64,000 nucleotides of DNA from Thioclava sp. GXIMD2076 (GTDB lineage Bacteria > Pseudomonadota > Alphaproteobacteria > Rhodobacterales > Rhodobacteraceae). Shown piece after piece: positions 1 to 64,000 of this stretch. The notes under the pieces are model-generated. The model was not told the DNA's origin and searched no databases. It saw nothing but the letters and a program-made list of their open reading frames with translations. Location of the stretch: positions 372,001 to 436,000 of the forward strand of contig NZ_CP149933.1 in NCBI RefSeq assembly GCF_037949795.1, in the 5' to 3' direction. Each line of letters begins with the position of its first letter. The first letter of the stretch is position 1. Position numbers and translations under genes: made by a program.

Positions 1-1017
1 CACCAGATCCGAGAGCCGCTCGGCCAGACGGGTGACAAGAAGTGCCTCCCATGTGCCCAAGGCTCCAGCGGGCGCGCCCTTCCAAAGCGCGCGAAGCGCC
101 TCGCTGTCGTCTGCGAGCACGGCAGCGCCGGTCTGTGCCAGACGTGAGAGCAAGCGATCCACGGCGGCCAGCGCCTGCGCATCCTCCATGTCGAGCCAGT
201 CCTGCACGGGGGCAATGATCGCCCGACCGGCCTCCCGCCCCCTCGCGCTCTGGCCGAGTGCTGTGCGAAGATCGGCCAGTTCCGAGAGCTGCGGCAGGAT
301 CATCACCATCCGGTATTTGATCGCCTGTAACCGCTCGACCGCGGCGCGCGCCTGCGCGCCTTCATAGGCCACCTGCGCCCCGAGCATCCGCATCCCCGTT
401 GCATCGGCGGCCAGACGGTTACGCTCGGCTTGCGTCCTTGCGGCACCGGTCTCGCCCGAGAGCACCTCGCGGGTCAGATCGGCGGCACTGGAGAGCCATC
501 CCTCGACCTTGCCGGACAGGACCGGCGCAAGGGCCTGCGGCAGGATCAGACGCCCCACGACAGACGCGCATAGGATACCGATACCGATCTCGATCATGCG
601 GCTTGTGCCATAGGTGAAGCTGATCTCGGGAGTGCTGACGATGGAGAACCCCGTCAGCGCCGCCGTATAGCCCGCCAGCATGAAGACATAGGCGCGCGCT
701 GTGCGGTCGAGCGAGGACACGAACAGGCAGATCGCGGCCCAGAGCGTGATCGCCATCACCAGAAGCACCGGCTCCTGCACAAAAGAGGGCACCAGAACGA
801 TCACCGCTCCCGCGCCAAGAACCGTGCCACCCAAACGGTAGACGGCCTTGGAAGCCACCGAACCCGAGAGCGGGTTGGTTACGATATAGGCGCTTCCCAA
901 GGCCCAGTAAGGATTGGTCAGCCCGAAATAATCGGCAATCAGATAGGCCAGCATCCCCGCAATGAAGGCCTTCACCGAGAAGATCACATGATGGACCTGA
1001 ATTCCGCCCGCGATCAT
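1..1017 (-). CDS. FUSC-family membrane exporter, C-terminus beyond window
   Basis: This frame is open from an ATG at 1017 to the left edge (339 codons), so the 3' part of the gene is missing. The N-terminal ~170 residues are a run of hydrophobic segments with short loops (for example PSFVQEPVLLVMAITLWAAI), followed by a soluble, Ala/Arg-rich, helical region. This matches the fusaric-acid-resistance/aromatic-acid exporter (FUSC, AaeB-like) pattern of an inner-membrane pump component. The start overlaps the stop of the upstream marR gene by four bases (ATGA), so the two are translationally coupled. Family-level knowledge suggests efflux of aromatic acids or similar; the substrate here is unknown. 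Confidence 0.75.
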   Translation of the reverse strand, partial: MIAGGIQVHHVIFSVKAFIAGMLAYLIADYFGLTNPYWALGSAYIVTNPLSGSVASKAVYRLGGTVLGAGAVIVLVPSFVQEPVLLVMAITLWAAICLFVSSLDRTARAYVFMLAGYTAALTGFSIVSTPEISFTYGTSRMIEIGIGILCASVVGRLILPQALAPVLSGKVEGWLSSAADLTREVLSGETGAARTQAERNRLAADATGMRMLGAQVAYEGAQARAAVERLQAIKYRMVMILPQLSELADLRTALGQSARGREAGRAIIAPVQDWLDMEDAQALAAVDRLLSRLAQTGAAVLADDSEALRALWKGAPAGALGTWEALLVTRLAERLSDLV

Positions 1018-1493
1018 GATCTGCCTTTCTGCTTGGCCTCATAGTCATCAAGCGTCTCCGAGAGCTGGGCGAGCACGCGATAGGCCGCCTCGAGATCGTC
1101 GGGGGCGAACTGGTCGAGCAGCTCGCGCCGCAGCACCCGTGCCACCCGATTGGCCCGCGCGGCCAGCTCGGCCCCCTCCTCGGTCAGCTCCAGAAGTTTC
1201 GCACGGCGATCCGACGGATCCTCGATCCGGCGCAGAAGGCCCCGTGCACTCAACCTGTCCAGAAGGCGCACCACGCCCGAGGTCTCCAGCCCCAGAAGCT
1301 GAGCCAGCTCGTTCTGCCGCATCGCATCCTTGCCCGGACGCCAGAGCACCAGCATCGGCAGCGCGGTAGCGTCGGACAGGCCCTCATTTGCCAGTCTCTG
1401 GCCCAGAACGCGGCGCCATGACTGGCCCACCGCCGGAATGATCCGGCCCAGATCGTCCCAGCTCTGCATATCAAACGACTGTTCTTGCGACAC
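1014..1493 (-). CDS. MarR-family transcriptional regulator
   Basis: A 159-residue protein of normal MarR length. The winged-helix DNA-binding region is at about residues 60-106: an LLGLETSGVVRLLDRL recognition helix followed by the wing with DPSDRRAKLLELTEEG, the typical MarR 'DxRD/R' wing. It is the first gene of a two-gene unit with the FUSC exporter, overlapping it by ATGA. A perfect 9-bp inverted repeat lies 49 bp upstream of the start (1542-1563), the expected place for an autoregulatory operator. The likely role is a ligand-released repressor of the exporter; the ligand is unknown. Confidence 0.88.
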   Translation of the reverse strand: MSQEQSFDMQSWDDLGRIIPAVGQSWRRVLGQRLANEGLSDATALPMLVLWRPGKDAMRQNELAQLLGLETSGVVRLLDRLSARGLLRRIEDPSDRRAKLLELTEEGAELAARANRVARVLRRELLDQFAPDDLEAAYRVLAQLSETLDDYEAKQKGRS

Positions 1494-1541
1494 GGATGTC
1501 TCCTTCGGCGGCGTTTCACGGGACGGATAAGATGAACCATC

Positions 1542-1563
1542 ATTAGATGAGCTATCATCTAAT
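1542..1563. promoter_or_regulatory. Probable MarR operator (perfect inverted repeat)
   Basis: ATTAGATGA, four bases, then TCATCTAAT form a perfect 9-bp inverted repeat just upstream of the marR-FUSC unit. Its AT-rich composition stands out from the GC-rich surroundings. MarR dimers usually bind palindromes of this length, so autoregulation is inferred. Confidence 0.75.
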
Positions 1564-1813
1564 TCGTCCCATATGTCCGATCACCGGAATCTGCAAGTCA
1601 CGAGGAGGAGAGCCAGCAGATCGGACCGATAACTCGCGCTTCAATAGGGTCGCGCGCCGGTCTGATTATGCCGAAGAACCGGTCACTTCGCCGGAAAAAT
1701 CCCGTGTGCCCCTTGAGGACCGGCAGGGTGGATACTTAGCTCTTGCCACTTCACGGCCACGCCCCACCATTGGGGCCAATGGCCTCCCTCTCGCCCAAGG
1801 TAAGTGACACGGT

Positions 1814-3301
1814 ATGGACTTTCTCGATCAGCGGCTCTCGAACCTCTTCATCGACCTGCAGCGCTCCGGCCTGTGGGAAGACGAGAAAGCGATTGCGGAT
1901 TCCGTGCTTCTTCGAAGCCCCGCAGAGACCTATATGGCCTATACGGTCCGGAAATCGCTGGGCGATATGGATCTGCGGGCGTTCTATGACGAGTATTTCC
2001 GCCCCGTGCGGGCGCGCGAGGCGAACTACCAGACAGATCCCGCGCATGGACCGCAGGAGCATATCGAGGCGCTCTGGCCGCTTCTGGTGCGGGACGCCGA
2101 TGATCCCGACCTGCAATCGAGCCGCATCGCGCTCAACCGTCCCTATGTTGTGGTGGGCGGACGGTTTCAGGAATCCTATTACTGGGACACATTCTTCACC
2201 CTGCTGGGGCTGATCCGCGCGGGGCGGATGTCGGTCGTCGAGGATATGCTGGAAAATTTCGCCGACGCGATCGAGCGGTTCGGCTTCGTGCCCAACGGGT
2301 TCCGCACCTATTATCTCTCGCGGTCGCAGCCGCCCTTCTTTTGGGCAATGGTGCGCGCGGCCGCGCAGGCGAGCCCCGACCCCAAGGCGGTAATGGCGCG
2401 CTATCTGCCGGCGCTGGAGAAGGAATACCGGTTCTGGACCGCGAGCCCGCGCACCCATGAGGGGCTCGCGCGCTACTGGGATGCGATGGACACGCCGCGG
2501 ATCGAAATGTTTGCCACCGATCTGCACTGGCAGGCCCATGCCGCCAAAACACCGGGACTGTATCGCAATCTGCGGGCGGCCTGCGAGAGCGGCTGGGATT
2601 TCTCCTCGCGCTGGCTCGCGGACCCTGATGATCTGGGCTCGATCCGCACGACGCGGATCTGGCCGGTGGATCTGAACGCGCTACTCCTGTGCCACGAGAC
2701 CTATCTGGCCGAGATCTGCACGGCAGTGGCCCCCGAGCGTGCGGCCATGTATCGCGAGGCCGCTGACTGGCGCGCGCAGGCGCTGCGCGAGCGGTTCTAC
2801 AATCCCGAGACGGGCTTTTTCCATGACCGCCTGATCGACGAGGACGCGCTGAGCCCCGTTGTGTCGGCGGCAGGGCTGTTTCCGCTCTTTGCGGGTGCTG
2901 CCACGCGCACGCAGGCCGCGCGCTGCACGGAGACCATGCAGACACGGCTTCTGGCACGTTACGGGCTGCTGAGCACCGATATCACCAGCGGCCAGCAATG
3001 GGATGCGCCCAATGGCTGGGCGCCGCTGCAATGGATCGCGATCCACGGGTTGCGGCGCTATGGCTATACTGCCGTCGCGCAACGCATCAAATCGGGCTGG
3101 ATCACGGCCTGTGAGGATGTCTTTGCCGAGACCGGAAAGTTCGTCGAGAAATATAACGTGCTCGATGACCGAGCCGCCGGAACGGGCGGCGAATACGAAC
3201 TGCAGGACGGGTTCGGCTGGACCAATGGCGTCTATCTCGATCTAGTGCTCGAAGGCTCTGCGCAGAGCTGGCTGGGAGAGGTGGCGCTGGCCGCCGAGTG
3301 A
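1814..3301 (+). CDS. treF: Trehalase (glycoside hydrolase family 37)
   Basis: A 495-residue GH37 trehalase that hydrolyses trehalose to two glucose. Trehalase signature 1 is seen at residues 114-128 (VGGRFQESYYWDTFF) and signature 2 at about 394-405 (QQWDAPNGWAPL). The ESGWDFSSRW block around Asp262 carries the likely general acid, and GGEYELQDGFGWTNGV contains Glu460, the likely base by analogy to E. coli Tre37A. No signal peptide is visible, so it is probably cytoplasmic (TreF type). The ATG start has only a weak Shine-Dalgarno (AAGG). It is a single gene with no trehalose transporter or regulator next to it, so a stress or osmolyte-turnover role is as likely as catabolism. Confidence 0.93.
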   Translation: MDFLDQRLSNLFIDLQRSGLWEDEKAIADSVLLRSPAETYMAYTVRKSLGDMDLRAFYDEYFRPVRAREANYQTDPAHGPQEHIEALWPLLVRDADDPDLQSSRIALNRPYVVVGGRFQESYYWDTFFTLLGLIRAGRMSVVEDMLENFADAIERFGFVPNGFRTYYLSRSQPPFFWAMVRAAAQASPDPKAVMARYLPALEKEYRFWTASPRTHEGLARYWDAMDTPRIEMFATDLHWQAHAAKTPGLYRNLRAACESGWDFSSRWLADPDDLGSIRTTRIWPVDLNALLLCHETYLAEICTAVAPERAAMYREAADWRAQALRERFYNPETGFFHDRLIDEDALSPVVSAAGLFPLFAGAATRTQAARCTETMQTRLLARYGLLSTDITSGQQWDAPNGWAPLQWIAIHGLRRYGYTAVAQRIKSGWITACEDVFAETGKFVEKYNVLDDRAAGTGGEYELQDGFGWTNGVYLDLVLEGSAQSWLGEVALAAE

Positions 3302-3319
3302 CCTCCCCCGCCTGACCTC

Positions 3320-4279
3320 CTAGCTGCCCTGTGCGACCGCGCTTGACACGGCCATCTGGGCCGATTGCAGCGACCGGATCTCGAGGAAGATCCGCTGGAC
3401 CTGCGGATGCGCCTTATGGATGCGGTCCTGAATGCCCTCGACCGTGTCGAAAATCTCGCGCGGCGCGATCCCGGTGCGGAACTCGACCTCGATATTGAGC
3501 AGGATCTGGTCGGGTGCCAGATGCATGGTGCGCAGATGCGGCACACTGACCACTGCAGGCGCGCCCATCGCGATCTCGCGGATCGAGGCCACCACATCCT
3601 CGTCGGCGGCCTCCCCCATCAGCAACTCGCGGGTCTCGATGACCAGCATGATGGCGACACCGATCAGGATCACACCGATCACAACAGATGCGATCCCGTC
3701 ATATACGGGTTGGTCGAGCGTGACCGACAAAAACACACCAAGCGCCGCTGCGATGATCCCCAAAAGCGCCGCCGTATCCTCGGCCACCACGGTATAGACC
3801 GACGGGTCCTTGCTGCGGCGGAAGGTCTTGAGAACTCCCTCACCCGGTTTGCGGGCCTTCATCATTGCCTTGATCGCGATATACCACGAGGTCCCCTCGG
3901 CGAGGAAGGCGATGCCCAGCACGGCATAGTTCCAGATCGGTTCCTCGATCGGCTCTGGGTTGAGCGCATGCATCACCCCTTCATAGACCGAGAGCCCGCC
4001 GCCGATGGAGAACAGGAGCATCGCCACGATGAGCGACCAGAAATACATCTCCTGCCCGTAGCCGAACGGATGGCGTGCATCCGCCGGTTTCTTCGAGCGT
4101 TTCAGCCCAAGGAGCAAAAGCCCCTCATTGCCGGTATCGACCAGCGAGTGGATCGCTTCCGATAGCATCGAGGAGGAACCGGTAAAGGCGGCGGCCACGA
4201 ATTTCGCCACCGCGATCACCAGATTGGCCACCAAGGCCCCATAGACTGTAATGGGCTTCTCGCCCTTCGCTTCTGCCAT
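3320..4279 (-). CDS. Cation diffusion facilitator (CDF) family transporter
   Basis: About 319 residues starting at MAEAKGEKPITVYG; a longer upstream frame exists, but its extra 46 residues look non-coding. It has about six membrane segments and a C-terminal cytoplasmic dimerisation domain (EIAMGAPAVVSVPHLRTM onward). The HSLVDTGNE motif in TM2 and the RHPFGYGQEMYFWSL block are typical of the CDF branch related to ZnT9. In TM5 the usual HxxxD metal pair reads EDTAALLG, as in that branch, so transport of Zn2+/Mn2+/Fe2+ by the standard site is not guaranteed. It converges with treF (18 bp between stops). There is no metal-regulator neighbour. Confidence 0.85.
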   Translation of the reverse strand: MAEAKGEKPITVYGALVANLVIAVAKFVAAAFTGSSSMLSEAIHSLVDTGNEGLLLLGLKRSKKPADARHPFGYGQEMYFWSLIVAMLLFSIGGGLSVYEGVMHALNPEPIEEPIWNYAVLGIAFLAEGTSWYIAIKAMMKARKPGEGVLKTFRRSKDPSVYTVVAEDTAALLGIIAAALGVFLSVTLDQPVYDGIASVVIGVILIGVAIMLVIETRELLMGEAADEDVVASIREIAMGAPAVVSVPHLRTMHLAPDQILLNIEVEFRTGIAPREIFDTVEGIQDRIHKAHPQVQRIFLEIRSLQSAQMAVSSAVAQGS

Positions 4280-4590
4280 CAATAAAATCCTGTGATGTAA
4301 TGGGAGCGCGCCGCCCGCAGGACGCGCAGGAGTGTTACCCCCGCAACCCGCGGCATCGGCGATGGGTTCCCCAGAAGGCCGTTGAGAAGACTGGGAAATA
4401 ATGTCGCAGTAGGCCATTGCACGGCGCCCTATGCTCCCTGCTCAATCCAAAGTGATCGGCTTGCCGGAGAAGTGAGCACGCCCCTTCGTTGACGCCTCGC
4501 GCCCGCCTTTCTAGGACTGCGCACAATCATCCCGAGCCGGTGGGACATTGTCTGATGGCTTGTGTCCCTTATTCCAGCGCGAAGGTTGCC

Positions 4591-5826
4591 ATGAACTCCC
4601 CGAAGGTCTCTCTGTCCGGTCTTACCCCGAAATCGCTCCTTACCGGTGCCGCACTGCTCTGCCTTGCGCTCGGCACGGGCGCGGGGGGCGCGCCTGCTGC
4701 CGCGCAGGAAGCCGCGGCTCCCTTGACGGCCGAGCAGGCGCCTGTCACCGCCCTGCCCGGCGCGCCCGAGGCACCTGCCCTGCCGGATGTGGCAAGCTAT
4801 GTGCTGATGGATGCGCAGACCGGCACGGTTCTGGCCTCCAAAGGCGCGGGGCTTTTGCGCGCGCCCGCGAGCCTGACCAAGATGATGACCGCCTATCTGA
4901 CCTATCAGGCGCTGGCGCAGGGCCGCGTGCGCGAGGATCAGGTGGTGCCGGTCAGCAATGCCGCATGGAAGGCCACCGGTTCGCGCATGTTTCTCGACCC
5001 CAGCGCCAAAGTGACCATCCACCAGCTGCTGCACGGGCTGATCATCCAGTCAGGCAATGATGCGGCGGTCGCTCTGGCCGAGGCGGTGGGCGGCTCGCAG
5101 GAGGCATTTGTGCTGGCGATGAATGCAGAAGCCAAGACCCTCGGCCTTGCCGATACCCATTATACCAATGTCTCGGGCCTGCCGCAGGGCGATATCCACA
5201 CTTCGGCGCTGGATGTGGCCAAGCTCAGCCATGCGATCATCCGCGATTATCCGCAGTTCCTCGAGATCTCGGCGCAGAAGGAATATACCTTCGACAATAT
5301 CACCCAGCGCAGCTGGAATCCGGTGCTCTTCAAGGATGCCTCGGTCGACGGGCTGAAGACGGGCCTGACCGATGCGGCGGGCCATTGCATCGCCGCCACC
5401 GCCTCGCGCAACGGCCGCCGTCTGATCGCGGTCGAGATGGGCGCGCCCGATTGGGACAGCGGCACCACCGCAAGCGAAGTGCTGCTCGATTACGGCTACC
5501 ATTTCTTCGAGAATGCGCAGGTCGTGACGGCGGGCACCAAGCTGGGCGAACTCGATGATCCGCGCTTCGACCCCGAACAGATCCCCGTGGGCGCGGCCGA
5601 GGATATGACGATGAGCGTGCCGAGCGCGCTGATGAAATCGGTGGAGACCACGGTGAGCTTCAACCCGCAGATCCCCGAGGAGCTGCCCGCGGGCGCGCGC
5701 GTGGGCACCATCACCTATTCGTCCAACGGCACCGTGCTGGCGCAGGTGCCTGCGGTGACCCTGACCAAGGGGATCGATGCGAGCTTCATGACCAAGATCA
5801 TGCGCAAGCTCCATTCGGCGTTGTAA
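4591..5826 (+). CDS. D-alanyl-D-alanine carboxypeptidase (PBP5/6 type)
   Basis: 411 residues from the ATG at 4591, chosen because GAAGG sits 5 bases upstream and a clean signal peptide follows (positively charged MNSPKVS, hydrophobic TGAALLCLALG, APAAAQ cleavage region). Peptidase S11 motifs are present in order: SLTKMM (SxxK nucleophile), SGNDAA (SxN) and KTG in DGLKTGLTDAAGHC. A PBP5-like C-terminal beta domain follows, ending in an amphipathic tail (MTKIMRKLHSAL) that may anchor it to the outer face of the inner membrane. It trims the terminal D-Ala from peptidoglycan pentapeptides in the periplasm. It is a single gene ending in a strong terminator. Confidence 0.92.
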   Translation: MNSPKVSLSGLTPKSLLTGAALLCLALGTGAGGAPAAAQEAAAPLTAEQAPVTALPGAPEAPALPDVASYVLMDAQTGTVLASKGAGLLRAPASLTKMMTAYLTYQALAQGRVREDQVVPVSNAAWKATGSRMFLDPSAKVTIHQLLHGLIIQSGNDAAVALAEAVGGSQEAFVLAMNAEAKTLGLADTHYTNVSGLPQGDIHTSALDVAKLSHAIIRDYPQFLEISAQKEYTFDNITQRSWNPVLFKDASVDGLKTGLTDAAGHCIAATASRNGRRLIAVEMGAPDWDSGTTASEVLLDYGYHFFENAQVVTAGTKLGELDDPRFDPEQIPVGAAEDMTMSVPSALMKSVETTVSFNPQIPEELPAGARVGTITYSSNGTVLAQVPAVTLTKGIDASFMTKIMRKLHSAL

Positions 5827-5851
5827 TACGCCACGCACAGGGCTCCAAAAG

Positions 5852-5879
5852 AAAAGGCTGGCGTCTCCGCCAGCCTTTT
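5852..5879. terminator. Bidirectional Rho-independent terminator
   Basis: AAAAGGCTGGCG, loop TCTC, CGCCAGCCTTTT: a perfect 12-bp stem with A and T runs on both sides. It lies between the convergent carboxypeptidase gene and pcaF and should serve both. Confidence 0.93.
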
Positions 5880-5900
5880 CCATTCTGCAATTGCGGTGGA

Positions 5901-7100
5901 TCAGACGCGCTCGAGCGCGATCGCGATCCCTTGCCCCACGCCGATACACATGGTCGACAGCGACTTCTCGCCCGGCTTCAGATCCAGCATCGCGGTGCCG
6001 GTGATCCGTGCACCCGACATGCCAAGCGGGTGCCCGAGAGCAATCGCGCCACCATTGCGGTTCACGCGGGCATCATCATCGGCAATCCCCAGGTCGCGCA
6101 GCGTGGCCAGCCCCTGGCTTGCAAAGGCCTCGTTCAGCTCGATCACCGCGAAGTCGTCCTGCGCCAGCCCCAGACGCTCCATCAGCTTCTTCGACGCCGG
6201 TGCCGGACCAAAGCCCATGATGCGCGGGGCAACCCCTGCGGTGGCCCCGCCCAGCACGCGGGCGATGGGGGTCAGACCATTGGCCTCGGCGGCCTCTTTG
6301 GTGGCGAGGATCAGCGCCGCCGCCCCGTCATTCACACCGGACGCATTGCCTGCGGTGATGGTGCCACCCTCTTTCACAAAGGCCTTCAGCTTCTGCAGTG
6401 CCGCGAGGGTCGTCTCGGGGCGCGGATGCTCGTCGGTATCGACAACCACCGGATCGCCCTTGCGCTGCGGGATGCTGACCGGAACGATCTCCTGCGCGAG
6501 CCGCCCGCTTTCCATCGCGCGGCCAGCGGCAGCCTGCGAGCGCAGGGCAAATGCGTCCTGATCCTCGCGCGAGACGTTGAAGTCCTCGGCTACATTCTCT
6601 GCCGTCTCGGGCATCGAATCCACGCCATACATCTTCTTCATCAGCTTGTTGACGAAACGCCAGCCGATGGTGGTGTCCTCGACCGAATTGCTACGCGAGA
6701 AGGCTGCAGTCGCCTTGGGCATGACGAAGGGCGCGCGCGACATGGATTCCACACCACCAGCCACGATGAGGTTCGCCTCGCCCGCCTTGATCGCGCGGGC
6801 GGCGGTGATGATCGCATCCATGCCCGAACCGCAAAGACGGTTCATCGTGGTGCCCGGCACCGTTTCGGGATAGCCCGCAAGCAAAAGCGACATGCGCGCC
6901 ACGTTACGGTTATCCTCGCCTGCCTGGTTGGCGCAGCCAAAGATCACCTCGTCGATCTGCGCGAGATCGAGCGAAGGGTTGCGCTCGGCCAGAGCCTTCA
7001 ACGGGATCGCCCCCAGATCATCGGCACGAACGCTCGACAATGCCCCGCCAAACCGGCCGATCGGGGTACGGATATAGTCGCAGATATAGACTTCGGTCAT
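5901..7100 (-). CDS. pcaF: 3-oxoadipyl-CoA thiolase
   Basis: A 399-residue thiolase. The acylated Cys is in NRLCGSGMDA (about residue 90), and the GHPLGMSGAR and CIGVGQG motifs near the C-terminus supply the His and second Cys. It cleaves 3-oxoadipyl-CoA with CoA to succinyl-CoA and acetyl-CoA, the last step of the beta-ketoadipate pathway. The call over a generic acetyl-CoA acetyltransferase rests on its place as third gene of a pcaI-pcaJ-pcaF operon; its start overlaps the pcaJ stop by ATGA. Confidence 0.9.
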   Translation of the reverse strand: MTEVYICDYIRTPIGRFGGALSSVRADDLGAIPLKALAERNPSLDLAQIDEVIFGCANQAGEDNRNVARMSLLLAGYPETVPGTTMNRLCGSGMDAIITAARAIKAGEANLIVAGGVESMSRAPFVMPKATAAFSRSNSVEDTTIGWRFVNKLMKKMYGVDSMPETAENVAEDFNVSREDQDAFALRSQAAAGRAMESGRLAQEIVPVSIPQRKGDPVVVDTDEHPRPETTLAALQKLKAFVKEGGTITAGNASGVNDGAAALILATKEAAEANGLTPIARVLGGATAGVAPRIMGFGPAPASKKLMERLGLAQDDFAVIELNEAFASQGLATLRDLGIADDDARVNRNGGAIALGHPLGMSGARITGTAMLDLKPGEKSLSTMCIGVGQGIAIALERV

Positions 7101-7777
7101 GCCAGCTCCTCCGGTACAGCCAGTTCACCCACGCTGCCTTCGACATGGAGTGTCGCCCCAGTGTAGGATTGCAGTTCTTCCATCGACATCGCGGCCAGTT
7201 TCTCGCGCAGGACAAACTTGCCGTCGACAATGTCCACCACGCAAAGCGAGGTATAGACGCGGGTCACACAGCCCAGACCGGTCAACGGGAAGGTGCAGGC
7301 CTCGACCAGCTTCGGCTTGCCATCCTTGGTGACATGGTCGGTGACCACGGCCACGCGTTTGGCGCCATGCACCAGATCCATCGCGCCGCCCACGGCGGGC
7401 ACGCCCTTGGAGCCTACGCGCCAGTTGGCCAGATCCCCGTTTTGGGCCACCTGATAAGCGCCCAGCACGGCCAGATCCAGATGGCCGCCGCGCACCATGG
7501 AAAAGCTGTCGGCATGGTGGAAAAAGGCGGCACCGGGGTTCAGCGTCACGGCCTTCTTGCCCGCGTTGATCAGATCCCAGTCCTCTTCACCGGCGGGCGG
7601 TGCCTCGCCGAAACCCAGAACGCCGTTTTCGGTGTGATAGATCACATCGCGGCCTTCGGGTTGGAACTTGGCGATCATCTCGGGGAAGCCGATACCGAGG
7701 TTCACATAGGAGCCGTCTTCGATATCCTGCGCCGCGCGCCATGCGATCTGCGCGTTGGAAAGTTTCATATCAGACAT
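7097..7777 (-). CDS. pcaJ: 3-oxoadipate CoA-transferase subunit B
   Basis: 226 residues, the normal size for the beta chain of class I CoA-transferases. The catalytic glutamate is in HTENGVLG (about residue 50), and a GGAMDLVHGAKRVAVV block follows. With PcaI it transfers CoA from succinyl-CoA to 3-oxoadipate. The start shares one base with the pcaI stop (TGATG), and the stop overlaps pcaF by four bases, so the three genes are tightly coupled. Confidence 0.93.
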   Translation of the reverse strand: MSDMKLSNAQIAWRAAQDIEDGSYVNLGIGFPEMIAKFQPEGRDVIYHTENGVLGFGEAPPAGEEDWDLINAGKKAVTLNPGAAFFHHADSFSMVRGGHLDLAVLGAYQVAQNGDLANWRVGSKGVPAVGGAMDLVHGAKRVAVVTDHVTKDGKPKLVEACTFPLTGLGCVTRVYTSLCVVDIVDGKFVLREKLAAMSMEELQSYTGATLHVEGSVGELAVPEELA

Positions 7778-8496
7778 CAGTAGACCACTCCCGTCCGGAC
7801 AAGGACTTCTTCCTGTTGCGGGTCTTTCACCTCGACCATGGCATCCACGAAGATGCCGGGGGTGATGACTTCCTGCGGGTCGATTGCGCCCGGCTCGGCC
7901 AGTTCGGAGACCTGCGCGATGGTGCGGTTCGCGGCCATGGCCATCAGCGGGTTGAAGTTCCGACCTGCCATCCGATAGGTCATATTGCCCATCTTGTCGC
8001 CGATATGGCCCTTGATCAGCGCGAAATCGGCCTTCAGCCAGCGTTCCTGCACATAGGATTTGCCGTCGAATTCCTCGACGGGCTTGCCCTCGGCCAGCTC
8101 GGTCCCGAAAGAGGTCGGCGTGTAGAAGGCGGGGATACCCGCACCTGCGGCACGGATACGTTCGGCCAGCGTGCCCTGCGGCACCAGTTCCAGCGCGATC
8201 TCGCCCGCGAGATATTTCTCGTTGAAGGCTTCGGCATTCGACGAGCGCGGGAAGGAGCAGATCATCTTGCCCACCATGCCCGCCTTGATCATCGCCGCGA
8301 TCCCGATGGACCCGTTACCGGCGTTGTTGTTGACTACGGTCAGGTTTTTCGGGCTGCCGGTCGCGCGGAACCGGTCGATCAATGCGTGGATCAGCTCGAT
8401 CGGTGCGCCCGACCCGCCAAAGCCCCCGATCATCAGCACGCAATCGTCGGGAATATCGGCGACGGCTGCGGCCACAGACGAAACAGTCTTGTCCAT
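7777..8496 (-). CDS. pcaI: 3-oxoadipate CoA-transferase subunit A
   Basis: 239 residues from the ATG at 8496, preceded by a strong AGGAGG. The longer upstream frame is spurious because it crosses the promoter and the divergent regulator. The CoA-transferase alpha-chain signature GGFGGSGAPIELIHAL is near the N-terminus, followed by VVNNNAGNG. It is the first gene of pcaIJF and faces the IclR-type regulator gene across a 105-bp shared promoter region. Confidence 0.93.
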   Translation of the reverse strand: MDKTVSSVAAAVADIPDDCVLMIGGFGGSGAPIELIHALIDRFRATGSPKNLTVVNNNAGNGSIGIAAMIKAGMVGKMICSFPRSSNAEAFNEKYLAGEIALELVPQGTLAERIRAAGAGIPAFYTPTSFGTELAEGKPVEEFDGKSYVQERWLKADFALIKGHIGDKMGNMTYRMAGRNFNPLMAMAANRTIAQVSELAEPGAIDPQEVITPGIFVDAMVEVKDPQQEEVLVRTGVVY

Positions 8497-8553
8497 GTAA
8501 GTCCTCCTAATTGGCCCGGACATTACGCTTGCGACCTGCACCCGAGAAGGGAT

Positions 8554-8612
8554 ATTGTTCGTATATTGATCTTTGTTCATAATGACGGAGAATTTGTTCG
8601 CATGTTGAACAA
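8554..8612. promoter_or_regulatory. Putative PcaR/IclR binding region: three TTGTTC repeats
   Basis: TTGTTC cores occur at 8555-8560, 8573-8578 and 8594-8599 in the 105-bp pcaI/iclR intergenic region, each followed by a similar CGTAT/CATAA/CGCAT tail. The third pairs with GAACAA at 8607-8612 as a perfect inverted repeat with a 7-base spacer, overlapping the regulator's start codon. Operators with a palindrome plus an extra direct repeat are known for the PcaU/PobR branch of IclR proteins. Binding here is inferred. Confidence 0.55.
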
Positions 8613-9360
8613 GCCGACCGACCATATCGGGTCTCTCGCCAAGGCGCTGAAGGTGATGGAATGTTTCGGGGCCGACACACCGCGCCTTGCCATCACCGAT
8701 GTGGCCGCGCGCACGGGGTTCGACCGTGCCACTGCGCGGCGCTGCCTGCTGACGCTGCATCACGAAGGCTATGCCGATTATGACGGCAAGTTCTTCAGCC
8801 TGACACCGCGCGTCTTGCGACTGGGGATGGGGGCGTTAGCCTCGATGCCGCTGGCGCAGGTGGTGCAGCCATGGCTCGACCAGCTCTCCGACCAGATCGG
8901 GCAATCCTGTTCGGTGGCGATTCTGGACGAGACAGAGATCGTCTATCTGGCGCGGGCGGCGCAGCGGCGGGTGATGTCCATTGGGCTGATGCCCGGATCG
9001 CGGTTGCCTGCCCATTGCACCTCGATGGGGCGGGTGCTGCTGGCGGCCCTGCCCGAGGCACAGGCCCGCGCCACCCTCGACGCCTCGGACCTGACGCCGC
9101 GCAGCCCACGCAGCCTGACCGACCCCGAGGAAATATTGGGGGTGATCGCGCAGGTGCGGACGCAGGGCTATGCCACGATTGATCAGGAGGTCGAGCTGGG
9201 CCTGCGCTCGCTGGCGGTGCCGATATATGATGCGCGCGGGCGGGTGGTGGCCGCCCTCAATACCGGCTTTGCCGCGCTGCATGGTGACATGGCGGCGATT
9301 ATCAGGGAATATCTGCCCGCGCTCCAGAAGGTGCAATCGGGCCTCAGGCGGATGCTTTGA
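8602..9360 (+). CDS. IclR-family regulator of the pca genes (PcaR/PcaU-like)
   Basis: 252 residues from the ATG at 8602. An N-terminal winged helix (LAITDVAARTGFDRATARRCLLTL, about residues 29-52) is followed by the IclR effector domain with PAHCTSMGRVLLAAL and LRSLAVPIYDARGRVVAALN. It is divergent from pcaIJF and embedded in repeats that look like its own operator. Family knowledge predicts activation of pcaIJF by 3-oxoadipate or protocatechuate-type inducers. Its 3' end overlaps that of the convergent LysR gene by 17 bp. Confidence 0.87.
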   Translation: MLNKPTDHIGSLAKALKVMECFGADTPRLAITDVAARTGFDRATARRCLLTLHHEGYADYDGKFFSLTPRVLRLGMGALASMPLAQVVQPWLDQLSDQIGQSCSVAILDETEIVYLARAAQRRVMSIGLMPGSRLPAHCTSMGRVLLAALPEAQARATLDASDLTPRSPRSLTDPEEILGVIAQVRTQGYATIDQEVELGLRSLAVPIYDARGRVVAALNTGFAALHGDMAAIIREYLPALQKVQSGLRRML

Positions 9361-10246
9361 ACGGCTTGCGGGCCACGGTCTGGGCGAGGGTCACGAAATT
9401 ATGGGCATGCACGCCCTGTTCATCGATGCGGAAATTCACCGAGAGCGCGGTCTGCCGCATGGGTTCGGCGATCTTCATATAGCGCACCCCCTGACGCGGC
9501 GCCGTCGCCACCGAACCGGGCACGATACAGATCCCCTCGCCAATCGCCACAAGGCTTAACGCCGTCTGCAGGTCCATGGTGAAGCTGCGCCGCGAGGTGT
9601 CAATCTTCAACTCCGCCAACCCGTCGAGCACGAAATCGGCATAGGATGGGCGCGGAAATTCGGGATACAGAAGGAAGGTCGGGCGCTCCAGCGCGGCCAG
9701 AGACAGCGAAGGCCCCACTCCCGTATCCCAAGTATCGGGGATCGCGGCGATCAGCGGCTCGTCCATCAGTTTGCGGGTGATCAGCTCGGCATCTTTCAGC
9801 GCGGGCCGCGCAAAACCCACATCGATCTCGCGCCCGATCAACGCGCGATAGAGGCGGGCATTGTTCATCGGCAGCAGCGAGAGCGCCACATCGGGATAGG
9901 CCGCGCGGAAGCTCTTGATGATATTGGGCAATATCGAATAGGTCGCAGACCCCACGAACCCGATCCGGAGCCGCCCCTCGGCCCCCTGCCCGATCCGGCG
10001 GATCTCGAGGCACATATCGTCGAACTCGCCGAGCAGATGCCGCCCGCGATCGCGCAGCCGCACCCCCGCCTGCGTCAGCGACACCGCGTTGCGACCACGG
10101 TTGAAAAGGATCGCGCCCAGATCCTCCTCGATCTGCTTGATCTGGCGCGAGAGCGGGGGCTGCGCGAGCCCGAGCCGCTCGGCCGCACGACCGAAATGCA
10201 GTTCCTCGGCCACCGCCATGAAGTAGCGCAACTGTTTGAGATTCAT
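9344..10246 (-). CDS. LysR-family regulator, probably of aromatic ring cleavage
   Basis: 300 residues from the ATG at 10246 (MNLKQLRYFMAVAEELHFGRAAERLG). This N-terminus is typical of the CatR/BenM/ClcR branch of LysR regulators (LAQPPLSRQIKQIEEDLG recognition region), and a C-terminal effector domain follows. It lies directly downstream of the ring-cleavage dioxygenase on the same strand, separated by a terminator-like hairpin. In relatives such regulators respond to muconates and control catechol 1,2-dioxygenase genes. The target assignment is inferred from proximity. Confidence 0.83.
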   Translation of the reverse strand: MNLKQLRYFMAVAEELHFGRAAERLGLAQPPLSRQIKQIEEDLGAILFNRGRNAVSLTQAGVRLRDRGRHLLGEFDDMCLEIRRIGQGAEGRLRIGFVGSATYSILPNIIKSFRAAYPDVALSLLPMNNARLYRALIGREIDVGFARPALKDAELITRKLMDEPLIAAIPDTWDTGVGPSLSLAALERPTFLLYPEFPRPSYADFVLDGLAELKIDTSRRSFTMDLQTALSLVAIGEGICIVPGSVATAPRQGVRYMKIAEPMRQTALSVNFRIDEQGVHAHNFVTLAQTVARKPFKASA

Positions 10247-10280
10247 CCACCCTCTCCCTGCCCCGCAGTTAACCCCACGC

Positions 10281-10309
10281 AAAACCCCGCCGCAAGAGGC
10301 GCGGCGGGG
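10281..10309 (-). terminator. Rho-independent terminator after the dioxygenase gene
   Basis: On the minus strand CCCCGCCGC, a 7-base loop and GCGGCGGGG are followed by TTTT. It sits between the dioxygenase stop and the LysR start, so LysR probably has its own promoter or depends on read-through. Confidence 0.8.
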
Positions 10310-10352
10310 TGCAGGTGCCTCCTTGCGAGGCTTTGGCGTCGTGGGAGGACGC

Positions 10353-11231
10353 TTATTCTGCCGCCAGCGCGGTTTCTTTGGCCGCGCGGGTCAGGACGAA
10401 ATCGAAATTGACATAGAGGTCCTGATCGATCCCCTCGGGTGCCGGTTTGAAATCGGCGATCAGGCTCTGTTTGACCGCAAAGACCGAGTCCTCCTCGAGG
10501 TAGTCCGACGAGCTGTCGAAGACCTGACTGATGAAGGGGCGATACCCCTCTTTGGCGATCATGAAATGGATGTGACCGGGGCGGAAAGGATGGTGGCCCA
10601 TCGCGCGGATCAGCTCGCCTGCCGACTCGTCATTGGGGATCGGATAGGGCACAGGGCGCAGCGCACGGAAGGCAAAATGGCCCTTCTCGTCGGTGATGAA
10701 ACGCCCGCGCAGGTTATATTCGGGCTGGTTCGAGTCGTGGTTCTCGTAAAGGCCGTTGGGCGCGTCTTCCCAGACATCGAGCAGCACACCTTCGAGCGGT
10801 TTGCCATCGGCATCAAGGACATGACCCTCGAAATAGACCGTCTCCTGACCCTCGAAGGCCATCTGCACGGTGGAGGCGCCTTTGGGCAGGACCGGCGGGT
10901 TCTCGCGGTAGAACGGGCCCAGGATGCAGCTGTCGGAGCCGCCCTCCTCGGTCGGGTTCGACAGCATATCGACAAGGATCTCGACGCCGAGGATATCCCC
11001 CAGAAGGATGAACTCCTGACGCTTCTCGGAGCACATCTGGCCGGTGCGGGCCAGAAACTCGCAGGTATAAAGGAACTCGTCATGCTGCAGCTTGGTCTCG
11101 CGGCAGAAATCATGCAGGTGACGCACAAGAGCGGTCATCAGCTCGCGCTGGCGGTCGGTAATCTCGCCATGCTGTCCGATAGCACTGATCACGATATCGG
11201 TCACTGTCTCAATGTTCAGATTGGTAGCCAT
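10353..11231 (-). CDS. Intradiol ring-cleavage dioxygenase (catechol/hydroxyquinol 1,2-dioxygenase)
   Basis: 292 residues, the normal length for catechol- and hydroxyquinol-type dioxygenases. The N-terminal ~110 residues match the helical dioxygenase_N dimerisation domain. The Fe(III) ligands are recognisable as Tyr in NGLYENHD, Tyr in EYNLRGRF, and two His in RPGHIHF. AGGAGG precedes the ATG. It opens an ortho-diphenol to a cis,cis-muconate or maleylacetate that would feed 3-oxoadipate into the neighbouring pcaIJF. Which diphenol is used cannot be told from sequence alone: neither muconate cycloisomerase (catechol route) nor maleylacetate reductase (hydroxyquinol route) is in the window. Confidence 0.87.
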   Translation of the reverse strand: MATNLNIETVTDIVISAIGQHGEITDRQRELMTALVRHLHDFCRETKLQHDEFLYTCEFLARTGQMCSEKRQEFILLGDILGVEILVDMLSNPTEEGGSDSCILGPFYRENPPVLPKGASTVQMAFEGQETVYFEGHVLDADGKPLEGVLLDVWEDAPNGLYENHDSNQPEYNLRGRFITDEKGHFAFRALRPVPYPIPNDESAGELIRAMGHHPFRPGHIHFMIAKEGYRPFISQVFDSSSDYLEEDSVFAVKQSLIADFKPAPEGIDQDLYVNFDFVLTRAAKETALAAE

Positions 11232-11393
11232 GTTTGGTCCTCCTCACCGTCTGACATGGGCACCTCCTCCAAGGTGCCGTTGATGGCTGATCATCACCAT
11301 CCGGCGCCCCGCCGCCAATGCCGCACGCGGTATCCGGCAATACCCTAGCGCAACATTAACCACGGCGAAGAGACAAAGTGCCTCCAGGAGAGA

Positions 11394-11427
11394 GCCGCGC
11401 GGCAGATCATGGCCTCTGCCGCGCGGC
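11394..11427 (-). terminator. Hairpin at the 3' end of the DAO operon
   Basis: GCCGCGCGGCAGA and TCTGCCGCGCGGC form a perfect 13-bp stem with an 8-base loop, three bases beyond the flavoprotein stop codon. There is no T-run, so it may act as a 3'-end stabiliser or a non-canonical terminator. Confidence 0.65.
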
Positions 11428-11429
11428 GA

Positions 11430-12722
11430 TTAGAACCGGTCGAACCGGTAGGGATGCGGGTCGACCAAGGGTGCAGCCCCTGTGACCAGATCAGCGGCGA
11501 GCTGTCCGGCTGCTGGGCCGGTGCCGAACCCGTGCCCCGAGAACCCCGTGGCCAGCACCAGCCCCGGCAGGCTTGCCACCGGCCCGATGACCGGATGACT
11601 ATCGGGCGTGATGTCCATCACCCCTGCCCAGCCCTGAGCGATCTTAGCATCCTTGAAGACCGGCCAGGCGCGGGAAAGATTGTCGAGCGCCTCGGCGTTC
11701 AGCGCGGGCAATGTCGGCGGGTCCATCACACGGGTCTTCTCGAATGGCGAGACCCGATCCATTCGCCAGCGCCGCGCCAGACGCAGATCGTCAAGGCTCT
11801 GGCGATTGAGCGTGATCCGCAACAGCCCCGCCGTGGCCTTGAGAGTGGACAGATAGCGATGGCCCAGCAACAGATGATCGAGCACCAGCGGGCAGGACAG
11901 CGCCGCGCGCTGCGTGATGACAAAGCCGCCATCGATATGTTTACGGAACGAGAAATCCGGCCCCGCGACACCGGCCTCGCTCGGCCCCTCCATCGGCTCG
12001 GTCCGGAAAGCCGAACAGATCAGCGGCAATGTCGGCAGCGAGATCCCGTGATTGCCGAGCAACCGGCGCGACCAGAGCCCGCCTGCCAGCAGCACCTGTG
12101 CGCAGGCGATCTCGCCGCGCTCGGTCATTACCCCGCTCACGCGGCCTGCCTGCGTCGTAAGCCCGCGCACAGCACAGTTTTCGACAATCACCGCGCCCTT
12201 GGCCAAGGCGGCTTTGGCGATAGCGCTGGAGGCAAGGGTCGGCTCGGCGCGCCCGTCGCTTGGCGTGGTGACGCCACCGATCCAGTTGGCCGCACCGCCC
12301 GGCACCAGTGCCGCAATCTCCCGAGGGCTCAGGAGCCGCGCGCCCAGCCCCAGCCCCGCGACCGAGGCCGCCCATGCCTCATGCGCGGCCATCTCGGCCT
12401 CGGTGCGGGCGCAAAACAGGATACCCTCCTGCCGGTAGCCGACATCCATCCCCGTGCGTGCGGGCATCTCCTGCCAGAGCCGGTCGGCGGCCAGTGCCAG
12501 CGGGATATCGGCCGCCGCGCGAGAGGTCTTGCGCACCCAGCCCAGATTGCGCGAGCTTTGCTCGCCCGCGATCCGGCCCTTTTCGAGCACGGTCACAGGG
12601 ATGCCGCGCTCGGCCAGCGTAAGGGCCGCACTCAGCCCCACGATGCCGCCGCCGATGATCACGACTTCGGTGCGCACGGGAAGCTCGGTGGAGGTCGTGA
12701 CGGGTGCGATCAGTGGCGCCAT
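11430..12722 (-). CDS. FAD-dependent oxidoreductase (D-amino-acid/amine oxidase fold)
   Basis: 430 residues of the DAO family. The N-terminal FAD-binding motif is VVIIGGGIVGLSAALTLAERG (about residues 19-40), followed by SSRNLGWVRKT. A C-terminal FAD contact lies in SHPVIGPVASLPGLVLATGFSGHG. No signal peptide is seen, so it is cytoplasmic. It is the last gene of a minus-strand operon after an APC permease, an ornithine-cyclodeaminase-like protein and a RidA-like protein. This suggests oxidative deamination of an imported amino acid or amine to an imine, keto acid or aldehyde. The substrate is unknown. Confidence 0.85.
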   Translation of the reverse strand: MAPLIAPVTTSTELPVRTEVVIIGGGIVGLSAALTLAERGIPVTVLEKGRIAGEQSSRNLGWVRKTSRAAADIPLALAADRLWQEMPARTGMDVGYRQEGILFCARTEAEMAAHEAWAASVAGLGLGARLLSPREIAALVPGGAANWIGGVTTPSDGRAEPTLASSAIAKAALAKGAVIVENCAVRGLTTQAGRVSGVMTERGEIACAQVLLAGGLWSRRLLGNHGISLPTLPLICSAFRTEPMEGPSEAGVAGPDFSFRKHIDGGFVITQRAALSCPLVLDHLLLGHRYLSTLKATAGLLRITLNRQSLDDLRLARRWRMDRVSPFEKTRVMDPPTLPALNAEALDNLSRAWPVFKDAKIAQGWAGVMDITPDSHPVIGPVASLPGLVLATGFSGHGFGTGPAAGQLAADLVTGAAPLVDPHPYRFDRF

Positions 12723-12734
12723 CGGTGCTCTCCC

Positions 12735-13157
12735 TCAGATCGCCACGGTCTTGTAGACCGTCTCGGCCTTTGCCGCCCCGCGATAGGCGGTCACCTCGAT
12801 CTCGACCTTATAGACGCTCGATCCGAGCGGCGGGCAGGTCACGGTGGTGGTCGGGTCGATGCCGCGGAATTTCTCGCCGATCAGTGTCATCACCGTCTCG
12901 GTATCCGAGGGCGTCTGGATGAAGACGCGGCTGGCAACCACATCGCCCAACTCGCTATCCACAGCTGCCAGAGCGCGTTCGATATTGGCAAAGACCTGCA
13001 GGGTCTGGCTGCCCACATCCTCGGGGATCTCCTTGGTCACGGGGTCGCGGCCCGCGGTATTGGACACGAAGATCCAGTTATCCACCGCGACGATGCGCGA
13101 ATAGCTGGCATGATCCTCGAATTTCGAGCCGGTCTTGATTTTGGTGATCTGGGTCAT
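12735..13157 (-). CDS. RidA-family protein (divergent)
   Basis: 140 residues with the YjgF/YER057c/UK114 fold: a VDNWIFVSNTAGRDP strand region, the central LQVFANIERALAAVDSELGDVVASRVFI helix-strand, and C-terminal VYKVEIEVTAYRG. RidA enzymes hydrolyse reactive enamines/imines made by PLP or flavin enzymes, which fits its place 12 bp before the flavoprotein oxidase. By my alignment the Arg that performs deamination in classical RidA (in the ARSxVEV segment) is replaced by Thr in PTTTVTCPPLG. It may therefore belong to the Rid5-7-type groups, whose activity is less clear. Confidence 0.85.
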   Translation of the reverse strand: MTQITKIKTGSKFEDHASYSRIVAVDNWIFVSNTAGRDPVTKEIPEDVGSQTLQVFANIERALAAVDSELGDVVASRVFIQTPSDTETVMTLIGEKFRGIDPTTTVTCPPLGSSVYKVEIEVTAYRGAAKAETVYKTVAI

Positions 13158-13227
13158 CTGGTGTCTCTCGGGAAAAAGGCCCCTGCGCGAATTGGCACGC
13201 AGGGGAAGTCGGGGGATTTCGGTTGGC

Positions 13228-14376
13228 TCAGCGCAGGACGGGCTCGTCCCAGAGGTTCAGCTTGGTGCCGATGCCGCGGGCGAGCGCATTGCGATAGAGC
13301 ACGGTGCCCCATGCCACATCCTCGACAGGCATGCCGCCCACCGACATCAGGATAATCTCCTCCTCGTTGCGGCGGCCATCGGCGGCGCCCGCCACGATCG
13401 CCCCCAGATCCTCGAGCGCCTCGGGCGCCATGGTGCCAGCGGCGATCATATCCATGAATTTCACGCCCACGAGCGGGATCACATTATGTGCGGGATGGGG
13501 CACCTCTTCATACCACGCCTCGTAAAGGCCGGTATTATCGAGCACCTTGCGCACATCATCGGCCTCCATTCCGGCATCGAAATTGCACGGTGCGGGCATG
13601 GCAAGGAAGGCACCGGGCTTGACCCATTCGCGCTTCACCATCGGGTAGTCATCGGGGTTGCCGACCTCGCCCGAGGCACAATAGGTGACGATATCGCTGT
13701 CACGCACCACCGCCTCGATATCGTCGACGATCCGGATATCGGTGATCTGCGGGTAGTTCTCTTTGACCCAGTCGATGAAGACATCGAGGGAGCGCTGGCC
13801 ACGGCCCTTGACCTTTACCGTGTCGATTTCGGGGCAGGCCGCGATAAAGGCCGCAAGGGTCGTGCGCGCCATCACGCCGGGGCCGAAGATGCCCACGACT
13901 TTCGAGCCCTTGCGCGCCAGATGGCGTGCGCCCACACCGGGCACAGCCCCCGTGCGATAGGCCGACAGGAGATTGGCCGACATATAGGCCAGCGGCGCGC
14001 CGGTATCGGCATCATTGAGCGTGAACATCAGGATCGAGCGCGGCAGGCCCTTGTCCTTATTGGCGATATTGGAGCCATACCATTTCACGCCCGCGGTGCA
14101 GAAGCTGCCGCCCAGATAGGCGGGCATCGCCATGAAGCGGCGGTCTGCCGTGGGTTTGGGCATGGTCTCGAAGGGCGAATTCTCGGGGAAGGTCACCATC
14201 GCGCCGTGGCTGTCGCTATTGGGGCCAGCCATGCGGTAATCGCCATGGTGGAGAAGCGCGAACATCTCTTCCATACAATCCACACAGGCGGGCATATCGG
14301 TGACGCCAGCCGCGATCATTTCGGGCTCGGACAGATAGAGGAAGTCGATCTTCGGCAGGTTGGGGAGGTCTTTCAT
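13228..14376 (-). CDS. Ornithine cyclodeaminase / mu-crystallin family protein
   Basis: 382 residues from the ATG at 14376, with AAAGGA upstream; the longer frame runs into the permease gene. A Rossmann NAD(P)-binding region is seen at VVGIFGPGVMARTTLAAF. Family blocks are AGVKWYGSNIANK and LAYMSANLLSAYRTGAVPGVG. The family includes ornithine cyclodeaminase, ketimine reductases and alanine dehydrogenases. From memory, and not certain, close homologues next to flavoprotein oxidases and RidA proteins are sometimes labelled 'tyramine oxidase subunit B'. A role as a ketimine-handling or oxidase partner in amine breakdown is inferred from the operon. Confidence 0.8.
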   Translation of the reverse strand: MKDLPNLPKIDFLYLSEPEMIAAGVTDMPACVDCMEEMFALLHHGDYRMAGPNSDSHGAMVTFPENSPFETMPKPTADRRFMAMPAYLGGSFCTAGVKWYGSNIANKDKGLPRSILMFTLNDADTGAPLAYMSANLLSAYRTGAVPGVGARHLARKGSKVVGIFGPGVMARTTLAAFIAACPEIDTVKVKGRGQRSLDVFIDWVKENYPQITDIRIVDDIEAVVRDSDIVTYCASGEVGNPDDYPMVKREWVKPGAFLAMPAPCNFDAGMEADDVRKVLDNTGLYEAWYEEVPHPAHNVIPLVGVKFMDMIAAGTMAPEALEDLGAIVAGAADGRRNEEEIILMSVGGMPVEDVAWGTVLYRNALARGIGTKLNLWDEPVLR

Positions 14377-14405
14377 AAGACAGATCCTTTCAGGAAACAC
14401 AGGGC

Positions 14406-15836
14406 TCAGTCGAAGCTGCGGCCAAGATTGGAATAGAGCGCGGGATTGCGGGCCTTGATGCCCCATGCGATCAGCGCGCCGCCCAGACCCGTGGCGATCA
14501 CAAGGAGGGGGAAGGCCAGAACGATGGCGCTCTCGCTGCCCGTCAGCATAGAGATATTGCCACTGACCAAGGCGAAGGCCGCCAGAAGTCCAAGTGTCGC
14601 CAGCACAGGCGCCACCAGCACCACCCAGACCGAACGGCGATGGGTATTGATGCGGAAGAAGCGGATCACCGAGGCCGAGACGAGGATCTGCGTGGCCAAA
14701 ATCGCCAGCACCGCAAGCCCCGCCATCCACGAGAAGACGGTCATATAGGGGTCGGCCCCGCCAATCGCGAAGGCGATCAGGATCACCGCCACCAGCCCCG
14801 CCTGCACCAGACCTGCCATATGCGGCGAGCCATGCTCGGGGTGGATATGCGCCAGCTTGCGCCAGATCAGGCTCTCGCGGGCCAGCGTGTAGAAGTAGCG
14901 GTTGAGCGTGTTATGGAAGGACAGAAGGCAGGCAAAGAGGCTGGTCAGCAGGAGAAGGTTCATCACCGTCACCGACCACGGGCCCAACAGATCCGCCGCC
15001 GCGTCGAAGTAGAACCCTTCAAGCGAGGCTTCGGCTGCCCCCCGCACCTGCGACGGCCCGTAATACTGGCTGATCGCCCATGTGGAGAAAGCGTAGAAGA
15101 GCGTGATCAGCAGGACGGCCACATAGGTGGCACGCGGAATGGTGCGCTCGGGGCGGTGGGCTTCCTCGGCAAAGATCGCAGTGGCTTCAAAGCCCACATA
15201 GGCGCCCAGCACGAAGACCATGCTCACACCCAGACCGGGGGCCAGCACCTCGGAGGGGCGGAACCCCGACAGCGTCAAGCCTTCCGGCCCGCCACCGTGG
15301 AACAGGATCGCGATATCGAGAAGCAGCAGGATCGCCAGTTCGGCCAGCATGCACGCGCCAAGGATGCGCCCAGAGATGGCGATGTTGCGGCGTCCGAAAT
15401 AGACGACGACGCCCAGCACCACCAGCGACCAGACCCACCACGGCAGCTCGATGCCATAAGGTGCGAGCGTCGCGGCCATGAAGACGGCAAAAAGCGCGTA
15501 AATCCCGATCTGGATCGCGAAATAGGCCAGAAGCGCCATCAGCGCACCGCCGACACCGGCAGCCGCGCCCATGCCTCGGGAGATATAGCTGAAAAAGCCG
15601 CCCGCGCCGGAGATGTAGGGCGTCATCGCGGTGTAGCCTACCGAGAAGACCAGATAGAGCAGCCCCGCCAGAACGAAGGCGCCGGGCACGCCGGTGCCGT
15701 TGCCAAAGGCGAAGGCGGGCGGGGTCGCCCCCACCACTGCGGTCATGGGCGCCGCTGCCGCGACGACGAAGAAAACGATATGGGCAAGTCCGATAGAATT
15801 GCCGCGGAGCCGGCTTCCGGCTGTAGCGTCAGTCAT
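14406..15836 (-). CDS. APC-superfamily amino acid/amine permease
   Basis: 476 residues with about 12 hydrophobic segments. The N-terminal LAHIVFFVVAAAAPMTAVVGATP and YISGAGGFFSYISRGMG blocks are typical of APC-type amino acid and polyamine transporters. It is the first gene of the four-gene operon with the OCD-like, RidA-like and DAO proteins, so it should import their substrate through the inner membrane. It is divergent from the AraC-type regulator at 15969, with 132 bp between the start codons. Confidence 0.87.
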   Translation of the reverse strand: MTDATAGSRLRGNSIGLAHIVFFVVAAAAPMTAVVGATPPAFAFGNGTGVPGAFVLAGLLYLVFSVGYTAMTPYISGAGGFFSYISRGMGAAAGVGGALMALLAYFAIQIGIYALFAVFMAATLAPYGIELPWWVWSLVVLGVVVYFGRRNIAISGRILGACMLAELAILLLLDIAILFHGGGPEGLTLSGFRPSEVLAPGLGVSMVFVLGAYVGFEATAIFAEEAHRPERTIPRATYVAVLLITLFYAFSTWAISQYYGPSQVRGAAEASLEGFYFDAAADLLGPWSVTVMNLLLLTSLFACLLSFHNTLNRYFYTLARESLIWRKLAHIHPEHGSPHMAGLVQAGLVAVILIAFAIGGADPYMTVFSWMAGLAVLAILATQILVSASVIRFFRINTHRRSVWVVLVAPVLATLGLLAAFALVSGNISMLTGSESAIVLAFPLLVIATGLGGALIAWGIKARNPALYSNLGRSFD

Positions 15837-15956
15837 GGTTACATCCCTGTTGTTTTATGTTGGTCTGTCTCTTGGGTGCGGGGCAGACCCCGCATCGACC
15901 ATTGCCAGCCGCGCCATAAATCCGATAATATACGTCAAATGGCGTTACAGATCGGT

Positions 15957-15971
15957 CAGGAGGAGATTTTG
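15957..15971 (+). promoter_or_regulatory. Strong RBS that decides a TTG start
   Basis: CAGGAGGAG at 15957-15965 sits 5 bases (from AGGAGG) before an in-frame TTG at 15969. The upstream in-frame ATG at 15939 has no Shine-Dalgarno. Confidence 0.6.
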
Positions 15972-16997
15972 TCAGCCCAAGCCGCGCCCTTGCCAAATCC
16001 GCTATCCATCAGGGCTATAATTCTTAAGCCGATTTTCGATATGTTTGATGGAAACATGGGCGCTTTGCGAAAACTCCTCGCGCGCCACGGCCTTGATTCG
16101 CGGGTGCTGGAGGATGGGTATGCGCCGGTTTCGCTGCAGGCCTATCTGGGTCTGTTCGAGGAGGCGGCAGAGATCCTGGGCGATCCCAATCTGGGGCTGC
16201 GGCTGGGGGCCAAGGTCCGGCCGGGCAGTTTCGGACCGATGGGGCTGCGCGCGGCGCATTGCGCCACCATCCTTCAGGGGCTCGAGAGTCTGGCACGCTA
16301 TTCGGCGGCGCTGCAGGGCGGCACGCAGGTCACGCTCGAGCAGGACGCGCCCCATGCGAGCCTTCGCTATATGATCACCGCACCACACCAGAGCCCGCAA
16401 CGGCAGGATAGCGAATTCACCCTTGCGGGGATCTGCGCGCTGATCCGGCGCGGCTATGATCTGCGCTGGCGCCCGCTGGAGGTCCATTTCAGCCATCCCG
16501 CCCCCGATCCGCCCGCGCAGATCGAACGCTGGTTCGAGGCGCCCGTCCTGTTCTCGCAACCCGCCAATATGCTGTTGATCGATATGCAGGCCGCCACCCG
16601 CGTGATGCGCGAGGAAGATCCCGATCTTCTGGATCTGATCGACCGCCATCTGGCGGGGCTGATCGAGGAGGCCGGTCGCGGGCAGAGCCTTGCCCATCAA
16701 GTCCGTGCGCTGGTCATGCTGATGCTGGGGGTAAAACCGGTCACGCTGGAAAGCGTGGCGCGCCAGCTCCAGACCTCGCCCCGCACCTTGCAGCGCAATC
16801 TGGCGGCGGAAGGCCGCTCGTTGAAAGCGATCGTGCAGGATTACCGCGAGGAACGCGCCCGTCTGCTGCTTGCCGATGGCACAACAAGCATCGAGACTAT
16901 CGCCGCAACCCTCGGCTATGCCGATGGCACCGCCTTCTGGCGCGCCTATAAGGGCTGGACGGGCCAAAGCCCCACCGCCATGAAAAGACGCCCCTAA
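15969..16997 (+). CDS. AraC-family regulator (Arabinose_bd/OruR-type)
   Basis: 342 residues if started at the TTG at 15969, which has the only good ribosome site; the ATG at 15939 would add 10 residues. The N-terminal ~190 residues match the Arabinose_bd sensor domain found in OruR/ArgR-like AraC proteins (GALRKLLARHGLDSRVLEDGYAPVSLQAY). The C-terminal double helix-turn-helix contains VTLESVARQLQTSPRTLQRNL and TSIETIAATLGYADGTAFWRAYK. It is divergent from the APC-OCD-RidA-DAO operon and 63 bp ahead of the ureohydrolase. Relatives control ornithine/arginine-type catabolism, so it probably activates one or both neighbours. Confidence 0.85.
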   Translation: MSAQAAPLPNPLSIRAIILKPIFDMFDGNMGALRKLLARHGLDSRVLEDGYAPVSLQAYLGLFEEAAEILGDPNLGLRLGAKVRPGSFGPMGLRAAHCATILQGLESLARYSAALQGGTQVTLEQDAPHASLRYMITAPHQSPQRQDSEFTLAGICALIRRGYDLRWRPLEVHFSHPAPDPPAQIERWFEAPVLFSQPANMLLIDMQAATRVMREEDPDLLDLIDRHLAGLIEEAGRGQSLAHQVRALVMLMLGVKPVTLESVARQLQTSPRTLQRNLAAEGRSLKAIVQDYREERARLLLADGTTSIETIAATLGYADGTAFWRAYKGWTGQSPTAMKRRP

Positions 16998-17060
16998 GCG
17001 CTGGCATCACCGTTCGGTACGGCCTAGGCTCGCCCTGCCGGTTGATATGCGAGGAGTCTC

Positions 17061-18017
17061 ATGACCTATAACCAACCCTTGGGCGGCAATAGTATGCCGC
17101 GTTTCGGCGGCCCTGCCACGATGATGCGCCTGCCTGCTCAGGAAAACGCGCAGGGGCTCGATGCCTGTTTCGTGGGGATCCCGATGGATATCGGCGCCTC
17201 CAACCGCGCAGGCACGCGGCTCGGCCCCCGCCAGATCCGCGACGAGAGCCGGATGATCCGGCCCTATAACATGGCCACCCGTGCTGCCCCCTTCGAGGCG
17301 ATGCAGGTCGCCGATATCGGGGATGTGCCTATCAACACATTCGATCTGAAGAAATCGGTGCAGATCATCGAGGACTACTATCACGCGCTGCTGAGCCATG
17401 ACGCGATCCCGCTGACCTTGGGCGGGGATCACACGCTGACTTGGCCGATCCTGAAGGCGCTGGCCAAGAAGCACGGGCCGGTCGCGCTGATCCATGTGGA
17501 TGCGCATTCCGACACCAACGAGGCGATGTTTGGCGAGACCATAGCCCATGGCTGCCCCTTCCGCCGCGCGTGGGAGGATGGTTGCCTGATCAATGACCGC
17601 GTCACCCAGATCGGGTTGCGCGCCACGGGCTATGCGGCGGATGATTTCGACTGGGGGCGGGCGCAGGGCTGGCGCGTGGTGCAGGCCGAGGAATGCTGGT
17701 ACCAGTCGATGAAGCCCCTGATGGAGGAGGTGCGTGCCCGTGTGGGCGATGCGCCGGTCTATCTGTCTTTCGATATCGACAGCCTCGATCCGGCTTTCGC
17801 ACCCGGCACCGGTACGGTGGAACCGGGCGGGCTGAGCACATGGCAGGCCTACGAGATCGTGCGCGGCTGTGCCGGTCTCAATCTGGTGGGCTGCGATCTG
17901 GTGGAGGTCTCACCGCCCTATGACCCTTCGGGCAATACGGCGGTGATTGCGGCGAACCTGCTTTACGAGATGCTCTGCGTCTTGCCGAAATCGGAGGCGC
18001 ATCGGCTGGCCCGTTAG
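17061..18017 (+). CDS. Ureohydrolase: agmatinase / guanidinobutyrase family
   Basis: 318 residues; GAGGAG precedes the ATG. The binuclear Mn site ligands are all present: His124 (GGDHT), Asp147/His149/Asp151 (HVDAHSD), Asp238/Asp240 (SFDIDSLDPAFAPGTG). It splits a guanidino compound into urea and an amine. The family cannot be resolved further by eye: agmatinase, 4-guanidinobutyrase and 3-guanidinopropionase share these motifs. It lies between an OruR-like regulator and the guanidine locus, overlapping gdx tail to tail by 4 bp. A guanidino substrate other than arginine is plausible. Nickel-dependent guanidine hydrolases also belong to this superfamily, but nothing here singles that activity out. 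Confidence 0.88.
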   Translation: MTYNQPLGGNSMPRFGGPATMMRLPAQENAQGLDACFVGIPMDIGASNRAGTRLGPRQIRDESRMIRPYNMATRAAPFEAMQVADIGDVPINTFDLKKSVQIIEDYYHALLSHDAIPLTLGGDHTLTWPILKALAKKHGPVALIHVDAHSDTNEAMFGETIAHGCPFRRAWEDGCLINDRVTQIGLRATGYAADDFDWGRAQGWRVVQAEECWYQSMKPLMEEVRARVGDAPVYLSFDIDSLDPAFAPGTGTVEPGGLSTWQAYEIVRGCAGLNLVGCDLVEVSPPYDPSGNTAVIAANLLYEMLCVLPKSEAHRLAR

Positions 18018-18331
18018 GGCGTGGTGAGTTTCATCAGCACGATGCCTGCGATGATCAGCCCTGCGGCCAACAGCCGGAGCGGGCTGATCTCCTCGCCTAG
18101 AAAGGTAACGCCAAGGATGAAGGTGCCCACCACCCCGATGCCGGACCAGACCCCATAGGCCGTGCTGAGCGGCAGCGACCGCATCGCCAGTGCCAGCATG
18201 GCGAAACTGGCCAGCACCGAGACCAGCATCACCACACTCGGCACCAATATCGTGAACCCGTGCGATTTCTTCATCGCGACCGCCCAGATGATTTCGAGAA
18301 GCCCCGCAAGCGCGAGCTGTATCCATGCCAT
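18014..18331 (-). CDS. gdx: SMR-family guanidinium exporter Gdx (SugE)
   Basis: 105 residues and four membrane helices. The conserved membrane Glu is in GLLEIIWAVAMKKSHG (about residue 13). The WAVAMKKS and AYGVWSGIGVVGTFILG motifs distinguish SugE/Gdx from EmrE. Gdx works as an antiparallel dual-topology dimer exporting guanidinium in exchange for protons. It is the last gene of the guanidine operon, 81 bp after allophanate hydrolase. That gap holds a two-hairpin guanidine-II riboswitch (18352-18399) directly upstream of the CAGGAG ribosome site at 18340-18345. Confidence 0.93.
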   Translation of the reverse strand: MAWIQLALAGLLEIIWAVAMKKSHGFTILVPSVVMLVSVLASFAMLALAMRSLPLSTAYGVWSGIGVVGTFILGVTFLGEEISPLRLLAAGLIIAGIVLMKLTTP

Positions 18332-18351
18332 ATGACTGGCTCCTGTCAGAT

Positions 18352-18399
18352 CGGGCCGTCCCGGGTGGAAAACGGCCGGAGAGGTCGTCCCCTCCGGCC
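18352..18399 (-). ncRNA. Guanidine-II (mini-ykkC) riboswitch upstream of gdx
   Basis: On the minus strand two hairpins follow each other. P1 (18399-18374) has an 11-bp stem beginning GGCCGGAG and an ACGA tetraloop. P2 (18363-18352) has CGGG, loop ACGG, CCCG. The linker is 10 bases (GTTTTCCACC), and CAGGAG follows 6 bases after P2. Two stems with ACGR loops just ahead of a Shine-Dalgarno is the defining pattern of guanidine-II riboswitches, which typically sit before SugE/Gdx genes. Guanidine-driven loop-loop contact is thought to free the ribosome site. The GTTTT after P1 could also let P1 act as a weak terminator. Confidence 0.88.
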
Positions 18400-18412
18400 T
18401 GCGCCTTTTACC

Positions 18413-20197
18413 TTATCCCTGCGTAGCGCGCCATGCCCGCCAGCCGCCGAAGGCGGTAATATCCTCGGCGCCCTCGGTGGCATGGGCCTCGCAGAGGAAA
18501 CAGGTCACCGCGCGGCCATCGGCCAGCGTCACCTTCCCCACCCCCAAGGGCGCGGGAATTGCCGCCACAAAGGCGCCGAAAGCTGCGGGCGGGAGTGCCC
18601 AGAGTTCCAGTTCGATCCCATCGCCCGTGGCGTTCGGCACACGGACCAGACCCGGCTTGGCCGGCACCGTGCCCGTGAGGCTATAAAGGCGGTAGTCGCC
18701 CGCGGTGCGGGTCGTCTCCAGCAATATCCCGCCCGGCCCTGTCAGCTCGTGGTTCAGGGGCATCCCTGACAGATGTGCGCCCACGGCGGCAATGGTCAGC
18801 CAGCCTTCGGGCACCTGAGGCGCCGCCTCGGGCAGCACTGCGGAACGCTCGATCCCCATGCCGGAGGCAGCCGCTTTCTGCATGGCGGTGGCAAAGGGCA
18901 CGAGCGCCTGATCACTGAAGGGCGGCGCCACGAATTGCACGCCCGTGGGCAGACCCGACGCACCAAAACCTCCGGGCACCGCAATCGCCGCATAGCCAAG
19001 GAGATTGGCGAAATTGGTATAAAGTCCGAACTCGCTGTTGCGCTTGACCGGCTCGGCCAACATATCCGCCACCGTGCAGCGCGTGGGCGAGGTCGGCAGC
19101 ATCAGCATATCGACCGCCTCCCAGACAGGCTTTACCTTCTGACGCAGCGCATTCAGCCGGTAAAGCCCGTTGAACACATCGACCGCGCTATATTTACGCG
19201 CGCCCTCGATAATGCCGCGCACGGTCGGGTCGAAGCTGTCGGCATGATCGTTGAGGAAAGGCTCGACGGCGGCCAGACGCTCGGCCACCCATGGGCCGTC
19301 ATAAAGGAGTGCTGCCGCCTCGCGGAAGGGTGCATAGTCAAAGGGCACCAGCTCGGCCCCCAAATCCTCCGCGCGTTTGCAGGCAGCGTCATAGGCAGCC
19401 TCGACCTCCGCATTGCCATAGAAATTCCTCTCGGCCCCCGCCAGCACGCCAATCCGCAGACGCGCGGGCAGAGCGTGGGGCGTGGCCACGCGCGAGAAGG
19501 GATCGGCCGCATCATAGCCCTCCATCACCGCGCGCACCTCGGCCGCCTCTGGCACCGATCCGGCAAACACCGTGATCACATCGACCGAGGCACAGGCCGG
19601 CACAAGGCCGGTATTGGGCACGAGGCCCGGCGAGGGTTTGAGCCCCACGAGATTGTTGAACATCGCAGGCACCCGCCCCGAGCCCGCCGTATCGGTGCCG
19701 AGCGAGAAGGCGCAAAGCCCCGATGCCACGGCCACAGCCGAGCCCGAGGAGGACCCGCCCGAGACATAATCGGCAGCGAACACACAGCGCGGGATACCAT
19801 AGGGCGAACGCGAGCCGTTGAGCCCCGTGGCGAACTGGTCGAGATTGGTCTTGCCGATCAGGATCGCGCCCGCCGCCTTCAGCCGCGCAATCACCGTGGC
19901 ATCCGCCGCAGGATCATAGGCAAAATCAGGGCAGGCCGCCGTGGTGGGCAGGCCGATCGCGTCGATATTATCCTTGGCGGCAAAGGGGATGCCGTAAAGG
20001 GGCAGCCCTTCGGGGCCACGCGCGACAAGCGCCTTGGCCTGCGCGCGCAGATCCTCGGCCTTGGCCCGCGTGATGAAGATCGCGGGGTCTTTGGACGCAT
20101 CGCAACGGCGGATGACCTCCTCGATCAGATCAAGGGGGGTCATACCGCTGGCATAGGCTTTGCGGATTGCGGTGATGGACAGAAATTCGGGCAGCAT
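18413..20197 (-). CDS. atzF: Allophanate hydrolase
   Basis: 594 residues. The N-terminal amidase-signature domain has the triad Lys75 (FAAKDNID), Ser149 (SGGSSSGS) and nucleophile Ser173 (TDTAGSGRVPA). A separate C-terminal allophanate_hydrolase_C domain (from about 470) includes VPNATGDGIELELWALP. It cleaves allophanate to ammonium and CO2, the last step of both urea and guanidine assimilation by the carboxylase route. Its start shares one base with the carboxylase stop (TGATG), so the two are translationally coupled. Confidence 0.93.
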   Translation of the reverse strand: MLPEFLSITAIRKAYASGMTPLDLIEEVIRRCDASKDPAIFITRAKAEDLRAQAKALVARGPEGLPLYGIPFAAKDNIDAIGLPTTAACPDFAYDPAADATVIARLKAAGAILIGKTNLDQFATGLNGSRSPYGIPRCVFAADYVSGGSSSGSAVAVASGLCAFSLGTDTAGSGRVPAMFNNLVGLKPSPGLVPNTGLVPACASVDVITVFAGSVPEAAEVRAVMEGYDAADPFSRVATPHALPARLRIGVLAGAERNFYGNAEVEAAYDAACKRAEDLGAELVPFDYAPFREAAALLYDGPWVAERLAAVEPFLNDHADSFDPTVRGIIEGARKYSAVDVFNGLYRLNALRQKVKPVWEAVDMLMLPTSPTRCTVADMLAEPVKRNSEFGLYTNFANLLGYAAIAVPGGFGASGLPTGVQFVAPPFSDQALVPFATAMQKAAASGMGIERSAVLPEAAPQVPEGWLTIAAVGAHLSGMPLNHELTGPGGILLETTRTAGDYRLYSLTGTVPAKPGLVRVPNATGDGIELELWALPPAAFGAFVAAIPAPLGVGKVTLADGRAVTCFLCEAHATEGAEDITAFGGWRAWRATQG

Positions 20198-23100
20198 CAG
20201 AGGGCCTCCACAATGGCAAGCAGATCGCCTGCATGAACGGTACGGCCGGGGGCCGTGCGGGTTTCGGTCAGACGGCCCGCGCTGGGGCTGGTCACGGGGA
20301 TCTCCATTTTCATCGATTCAACGATGGCAATGGGCTGGCCTGCGGCAACAGGCTCTCCGGGGGCCACGAGGAATTTCCACAGGCTCCCGGGCACGGGGCT
20401 TTCGACACCGGTGCACCCCTCGGGCACCTCGCCCGCATCGGCACCAAAGACCTCATCGACCGAGAAATGATCCAAGCCCTCGTCGATCCAGCGCTGGCGC
20501 TCGGTCTCAAAGGCCGCCTGCTGGCGCGCCTTGAAGGTCCGAGCCGCCCCTTGGTCGATCCGCGCCTTCTCAGAGGCCCAATCGAAAGTGCCCTCCTCGA
20601 TGCGCACATCATAGCGCCCATGCGGGAAGGCCTCGCGGGCTTCCGTCAATTCGTCATGATCCACCTCGAAGAAGCGGATCTGGTCGAAATGATCCAAGAG
20701 CCACGGGCGGTCGCCAAAGGCTTTGGTGCGCCGCCATGTGTTCCACATCTGGATCGTACGTCCAAAGAGCTGATAGCCCCCCGGCCCCTCCATCCCGTAG
20801 ACGCACATATAGGCGCCGCCGATGCCCACGGCATTTTCCGGCGTCCAAGTGCGGGCGGGATTATATTTGGTGGTCACGAGCCGATGCGCAGGGTCCACGG
20901 GCGTGGCCACCGGCGCGCCAAGATAGACATCGCCCAGACCCATCACCAGATAGCGGGCATCAAAAATGGTGCGCTTGACGGCAGCCTCATCCTCCAGCCC
21001 GTTGATCCGGCGGATGAACTCGATGTTATCGGGGCACCAGGGCGCATTGGGGCGCACCAGCTCCTGATATTTGCGCATCGCCAGTTCCGCCTGCGGATCC
21101 TTCCACGACAGCGGCAGCCAGACGGTGCGGGTGGGCACCTTCATCTGATGGGCGGGCGGCAGGCTGGCCTCGATCCTCTGCAGCTCGCGCAGCAGGTCGG
21201 GTCGGGAAATCCGCGCCGGATCATAGTGGATCTGCAGGGACCGGATGCCCGGCGTCAGGTCGCGCAGCGGCAGACCTGCGGCCACCACCGCCTGCATCAG
21301 CGCCTGCACGCGCAGCCGCAGCTCGATATCGAGCGCCATCGGGCCATATTCGACAAGCAGGTTCGCATCGCCCTGACGACGATAGACCACAGGCACATCC
21401 CCTGCCCCCTCGCCCAAAATGGGCGAACCGAGTTTTTGCAGGCTGGGCGTGGCAAGCCGCGGGCCTGCCACCGGATCCTCGGGGCGATGGGCCGCAGAGA
21501 AGCGGATCCTGTCGCCCGGACGGAGCTGCCCCAGCTTCCACTGGTCCTCCTCGGCGACCACCGCAGGGCAGACAAAACCGCCAAGGCTCGGGCCGTCCGG
21601 CCCCAGCAAAATGGGCATATCACCGGTGAAATCGATCGCGCCGATCGCATAGGCATTGTCGTGGATATTCGACGGATGCAGCCCCGCCTCGCCGCCATCT
21701 GGGCGCGCCCAGTCGGGGGCGGGGCCAATCAGCCGCACGCCGGTACGGGCCGAGTTGAAATGCACCTCATAGGCGGTGGAAAATAGCGTCTCGATATCGC
21801 TCTCGCGGAAGAAATCCGGCGCACCATGCGGGCCGAAGACCACCGACAGCTCCCACTCATGGGTCAGGTCGGCGGGCTCCAGTGCCTCGGGCTCGCCCCG
21901 GGCCGCGCCGATATGGAGCGTATCGCCGGTTTTCAGAACCCCCGTCGCATGGCCGCCGAATTTACCCAAGGCAAAGGTCGCGCGCGAGCCCAGCACCTCG
22001 GGCGCGGCAAACCCGCCCTCAACCGCTAGATAGGCGCGCTGGCCAGCGCCGCTAATCGTGCCAATCGCCAGTGTCGCACCCGCGGAAATATCGACCACCG
22101 GCCCCTCGACAGGCGCACCGTCGAGCACCATCGCCATCTTTGCCCCTGCCAGAGCCACGCGGGTCTCGGTCAGAAAGCGCAGGGTCGGACCGTTGACGGT
22201 CAGCTCCAGCGTGGTGGTATCGGGCGGGTTGCCCAGCAGACGGTTGGCATTGCGATGGCTGCGGGCATCCATCGGCCCCGAAGGCGGCACGCCCACGCCC
22301 CACATCCCCACGCGTCCGGGCAGTTCCTGAATGGACGACTGCGCACCGGGTGCCAGAACCTCGATCACCGCGGGGGTAAACCCGAACGTATCCAGCGCAC
22401 GGGTCTCGACCTTCCCCGAGCCCAACAGGTCGGAGGCGGCAATGGCGCGCAGATAATGGAGGTTGGTCTCGATTCCTGCAACGCGCGTTTCGGCCAGCGC
22501 GTCCTGCAGCTTGGCCAGCGCCTCGGCGCGGTTGGCACCATGCACGATCACCTTGGCCAGCATCGGATCATAGAAGGGCGTGACCTCGGTGCCGGTGGCA
22601 ATCCAGCCATCATTGCGGGCCTTTTCGGAAAAGCTGACTTCGGTCAGTAATCCCGCCGAGGGGCGGAAACCGGCATGCGGCATCTCGGCATAGAGCCGCG
22701 CCTCGAAAGCGGCGCCTTGGGAGACGGGCAGCTGCGCGGGGATCGGGTCCTCGCCCGCCGCCTGACGCACCATCCATTCGACCAGATCAATGCCGAGCAC
22801 GGCCTCTGTCACAGGGTGCTCGACCTGAAGACGGGTGTTGACTTCGAGGAAGTAGAACTCTTCGCGGGCAGGGTCATAGATAAATTCGACCGTCCCCGCC
22901 GAAGCATAATCCACCGAGGCACAGAGATCGCGGGCAGCCTGTAGCAGCCGCGCGCGGACCTCGTCGCGCAGATGCGGCGCGGGGGTCTCCTCGATGACCT
23001 TCTGGTTGCGGCGCTGGAGCGAGCAGTCGCGCTCGCCCAAAGCCACCACACGGCCCTGACCATTGCCGAAGATCTGCACCTCGACATGGCGGGCATGCCC

Positions 23101-23706
23101 CACGAAACGTTCCAGATAAAGACGCGCATCGCCAAAGCTCGCCCCTGCCATCCGCTCGACCGACGCATAGGCCGCGCTCAGCGCCGCCTCATCGGCGCAA
23201 AGCTGCATGCCGATGCCGCCGCCGCCAGCCGTCGATTTCAGCATCACCGGATAGCCCACGCAGGAAGCCTCGGTGAGCGCCTCATCAGGCCCCGACAGAA
23301 GGCCCGATCCGGGCAAAAGCGGCACACCCGCCGCCCTAGCCAGATCGCGGGCGGTATGTTTGAGCCCGAAAGCCTCCACATGTTCGGGACGCGGGCCAAT
23401 CAGGCGGATGCCGTGATCCGCCAGCTTGCGCGAGAACTCGAGGTTCTCGCTCAGGAACCCGTAGCCCGGATGGACGGCCTGCGCGCCCGTGGCAAGGCAG
23501 GCCTCGATCACGGTATCGATCTGCAGATAGCTTTCCGAGGCCGCAGGCGGCCCCAGACGGACCGCCTCATCGGCGGCAGACACATGGGGCGCGAAACGGT
23601 CGGCATCGGAATAGACGGCGACAGAGGCCACCCCCATCTTGCGCAACGTCTTGATAATCCGCAGCGCGATCTCGCCACGGTTGGCAACTAGCACCTTGTC
23701 GAACAT
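20197..23706 (-). CDS. Guanidine (urea-type) carboxylase, biotin-dependent
   Basis: 1169 residues, close to the usual ~1200 for single-chain urea/guanidine carboxylase. In order: biotin carboxylase (about 1-450, with the ATP-grasp loop STAGGGGIGM); KipA/PxpC-like AHS2 (about 470-770, GRVGMWGVGVPPSGPMD); KipI/PxpB-like AHS1 (about 790-1000); a linker; and a C-terminal biotinyl domain with Lys1133 in ESMKMEI. It carboxylates guanidine to carboxyguanidine using ATP and bicarbonate; family members annotated as urea carboxylase do this when encoded with carboxyguanidine deiminase. I prefer guanidine because the deiminase genes, importer, two guanidine riboswitches and Gdx surround it. Urea remains a possible side substrate. 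Confidence 0.9.
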   Translation of the reverse strand: MFDKVLVANRGEIALRIIKTLRKMGVASVAVYSDADRFAPHVSAADEAVRLGPPAASESYLQIDTVIEACLATGAQAVHPGYGFLSENLEFSRKLADHGIRLIGPRPEHVEAFGLKHTARDLARAAGVPLLPGSGLLSGPDEALTEASCVGYPVMLKSTAGGGGIGMQLCADEAALSAAYASVERMAGASFGDARLYLERFVGHARHVEVQIFGNGQGRVVALGERDCSLQRRNQKVIEETPAPHLRDEVRARLLQAARDLCASVDYASAGTVEFIYDPAREEFYFLEVNTRLQVEHPVTEAVLGIDLVEWMVRQAAGEDPIPAQLPVSQGAAFEARLYAEMPHAGFRPSAGLLTEVSFSEKARNDGWIATGTEVTPFYDPMLAKVIVHGANRAEALAKLQDALAETRVAGIETNLHYLRAIAASDLLGSGKVETRALDTFGFTPAVIEVLAPGAQSSIQELPGRVGMWGVGVPPSGPMDARSHRNANRLLGNPPDTTTLELTVNGPTLRFLTETRVALAGAKMAMVLDGAPVEGPVVDISAGATLAIGTISGAGQRAYLAVEGGFAAPEVLGSRATFALGKFGGHATGVLKTGDTLHIGAARGEPEALEPADLTHEWELSVVFGPHGAPDFFRESDIETLFSTAYEVHFNSARTGVRLIGPAPDWARPDGGEAGLHPSNIHDNAYAIGAIDFTGDMPILLGPDGPSLGGFVCPAVVAEEDQWKLGQLRPGDRIRFSAAHRPEDPVAGPRLATPSLQKLGSPILGEGAGDVPVVYRRQGDANLLVEYGPMALDIELRLRVQALMQAVVAAGLPLRDLTPGIRSLQIHYDPARISRPDLLRELQRIEASLPPAHQMKVPTRTVWLPLSWKDPQAELAMRKYQELVRPNAPWCPDNIEFIRRINGLEDEAAVKRTIFDARYLVMGLGDVYLGAPVATPVDPAHRLVTTKYNPARTWTPENAVGIGGAYMCVYGMEGPGGYQLFGRTIQMWNTWRRTKAFGDRPWLLDHFDQIRFFEVDHDELTEAREAFPHGRYDVRIEEGTFDWASEKARIDQGAARTFKARQQAAFETERQRWIDEGLDHFSVDEVFGADAGEVPEGCTGVESPVPGSLWKFLVAPGEPVAAGQPIAIVESMKMEIPVTSPSAGRLTETRTAPGRTVHAGDLLAIVEAL

Positions 23707-23711
23707 GGCCC

Positions 23712-24317
23712 TTACTCCCCGATCACTACGCGGATCGGCGTCGGATCGAAGCCGTTGCAGGGATTGTTGATCTGCGGGCAGTTCGAGATGACGCAGAGCA
23801 CATCCATCTCGGCCTTCATCTCGACGTAATCGCCAGGGCTCGAGATGCCGTCATCGATGGTCATCGACCCGTTCTGCGAGATCGGCACATTCATGAAGAA
23901 ATTGAGGTTCGGCACGATGTCGCGCTTGTCCATGCCGTATTTCGACAGTTCCAGAATGAAATTCTCGCGGCAGGCATGCTGATAGGATGTCTCGTGGCCG
24001 AAACGCACGGTATTGCTCTCGCGCGAGCAGCAGCCCGCATTCGTGTCATGGCGCCCCGAGGTATCATCGACCACGGTCAGCATAACGCGCCCCTCCGACG
24101 AGATCAGCTTGGTGCCACGGGTGATATAGGCGCCATTCTGCTCGCGCATGGTGTCTTGCGAGGAATAACGCTCGGAATGGTCACCCGCTGCATAGAAGAT
24201 CGTGTCGATGGCCTGCTGGCCATAGCTGTCGATGATGCGGATCGTCTGGCCCTTTTTAACCAGACCGGACCACGGGCGGTTTGCGGGGATATCATGGATC
24301 TGTTGTTCGTTTTGCAT
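23712..24317 (-). CDS. Carboxyguanidine deiminase subunit (urea-amidolyase-associated protein 2, DUF1989)
   Basis: 201 residues from the ATG at 24317; another in-frame start 13 codons upstream would overlap the previous gene. It has the DUF1989/UAAP2 pattern: GQQAIDTIFYA, a Cys/His-rich stretch GRHDTNAGCCSRESNTVRFG, YQHACRENF, and ISNCPQINNPCNG. The conserved Cys and His residues are likely metal ligands. With its partner (24328-25128) it removes the imino group from carboxyguanidine to give allophanate. It lies 5 bp before the carboxylase. Which of the two proteins corresponds to CgdA or CgdB I cannot settle. Confidence 0.87.
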   Translation of the reverse strand: MQNEQQIHDIPANRPWSGLVKKGQTIRIIDSYGQQAIDTIFYAAGDHSERYSSQDTMREQNGAYITRGTKLISSEGRVMLTVVDDTSGRHDTNAGCCSRESNTVRFGHETSYQHACRENFILELSKYGMDKRDIVPNLNFFMNVPISQNGSMTIDDGISSPGDYVEMKAEMDVLCVISNCPQINNPCNGFDPTPIRVVIGE

Positions 24318-24327
24318 CGGGAAGACC

Positions 24328-25128
24328 TCAGGCGCGAGCGTTGTTTTCAAAGCCACGGATGGCTTCGGCGGTGGCGTTGCGGCACAGGTCGTCCTGTTGG
24401 ACAGCGCGCGCGGTCATGCGCGTCACCGTCAATGCGGGAACATCCGGACCCGTCGTCGGGTCCAGCGGATGGCGGGTATTGGAGAGCGCATAGATCATGT
24501 CTTCCTCGGCGCGCAGCTCGACCCAGTCCTGCCCCGAAAGCAGGCTTTCGTTCCAGAAGAACTGCCCCTTGTCATCCACACGCACCGGCGCGAAGAAGGT
24601 CAGAAGCGCAGGAAGGTCGCGCTTGCCCAGACCCAGCTTGGCCAGCGCGAGGATCATATTCTCGCGGGTCGAGCGGAAGGCCGGCGTAAACGGCGAGCGG
24701 GCGGGCATGCCACCTGACAGCGCATCATTGGCGCCCGCGCTGTCTTCGATGATCGAATAGAGCACGCGGCCCATATCGGAAAACACCACGCGGCCCTTTT
24801 TCAGATCCGTCGTCCATTGCAGCTTGCAGGTATCGGGCAGGTTCTGGCGCTCAGTCACATCGCCTTCGCGCCATGCCGCAAAAGAGGCCGAAGCCCCGAA
24901 CCCGTTGGCCTGAAGGCGCAGGATCTCGCCCTTTTGCAGACGGGCGGTGTAATACCAGCCCCCCGGCACGGTCTCGTCCCAGATCACCCCTTCGGGCGCG
25001 GGTGCGGGCAGCGGGCTCGGCTGCGGCATGGCAGAGGGCGCGGCCTCCAGCCCGCGGCGTTGATGGTCTTCATAGCGGGCGCGATCGGCAGCGATAGTCT
25101 CGGGCTTACGCGGAGTGTGTTGCAGCAT
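24328..25128 (-). CDS. Carboxyguanidine deiminase subunit (urea-amidolyase-associated protein 1, DUF1989)
   Basis: 266 residues, a longer paralogue of the downstream protein. A variable Pro-rich segment (about 30-46) precedes the DUF1989 core. GGWYYTARLQKGEILRLQ, LYSIIEDSAGANDALSG and SNTRHPLDP correspond to the partner's motifs but lack its Cys-rich segment. The two probably form a heteromeric enzyme in which only one chain keeps the full metal site. It overlaps the end of the ABC ATPase gene by 23 bp, showing tight packing of the operon. Confidence 0.85.
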   Translation of the reverse strand: MLQHTPRKPETIAADRARYEDHQRRGLEAAPSAMPQPSPLPAPAPEGVIWDETVPGGWYYTARLQKGEILRLQANGFGASASFAAWREGDVTERQNLPDTCKLQWTTDLKKGRVVFSDMGRVLYSIIEDSAGANDALSGGMPARSPFTPAFRSTRENMILALAKLGLGKRDLPALLTFFAPVRVDDKGQFFWNESLLSGQDWVELRAEEDMIYALSNTRHPLDPTTGPDVPALTVTRMTARAVQQDDLCRNATAEAIRGFENNARA

Positions 25129-25957
25129 GCGAGAGTTCCTTTGCCCAGGTCGTCCCGGTCAGTGGCCCCTGTTCTGTCGGGTCGTCCCGACGGGGATAAA
25201 TATCGGCATCATAGATCGAAGTGGCCCCTGCCACGCGGGGCGGCCAGATCGCGATGTCCTTGGTGATGGTCGCGCCGTAGCGTAGCCGTTCTTCGGGCAG
25301 GTTGCGGGTGCGCTCGAAGGCGATGATGCGGGTCGATAGGGTGAAGGCCTCACGGATGTCATGGGTGACCATCACCACGCTCATCGGCACCTCGTTCCAG
25401 AGCCGTTTCATCAGCTTGTGGATGTCGGTGCGGATGCCCGGATCAAGCGCGCCAAAAGGCTCGTCCAGCAAAAGCACCTTGGGTTTCATCATCAGCGCCT
25501 GCGCGAGCGCCAGACGTTGTTGCATTCCGCCCGAAAGCTGGGCGGGATATTTATCCTCGGCCCCCGCAAGCCCGACCTCGGCCAGCATCGCGCGGGCCTC
25601 ATCGGCAATGCGCTTGCGGGTGGCACCAAAGGTCCGACCCAAAAGGCGCGCGGCTTTCATCTCGGGGCCTGCCATCACATTGGCCAGCACCGTCATATGC
25701 GGGAAGACCGAATAGCGCTGGAAGACCACGCCCCGATCGGGCCCCGGCTCGGGTGGCAGGGCCTCGCCATCAATGGTGATCGCCCCTCGCGTCAGACCCT
25801 CTTGGCCCAGTAGCATCCGCAGGAAGGTGGTCTTGCCACAGCCCGACGGACCCACAAGCGCGATAAACGAGCGCGGCGCGATCTCGAGATCGATGTTCTG
25901 CAACACGACCTGCTCGCCATATTCCTTCCAGAGGTTTTTCACGGAAATCTGCGTCAT
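25106..25957 (-). CDS. ABC transporter ATPase, guanidine importer
   Basis: 283 residues from the ATG at 25957, which overlaps the permease stop by ATGA; the longer frame is a shadow of the permease gene. Walker A is GPSGCGKTT, the signature is LSGGMQQRLALAQAL, Walker B is VLLLDEPFGALD, with the THD switch His. It is of the SsuB/TauB/NrtD nitrate-sulfonate class and powers the importer with the genes at 25954 and 26779. An unusual ~60-residue C-terminal extension (YGATITKDIAIWPPRVAG onward) is of unknown role. Confidence 0.9.
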   Translation of the reverse strand: MTQISVKNLWKEYGEQVVLQNIDLEIAPRSFIALVGPSGCGKTTFLRMLLGQEGLTRGAITIDGEALPPEPGPDRGVVFQRYSVFPHMTVLANVMAGPEMKAARLLGRTFGATRKRIADEARAMLAEVGLAGAEDKYPAQLSGGMQQRLALAQALMMKPKVLLLDEPFGALDPGIRTDIHKLMKRLWNEVPMSVVMVTHDIREAFTLSTRIIAFERTRNLPEERLRYGATITKDIAIWPPRVAGATSIYDADIYPRRDDPTEQGPLTGTTWAKELSHAATHSA

Positions 25958-26766
25958 TGGCGGATCTCCGTCCAAGGGAAGGCGCGCCGCCGTAGCTGGC
26001 TGAGAGCCACATCCATCACCACCGCCAGAAGTGTGATCCATGCCACATAGGGAAAGATCACATCCATCGACATATAGCGCCGCACGAGAAAGATCCGGTA
26101 ACCCAGACCCGCATCCGCCGAGATGGCCTCGGCCGCGATGAGGAACAGAAAGGCCGGACCAAGTTGCAAACGCAGGCTGTCGATCAGCCGTGGCAGCACC
26201 TGCGGCAGCACGACCCGCAGGGTGATCAGCCAGCTTGAGGCCGAAAGGGTCTCGGCCTTGATGATCTGCTCGCGCGGCAATGCCCCCGCCTGAAGCGCCA
26301 GATCGCGGATCAGGATGGGGGTCACGCCGATGACGATGAGCGCGATCTTGGCGGTCTCGCCCAGACCCAGCGCGATAAACAGCACCGGCAGAAGCGCCAG
26401 AGGTGGCACCATCGAGATAAAGCCTACGAGCGGCGCAAGGGCGGCCCGCGCCAGTGGCAGCACGCCCTGCGCCACGCCCACAACGAGCGCGATGGCCGTG
26501 GCGATCCCCAGCCCCGAAACAAGGCGGGTCAGGCTGGCGCGGGTATCGGCCCATAGGAGATAGTCGCCGGTGCGCCGGTCTTGGGTAAAGGCATAGGTAT
26601 TGACCGCATCGGCGATCGTCTGGAATCCGGGCAAGAGCTTGTCGGCGGGGTTGGCCTCGAGCCGCACCGCCGAACCGATCGCATAGGCGACAAGCAGGGC
26701 GATGAACGGCAGGCAGGCAAGAAACAACCCCGTCCGACGCGAGGGTCTGACGTTGATGAGACGCAT
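25954..26766 (-). CDS. ABC transporter permease, guanidine importer
   Basis: 270 residues with about six membrane helices and the BPD_transp_1 coupling loop (EQIIKAETLSASSWLITLRVVLPQVLPRLID, containing the EAA-like motif). It belongs to the SsuC/TauC class. It overlaps the ATPase gene by 4 bp and starts 12 bp after the binding-protein gene. Homologues in this context are known as urea-carboxylase-associated ABC permeases; guanidine as cargo is inferred from the riboswitch and operon. Confidence 0.9.
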   Translation of the reverse strand: MRLINVRPSRRTGLFLACLPFIALLVAYAIGSAVRLEANPADKLLPGFQTIADAVNTYAFTQDRRTGDYLLWADTRASLTRLVSGLGIATAIALVVGVAQGVLPLARAALAPLVGFISMVPPLALLPVLFIALGLGETAKIALIVIGVTPILIRDLALQAGALPREQIIKAETLSASSWLITLRVVLPQVLPRLIDSLRLQLGPAFLFLIAAEAISADAGLGYRIFLVRRYMSMDVIFPYVAWITLLAVVMDVALSQLRRRAFPWTEIRQ

Positions 26767-26778
26767 GGGAGGCCCTGA

Positions 26779-27852
26779 TTACAGCGCGTTATCGGCGGCG
26801 GCCTGCATGAACTGCGTGTCGAAGCGCAGCTTCACATTGCTTTCGTCGCCCAGCACCGTGCCATCGGCGAGTTCGATCCCGATCACATCCACTGAGGGCG
26901 CGCCCGCACCCAGAAGGCCTTTGTCGAAGAGGAAGTTGCGCACATGGTCCATACCATCGGCCATCTCTTTCGACTGCGTGAAGCTCACCGCCTTGACCGG
27001 ATCGGCAAAGAAATGCGTTGCGGCCAATTGCTCCTCGAAACCCGCCTGATCGGTGCCGGAGGCCGCGCCCATCGCGGCACGCGCCCTGGCGCCCTCGGGC
27101 GTATCCGAGGTCATCAGCGCCACGGTTTCATACCAGATCCCCGCAAGCGCCTTGCCGAATTCGGGATGCGCTTTGAGCGTGTCGGTATTGGCCACCATCA
27201 GATCGAGGATCTCGCCCGGGATCTTCGAGCTGTCGAACACGATATGCGCGTCATCGAGCTTGGCGATCTCCGAGACCATCGGGTTCCATGTCACCATCGC
27301 CTGCACATCCGCCGTCTGGAAGGCACCGACCATATCGGGATCGGCAGTATTGACGATCTTCACATCGCGGCCCGTCAGACCCACGGTCTCCAGACCACGG
27401 TTCAGCAGGTATTCGGACACCGAGAACTCGACCAGATTGACGCTCTCGCCCTTGATATCCTCGAGCTTGTCCTTGCCCTTCAGGATCACGGCATCATTGC
27501 CATCGGAGAAATCGCCCACGATCACGGCGGTGGTATCCACGCCGCCTGCTGCCGGAATGGACAGCCCGTCCATATTGGTCAGCGTCACCGCATCATAGGC
27601 GCCTACAGTATATTGGTTCATCGATTCCACATAGTCGTTAAACTGGGTGACCTCGATCTCGATCCCGTATTTATCCGCCCATTTCTGGACGATTCCGCTA
27701 TCCTGCGCATAGCCCCACGGCATCCAGCCCGCATAGATCGACCAAGCGACCTTGAAGGAGGGTTTGGTCTGCGCCTGCAGAGGGGCGGTGGCCATCAGGG
27801 TGGCAATCAGGGTGGTGGCGGAAGACAGCATTAGTCCACGGCGAGTAATCAT
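26779..27852 (-). CDS. Periplasmic binding protein of guanidine importer (urea-carboxylase-associated)
   Basis: 357 residues from the ATG at 27852, chosen for AAAGGA seven bases upstream and the signal peptide beginning MITRRGLMLSSATTLIATL with likely cleavage after LQAQ. The mature protein resembles NMT1/SsuA-type binding proteins of the urea-carboxylase ABC subfamily (SIYAGWMPWGYAQDSGIV, QYTVGAYDAVTLTNMDG, VVGDFSDGNDAVI). It delivers the substrate to the membrane permease. It is the first gene of the operon, preceded by the guanidine-I riboswitch. Confidence 0.9.
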   Translation of the reverse strand: MITRRGLMLSSATTLIATLMATAPLQAQTKPSFKVAWSIYAGWMPWGYAQDSGIVQKWADKYGIEIEVTQFNDYVESMNQYTVGAYDAVTLTNMDGLSIPAAGGVDTTAVIVGDFSDGNDAVILKGKDKLEDIKGESVNLVEFSVSEYLLNRGLETVGLTGRDVKIVNTADPDMVGAFQTADVQAMVTWNPMVSEIAKLDDAHIVFDSSKIPGEILDLMVANTDTLKAHPEFGKALAGIWYETVALMTSDTPEGARARAAMGAASGTDQAGFEEQLAATHFFADPVKAVSFTQSKEMADGMDHVRNFLFDKGLLGAGAPSVDVIGIELADGTVLGDESNVKLRFDTQFMQAAADNAL

Positions 27853-27929
27853 GGCTCGTTCCTTTACATTCATCATGTTGCATAAGGGACGTACGAAACC
27901 ACGTTCCGCCAATCCCTTGGCTGGACGAG

Positions 27930-28028
27930 GTCTCCCGGGCTTTTATCCCGCCGTGTGCCGAACGGGATGTCTCCCCGCCGGTGGCTGCTCTCGGACCAGA
28001 CGCATCTCTGCCGGAACCCTAGCGGCCA
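27930..28028 (-). ncRNA. Guanidine-I (ykkC) riboswitch
   Basis: Read on the minus strand, the conserved ykkC blocks occur in order: GCTAGGGTTCCGG (28025-28013 region), CTGGTCCGAGAGC (about 27999-27987), ACACGGCGGGATAAAAGCC (27955-27937) and CGGGAGA (27936-27930). This is an almost perfect match to the class consensus, which binds free guanidinium and turns genes on. It lies 77 bp upstream of the binding-protein start and should control the whole ~9.9-kb operon down to gdx. I see no classical terminator with a T-run downstream of the aptamer. A weak AAGGGA/TCCCTT stem (27884-27918) follows, so the output mechanism is unresolved. Confidence 0.95.
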
Positions 28029-28553
28029 ACTCCTGTAGATTGCTAGCAGCAGGCATTTCTCCGCGTCAACGCCCGCAGGCCAGAGCCGCAAGATACCAAA
28101 GGATTGCACCGGAACGTCAGAAAATAAGAGCAAGAATGCAGCGACATGCCCAATATTTACCCAATCCGCGAAGAAAGCGACGGCGGGCCAATATGCGGGC
28201 CATACGTTCCGCCGCGTAGACCGGTCCGGCAGAACCGGAGAAACAATCTGCCATGCGCGAGGCGCAGCCGACGGGCGGCCCCTTTGGCAGGCATCGCACC
28301 CGCTCTCGCCAAACAGGCCCGAAGCCGCGCGGTTAAGTCAGCTTACATGATCTGAAATCAATATTCGCCCGTAAGTCGTCGCCTTTTTTTGTCAGGAATG
28401 CCCGGACAGGCTTGAGACCGCGTCATATTATCATTTGTTAAGTTGGACGATATCCAGACCGCCTGCCGTTTCCTGATCCCGTTTAGCGGGAACATTCCAA
28501 GCGTCTGGTTGGTTTTCGAGTAAGCTTATTCCTGATCGGGCGATGTGATCTAT
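28029..28553. other. Intergenic region between guanidine operon and crp-like gene
   Basis: About 525 bp without a supportable gene. It must hold the minus-strand promoter of the riboswitch-controlled operon and the plus-strand promoter of the Crp/Fnr gene. I do not see a convincing sigma-70 box pair. The DNA becomes AT-richer from about 28340 to 28450. Confidence 0.6.
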
Positions 28554-29297
28554 ATGTCGAGTGAAACCTATCCGAATACATGGCGCTTTCTCAAAGGCCG
28601 CGTGCGTGACAGCATGAGCCGTAACGAGAAATCCGTGATGGAGGATCTGGTGCAGGATGTGTGCCAGCTGGGGCATGGCGAGAAAATCCTGACGCGCGGG
28701 TCGGTGACCCAGCGCAGCACATTCCTGATCGAAGGTTTCGTCGCTCGTGTCAACGAGCGTGACGGTAAACGCCAGATCATCTCCATCCATGTGCCCGGAG
28801 ATTTCGTCGATCTGCACAGCTATGCGCTGAAAAAGATCGACCACGACCTGATGACCTTCGGCACCGCCCGCGTGGGCTATGTCTCCCATGTCAATCTGGA
28901 TGTGGTAATGACACGCGAGCCGAAACTGGCGCGCCACCTGTGGTTCGCCTCGCATCTGGACGCCGCGATCCACCGCGAATGGATCGCCAAGCTGCAGAGC
29001 CTTTCGGCCGATGGCTGCCTTGCGCATCTGATCACCGAGGTGCATGCCCGCCTCAAAGCGGTGGCCGCGATCGAGCATAACAGCTTCGCCTTCCCGCTGA
29101 CCCAGACCGAGCTGGCCGAAACCTGCGGCACCACCCCCGTGCATATGAATCGCGTGGTGCGCAAACTGCGCGAACAGGGTCTGGCCGATATCTCGCGCAA
29201 GAAGATCACCATTCTTGACGCCGAAGGGCTGGCCGCCCTCGCCCAGTTCGATATGGGCTATCTCTACCAGAACCTCCCCGAGCCTGTCCGCGCCTGA
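28554..29297 (+). CDS. Crp/Fnr-family transcriptional regulator
   Basis: 247 residues from the ATG at 28554; an in-frame GTG three codons upstream is possible and neither has a clear Shine-Dalgarno. The cyclic-nucleotide-binding-like beta-roll spans about 45-125 (LTRGSVTQRSTFLIEGFVAR, IHVPGDFVDLHSY), and the C-terminal helix-turn-helix is LTQTELAETCGTTPVHMNRVVRKLREQG. It lacks the N-terminal four-Cys cluster of Fnr and the full cAMP pocket, so the signal is unknown. It is divergent from the guanidine operon but separated by 500 bp; a link to it is speculative. Confidence 0.87.
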   Translation: MSSETYPNTWRFLKGRVRDSMSRNEKSVMEDLVQDVCQLGHGEKILTRGSVTQRSTFLIEGFVARVNERDGKRQIISIHVPGDFVDLHSYALKKIDHDLMTFGTARVGYVSHVNLDVVMTREPKLARHLWFASHLDAAIHREWIAKLQSLSADGCLAHLITEVHARLKAVAAIEHNSFAFPLTQTELAETCGTTPVHMNRVVRKLREQGLADISRKKITILDAEGLAALAQFDMGYLYQNLPEPVRA

Positions 29298-29437
29298 CAC
29301 GAGTTGACATCAGGTTTAGTTTCATGATCTGTGTTAGGCCGTCTTGTAGGCATGGCTAAGGTCACTGCTTGGCTTATTTTTATTTTTACAGAGTATTACG
29401 ACGGGCGCTGCCTGCCGGACTACCTTGGGGAGGTAGA

Positions 29438-29635
29438 ATGGAACTATCATCAAACGACATGGATCAGGCGTTCCATGATCTGGGCAATGCGCTTCAGAAA
29501 GTCAAATCCGCCAGTTCGATCGCCCATCGCAGCCCCGAAAACGCCATGCAGTGTTTCGATGTGATCGACGAGGCCGTCGAACAGATCGAGACCCAACTCA
29601 AATCCTTGCGCGACAGCCTGCATTCCTCGCGTTGA
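29438..29635 (+). CDS. Small protein of unknown function (65 aa)
   Basis: 65 residues from the ATG at 29438, with GGGGAGG four bases upstream, which is why the longer upstream frame is rejected. It is acidic to neutral, highly helical and heptad-like (FHDLGNALQKVKSA, FDVIDEAVEQIETQLKSLRDSL), with no signal peptide or membrane segment. I do not recognise the family. The good ribosome site and codon usage like its neighbours support a real gene. It stands alone between crp and dsdA. Confidence 0.6.
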   Translation: MELSSNDMDQAFHDLGNALQKVKSASSIAHRSPENAMQCFDVIDEAVEQIETQLKSLRDSLHSSR

Positions 29636-29784
29636 GGGCCTCTCGCTGAAGGCCTCGCGTTAAAGGCTGCTGCCCGTTTCAGGGCAACAGCACCCGCGGT
29701 GACGTTTTATCCTGAGCATGCTCTGGTAATCCGAAACTGCATGTTTATCCTCCTCCCCGAAGACAGGTGGCAGGCAGGGACAGG

Positions 29785-31059
29785 ATGGACGAGTTCGAGA
29801 CACGGTTGAAAGAGGCGCAGCCGCTTTTATGGTGCAACCCGTCCTATCAGCCGGACGGAGATGACGAGGCCCGCGCGGGGCTTGCGCGGGCGGTGGCCGA
29901 TTGGGCAGAGCTTGCGCCCCTGATCGCCGCCCTCTGGCCCGAGACCTCCGGCACGATCCGCTCGGACTTGCGCAGCGGCGCCGCTGCCGGACTGGGAGAC
30001 GCGCTCTGGATCAAATGCGATCATGATCTGCCGGTGGCGGGCTCGGTCAAGGCCCGTGGAGGCCTCTTCGAAGTGCTGATGACGGCCCGCACGCAGGCCC
30101 GCGCCGCGGGGCTCCTCTCACCGGATGGGGACATCGCCACGCTGGCAAAGCCGGAGGCTCGGGCGTTCTTTGCGCAGCGGCGGATCGCCGTGGGCTCCAC
30201 CGGCAATCTGGGGCTCAGTGTGGGGATCGCCGCGCGGGCTCTGGGCTATCAGACCACCGTGCACATGTCACATGATGCCAAAGCGTGGAAGGTGCAGCGC
30301 CTGCGCGATCTGGGTGTCGAGGTGGTGCAGCATGACAGCGATTACAGCGCCGCCGTCGCGGCGGCGCGCAATATTGCCGCCAATGATCCGCTGACCCATT
30401 TCGTCGATGACGAGGCCTCCGAACTCTTGTTTCGTGGCTATAGCGCGGCGGCGCGGGAATTGCAGAGACAGCTGGCAAAGGCGGGGATAGAGATCGGGCC
30501 GGACCGCCCTCTGGTCCTCTACCTGCCCTGCGGGATCGGTGGCGCACCGGGCGGGATCGCCTATGGGGCCCGCGCCGTTTTCGGCCCTGATGTCCATGCC
30601 TTCTTCATGGAGCCGGTGCAGGCCCCCTCGGCGCTGGTGCAGATGCGCGCGGGACTCGCGCGCGCGACCGATGTCTATGAGGTCGGTCTGAGCAACCGCA
30701 CCGAGGCCGATGGCATGGCCGTGGCCACCATGTCGGGGCTTGTCGCCCATGCCATGCACACACGGCTGGCCGGTGTGATCACGGTAGATGATGACCGCCT
30801 GCTATGCGATCTGGCCCGCATGGCCGATCATGGCTTCCGGCTCGAGCCCTCTGCCGCCTCGGGCTTTGCTGGTCCTGCCATGCTGGAGACCACCGAGGAA
30901 GGTCGCGCCTTCCTTGCCAGACATCTCACCCCGGAAGCCGCCCGAAATATCGTCCATCTGGTCTGGACCACCGGCGGCGCCTTCGTGCCCGAAGACCAGT
31001 ATCAGGATTTCATCGTTCGCGGACGCGCAATTTCCAAGCATTTACAGGATAGATCATGA
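29785..31059 (+). CDS. dsdA: D-serine ammonia-lyase
   Basis: 424 residues from the ATG at 29785, with a CAGGGACAGG purine-rich site directly upstream; a GTG 18 bp earlier is less likely. It is a PLP fold-type II enzyme: Schiff-base Lys89 in AGSVKARGG, glycine-rich phosphate loop GSTGNLGLSVG, and PCGIGGAPGGIAYG near the cofactor. The sequence is DsdA-like (HDLPVAGSVKARGGLFEVL). It converts D-serine to pyruvate and ammonium in the cytoplasm. The stop overlaps the start of the amidase gene by ATGA, so the two are co-translated. Confidence 0.92.
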   Translation: MDEFETRLKEAQPLLWCNPSYQPDGDDEARAGLARAVADWAELAPLIAALWPETSGTIRSDLRSGAAAGLGDALWIKCDHDLPVAGSVKARGGLFEVLMTARTQARAAGLLSPDGDIATLAKPEARAFFAQRRIAVGSTGNLGLSVGIAARALGYQTTVHMSHDAKAWKVQRLRDLGVEVVQHDSDYSAAVAAARNIAANDPLTHFVDDEASELLFRGYSAAARELQRQLAKAGIEIGPDRPLVLYLPCGIGGAPGGIAYGARAVFGPDVHAFFMEPVQAPSALVQMRAGLARATDVYEVGLSNRTEADGMAVATMSGLVAHAMHTRLAGVITVDDDRLLCDLARMADHGFRLEPSAASGFAGPAMLETTEEGRAFLARHLTPEAARNIVHLVWTTGGAFVPEDQYQDFIVRGRAISKHLQDRS

Positions 31060-32570
31060 CCACCCATCCCCGCATCGTTGCAACCGACCCCGCCGATCTG
31101 GGCGCGAGCGAAGCCCGTCGTCTGATCGCGCGCAAGCAACTGTCTCCCGTGGAACTGGCCGAGGCCTGTATCGCACGGATCGAGACGCTCGATCATGCCG
31201 TCAATGCCGTGGTCGCGCGCAATTTCGAAGGGCTTCTGGACGATGCCCGCCGCGCCGAGACCGCGGTGATGGAAGGCGCGCCTCTGGGTCTTCTGCACGG
31301 CTTGCCCTTCGGCGTGAAGGACATGATCGATGTCAAAGGTCTGCCGACCACCTTCGGCTCGGAGATCTACGCCGACAATATCGCGGTCAAGGATGATCCG
31401 ATCGTTGCCGCGATGCGGGCGGCGGGGGCCAGCCCCTTGGGCAAGCTCAACAACCCCGAATGGAGCGCGGGCGGCAATACCCGCAACCGCGTCTACGGAG
31501 TGACCGCCAACCCCTATGACGTCACGCGCTCCTGTGCGGGCTCGTCGGGCGGCTCCGCGGTGGCGCTGGCCTGTGGCTATGCGCCGCTGGCCACAGGCTC
31601 GGATACCGGCGGCAGCCTGCGCAATCCGGCCGCCTTCTGCGGCGTGGTAGGCTACCGCCCCAGCCCCGGTGTGGTGCCCGGACCGGCGCGGGCAACGGCA
31701 TTGATCCCACTGCCCACCGCAGGTCCGATGGCGCGGTCGGTGGCCGATGTCGGGCTGATGCTGGCGGTGATGGCACGTCCCGACGGACGCGATCCCTATA
31801 CCATCCTACACAACGGCCAGACTCTGTGGAACCCGCTCGATTTTGCCACCCTGCCCCGGCGCGACCTGTCATCGCTGAAGATCGCCATCAGCGAGGATTA
31901 CGGCTTCGCGCCCGTCGAGGGGATCGTGCGCGCGCAGTTCGCCAAAGCCATGGCGCAGATCGGCCCCGCCTTCGGCGAGACCCGTCATGCCCATCCTGAC
32001 TGCCATGACGCCGACCGCATCTTCTCGGTGCTCAGGGCGCTCCAGTTTCTCGGGCTCGGCGCGCATGTGGATGCGACGCCCGAACTGTGCGGGCCCAATG
32101 TCCATGACAATGTGGCCGAAGGCCGCCGCTATTCGGCAGAGGATGTCGCGCAGGCGCTGACGGCGCAGGGCAATTTCTACCGCCGCTGGCAGATCTTCTT
32201 CGAGCATCACGACTATCTGCTGACCCCCGCCGTCACCATCAGCCCGCGCGACTGGCACGAGCTTTACCCCAAGGAGATCGACGGCCAGCCCACCAAGAGC
32301 TATTATCACTGGCTCGCGATGGCCTACGCCTCGACCCTTGCAGGCCACCCCTCGATCACCATTCCCTGCGGGTTTGATGCCAATGGCATGCCCTTCGGTC
32401 TGCAGATCGTCGGCAAGCGGCATGATGATCTGGGGGTGCTTGCGGTTGCCGCCGAGCTGGAGGCGGTCATCGCAGGCCTACCGGCTCTTGCGCCGCATGG
32501 TCCCGATCTGGCTGCTCTCGCCCGTGCTCCGGCGTTGAGAGAGGTGGAGGGGTTCCTTTCCTTCGAATGA
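31056..32570 (+). CDS. Amidase-signature family amidase
   Basis: 504 residues with the full Ser-cisSer-Lys triad: Lys88 (FGVKDMID), Ser163 (CAGSSGGSAVA) and Ser187 (GSDTGGSLRNP). It is closer to the general amidases of this superfamily than to GatA, as no GatB/C neighbours exist. It is coupled to dsdA by a 4-bp overlap, suggesting a D-seryl amide, N-acyl-D-serine or similar compound that releases D-serine or another amino acid. The actual substrate is not visible from sequence. Confidence 0.85.
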   Translation: MTTHPRIVATDPADLGASEARRLIARKQLSPVELAEACIARIETLDHAVNAVVARNFEGLLDDARRAETAVMEGAPLGLLHGLPFGVKDMIDVKGLPTTFGSEIYADNIAVKDDPIVAAMRAAGASPLGKLNNPEWSAGGNTRNRVYGVTANPYDVTRSCAGSSGGSAVALACGYAPLATGSDTGGSLRNPAAFCGVVGYRPSPGVVPGPARATALIPLPTAGPMARSVADVGLMLAVMARPDGRDPYTILHNGQTLWNPLDFATLPRRDLSSLKIAISEDYGFAPVEGIVRAQFAKAMAQIGPAFGETRHAHPDCHDADRIFSVLRALQFLGLGAHVDATPELCGPNVHDNVAEGRRYSAEDVAQALTAQGNFYRRWQIFFEHHDYLLTPAVTISPRDWHELYPKEIDGQPTKSYYHWLAMAYASTLAGHPSITIPCGFDANGMPFGLQIVGKRHDDLGVLAVAAELEAVIAGLPALAPHGPDLAALARAPALREVEGFLSFE

Positions 32571-32578
32571 GACGCGCC

Positions 32579-32607
32579 CTGGCGCCGGACACCTCGTCCG
32601 GCGCCAG
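32579..32607. terminator. Hairpin between convergent amidase and flavoprotein genes
   Basis: CTGGCGCCGGAC, loop ACCTC, GTCCGGCGCCAG: a perfect 12-bp GC-rich stem between two converging stop codons. There is no T-run, but the location suggests transcript ends on both strands. Confidence 0.7.
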
Positions 32608-32619
32608 AGTATCCGCCGA

Positions 32620-33900
32620 TCACGCCCCCAGAAGGCCCGGCCGAAGCGCATGGGTCAGGGCTGCGCCGAATTCGACATAGGCGCCCGCGACGGATTTGAA
32701 CCGCTCGGAATAGGCTTGGTGGACCGGCAGGGGCAGCGCCGCCTCCCCCGCCCCCAGCAGCGCCTGCGCGGCGGCTGTGCCGATCACGGTGCCCGGACAG
32801 ATCCCGCGCCCCGAATAGCCGAACACCGCATAGGCATCGGGACCGAACGCGACCACTTTCGGGATATGGTCGCGGGTCATCGCGATGCGCCCGCGCCATT
32901 GATGCTCGAAAGGAAGATCGGCCAGCTCCGGATAGAGATGACGCAATTTGCGCCGCGCCCAGCTTTCGTGGATCATGGCCGCCGGACCTTCGGTATTGCC
33001 CATGCCACCGATAATCAGCCGCCCCTGCGCGTCGGTGCGGATCGAGGACATCACCATAGCTGTATCCCAGCATCCCTCGCGCCCCGCAAGGATCCGCTGG
33101 CGCTGATCGGGGGACAGCGGCGCAGTGGCGAACTGGCAATAACTCACCACGACATATTCCGGCGCATAGGCCCCTTCAGCCAGCTGGTGATAGGCATTTG
33201 TCGCCACCAGAAGACGGGCGGCGCTCACCCGATGCCCTCCGGCCTGCACATGCCACCGCCCGCCCGCCCGCTCGACCCCCGTCACCGGTGTCCGCTGGCA
33301 GATCCGCGCGCCCGCGGCGATTGCCGCACGGGCCAAACCCAGACAATAGGCGCGCGGCTGCAATGTGCCCGCACGCGGATCGAGAAGCGCGGCATGAAAG
33401 GCGGAACTTCCCGTCCGCCGCGCGGTTTCCTCGCGGTCGAGCAGACGCAGCGGCGCGCCGAAACCGGTGCCCTGCCGGAAGCGGTTCTTCAGATCCCTGA
33501 CCCCGCCTGGAGCATGGGCCAGATGCAGGGTGCCGTTCTGCGCCGCCTCGCACTCGATGCCGAATTCCCTGATGCGGGAGAAAACCGTTTCGGGGCCGCG
33601 CCCGAGCGCCTCGATCAAGCGCCGGCCCATGGCCTCGCCCAGCTGCGCCACCACCTCCTCGGGCGGCAGCCAGAGCCCGGCATTGACCAGCCCGACATTG
33701 CGCCCCGAGCCACCATGGGCAAGGGTCTCGGCCTCGAGCACGATCACCGAGGCCCCCGCGCGGGCGGCCTCCAGCGCGGCCGAGCAGCCGGTAAATCCGC
33801 CTCCGATCACCGCCAGATCGACCTCCGCATCCGCCAGAAGACGGTCGGGGGAGATCTGTTCGGCGCAGGTCAGGTGCCAGAGATTGCTGGACGTGTGCAT
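32620..33900 (-). CDS. FAD-dependent oxidoreductase (PuuB/GlpO-like DAO family)
   Basis: 426 residues from the ATG at 33900 (GAGG six bases upstream); the longer frame adds a non-conserved stretch. The FAD-binding motif is DLAVIGGGFTGCSAALEAARAG (about 28-49), followed by GGSGRNVGLVNAG. A C-terminal FAD contact lies in YAVFGYSGRGICPGT. This pattern is typical of gamma-glutamylputrescine oxidase (PuuB)-like amine oxidases. It is divergent from a LysR regulator. The nearby gamma-glutamyltransferase-family gene could fit gamma-glutamyl-amine metabolism, but no PuuA or PuuC homologue is present. Confidence 0.83.
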   Translation of the reverse strand: MHTSSNLWHLTCAEQISPDRLLADAEVDLAVIGGGFTGCSAALEAARAGASVIVLEAETLAHGGSGRNVGLVNAGLWLPPEEVVAQLGEAMGRRLIEALGRGPETVFSRIREFGIECEAAQNGTLHLAHAPGGVRDLKNRFRQGTGFGAPLRLLDREETARRTGSSAFHAALLDPRAGTLQPRAYCLGLARAAIAAGARICQRTPVTGVERAGGRWHVQAGGHRVSAARLLVATNAYHQLAEGAYAPEYVVVSYCQFATAPLSPDQRQRILAGREGCWDTAMVMSSIRTDAQGRLIIGGMGNTEGPAAMIHESWARRKLRHLYPELADLPFEHQWRGRIAMTRDHIPKVVAFGPDAYAVFGYSGRGICPGTVIGTAAAQALLGAGEAALPLPVHQAYSERFKSVAGAYVEFGAALTHALRPGLLGA

Positions 33901-34101
33901 GTGGAGCCTCGCAGCAGGGAAGACAGGGATGAGGAAAAGGCGGCCAATGGAGCACAGGCCCGGGCTTTGCGTAAAAATCCAACATCGGATATCCACCCGA
34001 GAAGCGGGATAGGGGTATCAATGAGGTATTGTGGAAATATTGCCCTAGCCCTCTCCCTTGGAAAAGTGATTTGATGGCACATCACTTGGAGCTTTTGTCA
34101 C

Positions 34102-35007
34102 ATGTCGATCCCCAGACGGTTTCTGCCGACCATGAGCAGCCTGCGCGCCCTCGAAGCCGTGGACCGGCTGGGCACGGCGGTGGCGGCGGCGCAGGATCTG
34201 GACCTGACCCATTCGGCCGTGAGCCGCCAGTTGCGGGTGCTGGAAGAGCAGCTGGGCGTGAAACTGTTCCTGCGCGAAGGCAAAAGGCTAGGCCTGACCT
34301 CCGCCGGACAGAGCTATGCCCGCGCTGTCCGTGACTGTCTTGACACGCTGGCACAGGCCAGCCTCAGCCTGCGGGCCGCAGGCGATCAGGACAGCCTGTC
34401 TCTGGCCGTGCCACTGACATTCGGGTTGCACTGGCTGGCCCCGCGCCTCGCGCGGTTTGCCGCGATACATCCCGCGCTCCATATCAACCAGTCCACGCGC
34501 AACCATCCTGTCAATTTCGCAACCGAACCCTTCGATGCAGCCATCCTCTTCGGGCTTGCCGATGCCGATGGTCTGGCGAGGCTGCCTTTGGCCGAAAACC
34601 GGCTGGTCCCGGTGGGCGGAACAACAATGTCGCCCCCCGCGCAGCCTCGGGATCTTCTGGAGAGGCCGCTTCTGCATCTGGCCAGCCGTCCGGGAGCGTG
34701 GGAGAGCTGGTTTGCAGATCACGATATCCCGCCCGGACATCTGCGCGGACCACTCTTCGACCAATTCCTGTCACTGGCCCATGCGGCCAGATCAGGCATG
34801 GGACTGGCCCTCCTGCCCGACTTCCTTGCCGAACCCGAGATCGCGCAGGGTAGCCTGATCCGTATGGGCGCGACCTTTCAGGATCGTGCAAGCCGCTACT
34901 ATCTGGCCTGGCCCGCTGATATCGAACCCTCAGTGCCCTTGAAGACCCTGATCCGCTTTCTCGAAACAGATCTAAAGGCCCGCCCGCATGGGCCTGCAAC
35001 GCCCTGA
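34102..35007 (+). CDS. LysR-family regulator (GcvA-like)
   Basis: 301 residues; the N-terminal helix-turn-helix is LRALEAVDRLGTAVAAAQDLDLTHSAVSRQLRVLEEQLG, followed by a LysR substrate-binding domain. The SSLRALEAV... start is typical of the GcvA/AmpR-like branch. It is divergent from the flavoprotein gene across a 201-bp gap that should hold the operator. It probably regulates that oxidase; whether it also acts on dsdA-amidase is unknown. Confidence 0.85.
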   Translation: MSIPRRFLPTMSSLRALEAVDRLGTAVAAAQDLDLTHSAVSRQLRVLEEQLGVKLFLREGKRLGLTSAGQSYARAVRDCLDTLAQASLSLRAAGDQDSLSLAVPLTFGLHWLAPRLARFAAIHPALHINQSTRNHPVNFATEPFDAAILFGLADADGLARLPLAENRLVPVGGTTMSPPAQPRDLLERPLLHLASRPGAWESWFADHDIPPGHLRGPLFDQFLSLAHAARSGMGLALLPDFLAEPEIAQGSLIRMGATFQDRASRYYLAWPADIEPSVPLKTLIRFLETDLKARPHGPATP

Positions 35008-35386
35008 TGCAGCCGCCCGTTCGGACGGATCGCGTCTCTGTAACAGAAAGCACCGATTGCGGCCGCCGGATCCCAGCCTCGACACGCGTTCGAAGACGCA
35101 CGGCGCGGCGCGGGCCTGCCCGTGCGCTCTCGGCAATCGCCCTCCCGCCGCGTTGCCTCGAGAATACCCAGACCGATGGGAATGCTTTTCCGCATCGCGT
35201 CTTGCTCTCGTTCTCATGGCCCGGCGCCGGGCCAGTCGCCGCCCCGCGCATACTGAACGCCGTGGCAGGGACAGCCGCGCATGTCCCATCGCAACGCGAT
35301 CATCGGGCTCAGGCGCGCGGATCCGGATGGATGCAACGGAGCCCGGGCACCTCCGTTGCCTGTGACATGGCCAAGGAGAGCGAAGG
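35008..35386. other. Intergenic region without a supportable gene
   Basis: 379 bp between LysR and the gamma-glutamyltransferase stop codon. Only short GC-rich frames cross it and none has family-like sequence. It contains an 18-bp perfect palindrome at 35217-35234 (TGGCCCGGC/GCCGGGCCA), which could be a 3' hairpin. Confidence 0.5.
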
Positions 35387-37039
35387 TCAGATATGGAAGG
35401 CGATACCTTCGCCTGCCAACCCGCCCCCCAAAGCCGAGACCGTGCCATCGGCGCGCCAACAGGCCGCCCCCGTCATCATCGCCGCGCCAAAGGCCACCAT
35501 ATTCATCCCGCCGCCGATATGAGGCACGATCTGCACCTCATGGCCCATCGCCTCGAGGGCGGGCTTGTGATGGGCGTAATCGGGCTCCAGCTCGACATGC
35601 GCGCCCTCCGTCCAGATCCGCGGCGCCTCGACCGCTTGTTGCGGGCTCATCGCGAAATCGATCATGTTGACGATGGATTGCATGGCCGAAGGGAAAATCC
35701 TGACCGCCCCCGGCAGCCCCAGCGCAAAGGCGGGCTTGCCGTCTTTCGCCACGATCATCGGTGCCATCGAGGTGGGCACCCGTTTGCACGGCGCAATCGA
35801 CAGGGCCTTGCCCGGATGGGGATCGAAATTCAGCATGTAGTTATTGGGGATGATGCCGGTTCCGGGCACCATGAAACGCGCCCCGAAGAGCCCGTTGATC
35901 GTATGGGTCGCGCAGACGATCCGCCCGTCGCGATCGGCCACGGTGATATGGGTGGTGTTCTGGCTCTCATAGGTCGGCAGATGGGTCTCTGCCCCGCCTG
36001 TCGCGCGCATACGCGCCAGACAGTCCTGCGCATAGGCTTTGGAGATCAGCTTCTCGACCGGAATATCCACGAAATCAGGGTCACCCGAGGCCGCGCGGCG
36101 ATCCTCGAAGGCGATGCGGATCGTCTCGGCCAGAAGATGCAGGCGTTCGGGATTATCGAACCCCATCCCCGCCATATCAACGGTTTCGAGCATGTTGAGC
36201 ATCTGCGCCACATGCACCCCCGACGAGGCAGGCGGCGGCGGTCCGACGATCTCAAAGCCACGATAGCTGCCTTTGATCGCGGTCCGTTCGCGCACGTCAT
36301 AGCCGGTGAGATCTTCCATCGACAGGCGGCCCTGATCACCGATCCGGTCGATCAGCGCCTGCCCCAGAGATCCCCCATGCAGCGCACCGGCCCCCTCTTT
36401 GGCAATCAGCCTGAGGCTCTCGGCATAGTCCGCCTGCACGATCTTCTGCCCCATTGTGGCGGGCCGTCCGTCCGGCAGGAAAATCGCCGAGATCACCGGA
36501 TCGAGTGCCAGATCCCCGGCATGACGGGCGATATTGGAGGCCAGATAGCTGGTAGCGGCAAACCCGCGCGCGGCATAACGGATCGCGGGCGCGATCACAT
36601 CCTCGAAGGGCAGCGCACCATGGGCGTCATGCATTCTGCACCAGCCCAGGAGATTGCCGGGACTGGCAACCGAGGAAGGCCCGATCATATTACGCCGATC
36701 CTTTGTCTGCATGTAATCGGGCAGGCTATCGGAGACCGGCTCATACATGTCGGGCGTGGCCGCCGCAGGCGCCTGCGAGAGGCAATCATAGATCTGGTGG
36801 CCGTCCTCGGGCGTATAGAGATGGGCCACCCCGCCCCCCGCAATCCCCACCATCATCGGTTCGACCACGGTCAGCGCCAGAAGGGCCGCCATTGCAGCAT
36901 CCACCGCATTCCCGCCCGAGGCCAACATCTCGTGGCCCGCCACGGAGCCCAGCGGATGGTTGGTCACCACCATGCCCTGCGTGCTTTGGGCGGGAGTCTT
37001 GCGACAGATGAACGGCAGGGAAAGGCTCTGGACGGACAT
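35387..37039 (-). CDS. Gamma-glutamyltransferase-family Ntn hydrolase, cytoplasmic type
   Basis: 550 residues from the ATG at 37039. GGT-family motifs are ASGGNAVDAAMAALLALTVVEP near the N-terminus, the self-processing site NTTHITVADRDG with nucleophile Thr362, and PTSMAPMIVAKDGKPAFALGLPG. Cleavage before Thr362 should give large and small subunits. Unlike typical periplasmic GGT there is no signal peptide (MSVQSLSLPFICRK), as in YwrD-like and acylase-like members, so it probably acts in the cytoplasm. It hydrolyses or transfers gamma-glutamyl or other acyl groups; the true substrate is uncertain. It appears to be a single gene. Confidence 0.87.
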   Translation of the reverse strand: MSVQSLSLPFICRKTPAQSTQGMVVTNHPLGSVAGHEMLASGGNAVDAAMAALLALTVVEPMMVGIAGGGVAHLYTPEDGHQIYDCLSQAPAAATPDMYEPVSDSLPDYMQTKDRRNMIGPSSVASPGNLLGWCRMHDAHGALPFEDVIAPAIRYAARGFAATSYLASNIARHAGDLALDPVISAIFLPDGRPATMGQKIVQADYAESLRLIAKEGAGALHGGSLGQALIDRIGDQGRLSMEDLTGYDVRERTAIKGSYRGFEIVGPPPPASSGVHVAQMLNMLETVDMAGMGFDNPERLHLLAETIRIAFEDRRAASGDPDFVDIPVEKLISKAYAQDCLARMRATGGAETHLPTYESQNTTHITVADRDGRIVCATHTINGLFGARFMVPGTGIIPNNYMLNFDPHPGKALSIAPCKRVPTSMAPMIVAKDGKPAFALGLPGAVRIFPSAMQSIVNMIDFAMSPQQAVEAPRIWTEGAHVELEPDYAHHKPALEAMGHEVQIVPHIGGGMNMVAFGAAMMTGAACWRADGTVSALGGGLAGEGIAFHI

Positions 37040-37341
37040 ATCGGGTCTCTTTTCGGGTAGTCGCGGTGAGGCAGGCAACAGGCGGAGGATAGGCAGCGCG
37101 CCGCATATCGACTGAAATTCCGCGCAGACGGCTGCTTGGGTGAAGATTCCTTCCCCCAGCCTAATGCGTCATTCCCTGGACAAAAGCGGGAAATGCCGAT
37201 TTGCGGCAATCCGCACAGACAGGGGCCCTGCGATGCCAGGAATTAGGCACTAGGAATTAGGCATGTGTCTGTGTCTTCTGCACGTCCATGCAAAACAGGG
37301 CCCGAAAACGGGCCCTGTCCTCACGTCATACACGCCGGATT
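37040..37341. other. Intergenic region between ggt-like gene and mqo
   Basis: 302 bp holding the upstream region of the ggt-like gene, a tandem 12-bp direct repeat (AGGAATTAGGCA at 37238-37249 and 37252-37263) and the mqo terminator. No gene is seen. Confidence 0.55.
37295..37318 (-). terminator. Rho-independent terminator of mqo
   Basis: ACAGGGCCCG, loop of four, CGGGCCCTGT, followed on the minus strand by TTTTG. It lies 24 bp beyond the mqo stop. Confidence 0.92.
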
Positions 37342-38922
37342 TTACGCGGCTTCGGTTTTCAGCGTTGCCTCGGGCGAGAGCAGGAACTGGTCGATGAAGC
37401 TACGGATATCTTCGACAGGCGCATCGAGCAGCTCCAGCACCTTGCCCGTTTCCGCCCATTCGCTGGCAATCAGATCCGGGTTTTCCTGCAGGGACTGCCC
37501 GTAGCTCGGAACGATCTCGCGCAGCTTGGCCTGCCAAGTCTCGCTCGCAACCCGCTCGGGGAAGACCTGATCGAGCAGTTTGAGCATGATCGGCGCGGCG
37601 GTCGAGGCCCCCGGCGAGGCGCCCAGAAGCGCCGCGATCGAGCGGTCCTCGCAGGCCACGATTTCGGTGCCCAGCTTCAGCTGGCCGCCATTCTCGGGGT
37701 CTTTCTTGATGATCTGCACCCGCTGACCGGCCTGCCACAGGCGCCAGTCCTCGTCACGCGCCTGCGGGAAATAGGCCCGCAGCGCCTTCATCCGGTCCTT
37801 GTCCGACAGCATCAGCTGACCAGCCAGATATTCCACCAGATTGAAGTTATGCACACCGACCTGCATCATCGGCACGAGATTGCGGCGGGTGATGGTCGAG
37901 GGCAGATCCCAGAACGACCCTTCCTTCAGGAATTTCGTCGAGAAGGTCGCGAAGGGGCCGAACAGCAGCATGTCCTTGCCGTCGATCACGCGGCGGTCGA
38001 GATGGGGCACCGACATCGGCGGAGCGCCGGTCGAGGCTTTACCATAGACCTTAACATTATGCCTGTTCACGACCTCGGGGTTCTCGCAGACGAGGAACGA
38101 GCCGCCCACGGGGAAGCCCGCATATTGGCGCGCTTCGGGAATGCCCGACATCTGCAAGAGCGGCAGCGCACCGCCCCCTGCCCCGAGAAACACGAATTTC
38201 GCATCCACGATCTGTTTGTCACCACCGCGCGAGTTGGTGCAGACCACACGCCAGCCACCATCGGGGCGACGGTGAACACCGGTTACGGTCCGGCCGGTCT
38301 TGAGCTGGAAGCGCGGGCTGCTGGCGAGGAAGCGGATATACTGGCGGGTGATCTCGCCGTAATCCACATCGGTGCCCTGCGGGGCCCAGGTCGCGGCGAC
38401 CTGCTCGTCGGGATCGAGGCCCTCGGTCATCAACGGCGACCATTTGGCGATCTCGGCATGATCGGTCGAGAATTTCATTCCCGCGAAAAGCGGGCTGCGG
38501 ATCAGCGCCTCGTAGCGCTTGCGCAGGAAGCTGACATTCTTCTCGCCCCAGACAAAACTCATATGGGGGGTGCGGTTGATGAAGGAGCGCGGATTGCTTA
38601 GCACGCCCTGACGGACCTGGTGAGCCCAGAACTGGCGCGAAATCTGGAACTGCTCGTTGATCGAGAGCGCCTTGTCGATATTGATCGACCCGTCCTCTGC
38701 CTCCGGCGTGTAATTCAGCTCGCATAGCGCCGAATGGCCCGTGCCTGCATTGTTCCAGCCGTTGGAGCTTTCGGATGCGACCTCATCAAGACGCTCGGTC
38801 AGTTCAATTGTCCATTCGGGCTCCAGCTCATGCAGCAAAACGCCAAGCGTCGCGCTCATGATACCGCCGCCAACAAGGAGTACGTCGACCGAACGGTCTG
38901 CGGTTTTGTTTTTGAAATCCAT
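37342..38922 (-). CDS. mqo: Malate:quinone oxidoreductase
   Basis: 526 residues, typical of Mqo. The FAD-binding N-terminus is [23 protein letters not shown], with the family blocks [22 protein letters not shown] and [16 protein letters not shown]. It oxidises malate to oxaloacetate and passes electrons to the quinone pool at the inner membrane, as a peripheral membrane flavoprotein without membrane helices. It is a single gene with its own terminator. It is the one clearly central-metabolism gene in this stretch. Confidence 0.95.
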
Positions 38923-39508
38923 GATGACCGCCCCCTTCGCGGATCTATAGCGGCGAACCTAGGAATTTAGCGGAAGGATGCAACCGCCGCGTTGCAGCAT
39001 CACGCAAAAGGGAGCGAGCGAACAAAAATGTGAGGGAACGCAAGGACTTGACCTTAAAGCTATGTGATATCTACATTTTATTTAGTAATTACCACGCGAC
39101 ATAGGGGCAAAGAGCGATGCAAAACGCATCAATGCTGCAGGGCAGCCATGCGCTCAGGGGGTAGCTCTCAACCCAAACTAGCACTGCGGCAGGGTGTCGC
39201 ACTCGCGGATGTGACCGCTAACGCGAGGCCGATTATTAAACTGGTCTGAAAAACTAACCAGCAAAGATGGTTCATGGACGAATCAAACCGGAGAGGCAGA
39301 GATGCAGCCAGCGCGCAGGTCATTCAATGGAACAGATTGTCGCATGCAATTGCATACCGAAACTTCGGGTGCAGGCCGGCGATTGTCAATGCGCACCGCT
39401 GCCCCGACAGACCTCCCGCCCCACTCGATGGTCGGGATTTCGGACCGGCATCCCACGGCGCACGGGCGCGCCCTGTTGCCCGCCGGTGCCGCGCGCATGC
39501 CAAAAGCC
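38923..39508. other. Long intergenic region upstream of mqo
   Basis: 586 bp with no recognisable gene. The part at 39040-39130 is clearly more AT-rich than its surroundings, and a weak inverted repeat CTGGT/ACCAG is at 39241-39261. It should contain the mqo promoter. From 39280 to 39508 the composition is coding-like, but I see no known protein family in any frame; a decayed gene is possible. Confidence 0.5.
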
Positions 39509-40408
39509 CTAACCTGCCCGCAACCTGTCGACGAGGAAGTCCACAAAGACCCGCACCCGCGCAGGTAGTGTCGGACCACCGAGAAACAGCGCGTGCACGT
39601 GATGGGTTTCGGGCACCGGATAGTCCTGCAGGATTTCGCATAACCGCCCCTCGGCCAGATCCTCCTCGACCGCAAAGCGCGCCACCCGCGCCACACCCAG
39701 GCCCGAGACCGCCAGCATCCCCAGAGCCTCGCCGCTATTGACGCGGAACTTGCCGCCGACCTGTATGATCCGAGGCCCTTCTGGTGTATCGAAAGCCCAC
39801 CGCGCACGCCCCGGATCGAAGCTGAACAGAAGACAGTCATGCTGGCGCAGGTCATCCGGATGGCGCGGAGTGCCACGCGTCGCGATATAAGCGGGGGCCG
39901 CGACGGTAATCATCGGCTCGTCCGCCAGCTTGCGCGCGATCAGCAAACTGTCGGACAGCTTCCCGAAGCGGATCGCCACATCTGTCCGTCCCGTCGCAGG
40001 GTCCTCGAGCAGATCGGTCAGCGTCATATCGAGCCGGATCGCAGGATAGATCCGCGAGAATTCGCCAAGGAGCGGGACGATCTTGAGGCGCCCGTGTGAG
40101 ACCGCCGCCGAGACGCGTAACAGCCCCGAGGGGCCCTGCCCCGCGCCCAGTTGCTCTTCGGCCTGATCCACCGCGCTCAGGATGCGCCGCGCCGAATACG
40201 CGAAAGCCTCGCCCTCGGATGTCAGCCGGAGGGCGCGGGTCGAGCGGATGAGCAATCTCACCGCCAGCCGCGCCTCGAGCCGGTCGATCGTGCGGGACGC
40301 GCCCGAGGCCGTCAGCGCGAGCACCTGCGCCGCGGCGGAGAAGCTGCCTTCATCAAGCACCGTGATGAAAACCTCCATCTCGCGAAGGCGGTCCGGTAAA
40401 GGTGCCAT
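39509..40408 (-). CDS. LysR-family regulator (CrgA/AaeR-like)
   Basis: 299 residues; the helix-turn-helix region is EMEVFITVLDEGSFSAAAQVLALTASGASRTIDRLEARL and a LysR effector domain follows (DVAIRFGKLSDSLLIARKL). It is divergent from an MFS efflux gene (103 bp between starts), the common arrangement of a LysR that controls its neighbouring exporter. The ligand is unknown. Confidence 0.87.
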   Translation of the reverse strand: MAPLPDRLREMEVFITVLDEGSFSAAAQVLALTASGASRTIDRLEARLAVRLLIRSTRALRLTSEGEAFAYSARRILSAVDQAEEQLGAGQGPSGLLRVSAAVSHGRLKIVPLLGEFSRIYPAIRLDMTLTDLLEDPATGRTDVAIRFGKLSDSLLIARKLADEPMITVAAPAYIATRGTPRHPDDLRQHDCLLFSFDPGRARWAFDTPEGPRIIQVGGKFRVNSGEALGMLAVSGLGVARVARFAVEEDLAEGRLCEILQDYPVPETHHVHALFLGGPTLPARVRVFVDFLVDRLRAG

Positions 40409-40511
40409 CTTTGCCTCCCGGGCAAAAAAGAGTTGCGATCAGGCAACCTACCCCCCGTCTCCGTTCCCGTCCAGTCTGCGGGCTGTTCTTTCCAAAACCA
40501 GGAGACGGGCC

Positions 40512-41672
40512 ATGCGGTTCAATCCGGCGCTCGCAGCGCTAACTCTCGGGTCTTTTGCCATCGGGCTGACCGAATTCTCGCCGATGGGGCTCCTCCCCAC
40601 CATCGCCGATGACCTGAATGTCGACATTCCCTCCGCCGGCCTCATTGTGACGGCTTATGCGTTCGGCGTTATGGTCTTTGCCCCCGCAGTCACATTGGCG
40701 GCGGCGGGCATGGCGCGGAACCGGCTGCTGATCCTGCTGGCGCTGGTGTTGGCGGTCGGAAACCTTCTGGCCGCCGCAGCCCCCGATTACAGCATCATTC
40801 TCGGCGCGAGGGTGATCACCGCCCTATGTCAGGGCACGTTCTTCGGCGTCGGTTCGCTGGTTGCGGCAAGCCTCGTGGCTCCCGACCGTCAGGCGGGTGC
40901 GGTCGCAGCGGTCTTTATGGGGCTGACAGTCGCCAATGTGGCAGGTGTGCCCGCGATGACGTGGCTGGGCGAGGCTACCAGCTGGCGCCTGCCGTTCGTG
41001 TTGATTTCCGGCCTTGGCGTGCTGACAGCGTTGGCGCTCCTGAAGGCGCTCCCGCATCTGCCCGCTCCGAGAGGCGGTAGCCCCAAAGCGGAGCTGGCCG
41101 TCATGATGCGCCGCCCCGTTCTGGCCGCCCTCGGGCTTACGGTGCTGACCTCCACCCGACAGTTCACTGTCTTCACCTATGTCGCCCCCATGCTGCAGAA
41201 TACGCTGGGAGCGTCGGCAGGCCTGATCACGCTGGCGCTTGTCATCGTGGGGCTCGGCATGACGGTCGGCAACCATCTTGGCGGCATCGCGGCCGATCGC
41301 TCGCTCAGGGTCACCCTGATCTCGGTACTGGTCGCCCTGATCGCCCTTCTGGCAGCGCTGAGCCTGCTGAGCCAACATCTGATTACCGTGCTTGTCCTTC
41401 TCTTCATCTGGGGCGGCCTGTGTTTCGCGCTGGTGCCCACAATGCAGATGCGCGTGATGACGGCCGCCGCGGATGCTCCCAGCCTTGCCTCATCGGTTAA
41501 TATCGGCGCGTTCAACCTCGGCAACGGGCTTGGTGCTCTGGTAGGGGCGGCTGTGCTGCGGATGGGCTTCGACTATCCGGTCATTCCGCTGGCAAGCGCC
41601 ATCGTCTTTGCCCTGCCCCTCGTGCTTGTCCTGACAAAACGCCAACCGAGCGGTGCGCCCGCCTCCGCCTGA
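40512..41672 (+). CDS. MFS transporter (AraJ/YdhP-like drug or sugar efflux)
   Basis: 386 residues from the ATG at 40512, with AGGAGA upstream; the longer frame runs back into the LysR gene. About 12 membrane helices. The N-terminal LTLGSFAIGLTEFSPMGLLPTIADDL is characteristic of the AraJ/YdhP/YdeA 12-TM efflux group. Motif-like segments include GARVITALCQGTFFGVGSLVAASLV. It is an inner-membrane proton antiporter of unknown substrate, probably controlled by the divergent LysR. Confidence 0.88.
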   Translation: MRFNPALAALTLGSFAIGLTEFSPMGLLPTIADDLNVDIPSAGLIVTAYAFGVMVFAPAVTLAAAGMARNRLLILLALVLAVGNLLAAAAPDYSIILGARVITALCQGTFFGVGSLVAASLVAPDRQAGAVAAVFMGLTVANVAGVPAMTWLGEATSWRLPFVLISGLGVLTALALLKALPHLPAPRGGSPKAELAVMMRRPVLAALGLTVLTSTRQFTVFTYVAPMLQNTLGASAGLITLALVIVGLGMTVGNHLGGIAADRSLRVTLISVLVALIALLAALSLLSQHLITVLVLLFIWGGLCFALVPTMQMRVMTAAADAPSLASSVNIGAFNLGNGLGALVGAAVLRMGFDYPVIPLASAIVFALPLVLVLTKRQPSGAPASA

Positions 41673-41791
41673 ACAGAGCCATCCCTCCCAGAGGGACGGT
41701 CATACATGCGGGACCATCAGCCTTGCGGGCCACCCCTCAGCCGCGCGCATCGGAGGGTTTTTCAGCGCCCGACGCCCGCGCAAACGCGACC

Positions 41792-42730
41792 TTAGCAACG
41801 GGTGAGCAACTGGCTGGGCGTAATATTGAATTCCTTCTTGAAGGCGCGCGCGAAATGCGAACTGTCCTTGAAGCCGAAGCGGAAGGCCGCTTCGGTGACC
41901 TGCCGGACCGACCCGTCCGACATCGCACGGTAGCTCGCCGCAAGGCGCTGCGACCAGACCCAGCGCATGACCGTTGTGCCCTCGGATGCAAAAAGCCGGT
42001 TCAGAGTGCGCGGCGAGATGCCATTGGCCATGGCAATACCGACAACCGATAGATCGCTGTCGTCCAGCTGGCCCATCAGCTCGCGCTTGATCCGGCTCAG
42101 CATCGCGGCCTGCCCTGCAGTCGGGCGGCTCTGGTCCTCGTGCAGATCCCTCACCGCAAGCGAGAGAATATCCAGGATCGGCCCCTCCGCCTCGCGGCAT
42201 TTCTGCGCATCCGGTAGATCCGTCAGGTCGTTGACATTCAGCATCAGCCCCGCCGCCAGCCGCGCAAGGGGGTTCTGCCCGTCCAGATGGATGGCGAATT
42301 GCCGGTCCGCATCCTTGATCCTGCTGGTCATCAGCGGGCGCGGAATGCGCAAGGTGATCGTCCGCGCATCTTTCGGAAAGCGGATCGAATAGATCTGGTC
42401 GGTGTCATAGACCACGATATCGTTGGCCTTGAATTCGAAAGCGCTGGTGTTGTTGACAAAAGATCCACCGCTATCCAGAGCCAGCACGCAGAAGAAATCA
42501 TCATGTGCGGAATGGCGCATCTCGTTGACGCCGTGGCTATAGGCGATCGGCGAGAATTTCGTATCCGAGAATTGCAGCCCGCCCCAATCGTTGATCTTCA
42601 TCCAGCCACGGAACCCATCCGCGCCCTCGAAAGGTGAAACGACCGCCACATGATGCTGGCTGATCATGTTCTGCCAGTAGTCGAACTTGTCGCCGGTCAA
42701 GCAATCATCGGTCTGGAAAATAAAGCTCAT
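41792..42730 (-). CDS. AraC-family regulator (AraC_binding_2/FeaR-like)
   Basis: 312 residues from the ATG at 42730 with AAAGG five bases upstream; an in-frame GTG two codons earlier lacks proper spacing. The N-terminal ~190 residues form the sensor domain seen in FeaR-type regulators (NDIVVYDTDQIYSIRFP). The C-terminal HTH pair contains LSVVGIAMANGISPRTLNRLF and VTEAAFRFGFKDSSHFARAFKKEF. It has the same architecture as the regulator at 54325 (both contain R-W-x-WSQRL), suggesting two paralogous amide/amine-type sensors in this window. Its target is unclear; it lies downstream of the hydroxyacid dehydrogenase. Confidence 0.85.
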   Translation of the reverse strand: MSFIFQTDDCLTGDKFDYWQNMISQHHVAVVSPFEGADGFRGWMKINDWGGLQFSDTKFSPIAYSHGVNEMRHSAHDDFFCVLALDSGGSFVNNTSAFEFKANDIVVYDTDQIYSIRFPKDARTITLRIPRPLMTSRIKDADRQFAIHLDGQNPLARLAAGLMLNVNDLTDLPDAQKCREAEGPILDILSLAVRDLHEDQSRPTAGQAAMLSRIKRELMGQLDDSDLSVVGIAMANGISPRTLNRLFASEGTTVMRWVWSQRLAASYRAMSDGSVRQVTEAAFRFGFKDSSHFARAFKKEFNITPSQLLTRC

Positions 42731-42853
42731 ATCCACCTTTCCTGTGAAGCGCGGCCCGCGGTCGGAAAACCGCTCGAAGAGCCTCGAACATGCGGCCTTC
42801 CCATCCGCATCGTGCCAAAGAAACGGGCGCTTGAGAGGATGTCTTTATGTAAA

Positions 42854-42875
42854 TCCGGCCCTCCAAGGGGCCGGA
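42854..42875 (-). terminator. Probable terminator downstream of the hydroxyacid dehydrogenase
   Basis: TCCGGCCC and GGGCCGGA form an 8-bp perfect stem with a 6-base loop, followed on the minus strand by TTTACAT. It lies 110 bp beyond the dehydrogenase stop and ahead of the AraC gene. Confidence 0.65.
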
Positions 42876-42984
42876 AACAGGGCGAGCGCCGAAGAAATAG
42901 CAGTTACTGGGATTGTGCCCGAAAATAAGGCACCCTTTGAACAATCAGCGGCACCGCAATGGCCACGGATTCGCGAAACAGACC

Positions 42985-43923
42985 CTAGACAGGGCAAGTC
43001 TCGCGCAGCCAAAGTTCAATCTTTTGAACCATCTGGCCGTAGAATAGCCGGTAGGTATCTTCGGTCACAAAACCGATATGCGGAGTGGCAACCACATTCG
43101 GCAGGGTCCGGAACGGATGATCGATCGCAAGCGGCTCATGATCGAACGTATCGAGCCCCGCCCCACCGATCCGCTCCGCCTTCAAGGCCGCGATCAGGGC
43201 TGCCTCATCCACCAGAGGACCGCGCGAGGCGTTGATCAGCCATGCCGTCTCCTTCATCAGCGCAAGCTCGCCCGCCCCGATCATGTGATGGCTCCGCGCG
43301 CTAAGCTTCATATGGACGGAGATGATATCCGACGTGGCAAAAAGGGTTTCCTTGTCAACGGCCTGAACCCCGAATTCCGCAGCATGGGCCGGATCGAGGT
43401 TCTGGCTCCACGCGATGACCTCCATCCCGAAGGCCTGCCCGACCTTGGCCACCGCCTTGCCGAAATTCCCCAGACCCACGATACCCAACCGGCGGCCATG
43501 GATATCCTGCCCGATATGTTCCTGCCAGCGGCCTGCACGCAGGTTGTTGATTTCCTGCGGCAGACGACGTGTGGCGGCAAGGATCAGGCCCCAGGTCAGT
43601 TCGGTCGTGCCATATAGCAGATAGTCGGTATGGGTCAGGGTAATGCCGCGCGCTGCAGCCGCCTCCGCATCGATCGCGGCATTGGCCGCCGAATTCGATG
43701 CGATGAACCGCAGCTTCGGTAGTGCTGCCAGAAGTTCCGCATCAAACACCGTGCGCTCGCGCATCACACAGATGATATCGAAGGGCCGGAGCCGTTCGAT
43801 GAGGGCCGCGCGATCCTCCAGATGATCGGTGAATATAGTGATTTCGGCCTGGGCGCGGATTGTGGACCAATCGGCCATCGTCAAAGCAACCGACTGGTAA
43901 TCATCAAGAATGGCCAGCTTCAT
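42985..43923 (-). CDS. D-2-hydroxyacid dehydrogenase family protein
   Basis: 312 residues from the ATG at 43923, where AAGGA has a 6-base spacer (three alternative ATG/Met positions lie within 15 bp). The NAD-binding region is GRRLGIVGLGNFGKAVAKVGQAFGM; the catalytic Arg is in INASRGPLVDE, Glu in FDHEPL and His in ATPHIGF. It is close to the SerA/phosphoglycerate-dehydrogenase-like group. It starts 48 bp after hyuB but behind a terminator-like hairpin, so it may be only partly co-transcribed. It probably reduces or oxidises a 2-keto/2-hydroxy acid made by the ring-opening pathway. Confidence 0.87.
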   Translation of the reverse strand: MKLAILDDYQSVALTMADWSTIRAQAEITIFTDHLEDRAALIERLRPFDIICVMRERTVFDAELLAALPKLRFIASNSAANAAIDAEAAAARGITLTHTDYLLYGTTELTWGLILAATRRLPQEINNLRAGRWQEHIGQDIHGRRLGIVGLGNFGKAVAKVGQAFGMEVIAWSQNLDPAHAAEFGVQAVDKETLFATSDIISVHMKLSARSHHMIGAGELALMKETAWLINASRGPLVDEAALIAALKAERIGGAGLDTFDHEPLAIDHPFRTLPNVVATPHIGFVTEDTYRLFYGQMVQKIELWLRETCPV

Positions 43924-43943
43924 CATTTGTCCTTGCATAAAGA

Positions 43944-43965
43944 AGGGGCGGCCTGCGCCGCCCCT
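43944..43965 (-). terminator. Terminator-like hairpin after hyuB
   Basis: AGGGGCGGC, loop of four, GCCGCCCCT, followed on the minus strand by TCTTTATG. It lies 7 bp after the hyuB stop and overlaps the leader of the dehydrogenase gene. Confidence 0.75.
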
Positions 43966-43971
43966 GTTGGG

Positions 43972-45753
43972 TCAGGCCGCGCGCAGCTTTGCGGTGGCCT
44001 CGGTGTCGATCCCCGTGGCGAAGCCCTCGGCATCCACCAGCACGGCCACACGATACACATCACGCGCACGCTCCACCGTCTCGTAGCCCTCGGCCACATC
44101 GGCCAGCACAAGCGCTGGATCGCGGGTTTCGGGCGCACCGTAACCGCCGCCGCCGCTATCGAGACCGACGATCGTCTCGCCCGGTTTCAACACGGTGTGC
44201 AGATAGCCCGGAAGGACTTCCTCGCGCCCATCGGCATGGATCTTGATATTGGCACCCGGATAGGCGTCATGCCCGCCCTGCACTCCGCGCGGGCCGGTGG
44301 CCACACCATTGGTCACCTGCATCACGACCATCTCGTTGCCGCGCGGACCGAACTCGGTGCGGGTGGCAACGCCCCCGCGCTGGCGCCCTGCCCCTGCCGT
44401 GCCCGGCAAAAGCTTCATCGACTTCACGATCAATGGCAGGCGCTGTTCCGAAATCTCGATACTGTCGCGATAGCACAGCCCCGCGCCCGCGATCACCGTG
44501 AAGGTGTCGAGCCCGTCGGCCGAGCTGGAGGCCGGACCACCGCCGCCCATCAGGAACAGCTGGTTGACGTAATCGGCATTGCCGTCGCGCTCGTCCTTGC
44601 CCGAGATTACCCCCGTCGAGACGCCGAGGAACATATTGCTCTCCGACAGGCCGAACCCGTCGCCCAGCTCGGCAATCGAGCTTTGCGCCGTGTTACAGAT
44701 CACGTCGGCAAGAAGCGTTGTGGCCGTCGAGGCCGAATGCGGGAATTTCGGGATGCCCACCACGCAATTCTCACGCAACAGAACCTCGATCCGGCGGAAC
44801 GTGCCGGAATTGAGCGGCAGGTCATGCTCGAGACAATTGACGATGCCCGTGATCGCCATACCCGTGGCGGTCGCCTGACACAGGTTTACCCCCGCATCGA
44901 CGCAATCGATATTGTCGCGCAGATCGACAATGGCCTTCTGCGCCTCGGGGTCGATAGTGATCTTGACGAAAACCTCCACCCCATCGGGCAGGAAGCCCCC
45001 CAGCGCATCCAGCCGCCCGCGCCGCTCCAGCGTCGCTTTCGGCAGGTTGGCAATTGCCGCCGCCGCCCGACGCTCGGAATAGTCGAGCCATGCCTTCACG
45101 AAGGCCTTCACGCGGTCCTTACCGAATTTCTCGGCGAATTTATGCAGCGATTTCTCACCGGTGCGGGCGGCCGCAATGGCGGATTTCAGATCGCCATACC
45201 ATTGGTCCGGCACGCGGATCCGCGCTTTGCACATGCGCACAATATCGGCATTATCCTCGTAATCGCGCTGCAGCTGCACCATCGGGAAGACCAGCGCGCC
45301 CTCGTTATAGACATCGGTCGCCGCTGCGAAATAGGTGGTGGGCACCGAGTTGCCGCAATCGGCCTGATGGCATTTCACCACCGTGGTGAAAAGATGCTCG
45401 CCCTCCCAGAAGACCGGCACGAGGATCGTGTGGTCGGCGGCATGGGTATTGCCGTTATAGGGGTCGTTATTGAGGAAGGCGTCGCCCTCCCTGAAGTCGG
45501 GATGGTAATCGGCCATCGCCTGACCCTGCAGGTTCGAGCCGAACGCATGGACCGGCAGCGCCTCGGCCACCCCGATGATGTCGTGATCCGCCGACAGGAT
45601 AGAGCAAGAGAAATCCCGTGCCATCCCGATCACCGAGGAATTCGCGGTGAGGATCACCGTCGAGGTCATCTCCCGCACGATCGCATCGAGGCGGTTGCCC
45701 ATGATCGCCAGATCTACCGGATCGAAATCCTGTTCGACAAAGTCCTTAGCCAT
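43972..45753 (-). CDS. hyuB: Hydantoinase B / oxoprolinase family protein
   Basis: 593 residues from the ATG at 45753, with GGAGG upstream inside the end of hyuA; the two overlap by 8 bp. It has the HyuB pattern: DPVDLAIMGNRLDAIVREM, LNNDPYNGNTHAADH and the Gly-rich C-terminal GLDSGGGGYGAP. With HyuA it forms an ATP-dependent cyclic amide hydrolase of the N-methylhydantoinase, 5-oxoprolinase or acetophenone/acetone carboxylase superfamily. Motifs alone do not choose between these, and no third carboxylase subunit is nearby, so cyclic-imide hydrolysis is favoured. Confidence 0.88.
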   Translation of the reverse strand: MAKDFVEQDFDPVDLAIMGNRLDAIVREMTSTVILTANSSVIGMARDFSCSILSADHDIIGVAEALPVHAFGSNLQGQAMADYHPDFREGDAFLNNDPYNGNTHAADHTILVPVFWEGEHLFTTVVKCHQADCGNSVPTTYFAAATDVYNEGALVFPMVQLQRDYEDNADIVRMCKARIRVPDQWYGDLKSAIAAARTGEKSLHKFAEKFGKDRVKAFVKAWLDYSERRAAAAIANLPKATLERRGRLDALGGFLPDGVEVFVKITIDPEAQKAIVDLRDNIDCVDAGVNLCQATATGMAITGIVNCLEHDLPLNSGTFRRIEVLLRENCVVGIPKFPHSASTATTLLADVICNTAQSSIAELGDGFGLSESNMFLGVSTGVISGKDERDGNADYVNQLFLMGGGGPASSSADGLDTFTVIAGAGLCYRDSIEISEQRLPLIVKSMKLLPGTAGAGRQRGGVATRTEFGPRGNEMVVMQVTNGVATGPRGVQGGHDAYPGANIKIHADGREEVLPGYLHTVLKPGETIVGLDSGGGGYGAPETRDPALVLADVAEGYETVERARDVYRVAVLVDAEGFATGIDTEATAKLRAA

Positions 45754-47824
45754 GGGAACCTCCGAATTCGAATACATAATTGCCTTGGGCCGAAAGGTGA
45801 CCGGTCATGCCCGGCTCGACCACGATGGTGGTAGTGGGCTCTTCGATGATCATCGGACCCGCGATCTTGTAGCCCAGCGGGATGGTCGTGCCATTGATCA
45901 CCGGTGTTTTGGTATGGCCGCCCTCGCGGAAGAAGGCCTCGTTCTCGCGGCTGTCCAGAACCTGCCCTTCGGGGGCGGGCCATGTGACCTGCGGCGAGGG
46001 CAGAACAGCCGCCACACGCAAACGCCAGTTGATGGCCTCCATCACGGTGCCCTTGCGGTTCACATGGTAAAGGCGTTCGTATTGCTCGGCGAATTTGGTC
46101 TCGAGCAGATCGATATCGTCACAGCCCTGCGCCCAATCCACAGGCAGCTCCACCTCCAGCTCCCATTGCTGGCGGGCATAGCGCGCCTCGACAAACAGCT
46201 GGTGACGGAAGGTATCCACACCTTTGGCCCGTAGCGCGGTCTCGAATTCGCTGCTTTTAGCCAGCAGATCGTTCAGCGCCTCCTTGACGCCTGCACTATC
46301 GAACGCGTTCGAGGCGGCATAGCAGGAGGTCGAGAAATCGGTCGCGATATCCGAGAATTGCCCGCCTGCCGCCGAGATGGCGCCTGCGGTTTTCGGGATG
46401 ATGACATTTTTCACCTTCATCGAACGCGCGATGGACAGAAGGTTCAGCCCCGCCGCGCCGCCACCGGCCACGATCGTGCTGTCACCGGGGCTCACGCCAT
46501 CATTGGTGGTGATATCCTCGATAGCCTTGATCATGATCTCCGACGAGATCTGTAAAATGGCCGCAGCCGTATCCCAGATCGACTTGCCAAGCTGGGTTGC
46601 GACCTTCTGCATCGCGGCCTCGGCCGCAGGTTTGTCGAGCTTCATGCGCCCGCCAAGGAAGCGGTCGGGGTCGATATAGCCGAGCACAACGGCCGCATCG
46701 GTCACGGTAGGCAATGTGCCGCCCTTGCCATAGCAGGCAGGCCCCGGAACCGAGCCCGCCGATTGCGGACCTACCCGCAGCATGCCGCCCGCATCGACCC
46801 AGGCGATCGAGCCGCCGCCCGCACCGACCGAGCGGATATCCACGGTCGCCATCCCGAGCATGGTCGAGGCCATCGGCGTGCCGAGCCACGTCTCGCGCGA
46901 GTATTTGATCGCGCCATCGCGGATCAGCGACACATCGAAAGTGGTGCCTCCGGTATCGACGATGATCACATCATCATCCATCGCCTCGGATTTGGTATAA
47001 GCAATGCCCGCCAGCGGCGCCATCGCGGGGCCGGATTTGGCCATATAGATCGGTTTCTGCACCACATCATCGATATGTAGCACGCCGCCGGACGAAGCCG
47101 AAATCAGCAGCTCGCCGCCAAAGCCCGCCTCGGCCAGATCGGCCTTGAGGTCACGCAGGTGGCGCTGCATCAGCGGTTTGAGCGAGGCATCGATCGCCGT
47201 GGCCGAACTGCGCGGATATTCGCGGATCGTGGGGTTGAGCGCGGAAGACAGCGTATAGGGCACACCGGGCAGGATCTCTTCGATCAGCTCGCCCAGACGC
47301 TGCTCATGCGCGGGGTTCGAGATCGACCACAGGAAGGCCACGGCCACCGCCTCGATCCCGATCCGGCCCAGTTTCTCCAGCGTGGCGCGGGCCGCCGCCT
47401 CGTCGAGCGCCGTCTCGACACCGCCTTCGGCATTCATCCGCTCGGGGATCTCGAAGGTCAGCGCGCGCGGGATATAGGGCGGCTCGACCTTGGCATTGAT
47501 CTCGAGCGCATTCAGCTTGCCGCCCTTGCGGAAGACCAGCACATCGGGGAAGCCTTCGGTGACCAGAAGGGCGGTCTTCGCGGTCTTGCGCTCGACAATC
47601 GCATTGGTCGCGCGGGTGGTCCCGTAGACCAGCACTCGGGTCTGGGCCAAGAGATCGCTCAGCGTAATGCCCAGTTGATCGGCGGCGTTAGTGATCGAGT
47701 TCGACAGGCCGGTGAAGCTTCGCTCGGGGGTCGTCAGCGATTTGCCGACCGTCAGGCGGCCCTGCTCGTCGGTAACCACGACATCGGTAAACGTGCCTCC
47801 GGTGTCGACTGAAATTCTATACAT
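45746..47824 (-). CDS. hyuA: Hydantoinase A / oxoprolinase family protein
   Basis: 692 residues with GGAGG before the ATG. The actin-like ATPase phosphate loops are seen as ISVDTGGTFTDVVV at the N-terminus and VDTGGTTFDVSLI in the middle, with GPGPACYG-like SVPGPACYGKGG and the Gly-rich VAGGGAAGLN. It hydrolyses ATP to activate a cyclic amide such as N-methylhydantoin or 5-oxoproline for ring opening with HyuB. It heads the hyuAB unit; the upstream oxygenase-like gene lies 125 bp away with no obvious terminator between. Confidence 0.9.
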   Translation of the reverse strand: MYRISVDTGGTFTDVVVTDEQGRLTVGKSLTTPERSFTGLSNSITNAADQLGITLSDLLAQTRVLVYGTTRATNAIVERKTAKTALLVTEGFPDVLVFRKGGKLNALEINAKVEPPYIPRALTFEIPERMNAEGGVETALDEAAARATLEKLGRIGIEAVAVAFLWSISNPAHEQRLGELIEEILPGVPYTLSSALNPTIREYPRSSATAIDASLKPLMQRHLRDLKADLAEAGFGGELLISASSGGVLHIDDVVQKPIYMAKSGPAMAPLAGIAYTKSEAMDDDVIIVDTGGTTFDVSLIRDGAIKYSRETWLGTPMASTMLGMATVDIRSVGAGGGSIAWVDAGGMLRVGPQSAGSVPGPACYGKGGTLPTVTDAAVVLGYIDPDRFLGGRMKLDKPAAEAAMQKVATQLGKSIWDTAAAILQISSEIMIKAIEDITTNDGVSPGDSTIVAGGGAAGLNLLSIARSMKVKNVIIPKTAGAISAAGGQFSDIATDFSTSCYAASNAFDSAGVKEALNDLLAKSSEFETALRAKGVDTFRHQLFVEARYARQQWELEVELPVDWAQGCDDIDLLETKFAEQYERLYHVNRKGTVMEAINWRLRVAAVLPSPQVTWPAPEGQVLDSRENEAFFREGGHTKTPVINGTTIPLGYKIAGPMIIEEPTTTIVVEPGMTGHLSAQGNYVFEFGGSHG

Positions 47825-47949
47825 AGTGCCTCCAGGTCATGGCCATCGCGCTTGGGCGCGGGCCCCGTAAGTGGTTGGTATAAGATGATCCTAAGGACCG
47901 CCGAGGCCCTGCGCGCGACTGGGCGCGACAGAGAAACCGACTGCGACGG

Positions 47950-49071
47950 TCAGGCGGACGGACGGGCCAGATCGGCCATCATGGTAATATTGATCCGGCG
48001 CCCCTCATGGGTGTCGGCAAAGTGGGCCGCATTGGTCTGATGGAGATATTTCGACGGGAAAAGCACCGCACGATTTCCGCGATAGGGCACGGGATGGGCT
48101 TGCGCGCCCGCCTGCGCGATGCGCTGGCGGTTCAGCTCGGGACGGGCGTTATACTCGGCAAAGGGAATATCGGCCCCGATCTTGAGATCATAAAGCGTCA
48201 TCCCGCCCGCCCCCTCCTCGGCCTGCAAATGGGCATGGTCCACCGGCCAGATATTGAGGTTCCAATCCCCCTGATCGGCATGGATATCAATACCTTGCGA
48301 CTTGCGCAGATAGCGGAAGGCCCAAAGCTGCGCGACGCTCACAGGGGCCGCCAGCCGCGTAATGGTCGCCTGCATTTCCTGCGCCAGCCGCAGCACCAAC
48401 GCATTGGCAAAACCGTCATGCAGATGCGCGCCCAGATAGCCACGGCTTTCGCGGGCATCGAACCAGATGGTGGCCTGCAGCAAATATTCCAGCACGGCCT
48501 GACGCCCCGCATCCGAGAGCACATCATCAAGGATATAGAAGCAATCGCCCGCCCCGCCGGAAAGGGCGACCCGCCGGATCCGGGGCGCGGGGTTCAACAC
48601 CTCTTCCGGCAAGGTCACGGGCGGCAGATAGCTTGCCCCAGCCATCAGTTTCGCGGTCTGGGCTGTCAGACGACAACTGCGCAGGTCCTCAGCAATTCCG
48701 GAAGTAAACCAGTCAATCCGGCCAAGGTCCGAGAGGTATTCAAGCTGCCCGGCCAGCGCCGCACCGGCAACGGGGCCGAAGCCCTCTTGTGTCATCGGGG
48801 CGGCTTCGGGGACGCCACCCGCCCAGAGATCGGGGCGACGACGGATGCGGAACCCGCGGTCGAAATGCTGGAAGGCCAGATCCAGATCGCCCATCCGCTT
48901 GAGACATTGCGCGGCATTCACATGGATCGGATAGGATTCGAACCCCAGCCCGAAAACCTGCCGGTAAAGGCCAAGCGCCTGCGCATAAGCCTGCCGCCCC
49001 AAAGCATCATCCGCCGCGGCCAGCAGGCTCTGCGCCTGACGCTGCCTGTCCTTTACATCCATCACCGACAT
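47950..49071 (-). CDS. TPR plus 2-oxoglutarate/Fe(II) oxygenase-like protein
   Basis: 373 residues from the ATG at 49071 (GGAGGG seven bases upstream). The N-terminal ~85 residues resemble two TPR repeats (AQALGLYRQVFGLGFESYPIHVNAAQCLKRMGDLDLAFQHFDRG). The C-terminal half looks like the jelly-roll of the putative 2OG-Fe(II) oxygenase group: an HxD pair in DIHADQGDWN, a distal His in SKYLHQTNAAHF and an Arg in GRRINITMM that would bind 2-oxoglutarate. Function is unknown. The TPR part suggests a protein or peptide partner, and the context a small cyclic amide pathway. It lies between the liv terminator and hyuA. Confidence 0.65.
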   Translation of the reverse strand: MSVMDVKDRQRQAQSLLAAADDALGRQAYAQALGLYRQVFGLGFESYPIHVNAAQCLKRMGDLDLAFQHFDRGFRIRRRPDLWAGGVPEAAPMTQEGFGPVAGAALAGQLEYLSDLGRIDWFTSGIAEDLRSCRLTAQTAKLMAGASYLPPVTLPEEVLNPAPRIRRVALSGGAGDCFYILDDVLSDAGRQAVLEYLLQATIWFDARESRGYLGAHLHDGFANALVLRLAQEMQATITRLAAPVSVAQLWAFRYLRKSQGIDIHADQGDWNLNIWPVDHAHLQAEEGAGGMTLYDLKIGADIPFAEYNARPELNRQRIAQAGAQAHPVPYRGNRAVLFPSKYLHQTNAAHFADTHEGRRINITMMADLARPSA

Positions 49072-49176
49072 CGCTCTGCCCTCCGTTTTGTTCTGCCCCA
49101 GACTAGGGGGCAGCGGTGGCACTGCCGCGACCGGTTGCGCCAGATCCACCGGCTGCATGCGCCACGCGCGCAGCAT

Positions 49177-49208
49177 AAAGCCCCCGATACATCCGCATCG
49201 GGGGCTTT
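49177..49208 (-). terminator. Rho-independent terminator of the LIV-type ABC operon
   Basis: AAAGCCCCCGAT, 8-base loop, ATCGGGGGCTTT: a perfect 12-bp stem ending in TTT on the minus strand, 17 bp beyond the last permease gene. Confidence 0.9.
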
Positions 49209-49224
49209 ACGGTAAGTCACTGCC

Positions 49225-50295
49225 TCAGGACGGCTGTTCGGTCCGCTCGAGCGCGGCCGCGCCCGATTTGCGCGCCCGCCCCGGCCATTTCAGCTCGCGC
49301 CCGCCGGTCAGACCATCGGCACGGTTGATCAGCACGAAGATCATGAAGATCCCCAGCACGATCTGCTGCATCCCGAGCGGCAGCGCGATCTGATGGCCGC
49401 CCAAGGCGACCCCCTCTTCCGCCATGCGCAAAACTTCGGAGACGCAGGAGACCAGAACCACCCCGACGACCACACCGGTCAGGCTGCCCGCGCCACCGAC
49501 CACCAGCATGACCAGCAGCAGGAAGGTCAGGCTCATATAGAACACATCCACCGTCAGGATGCCGAGGAAGAAGCTGTAGATCGCCCCGCCACACCCCATC
49601 ACCGCACCCGAGATCGCGAAGGCGGTCAGACGCATACGGTAGACCGAGATGCCCGAGGCCAGCGCCGCCACCTCGTCATCGCGCGAGGCGCGCAGCATCA
49701 GCCCGATGCGCGAGTTCTGGAACACCCAAGCGATCAGCAGGGCCCCCGCCATGAAGAGGAAATTCATCCAGATGCCGCCCAATTGCGGAATATTGGTCAG
49801 CGGTGCCACGCCGCCCGTTACACTATCCCAGTTGGAAAAGATCCGGTTGACGACCAGCAGGAAGGCGAAGGTGGCGATGGACGCCGCGATATCCGAGAGC
49901 CGCACGATCACCGCGCCGATGATGCCCGCGATCACTCCCGAGACCACAAAGCCTGCCAGCGCCGCGATCCAGGGCATCAGCTGGGTGTTCTGGACCCAGA
50001 CCGGCAGGCCTGACAGCATGATCTGCTTGAACATCATATCCATTGACAGCCACGCCGCCACATAGCCCCCGATACAGGCGAAGGCCGCATGGCCGAAGGC
50101 GAAGATGCCGGAATTGCCGATGAAGATATAGAACCCCGTGACAAGGATGATGCGGATCAGGATCTCGGTCCAGAAGGTCTGCACCGCCAGCCCCGCCACC
50201 AGCGAGACGATGGCTGTGACAATCGCCAGAGCACCGATCAACACGATGGGGGTCCACTGGCTGCGCAGGAAGGATTTCATATCGGTTTGCGCCAT
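49225..50295 (-). CDS. LIV-type ABC permease (LivM-like)
   Basis: 356 residues, about ten membrane helices, with the LivM family blocks GYIFIGNSGIFAFGHAAF-type (YIFIGNSGIFAFGHAAFACIGG) and VVGGAGSLTGVVVG. It pairs with the LivH-like permease 3 bp upstream. It is part of a five-gene importer of the branched-chain amino acid/amide (HAAT) class; the substrate is unknown. The cytoplasmic C-terminal tail is charged (KWPGRARKSG). Confidence 0.9.
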   Translation of the reverse strand: MAQTDMKSFLRSQWTPIVLIGALAIVTAIVSLVAGLAVQTFWTEILIRIILVTGFYIFIGNSGIFAFGHAAFACIGGYVAAWLSMDMMFKQIMLSGLPVWVQNTQLMPWIAALAGFVVSGVIAGIIGAVIVRLSDIAASIATFAFLLVVNRIFSNWDSVTGGVAPLTNIPQLGGIWMNFLFMAGALLIAWVFQNSRIGLMLRASRDDEVAALASGISVYRMRLTAFAISGAVMGCGGAIYSFFLGILTVDVFYMSLTFLLLVMLVVGGAGSLTGVVVGVVLVSCVSEVLRMAEEGVALGGHQIALPLGMQQIVLGIFMIFVLINRADGLTGGRELKWPGRARKSGAAALERTEQPS

Positions 50296-50298
50296 GGA

Positions 50299-51219
50299 TC
50301 AGACCCTTTTATGCACGTTTTTATTGGGGAAGAGGCCGTTGGGCCGCACGACCAGCGTCAGGATAACAAAGCCGAAGGCGAAGGCGTCACGGAAGGGCTT
50401 GAGATCGAAGGGCAGGTAGACCTGCAACAACGTGGTGGCGATGCCCAGAAGGAAGCCGCCCACGACCGCGCCCACAAGCGAACCCATGCCGCCCACGACC
50501 ACCGCAACAAAGGCATAAAGTGCAAGAGGCGAGCCCCATGCGTAATTCACCGTGCCCGATTGCGGCAGATAGAGCAGCGCGACCGTGGCCGCCAGCATGC
50601 CGCTGATGGCGAAGGCCCCGCCGATAACGCGGTTGGCTTTGACACCCAGATATTGCGCCATGCGGAAATCCTCTGCCGCAGCGCGCACCTGAATACCGAA
50701 GCGCGAATATTTCAGGAAAAGGCTCAGCGAGATCATCAGGAAAGCCGTCACCCCGATGGTAATCAACTGGATCACCGGCACCCGCAGCGCTCCCAGATAG
50801 ATGGGTTGGGTCAGACCATACCACAGATCCACCCCTCGCGCCTGGCTTCCATAGGCCAGCATCATCGCATTCTGCAGCACATAGCTGACGGTGAAAGAGG
50901 CCATCATCAGAGTGGGCGCCGAGGCATTGCGCAGGGGGCGGAAGACGAACCGCTCGGTCACCAGTGCCACCAGCACCACAATCGCACCCACCGTCGGGAT
51001 CACGAAAAACCACGGCCAGGCGCCGATGAACAACTGGGCCGAGGCCGCGACCGAGGTGAAGGGCACGATCAGCGAATAGGCCCCCAACGTGATGAAATCG
51101 CCATGCGCGATATTGGCCAGCCGCAGGATGCCGAATAACAGCCCGACCCCGAGCGCCGCCAGCGCGAAGATCGAGCCGAGGCTCAGCGCATCCAGCGCGG
51201 TTTGCAAGACCTGTACCAT
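50299..51219 (-). CDS. LIV-type ABC permease (LivH-like)
   Basis: 306 residues from the ATG at 51219, one base after the ATPase gene stop; the longer frame overlaps that gene. About eight membrane helices, with the LivH blocks LGVGLLFGILRLANIAHGDFITLGAY and AVVVGGMGSLVGAVVGG. It forms the inner-membrane channel with the LivM-like protein. Confidence 0.9.
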   Translation of the reverse strand: MVQVLQTALDALSLGSIFALAALGVGLLFGILRLANIAHGDFITLGAYSLIVPFTSVAASAQLFIGAWPWFFVIPTVGAIVVLVALVTERFVFRPLRNASAPTLMMASFTVSYVLQNAMMLAYGSQARGVDLWYGLTQPIYLGALRVPVIQLITIGVTAFLMISLSLFLKYSRFGIQVRAAAEDFRMAQYLGVKANRVIGGAFAISGMLAATVALLYLPQSGTVNYAWGSPLALYAFVAVVVGGMGSLVGAVVGGFLLGIATTLLQVYLPFDLKPFRDAFAFGFVILTLVVRPNGLFPNKNVHKRV

Positions 51220-51220
51220 G

Positions 51221-51961
51221 TCAGACCCCTTCCCTGTCAAAGCCGAAATAGGCCTGTTTGATGGCAACGCCGTCCTGCAGATTGGCGGTATCATCACAAA
51301 GCTGCACCTGCCCGCCGCGCAGCACATAGATGCGGTCGGCATGTTTGAGCACGCGGGCCGAGCTCTGTTCGTTGATCAGAAGCGTCACGCCGCGCCGCGC
51401 CTTGATCTCGGCGAGGATCTCATAGACCTGATCCACGATCTTGGGCGCAAGCCCCAGCGATGGCTCGTCGATCATGATGATCTCGGGATTGGTCATGATC
51501 GCGCGGGCAATGGCCAGCATCTGCTGCTCGCCGCCCGAAAGCCGCCCTGCCGGATAACTGGCACGCTCACGCAGGATCGGGAACAGATCCATCATCTCGC
51601 CCATCATCCAGCGCGCCTTGGAAGCATCGCCCTGCAGCATCCCGCCCAGCTTGAGGTTCTCTGCCACGGTCAGCGAGGAAAAGATCTGCCGCCCCTCGGG
51701 CACCAGCGACATCCCCCGCCCCGCGATCTCCTCGGGCTTATTGCCAAGGATCGGCTGGCCCGCCAGCGTCACGGCGCCGCGCGTGGCCTTCACGCCGCCC
51801 GCGATCGCCGCCATCAGGGTGGATTTTCCCGCGCCATTAGGGCCCACCACACAGACCGTCTCGCCGGTCATCACCTTCAAAGACACCCCGCGCAAAGCTG
51901 CGATCTGGCCGTAACTCACATGGAGGTCGCTGACCTCCAGAAACACCGTCCGCTCGATCAT
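51221..51961 (-). CDS. LIV-type ABC ATPase (LivF-like)
   Basis: 246 residues. Walker A is GPNGAGKST, the signature LSGGEQQMLAIARAI, Walker B EIIMIDEPSLGLAP, all in LivF order with RGMSLVPEGRQIFSSLTVAENL. The start overlaps the stop of the LivG-like gene by ATGA. It powers the importer with its partner ATPase. Confidence 0.92.
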   Translation of the reverse strand: MIERTVFLEVSDLHVSYGQIAALRGVSLKVMTGETVCVVGPNGAGKSTLMAAIAGGVKATRGAVTLAGQPILGNKPEEIAGRGMSLVPEGRQIFSSLTVAENLKLGGMLQGDASKARWMMGEMMDLFPILRERASYPAGRLSGGEQQMLAIARAIMTNPEIIMIDEPSLGLAPKIVDQVYEILAEIKARRGVTLLINEQSSARVLKHADRIYVLRGGQVQLCDDTANLQDGVAIKQAYFGFDREGV

Positions 51962-52710
51962 GCCGCGATCTCCTCGCCAAGATAGGCTTTCAGGAAGGCC
52001 TCATGGCGGCTGACCTCTTCGGGCAGGCCGGTGATGATCGTGCGCCCGCCATCAAGCACATGCAGCCGGTCGCTGAGCGACATCACCACATGCATGTTGT
52101 GTTCGATGAGCAGCACCCCGCAACCATAGCGTTCGGGCAGCGACCGGATGATGGCCATCAGATCCTCGCATTCGCTATCGGACATACCCGCCGCAGGTTC
52201 GTCGAGCAGCATGAATTTGGGCTGCGAGCACAGGGCGCGGGCGATATCGAGGCGGCGCTGGTCGGTATAGGGAAGACTTGCCGCCTGCTGGTCATGGGCC
52301 TGCGAGAGCCCGACCTCCTCGAGGATCGCTTCGGCACGCACACGCGCGGCGCGTTTGCCGAGGCCCGAGGCAATTGCCGAGACCTGCGCATTTTCCAGCA
52401 CGCTCAGGTTCCCGAAGAGCCGCCCCGCCTGGAAGGTCCGCGCAACCCCTGCCCCGCGCACCTTCGCGGGCGACCAGCCAAGCGCGTCGCGGCCCTCGAT
52501 ATGCAGGCTGCCTTCGGTAGGTTTCTGGAAGCCCGTCAGCACGTTCACAAGCGTGGTCTTGCCCGCGCCATTGGGGCCGACCAGCCCCACGATCTCGCGC
52601 GGGGCAAGCGACAATGTGCAATCACTGATCGCGGCAAGCCCCTGAAAGCGCACAGTCACGGACGAGATCGACAGCGCATCGGCTGCGGGTGGATGGGGTG
52701 ATGCGTTCAA
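51958..52710 (-). CDS. LIV-type ABC ATPase (LivG-like), TTG start
   Basis: 250 residues. Walker A GPNGAGKTT; the signature is the LivG-style LPYTDQRRLDIARAL rather than LSGGQ; Walker B FMLLDEPAAGM. The start codon is TTG (52710), supported by AAGGAG with a 7-base spacer and the absence of any nearby ATG. It is first of the four cytoplasmic/membrane parts after the binding-protein gene. Confidence 0.9.
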   Translation of the reverse strand: MNASPHPPAADALSISSVTVRFQGLAAISDCTLSLAPREIVGLVGPNGAGKTTLVNVLTGFQKPTEGSLHIEGRDALGWSPAKVRGAGVARTFQAGRLFGNLSVLENAQVSAIASGLGKRAARVRAEAILEEVGLSQAHDQQAASLPYTDQRRLDIARALCSQPKFMLLDEPAAGMSDSECEDLMAIIRSLPERYGCGVLLIEHNMHVVMSLSDRLHVLDGGRTIITGLPEEVSRHEAFLKAYLGEEIAA

Positions 52711-52776
52711 GAGACCGCTCCTTGCAGAGAAACATTGGCACCGGCCCCAGACGGGCCGATGCCGTGGCAGGGTGGA

Positions 52777-53976
52777 TCAGCCACCAACGCGATAGAGTAC
52801 CGAATTCGGGATCGCGTCCTCGATCTTCCATTCCTCGACGAATTTCTGACGCCCGTCGGTGAATTCGGTGATCTGCATCGGCTCGGAGGTCTGGATATGC
52901 AGTTGCGGCGTGAAGGTGCGCGGACCAAGCGCCGTCGGCTCGTCCTTGAAGCCGTTCATCACATCGACCACCTTCTGCGGATCGGTTGTGCCAGCGGTCT
53001 CTACGGCTTTCGCCCAAAGCTGTAGCCACGCATAGATCGGATAGGACCACATGGAGGCGGGCTTTTCGCCGTATTCGGCCACGAACGCATCCGTCATCGC
53101 CTGCGCCTCGGGGCGCGGATCGCCTTCGATAACCACCTGTGTCGGAATGAAGAAGTTCGTCAAACCGGGCACAGCGGATGTCCATGCGACACCGTCGAAC
53201 AGTGCCGGCCCCAGAAGCGGAAGATCGATCCCTGCCGAGCGGATCTGGCGCACCGCGCCGCCTGCGCCCAGATGCGAGCAAAGCATCACCGTCTGTACCC
53301 CGTCGGAGGCGATCTTCTTGCTGATTTCCGAGACCTGCGCCGAAATCGAGGCATCGTCGAAGCGGAACTGCTCGGAGCCTACAATCTTGCCACCATCCTT
53401 CTCATACATCCATTTGAAGCCCGCGCAGGCAGACTTTTGTGCTTCGCCAGCCACGTCTTCCAGAACGAAGGCCGTTTTCAGCCCCTTTTCCTTGATCGCC
53501 CAATCCGCAATCACCGCACCTCCCAGCTGGGCCGCCGTGCCGCCGGTGAAGGACAAGGGCCCGACCCCCAGCACGCCCGCCTTGGGATCTGCCGCACACA
53601 TGAAGGCCGAGATCTTGCCTGCCTTTTGCACCTGGACCGCCGAGGGCGCGCCGAAGTCGTAATCACAGCTGACCAGCACAAGATCGGGATCGGAGGCCAG
53701 AACCTTCTGGCCCGCCTTCACGGCCTCGCCCAGATCGGTCTTGTTGTCAGCAGTCTCGTAAACAATCTGGCGGCCCAGAAGCCCGCCCTTCTCGTTTTGC
53801 TGTTTGATCCACATCTGCGCAAAGCGATAGGCATCGGCATCGGTCACCGCCATCCGGCCCGATTGCGCGATGGCGAACCCGATATTGATCGGCGGCTCTT
53901 CGGCATGGGCGCTGCCAAACAGCCCTGCGCCAAGAAGGCCTGTCGTCAACAGACCCAACACGCGTTGTTTCATCAT
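52777..53976 (-). CDS. LIV-type periplasmic binding protein (LivK-like)
   Basis: 399 residues; the start is set at the ATG at 53976, 6 bases from AGGAG, among several adjacent Met codons (53982-53973). A signal peptide (MMKQRVLGLLTTGLLGAGLFGSAHA) is followed by a type I periplasmic-binding fold (INIGFAIAQSGRMAVTDADAYRFAQMW). It belongs to the amide/urea/branched-chain (HAAT, Peripla_BP_6) class. It heads the five-gene operon. The hyuAB, oxygenase and amidase genes around it suggest an amide-like cargo, but this is only inference. Confidence 0.9.
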   Translation of the reverse strand: MMKQRVLGLLTTGLLGAGLFGSAHAEEPPINIGFAIAQSGRMAVTDADAYRFAQMWIKQQNEKGGLLGRQIVYETADNKTDLGEAVKAGQKVLASDPDLVLVSCDYDFGAPSAVQVQKAGKISAFMCAADPKAGVLGVGPLSFTGGTAAQLGGAVIADWAIKEKGLKTAFVLEDVAGEAQKSACAGFKWMYEKDGGKIVGSEQFRFDDASISAQVSEISKKIASDGVQTVMLCSHLGAGGAVRQIRSAGIDLPLLGPALFDGVAWTSAVPGLTNFFIPTQVVIEGDPRPEAQAMTDAFVAEYGEKPASMWSYPIYAWLQLWAKAVETAGTTDPQKVVDVMNGFKDEPTALGPRTFTPQLHIQTSEPMQITEFTDGRQKFVEEWKIEDAIPNSVLYRVGG

Positions 53977-54324
53977 CACCATCTCCTGTCAGAAATATCT
54001 TATTTTTGTTTGGGCGGCAGGGAGCGGCGCATGGGAGAGCCGGTCTTGTCACCAAACCGCAGATCAAGCTTAGCCAGCGCCGCTCCGAGTGACCTGTCCG
54101 CAGGCGTCAATTCGTATGACCCAGAAAGACAGCCCTGCCTCCTGGCGCTTAGGCGTGGGCGGGGTTTCCATGTTTAACAAATGCACAAGAACCTGCCCCC
54201 TGCAGGCAAAGCTGCCCCAAATGCAGGCATTTTTGGTGTTTTGCCCTCTGCCAACCACGCAAACAGGTGCTGTTTTGGACGAATCCGGTCAGTTTCGCCC
54301 AGATTAAAGGCAAAGGGGAAAGCC
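53977..54324. promoter_or_regulatory. Divergent promoter region of LIV operon and AraC regulator
   Basis: 348 bp without a gene. It contains two direct repeats of a CTGCCCC-(N2/N4)-GCAGGCA unit at 54193-54208 and 54212-54229, one helical turn pair apart, which look like an AraC-type operator. A TATTTTTGTTTG stretch at 54001-54012 could be part of the minus-strand promoter. Confidence 0.5.
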
Positions 54325-55305
54325 ATGTTGTCTGTCGCGTCTGAACGGAAGGGGATCTCTCGCATCGATACAGAGGGGCTACCGCCAAAGGACAGGCTGC
54401 CATTCTGGCGCGATGTCGTGTGCCAGCACTTCTCCCCCGCAGCGACCGATCTGCCCGACTGGTTCAATGCCAGCAGTTTTCATGCGCGGATGACACGGCG
54501 CGATCTGGGTTCGGTCGGACTGAGCCATGTAGAGGCCTCGCCGCAAAACTCGTTGCGCGATCGCGCCTCGCTGCGGCGCGATCCGTCGGACTGTTTCTTC
54601 CTCTCCTATGTGACCGTCGGCAAGAGCGTGCTGAAACAGGGGGGGCGCGAGGCGGTGCAGGGTCCGGGAGAATTTCTCCTCTATGATTCCGCCCAACCTT
54701 TCACCTATGCTTGGAACGGCGATTATGCCGGGTACTGGCTGCGCCTGCCGCGCCATCTGCTGACCAACCGGCTTGCATCGGCCGAGGTGCTGACCGCACG
54801 CACCATCTCCGCCTCGGCCCCGATCGGGCGGCTGGTCGGTCAGATGATCGAGGAATCTTTCGGGCTTGATCTCTGTGGCGAGACGCCGGCTGCACGGCGC
54901 GTTGCAACATCGCTCGTGGATCTGGTCACTGCGGCTTTCGAGACACAGACAGGGTTGGGGGCCGATTATTCCGCCCGTCATCAGGGGCTCCTCGACCGGG
55001 CCAAATCCCATATTCTCGTCAATCTGGAAAATAACGACCTGAATATAGATGCGATGGTGAAGGACCTCGGTGTGTCGCGCCGGACCCTGGCGCGTCTTTT
55101 TGCCCATGAAGATACCACGCCCACCCGCTGGCTCTGGTCGCAACGTCTCGAACGCGCCCGCATGATGATCTGCGAGGCCGATGGTGCACGGATTACAGAG
55201 ATCGCTCTGGCGTGCGGATTCAGCGATATCTCGCATTTCTCGCGTGCCTTCAAAGCCGAGTTCGGCATCACGGCCAAGGCAATGATGGCTGCGCGTGCGA
55301 GCTAA
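54325..55305 (+). CDS. AraC-family regulator of the nitrile/amide operon
   Basis: 326 residues from the ATG at 54325 with AGGGG upstream; the longer frame is not supported. The FeaR-like sensor domain (AraC_binding_2, about 10-190; GPGEFLLYDSAQPFTYAWNG) is followed by the HTH pair LNIDAMVKDLGVSRRTLARLFAHE and ITEIALACGFSDISHFSRAFKAEFG. It lies 124 bp before the amidase gene and in the same direction. Nitrile and amide operons in other bacteria are often controlled by AraC proteins, so it is the likely activator of the amidase-nitrile hydratase-ABC genes. Confidence 0.87.
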   Translation: MLSVASERKGISRIDTEGLPPKDRLPFWRDVVCQHFSPAATDLPDWFNASSFHARMTRRDLGSVGLSHVEASPQNSLRDRASLRRDPSDCFFLSYVTVGKSVLKQGGREAVQGPGEFLLYDSAQPFTYAWNGDYAGYWLRLPRHLLTNRLASAEVLTARTISASAPIGRLVGQMIEESFGLDLCGETPAARRVATSLVDLVTAAFETQTGLGADYSARHQGLLDRAKSHILVNLENNDLNIDAMVKDLGVSRRTLARLFAHEDTTPTRWLWSQRLERARMMICEADGARITEIALACGFSDISHFSRAFKAEFGITAKAMMAARAS

Positions 55306-55317
55306 GCTGCAGGCGGC

Positions 55318-55357
55318 GCAAAATTCCAACTGGCCGGACCGGCAAAATAAATTGGCC
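55318..55357. promoter_or_regulatory. Direct repeats in the amidase promoter
   Basis: GCAAAAT-N6-TGGCC at 55318-55335 and GCAAAAT-N4-TGGCC at 55342-55357, with a third GCAAAA at 55359, lie ahead of the amidase start at 55430. Tandem sites 22-24 bp apart fit AraC-family binding; this is inferred. Confidence 0.5.
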
Positions 55358-55429
55358 CGCAAAACAAAGATAGGGGCGCAACATCCCATTACAGCTAGAG
55401 GGGAGAGAACCAGAACAGGGATTTGACCC

Positions 55430-56944
55430 ATGGCTGTGCATACGCCGACAAAAGACGAACTGAAACAGACGGCGGCTGCGCTTGGCCTGTCCTTCTCGGA
55501 AAGCGAACTGACCGAGTATCACGAGCAGATCACCCAGCGCCTTCAGGCCTATACCGTTATCGCGCAGATGCCCGACGAGATCCCCGAGGTGACTTATGCC
55601 CGCACCATGGGCCATCGTCCGACCGTTGAGGAAAACCCCCATAACGCCTGGTATTGGAAAACCGCCATCAAGGGCGCGGCCAATGGCAAGCTGAAAGGCA
55701 AGAAGATCTCGCTCAAGGATAACATCATGCTGGCCGGTGTGCCGATGATGAACGGCACGCCGCATCTGGAAGGCTATATCCCCGAATTCGACGCGCCCAT
55801 CGTGACGCGGATGCTCGATGCGGGCGGCGAGATCGCGGGCAAGGCGCATTGCGAGTTGCTGTGCATGACGGGCAGCTCCTTCACGAATGCCACGGGCCAT
55901 GTCCATAACCCCTATAAACATGGCTATTCGGCGGGCGGTTCGTCCTCTGGCTCTGCCGTGACCGTTGCCACCGGCGAGGTCGACATGTCGATCGGTTGCG
56001 ATCAGGGCGGCTCGATCCGTATGCCCTCGTCCTTCTGCGGCATCTACGGCATGAAACCCACCCACGGTCTGGTGCCCTATACCGGTATCATGCCGATCGA
56101 GATCGAGATCGACCATGCAGGCCCGATGACCCGCACTGTCGAGGATAACGCGCTCCTTCTGGAAGTGATCGCGGGCGATGACGGCTATGATCCGCGCATC
56201 AAAGCGCCCGAGGTGAAGGAATACACCAAGGCACTGACGGGAAATATCCGCGGCCTGAAGATCGGCATCATGACCGAAGGCTTCCAGAGCATCTATGCCG
56301 ATGAGACTGTGAACGCCAAGGTCCGCGAGGCGGCCAAGCGCTTCGAGGCACTGGGAGCCGAGGTTGTCGAGGTGTCGGTGCCGATGCATATGCAGGCCCC
56401 CTCGATCTTCGAACCGATCGTGACCCAAGGCGCCTATGCCACCATGTTCGAGGGAGACGGCTACGGGGCCTCGCGCCGCGATCTCTATGCGGTCTCCATG
56501 ATGGACCATTACCGTGGCTGGCGCCGCACCGCCGATGACCTCTCGCCCACCGCAAAGATCGCGCTGATGGCAGGCCATTATATGACGCACCGCTATGGCA
56601 CCCGCTTCTATGGCAAGGCGCGCAATATCACCCGCCGTCTGCGCGCGGCCTATGACGCGCAGCTGGCACAGGTCGATCTGCTGCTAATGCCCACGACCGC
56701 CACCACTGCGCAAAAGCTGCCCGGACCGGATGCGAGCCTCGCCGAGATCGTGCGCCGTGCCGCCGAGCCGGTGGCGATCACCCATCCCTTCGACATCACC
56801 CACCATCCGGCAATGTCTGTGCCCTGCGGCATGATCGATGGTCTGCCGGTGGGCATGATGCTGGTGGGCAAGCATTTCGACGAGGAAACCATCTACCGCG
56901 CTGCCCATGCGTTCGAGCAGTCGGGCGACTGGAAGACCTTCTGA
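55430..56944 (+). CDS. Nitrile-hydratase-associated amidase
   Basis: 504 residues, close to Rhodococcus-type amidases that follow nitrile hydratase. The amidase-signature triad falls at Lys96 (SLKDNIM), Ser171 (SAGGSSSGSA) and Ser195 (CDQGGSIRMP), the same numbering as in the well-studied Rhodococcus enzyme. The N-terminal ~90-residue helical dimerisation part of that group is also present. It hydrolyses the amide produced by nitrile hydratase to carboxylic acid and ammonium in the cytoplasm. It is the first enzyme gene after the AraC regulator; a 14-bp hairpin separates it from nthA. Confidence 0.92.
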   Translation: MAVHTPTKDELKQTAAALGLSFSESELTEYHEQITQRLQAYTVIAQMPDEIPEVTYARTMGHRPTVEENPHNAWYWKTAIKGAANGKLKGKKISLKDNIMLAGVPMMNGTPHLEGYIPEFDAPIVTRMLDAGGEIAGKAHCELLCMTGSSFTNATGHVHNPYKHGYSAGGSSSGSAVTVATGEVDMSIGCDQGGSIRMPSSFCGIYGMKPTHGLVPYTGIMPIEIEIDHAGPMTRTVEDNALLLEVIAGDDGYDPRIKAPEVKEYTKALTGNIRGLKIGIMTEGFQSIYADETVNAKVREAAKRFEALGAEVVEVSVPMHMQAPSIFEPIVTQGAYATMFEGDGYGASRRDLYAVSMMDHYRGWRRTADDLSPTAKIALMAGHYMTHRYGTRFYGKARNITRRLRAAYDAQLAQVDLLLMPTTATTAQKLPGPDASLAEIVRRAAEPVAITHPFDITHHPAMSVPCGMIDGLPVGMMLVGKHFDEETIYRAAHAFEQSGDWKTF

Positions 56945-56956
56945 ACCAAGGAAACG

Positions 56957-56989
56957 GCCCATCGGATCAACTCGATTGACCCGATGGGC
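56957..56989 (+). terminator. Intercistronic hairpin between amidase and nitrile hydratase genes
   Basis: GCCCATCGGATCAA and TTGACCCGATGGGC pair over 14 bp with one mismatch and a 5-base loop, 12 bp after the amidase stop. No T-run follows, so it is better read as an attenuating or mRNA-stabilising hairpin than as a full terminator. Confidence 0.6.
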
Positions 56990-57076
56990 AAAGCAGGCCC
57001 GTCGGAAGCATTCTAGCCTTGGATATATGGACGCCCGCCCCGCGCGGGCCTGCCCTCCCAATTGCAGGAAGTTTTT

Positions 57077-57694
57077 ATGTCCGACCACACTCACGGAACA
57101 ATGCCCCCCGATGCGCTTGCCCTGCGCGCCCGCGCCGTCGAACAGCTAATGATCGAAAAAGGTCTGCTACGCGAAGGCGCGGTCGATGCTCTTGTCGAGA
57201 TTTTCGAGCATGAGCTGGGTCCGAGGAACGGCGCCAAGATCGTGGCGCGCGCATGGACCGACCCCGACTATCTGGCGCGGTTGCGAACCGACACGAACAA
57301 TGCGCTTCAGGAATACGGTTTTTCGGGGATGGAGGGATCACATATCGTGCTGTGCGAGAACACGCCCGAGATCCATAACGTTATCGTCTGCACCCTCTGT
57401 TCATGCTACCCGTGGCCGCTCTTGGGCCTGCCGCCCATGTGGTATAAGACCGCGGCCTACCGCTCGCGGATCGTGATCGAACCGCGCGCCGTCCTGGCCG
57501 AATTCAAGACCGACATCCCCAAAGATGTCGAGCTGCGCGTCTGGGACAGCAATGCCGAGCTGCGCTATTTCGTGCTGCCCATGCGCCCCGCAGGCACCGA
57601 AGGCTGGAGCGCCGAACAGCTCGAGAAGTTGGTCACCCGCAATTCCATGATCGGCACCGGTCTTCCGCAGGATCTGGACGGAGAAGCCTCATGA
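57077..57694 (+). CDS. nthA: Nitrile hydratase subunit alpha, cobalt type
   Basis: 205 residues from the ATG at 57077, with AGGAAG six bases upstream. The metal-claw motif VCTLCSC is intact with Cys105, Cys108 and Cys110; Thr rather than Ser at position 106 marks the Co(III) class. [20 protein letters not shown] follows as in the family. It hydrates nitriles to amides; two of the Cys are normally oxidised to sulfinate/sulfenate after metal insertion. It overlaps nthB by ATGA. The alpha-before-beta order is more common among Fe-type clusters, and no activator gene (P14K/NhlE type) is found in the window. Confidence 0.95.
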
Positions 57695-58362
57695 ACAGCG
57701 TCCATGATTTCGGCGGCATGCAGGGCTACGGGCCCGTTATCCCTGACGATGGCAACGAACCGAAATTCGTCCACGATTGGGAACGCGGAGCCTTCGGCCT
57801 CAATCTGATGTTGCAGGTGGCGGGGTTGTTCAATGCCGATACCTCGCGCCATGCGATGGAAAAAATCGAACCCATCCACTATCTGACCTCGCCCTATTAC
57901 CTGCACTGGATGGAAAGCTACGAGGATATTCTTGTGGCCAAGGGCATCGCCACCCGCGAGGAGCTGCGCACCGGTAAGGCGACCGAGCCGCTGCCCGAAT
58001 GGGCGCGAAACAAAGAGCTGCCGCCCAACGAGGATTTAGGCAAGATCGTGCGGGGCTATATCGACACCACCGGCGAAGCCCGCGCGCCTCGCAAATTCGG
58101 GATCGGCGAGAAGATCCGCTCGGTCAACAACCACCCTAAGGGCCATACCCGCCTGCCCGCCTATGCGCGCGGCCGGATCGGCACCATCACCGCCACCCGC
58201 GAGGCCTTTGTCTATGCCGACCAGCGCGCCCATAGCGCAGGCGAGGACCCGCAATGGATCTACTCGGTGCGCTTTGACGCAGAGGAGCTGTGGGGAGCCG
58301 ATGCCGACGGGCGTGGCGCCGTCTATCTGGACCTCTACGAACCCTACATGCAGGCGCTCTGA
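57691..58362 (+). CDS. nthB: Nitrile hydratase subunit beta
   Basis: 223 residues, of normal length. The N-terminal [16 protein letters not shown], the central [17 protein letters not shown] and the SH3-like C-terminal domain ([29 protein letters not shown], then [14 protein letters not shown]) are all typical. It forms the alpha-beta heterodimer with NthA, providing the Arg residues that contact the claw. It is not fused to an activator domain. Confidence 0.95.
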
Positions 58363-58377
58363 GCCCCTGCCTGAAAT

Positions 58378-58416
58378 CCCGCGCAAAGCGCGGGCCAAAC
58401 CTGCCCGCAAGGCAGG
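58378..58416 (+). other. Two small hairpins between nthB and ABC binding-protein gene
   Basis: CCCGCGC/GCGCGGG (58378-58394) and CCTGCC/GGCAGG (58400-58416) lie in the 96-bp gap. No T-run follows, so read-through is expected. They may set the relative expression of enzyme and binding-protein genes. Confidence 0.55.
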
Positions 58417-58458
58417 CAACTAAAACCAAAAGACGATCCAACACGGAGAGCATCCCCG

Positions 58459-59553
58459 ATGACCATTTCCACCCTCAGAACGACCGCCAGCTGGCTTGCC
58501 GCCTGCACGATCGCCGCCACTCTGGCCACGGCCGCCCATGCCGAGGAACCCACGCAGATGGGCAAGGGCGCCGATATCACCAGCATGTGCGGCACCAAAC
58601 CCGCCCGCGTGGCCCTGATCGACGGCATCGGCGGCGACACATGGCGTCGCACGACCGAAGAAGAGCTGCGTGACGAAGCCTCGAAATGTTCCAATATCAC
58701 CGAGGTCGCCTATGCGGATGCAGGCGGAGATTCGCAGAAATTCAACAGCGACATCAACAGCTTTGTCGCCCAGGGCTATGACATCATCATTCCCTTCGCA
58801 GACTTTGGCGACGCCTCCATGCCCGCCTTCCGCGCCGCCACCCGTGCAGGCGTGACCATGGTGCCCTATTTCTCCAAACTCTCCGGCACGCAAGGGCGCG
58901 ACTACACCGCCAATGTCTATCAGGACCAAACCGTGGCGGGCAGCCTCTGGGCGGAATGGATTGGCCAGAATCTCGGCGATGCGAATATCGTCATGCTGGG
59001 TGGCTCGCCCGGTGCCGCCTCCTCGACCAATTTCTTCAACGGGCTGAAGGAAGGCATCAAAAAATATCCGGGCGTCAAACTGCTGCAGGACAGCTATGTC
59101 ACCACCAACTGGAACATGGCCGATGCCCAACGGGCGACGGCAGGACTGATCGCCACCTACCCCAAGATCGATGCCATCGTGACCGACCATGGTCCGGCGG
59201 CGCTGGCGGTGGTCAATGCCTACCAACAGGCGGGAGAGAAGGTTCCTGCGATCCTGACCATCGCCTCGGGCAACGAGCTGAACTGCAAGTTCGAGGATGA
59301 TAAGGCCGCAGGCAAAGGCTGGGATTTCTACGCGCTTGATGGCACCACCACCATCATCCGCTTCGCCTTCCGTCGCGCGCTGGCGGAATTCGAAGGGACC
59401 GAGGATCCCGAAGGCACTGTGCTGGTGCCCTATGTCTCCAATGACAGCTTCAAGAATGTCTCGCTTGGCTGCAACAAGGAGCTGCCGCCGGATGCCGATC
59501 TCAGCTCGCTTCTATCGGAAGACCAGCTGAAAAAAGTCTTCGGATACGAGTAA
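58459..59553 (+). CDS. Periplasmic sugar/nucleoside-type ABC binding protein
   Basis: 364 residues. A signal peptide (MTISTLRTTASWLAACTIAATLATAAHA) and a Peripla_BP_4/LacI-like fold are seen (VALIDGIGGDTWRRTTEEELRDEA, GYDIIIPFADFGDASMPAFRAATRAGV). Two Cys pairs may form disulfides (TSMCGTKP, ASKCSN, ELNCKF, LGCNKE). It precedes the fused ATPase-permease gene by 3 bp and follows nitrile hydratase by 96 bp on the same strand. The protein class is that of ribose, autoinducer-2 and similar importers, but its cargo here is probably the nitrile/amide-pathway substrate. Confidence 0.9.
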   Translation: MTISTLRTTASWLAACTIAATLATAAHAEEPTQMGKGADITSMCGTKPARVALIDGIGGDTWRRTTEEELRDEASKCSNITEVAYADAGGDSQKFNSDINSFVAQGYDIIIPFADFGDASMPAFRAATRAGVTMVPYFSKLSGTQGRDYTANVYQDQTVAGSLWAEWIGQNLGDANIVMLGGSPGAASSTNFFNGLKEGIKKYPGVKLLQDSYVTTNWNMADAQRATAGLIATYPKIDAIVTDHGPAALAVVNAYQQAGEKVPAILTIASGNELNCKFEDDKAAGKGWDFYALDGTTTIIRFAFRRALAEFEGTEDPEGTVLVPYVSNDSFKNVSLGCNKELPPDADLSSLLSEDQLKKVFGYE

Positions 59554-59556
59554 GCC

Positions 59557-62043
59557 ATGACCGTGTCTTCTTCTGGAACCGATGCCCTCCGACTGGAGGG
59601 CATCACCAAGCGTTTCGGTCCTGTCACCGCGCTTGACGATGTGTCTCTTTCCGTCCGTCCGGGCGAGATCCACGCCCTTGTGGGCGAGAACGGGGCCGGC
59701 AAATCCACGCTGATGGCGGTGGCGTCGGGCGCGCTTGAGCCGGAAGAGGGCACGGTGCGCTTCTTTGGCGAGGCGCTGAGTGCCGATCCGGGCGAGACCC
59801 GCGAGAGAGGTCTGGCGATCGTGCGTCAGGAACCCTCGCTGATGCCCGATCTGACGGTGGCCGAGAATATCCATATCGGTCTGCCCAAACATCTGCGCCC
59901 CTCGGTGGGTGCGCTGCGCGAGTTCGTGCGCAGCAAGCTGGCCAGCTGGCATGACGATACCGGCATCGACCCCGATGCGCGGATCGAGAGCCTGCTGCCG
60001 GAAAAACGCTTTATCGTCGAGATCGTGAAGGCGATTGCCTCGCAGCCACGCCTACTGGTGCTGGACGAGCCGACCGAACACCTGACAGGCCGCGATGTCG
60101 TGCGTCTGTTCGAGGTGGTGCGGGAACTGGCGGCCTCGGGCTGTGCGGTGGTCTATATCTCGCACCGTATCCGCGAGGTGCGCCAGATCGCAGAGCGGAT
60201 CTCGGTTCTGCGCAACGGACGTGCGGTCGGCACGCGGGATGCGACCAATCTCTCGGAAGACGAGATCATCACCATGATCGTCGGCCGCCGCGTCGAGCGT
60301 CCCTTCCCGCCCAAACGGGCGAAGGACGTCCATTCGGAGCGGATCTTCGAGCTGCATGGCGTCTCCGGGCCGGGTTTCCGTGATGTGGTCATGCGCGTTG
60401 ATCGCGGCGAGATCGTGGGACTTGCGGGCATTGACGGCCATGGCCAACGCGAGCTGATGCGCGCGCTGGCGGGCCAGAAACCCATCGAAGGCCGCGTGAA
60501 TGTGGCCGAGCGCTTCGTCTCGATCAGATCGCCGCGTGACAGCCGCAAGGCAGGCATCCGTTTCGTGCCGGGCGACCGTCACCGCGAGGGTCTGCTGCCG
60601 GGCCTGTCGGTGCGCGAGAATTTCTCGCTGCGCTCCATCGAGAAGGATACCCGTGGCGGGCTGATCAATGCCGGTGCCGAAAAGCGCCGCGCCCGCACCG
60701 AACTTGCCCGTCTCGAGGTGAAGATGGCAGGCATCGAGGCGCCGATCTCCTCGCTCTCGGGCGGGAACGCGCAGAAGGTCGTGCTCACCTCGGTGCTGGC
60801 GGGCGACCCCAAGGTGCTGCTCCTTGACGAGCCGACACAGGGTGTGGATGTGGGCGCACGCGCCGAGATCTATCAGGTCATGCGGGCCGCCGCCGACGAG
60901 GGCATGAGCCAGATCGTCTGCTCGTCGGACCGTGCCGAGCTGGTGGGGCTATGCGACCGGATCTATGTCTTCTCGCGTGGCGAGATCGTGGCCGAACTGA
61001 CCGGCGACGAGGTCAATGACGAGGCCATCGCTCAGGCCATGATGACGGCCACCAATGCCCGCGCCCATACGGCAGCCCTCGGCGGCAAACTGGCCAAGCT
61101 GGGCAGTTCCGACTGGGCGCCCTTCTGGATGCTGGTGGCCGCAATGCTGATCTTGGGCTCCGTAGCGGGCTGGGTGAACCCGTTCTTCCTGTCGGAACGC
61201 TCGCTGGTGAACCTGATGGTGATGACCGCGACCCTGGCGATGGTGGCCTATGGTCAGCAGCTCCTGATGCTGACCGGCGGGATCGACCTCTCTGTGGGGC
61301 CGCTGATGGGGCTTTGTGCCGTGGTGGGCTCGTTCTTCCTGTCGGGGGATCCGTGGCTGATGCCATCGCTGGGCTATGCCGCAATCATCGCTGTCGCCGC
61401 GATGGTGGGGGCGGTAAATTTCCTGCTCGTCGGCCCGCTGAAGCTGCACCCAATGGTGGCGACACTGGCCACCTACATGGCGGTGCAGGCCGTTTCGCTT
61501 CTGCTGCGTCCGGTGCCTGCGGGCATGACCGATTTCGACGTGCTCGACACAATCGGCTATCGTATGGGTGCCATACCCGCGACCTTCATCATCGCCGTGA
61601 TCGCCGCCATCGTGCTCGATATCTTCCTGCTGCGCAGCGGCAAGGGCATCCGCTGGCGCGCCTTCGGTTCCAATGCCGAGGCCGCCCGTGTCGCCGGTGT
61701 CACGCCGCTCGTGATGCAGTTTGCCGCTTATGTGGGCTGCTCGGTCCTCACCGCACTGGCCGCGATCATGATGATCGAACAGGTGGCCATCGGCGATCCG
61801 CGCGCGGGCCTCGGTTACACGCTGACCTCCATCGCAGCGGTCGTCATCGGCGGCACCAGCCTGATGGGCGGGCGCGGGTTGTTCCTCGGCGCCCTTCTCG
61901 GCGCGGGCTTCATCTCGCTGGTGAATTCGGCCGCAACCTTCCTGCAGCTTGATAGCGCATGGCAGAACTACCTGCTGGGCGGGCTGATCATCGCGGCTGT
62001 GGCCTTCTACTCCTATTCCAGATCCAAGGCGGTATCGGCATGA
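59557..62043 (+). CDS. Fused ABC ATPase (double domain) and permease
   Basis: 828 residues combining an RbsA-like tandem ATPase (about 1-510) with an RbsC-like permease of about eight to ten helices (about 520-828; ITGGIDLSVGPL-type LTGGIDLSVGPLMG). Domain 1 has Walker A GENGAGKST at 43-51 and Walker B LLVLDEPTEHL, but its signature position reads LLPEKRFIVEIVKAI instead of LSGGQ. Domain 2 keeps LSGGNAQKVVL and LLLDEPTQGVD, but its Walker A is GIDGHGQREL. Thus only one of the two composite ATP sites looks catalytic. The stop overlaps the second permease by ATGA. Fusion of ATPase and permease is unusual for this importer class. Confidence 0.9.
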   Translation: MTVSSSGTDALRLEGITKRFGPVTALDDVSLSVRPGEIHALVGENGAGKSTLMAVASGALEPEEGTVRFFGEALSADPGETRERGLAIVRQEPSLMPDLTVAENIHIGLPKHLRPSVGALREFVRSKLASWHDDTGIDPDARIESLLPEKRFIVEIVKAIASQPRLLVLDEPTEHLTGRDVVRLFEVVRELAASGCAVVYISHRIREVRQIAERISVLRNGRAVGTRDATNLSEDEIITMIVGRRVERPFPPKRAKDVHSERIFELHGVSGPGFRDVVMRVDRGEIVGLAGIDGHGQRELMRALAGQKPIEGRVNVAERFVSIRSPRDSRKAGIRFVPGDRHREGLLPGLSVRENFSLRSIEKDTRGGLINAGAEKRRARTELARLEVKMAGIEAPISSLSGGNAQKVVLTSVLAGDPKVLLLDEPTQGVDVGARAEIYQVMRAAADEGMSQIVCSSDRAELVGLCDRIYVFSRGEIVAELTGDEVNDEAIAQAMMTATNARAHTAALGGKLAKLGSSDWAPFWMLVAAMLILGSVAGWVNPFFLSERSLVNLMVMTATLAMVAYGQQLLMLTGGIDLSVGPLMGLCAVVGSFFLSGDPWLMPSLGYAAIIAVAAMVGAVNFLLVGPLKLHPMVATLATYMAVQAVSLLLRPVPAGMTDFDVLDTIGYRMGAIPATFIIAVIAAIVLDIFLLRSGKGIRWRAFGSNAEAARVAGVTPLVMQFAAYVGCSVLTALAAIMMIEQVAIGDPRAGLGYTLTSIAAVVIGGTSLMGGRGLFLGALLGAGFISLVNSAATFLQLDSAWQNYLLGGLIIAAVAFYSYSRSKAVSA

Positions 62044-63014
62044 GCAATTCAGAGGTGATCGACACGAAAGGCGCGGGCGCAAAGCCCCGCCTGCATGTCT
62101 CGGAATTCGCATGGGTCTGGCTGCCCCTCGTGCTGGTCTTTGCGGCAAGTTTCGTCCTGGCGCCCGGCACGATGCGCTGGCCCGCGCTGATGGGGATGTT
62201 GCCCTTTGCCGCCATGCTGGCGGTGGTGGCGGCAGGCCAGACCATCATAATCCAGCAACGCGGTATGGATCTGTCCTCGGGCGCAATCATGACCGTGGGC
62301 GGGCTACTCGTGTCGCGGGTCTATCTGCAGACCGGCTCTTTGACATTGGCGGTTTTGGCCACCGTCGTGCTCTGTGCCCTCATGGGGCTGGTGAACGGGA
62401 TCGCGGTCTCGGTCTTCCGGATTACGCCCATCGTGGCGACGCTGGCTACGGGCGCGATCTATGCAGGCGTCGCGCGTCATGTCTCGAACGGAAACTCCAT
62501 CTCGGCCCCCGCACCGCTGGCAGGCTTCGTGCATATGAAACTGGCCGGTGTGCCGGTGATCCTGATCGTTGCACTTGTTGTGGTGGCGCTGATGGCCGCC
62601 GCGATCCGCTATCTGCCGATGGGCCGCCGCTTCACGGCGGTGGGCGCAAGCCCTGCGGCGGCGACAGCTGCGGGCTTCCCCGCGCGCCCCTATCTCATGG
62701 GCACCTATGTTGTGGGCGCCATCTTCTTCGGGCTGGGCGGCATGCTGTTCACCGGCTTCATCAACTCGGCCACGATCACGGCAGGCAACGATTATCTGCT
62801 CCCCTCGATCGCGGCGGTGGTGGTCGGCGGCACGCCCTTCACCGGCGGGAAAGGCAGCGTGGTCGCCAGTGCGATTGCCGCGGTCTTCATGACCCAGCTC
62901 GGCCAGATGGTGCTGGCCATGGGCGCAGGCACGCCCGCGCAATATCTGGTGCAGGCCACTGTGATCGTTCTGGCGCTTGCCGGTCCCCGCCTGCTGGCAA
63001 AACTGCGCAAATAA
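62040..63014 (+). CDS. Sugar/nucleoside-type ABC permease (RbsC-like)
   Basis: 324 residues from the ATG at 62040, overlapping the fused gene's stop by 4 bp. About eight to ten helices, with the BPD_transp_2 block QTIIIQQRGMDLSSGAIMTVGG and LPSIAAVVVGGTPFTGGKGS. It pairs with the permease half of the fused protein to give a heteromeric channel. It is the last gene of the nitrile operon. Confidence 0.9.
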   Translation: MSNSEVIDTKGAGAKPRLHVSEFAWVWLPLVLVFAASFVLAPGTMRWPALMGMLPFAAMLAVVAAGQTIIIQQRGMDLSSGAIMTVGGLLVSRVYLQTGSLTLAVLATVVLCALMGLVNGIAVSVFRITPIVATLATGAIYAGVARHVSNGNSISAPAPLAGFVHMKLAGVPVILIVALVVVALMAAAIRYLPMGRRFTAVGASPAAATAAGFPARPYLMGTYVVGAIFFGLGGMLFTGFINSATITAGNDYLLPSIAAVVVGGTPFTGGKGSVVASAIAAVFMTQLGQMVLAMGAGTPAQYLVQATVIVLALAGPRLLAKLRK

Positions 63015-63124
63015 GGCATGGCGGCACAGGCCGCAGCCCTTAGGAACATCCCCTGACGGGCGGAGTGCACCACATGCTGGCTCCACCCGTTTTTTCATGC
63101 GCCCTGCCCCACCACAGGACAGAC

Positions 63125-63146
63125 AAAAACGGCCCCGAGGGGCCGC
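63125..63146 (-). terminator. Rho-independent terminator of the MFS gene
   Basis: On the minus strand CGGCCCC and GGGGCCG form a compact stem followed by TTTTTG, 41 bp after the MFS stop. It could also serve the converging ABC operon. Confidence 0.82.
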
Positions 63147-63186
63147 TTGCATGGAATGTCCGTTGATAGACCGCCCTCTGGCGGAA

Positions 63187-64000
63187 TTACGACAAAACCA
63201 TATCGCTCCGGCGGCGCCGGCAGTATTGCAACATCCCCAGCGTCGCTGCCGCGACCGCAACCAGACAGACCGAGAAAAGAACGAAGGCTGTCGCAAGACC
63301 GAGCGCATCGCTCAGATAGCCCACCACCACCGTGGGGATGGCATTCGCGATATATCCCGCCACATAGAAGCGCGAGATATAGAGCCCGCGCAGCTCGGGC
63401 GGGGCCGAAAGATTGGCCATGCCGAGCGCCCCCACGAAGGCCGCCCCGTAGAAAAAGCCCGAGACCGGCATGAGTGCCAGCATCAGATAGCCCGAGCCGG
63501 TGGGCTCTCCCATGAGCAGCGCACCCTGCGCGAGGGCAATCCCCAGCATGCCGAACAGGATGGCTTTCTCGGACGAGACCCGACCCCAGACCGCCTGTCC
63601 GATACCGGCAAACAGCTGAAAGACCGCAGGGATCAGACCGGCAATCGCCGCCGAGGGCAGGATATAGACCGACTGCCCCAGATCCGCACCCAGAGCCATG
63701 AGCACCGAGCCGACCATCCATGCCGTCCCGACCCCCATACAGGCCAGCACGAAGAGCGGCCTGTTGACCTGACCTCGGGACGGCTGCGGCTTGGTGCTGG
63801 TTTTCTCGACAGGCGCCTTGAGGGGCCAATGGCACGCCATCAGCCCCGCCCCCGCCACCAGACAGAGCACGACGATCACCACGAAAGGGCTGATCGTCGG
63901 TGCCAGATCAATGGCGATGGCAGACGAGCTCAGCAGCGGGCCGACCGTCGCCCCGCCGGTAAAGGCCAACGTTGCCAGCACTGCCGCGGAGCCGCGCTTC
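63187..64000 (-). CDS. MFS transporter, N-terminus beyond window
   Basis: The frame is open through the right edge, so the start is missing; about 271 residues are visible. Helical segments such as LVAGAGLMACHW, SVYILPSAAIAGLIPAVFQLFAGIGQAVWG and LRGLYISRFYVAGYIANAIPTVVVGYLSDALGL show the C-terminal half of a 12-helix major facilitator. The LAFTGGATVGPLLSSS and YLSDALGL-type motifs fit a sugar/drug efflux group. It converges with the nitrile operon; the function is unknown. Confidence 0.82.
   Translation of the reverse strand, partial: KRGSAAVLATLAFTGGATVGPLLSSSAIAIDLAPTISPFVVIVVLCLVAGAGLMACHWPLKAPVEKTSTKPQPSRGQVNRPLFVLACMGVGTAWMVGSVLMALGADLGQSVYILPSAAIAGLIPAVFQLFAGIGQAVWGRVSSEKAILFGMLGIALAQGALLMGEPTGSGYLMLALMPVSGFFYGAAFVGALGMANLSAPPELRGLYISRFYVAGYIANAIPTVVVGYLSDALGLATAFVLFSVCLVAVAAATLGMLQYCRRRRSDMVLS

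Follow-up and report, generated by a model that had tools for sequence, protein, structure and literature searches.

How is guanidine sensed along a gene row that carries more than one guanidine riboswitch aptamer? An earlier inspection of the window (the whole stretch of 64,000 nucleotides analysed here), which we call the sequence-only reading, had placed a guanidine-II (Gd-II) riboswitch at 18352..18399, before a gdx exporter gene, and a guanidine-I (Gd-I) aptamer about 9.6 kb upstream, at the head of the same transcript. A scan of the whole window with Rfam models returns three matches above gathering score and no others, all on the minus strand and within one gene row. In order along that strand, the features are:

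27930-28033, minus strand: Guanidine-I riboswitch aptamer, head of the gene row (RF00442, 79.3 bits; gathering score 63)
26779-27852, minus strand: importer substrate-binding protein (TIGR03427, 524 bits on the longer open reading frame 26779-27912)
25954-26766, minus strand: importer permease (NCBIfam TauC/SsuC-type permease matches, under their cut-offs)
25106-25957, minus strand: importer ATPase (from the sequence and the list of open reading frames; the frame crosses a Gd-II aptamer and ends 23 nt into cgdA)
25145-25193, minus strand: Guanidine-II aptamer, wholly within the ATPase coding sequence and before cgdA (RF01068, 42.5 bits; gathering score 32)
24328-25128, minus strand: cgdA (UAAP1), carboxyguanidine deiminase subunit by family (TIGR03425, 210 bits; cut-off 206)
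23712-24317, minus strand: cgdB (UAAP2; TIGR03424, 321 bits)
20197-23706, minus strand: gca, urea/guanidine carboxylase (TIGR02712, 1721 bits)
18413-20197, minus strand: atzF, allophanate hydrolase (TIGR02713, 758 bits)
18352-18396, minus strand: Guanidine-II aptamer between atzF and gdx (RF01068, 40.0 bits; gathering score 32)
18014-18331, minus strand: gdx-like SMR exporter (PF00893; nearest solved chain 6wk5)

Three guanidine riboswitch aptamers in one gene row

Both segments singled out by the sequence-only reading are above the gathering scores of their Rfam covariance models, and the sequence agrees with its description of the gdx leader. The gap between atzF and gdx is 81 nt (18332-18412), the two hairpins carry ACGA and ACGG loops, the gdx ATG lies 20 nt downstream of the aptamer, and AGGAG ends 8 nt before the ATG. 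P1 can be extended to 11 pairs, and the 5' end of the RNA then agrees with 18399. The distance from the 3' end of the Gd-I aptamer to this element is about 9.5 kb. The Gd-II aptamer at 25145-25193, which scores above the copy in the gdx leader, had been overlooked. Both Gd-II copies consist of two hairpins with ACGR loops. The Gd-I aptamer reaches 87.0 bits with our own model R2, which has the same sequence among its seeds. All three aptamers are predicted to bind guanidine, as their classes do.

The start of the substrate-binding protein is uncertain; we used the ATG at 27852, and a related record (CP155823.1) annotates a later start. The gdx product is closer to 6wk5 of the SMR family (91.5 bits), which we take to be Gdx-Clo, than to the best EmrE chain (54.5 bits), and it scores 116 bits against the SugE model, under the NCBI cut-off of 126. 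Its sequence points to a Gdx-like rather than an EmrE-type SMR protein, with predicted guanidinium export. The row from the importer through cgdA, cgdB, gca and atzF to gdx is likely one operon with a single transcript. Convergent with gdx lies a ureohydrolase-family gene (17061-18017, plus strand), whose nearest solved chain is the guanidinobutyrase 3nio (480 bits); against 7esr, presumably a guanidine hydrolase, it scores only 139 bits.

Our main reading, to which we give a probability of about 0.6, is that the three aptamers act in series along this likely operon and would gate import, breakdown and export separately.

The middle aptamer is nested in the importer ATPase gene

The ATPase frame of the window (25957-25106) has no internal stop and spans the entire middle aptamer. 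The aptamer lies within the last ATPase codons, and therefore ribosomes would have to cross the sensor. To place this arrangement among relatives, we studied the best 80 of 168 relatives from a genome scan with cgdA (L063-L142). By genome name, L063-L079 are Rhodobacterales, including one metagenome-assembled genome labelled Exiguobacterium, and L080-L142 are Hyphomicrobiales, except for one unplaced metagenome-assembled genome of Alphaproteobacteria. The R2 model finds Gd-I in 79 of the 80 loci, the exception (L111) being on a contig that is too short; with our own model R1, 76 have a Gd-II before cgdA (E ≤ 0.0018; L067, L109, L118 and L123 do not). Because R1 and R2 both have the window and one locus of the 80 (L064, identical to G046) among their seeds, Rfam's own models were also run on nine of the loci. 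The Rfam Gd-II model is above cut-off in eight of the nine (L109 among them, L079 not), and the Rfam Gd-I model in all eight that hold the leader. A second Gd-II at E ≤ 0.01 was found in none of the 80 loci.

Both hairpins are intact in 74 of the 80 loci (hairpin scan), and the ATPase frame stays open beyond P2 in 69 of these 74 (69 of 80 overall), in two orders. The exceptions are L076, with a stop before the aptamer, and L081, L101, L103 and L106, with a stop between the hairpins. With cgdA starts chosen by script, the 69 read-through loci divide into 51 whose ATPase stop overlaps the cgdA start, 10 whose ATPase stop precedes that start by 2-3 nt, and 8 in which the spacing is 5-16 nt. Nesting of a Gd-II aptamer in the upstream coding sequence is conserved across two orders of Alphaproteobacteria, and this middle element inside the importer ATPase gene is the new point of the operon.

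Deposited annotations contain the same kind of overlap. In Rhizobium leguminosarum WSM2304, the ATPase overlaps UAAP1 by 4 nt; in the near-identical Thioclava plasmid CP155823.1, where all three aptamers are present, the annotated overlap is 20 nt, the start being one codon later than in the window. The nearest record found is plasmid p2 of Thioclava sp. 'Guangxiensis' (cgdA 98.5% identical, gdx region 99.8%). Within the genus, cgdA is found at E ≤ 1e-20 in one of 16 genomes, that of the window itself. An RDDP-like motif, encoded by the first hairpin, follows the WPPRxAG domain end in 92 of the 120 best ATPase homologues listed. In Agrobacterium tumefaciens CFBP5877, the ATPase stops soon after the WPPRxAG end, 98 nt before an aptamer that is still recognisable; therefore, the ATPase tail is dispensable.

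Six loci have damaged hairpins and an ATPase frame that still reaches the cgdA start. In L123 (Rhizobium phaseoli JHI366, around 9935-9975), the hairpins are apparently fused into one through loss of a 33-nt repeat unit, as judged against L129; the frame remains open to the cgdA start, leaving a natural half-aptamer. In L067 (Tabrizicola sp.), both hairpins before cgdA are eroded by substitutions, and the ATPase stop is still at the cgdA start.

The position before cgdA was compared with that in other lineages by a phylum scan of 398 genomes, with loci taken for the best 30 UAAP1 matches. Outside the class, Gd-II is present at E < 0.01 in 21 of 26 loci among these matches and absent from five, and in all 20 with a resolved upstream gene (L152 excluded) it lies between cgdB and gca, 17-283 nt past the cgdB stop. 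Two phylum scans gave 12 loci within the class (L143-L150, L165, L175, L176 and L178, where L143 is the window and L144 is L064). Gd-II precedes cgdA in eight of them: six copies, that of the window included, are nested, and two are intergenic (L165, assigned by script, and L148, judged by eye). None was found before cgdA in L149, L175, L176 and L178. The middle Gd-II is not universal within the class. In the alphaproteobacterial L149, a Gd-I rather than a Gd-II aptamer lies about 90 nt before cgdA.

Selection on hairpins, linker and reading frame

In each of the two orders, changes on the cgdA tree show codon periodicity as far as P1 (permutation p ≤ 0.0002), a pattern that is gone inside the aptamer. 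Third-position changes amount to 0.86 and 1.43 in P1 and 0.40 and 0 in P2, whereas directly upstream they reach 4.57 and 7.21. All 75 of 75 sequences keep standard pairing at positions 1-5 of the P1 stem and 1-4 of the P2 stem; both partners have changed at the third and fifth pairs of P1 and at the third pair of P2. The linker has 4.0-5.6 changes at each codon position and no codon periodicity, indicating that the tail peptide is not selected. In addition, the frame in which the second hairpin is translated differs between the two orders (GTT-like or RDD-like), indicating conservation of the RNA rather than of the peptide. Stops are not avoided in the ATPase frame relative to the other two frames (a stop precedes the cgdA start in 18, 10 and 9 of 70 loci); therefore, its openness may be a neutral inheritance.

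The loop-to-loop distance of read-through loci is 32 in 15 of 15 Rhodobacterales, window included, and 33 in 55 of 55 Hyphomicrobiales; five of 75 loci depart from the modal distance of their order, and they coincide with the loci that lack read-through. Elsewhere the distance is 28-37 in copies before gca and 28-34 in 27 non-nested copies of the family; among non-nested copies, it is 30 in A. tumefaciens CFBP5877 and 33 in L148. On the cgdA tree, no linker-length change occurs in 10.25 substitutions per site of read-through loci (59 plus 15 loci; 6.17 plus 4.08 substitutions per site), compared with nine in 5.94 for 20 intergenic loci (binomial p = 1.2e-4, a value that favours the read-through claim because the test is conditioned on read-through). 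When all 80 tree members with an aptamer before cgdA are taken (74 named loci, the window and five more), there are four changes in 10.86 and the contrast is weaker (p = 0.017). Since no 3-nt change is seen, conservation of the frame and of the exact linker length are inseparable.

The gdx copy and its leader

The pairing of the two classes recurs in related genomes as far as Gd-I and the Gd-II before cgdA are concerned, but it does not extend to the exporter: gdx was found in none of the 68 related loci whose sequence extends 200 nt or more past the atzF end, and no match at E ≤ 1e-10 occurs anywhere in the 80 loci. We found this arrangement of gdx only in the window and the near-identical Thioclava plasmid.

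Stand-alone Gd-II-gdx leaders occur in the family. In 20 of 26 of them (a count that leaves out family loci L022, L024 and L033), TTG is found 35-46 nt upstream of the first loop, compared with a background of 0.12 per 12-nt window. A predicted Gd-II of Magnetospirillum gryphiswaldense has a mapped transcription start 7 nt upstream (PMC9549626). The TTG box is absent from the gdx leader of the window and from the three nested leaders tested, a sigma-70 consensus scan of the gdx leader found no promoter, and a consensus scan found no terminator-like site between atzF and gdx. Lacking the promoter box of stand-alone leaders, the gdx copy looks promoterless and dependent on the operon; the missing box is no proof, because six of the 26 stand-alone leaders also lack it. 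An exporter leader without its promoter was likely joined to the 3' end of the operon, which would place export, like breakdown, behind a Gd-II gate.

The Gd-I leader of the importer

An intrinsic terminator, the usual but not obligatory expression platform of Gd-I (PMC12186494), was not found within 110 nt after Gd-I on the coding strand of the window and 24 related leaders. In 22 aligned leaders (the window and 21 related ones), Gd-I is followed by a nearly invariant CCTCGT-AGCCAAGGGATTGGC segment (27905-27930, minus strand, in the window), of which GGGA could pair with TCCC before the importer Shine-Dalgarno sequence. TCCC follows the segment in most aligned leaders and could face the purine-rich Shine-Dalgarno sequence. 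Given this TCCC and no intrinsic terminator found, Gd-I is likely translational and would open translation of the importer. This is only a suggestion, because the consensus fold downstream of Gd-I does not pair these elements with one another, and none of its 10 predicted pairs has a compensatory change.

Two related loci, L098 (13300-13412, plus strand) and L115 (5642-5748, minus strand), contain a second Gd-I aptamer within the same locus. A weak Gd-I-like match (35.7 bits, under the cut-off) lies at G000:C3:520952-521060 in L004, a locus without a match above any gathering score.

Predicted gating and its alternatives

Starting from what is directly observed, namely the three aptamers, their order, the ATPase frame open across the middle one and the conserved placement of the latter in two orders, the predicted gates would run from Gd-I on the importer through the middle Gd-II on cgdA and breakdown to the second Gd-II on gdx and export. 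The middle Gd-II is likely a translational ON switch for cgdA. Ribosomes completing the ATPase would unfold the middle aptamer and end near or just past the cgdA start; therefore, cgdA output would depend on both guanidine and importer translation. This may make the translated riboswitch a ribosome-coupled AND gate, in which ATPase ribosomes reset the aptamer and stop at the cgdA start, and cgdA needs guanidine to dock again. We regard the AND gate as doubtful and propose it tentatively. Folding with the hairpins forced does not release the Shine-Dalgarno sequence (mean unpaired 0.36 free and 0.34 forced, with a rise in only 6 of 75). The 3' arm of P2 pairs no better with its own Shine-Dalgarno region than with swapped partners (p = 0.11 overall; p = 0.55 and p = 0.53 for the single orders). 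Compared with shuffled Shine-Dalgarno regions, the pairing is better overall (p = 0.030) and for Hyphomicrobiales alone (p = 0.005); for Rhodobacterales alone it is not.

Alternatively, the middle Gd-II regulates cgdA as a conventional translational switch and overlaps the upstream gene by chance; the early stop of the ATPase would have been lost by drift, and translation of the ATPase would be irrelevant to the switch. We rate this explanation a little short of even odds. Stops are not avoided and the linker has no codon periodicity, as drift would have it, and the aptamer remains recognisable where the ATPase ends before or inside it (5 of 74 loci) or well upstream, as in A. tumefaciens CFBP5877. 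However, read-through is kept in most loci of two orders, and in 61 of 69 the ATPase stop either overlaps the cgdA start or precedes it by 2-3 nt; the linker length is unchanged along read-through lineages, and the six loci with damaged hairpins are still open to the cgdA start.

The remaining alternatives concern the exporter. In the sequence-only reading, Gd-I acted on import and catabolism and Gd-II on gdx only, which could give gdx a different threshold (here taken as a higher one), so that export opened only once catabolism was saturated. The affinities of the two classes can indeed differ, with KDs of 44 µM (Gd-I) and 93 µM (Gd-II) in Vreelandella boliviensis (PMC12508155), but the catabolic genes of the window stand behind their own Gd-II at 25145-25193. 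Since this second Gd-II precedes cgdA, breakdown and export are both behind Gd-II and the importer alone is behind Gd-I only, which does not support that division of labour and undercuts the idea of export upon saturation; we consider this explanation very improbable. The other alternative is transcription of gdx alone, from a promoter in the atzF end and outside the operon. The stand-alone leaders of the family, many with a promoter-like box and some without, make it conceivable, but the consensus scans show neither such a box nor a sigma-70 match before the gdx aptamer, nor a terminator-like site upstream, and we find an internal promoter unlikely. Three gates in series along one likely operon remains our preferred reading.

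Relation to known systems

The pairing of Gd-I and Gd-II in one operon, of which the sequence-only reading knew no description, is not new, as it has been described in PMC12508155 and PMC12186494. What stands of that reading is the presence of both classes on one strand of one gene row; the novelty of the pairing, a role for Gd-II in export only and, by the consensus scans, an internal promoter are not supported. According to PMC12508155, the V. boliviensis operon has Gd-I at its head and Gd-II between cgdB and gca, and the Gd-II also binds methylguanidine. The Gd-I head, an internal Gd-II and the genes of the same pathway are common to that operon and the window. However, the intergenic cgdB-gca element is the sole internal Gd-II reported there (PMC12508155), whereas the window has one in the ATPase gene and another before gdx, and the Rfam and own-model scans found no aptamer between its cgdB and gca.

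A similar arrangement of Gd-I and internal Gd-II is reported for three enterobacteria (PMC12186494), with importer and deiminase behind Gd-I and carboxylase and hydrolase behind Gd-II. The classes are paired likewise here, but the enterobacterial Gd-II begins at the carboxylase and that of the window before the deiminase, and the portion of that report at hand mentions no exporter with a third aptamer. A riboswitch that acts through termination-reinitiation at a stop/start overlap is likewise described for Mycobacterium tuberculosis ppe2, with a B12 riboswitch, an upstream open reading frame and an AUGA overlap (PMC11260477); that riboswitch governs an upstream open reading frame downstream of itself, whereas here the aptamer is within the upstream coding sequence. 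Our literature searches, mostly of abstracts, returned no riboswitch inside an upstream gene and no three in one operon, which does not establish their absence in print. As in the known tandem riboswitch, two classes for one ligand stand in series, but here they are kilobases apart and before different genes.

These results correct the operon model: the genes for breakdown and for export both lie behind a Gd-II, and those for import alone do not. Should the AND gate apply, import, breakdown and, in Thioclava, export would be metered successively along a single message. Most descriptions of riboswitches concern leader elements in RNA that is not translated. With a conserved aptamer doubling as the end of a gene, a sensor would be at work on a ribosome-swept message, and the nested aptamer would offer a natural test of the interplay between translation and ligand sensing.
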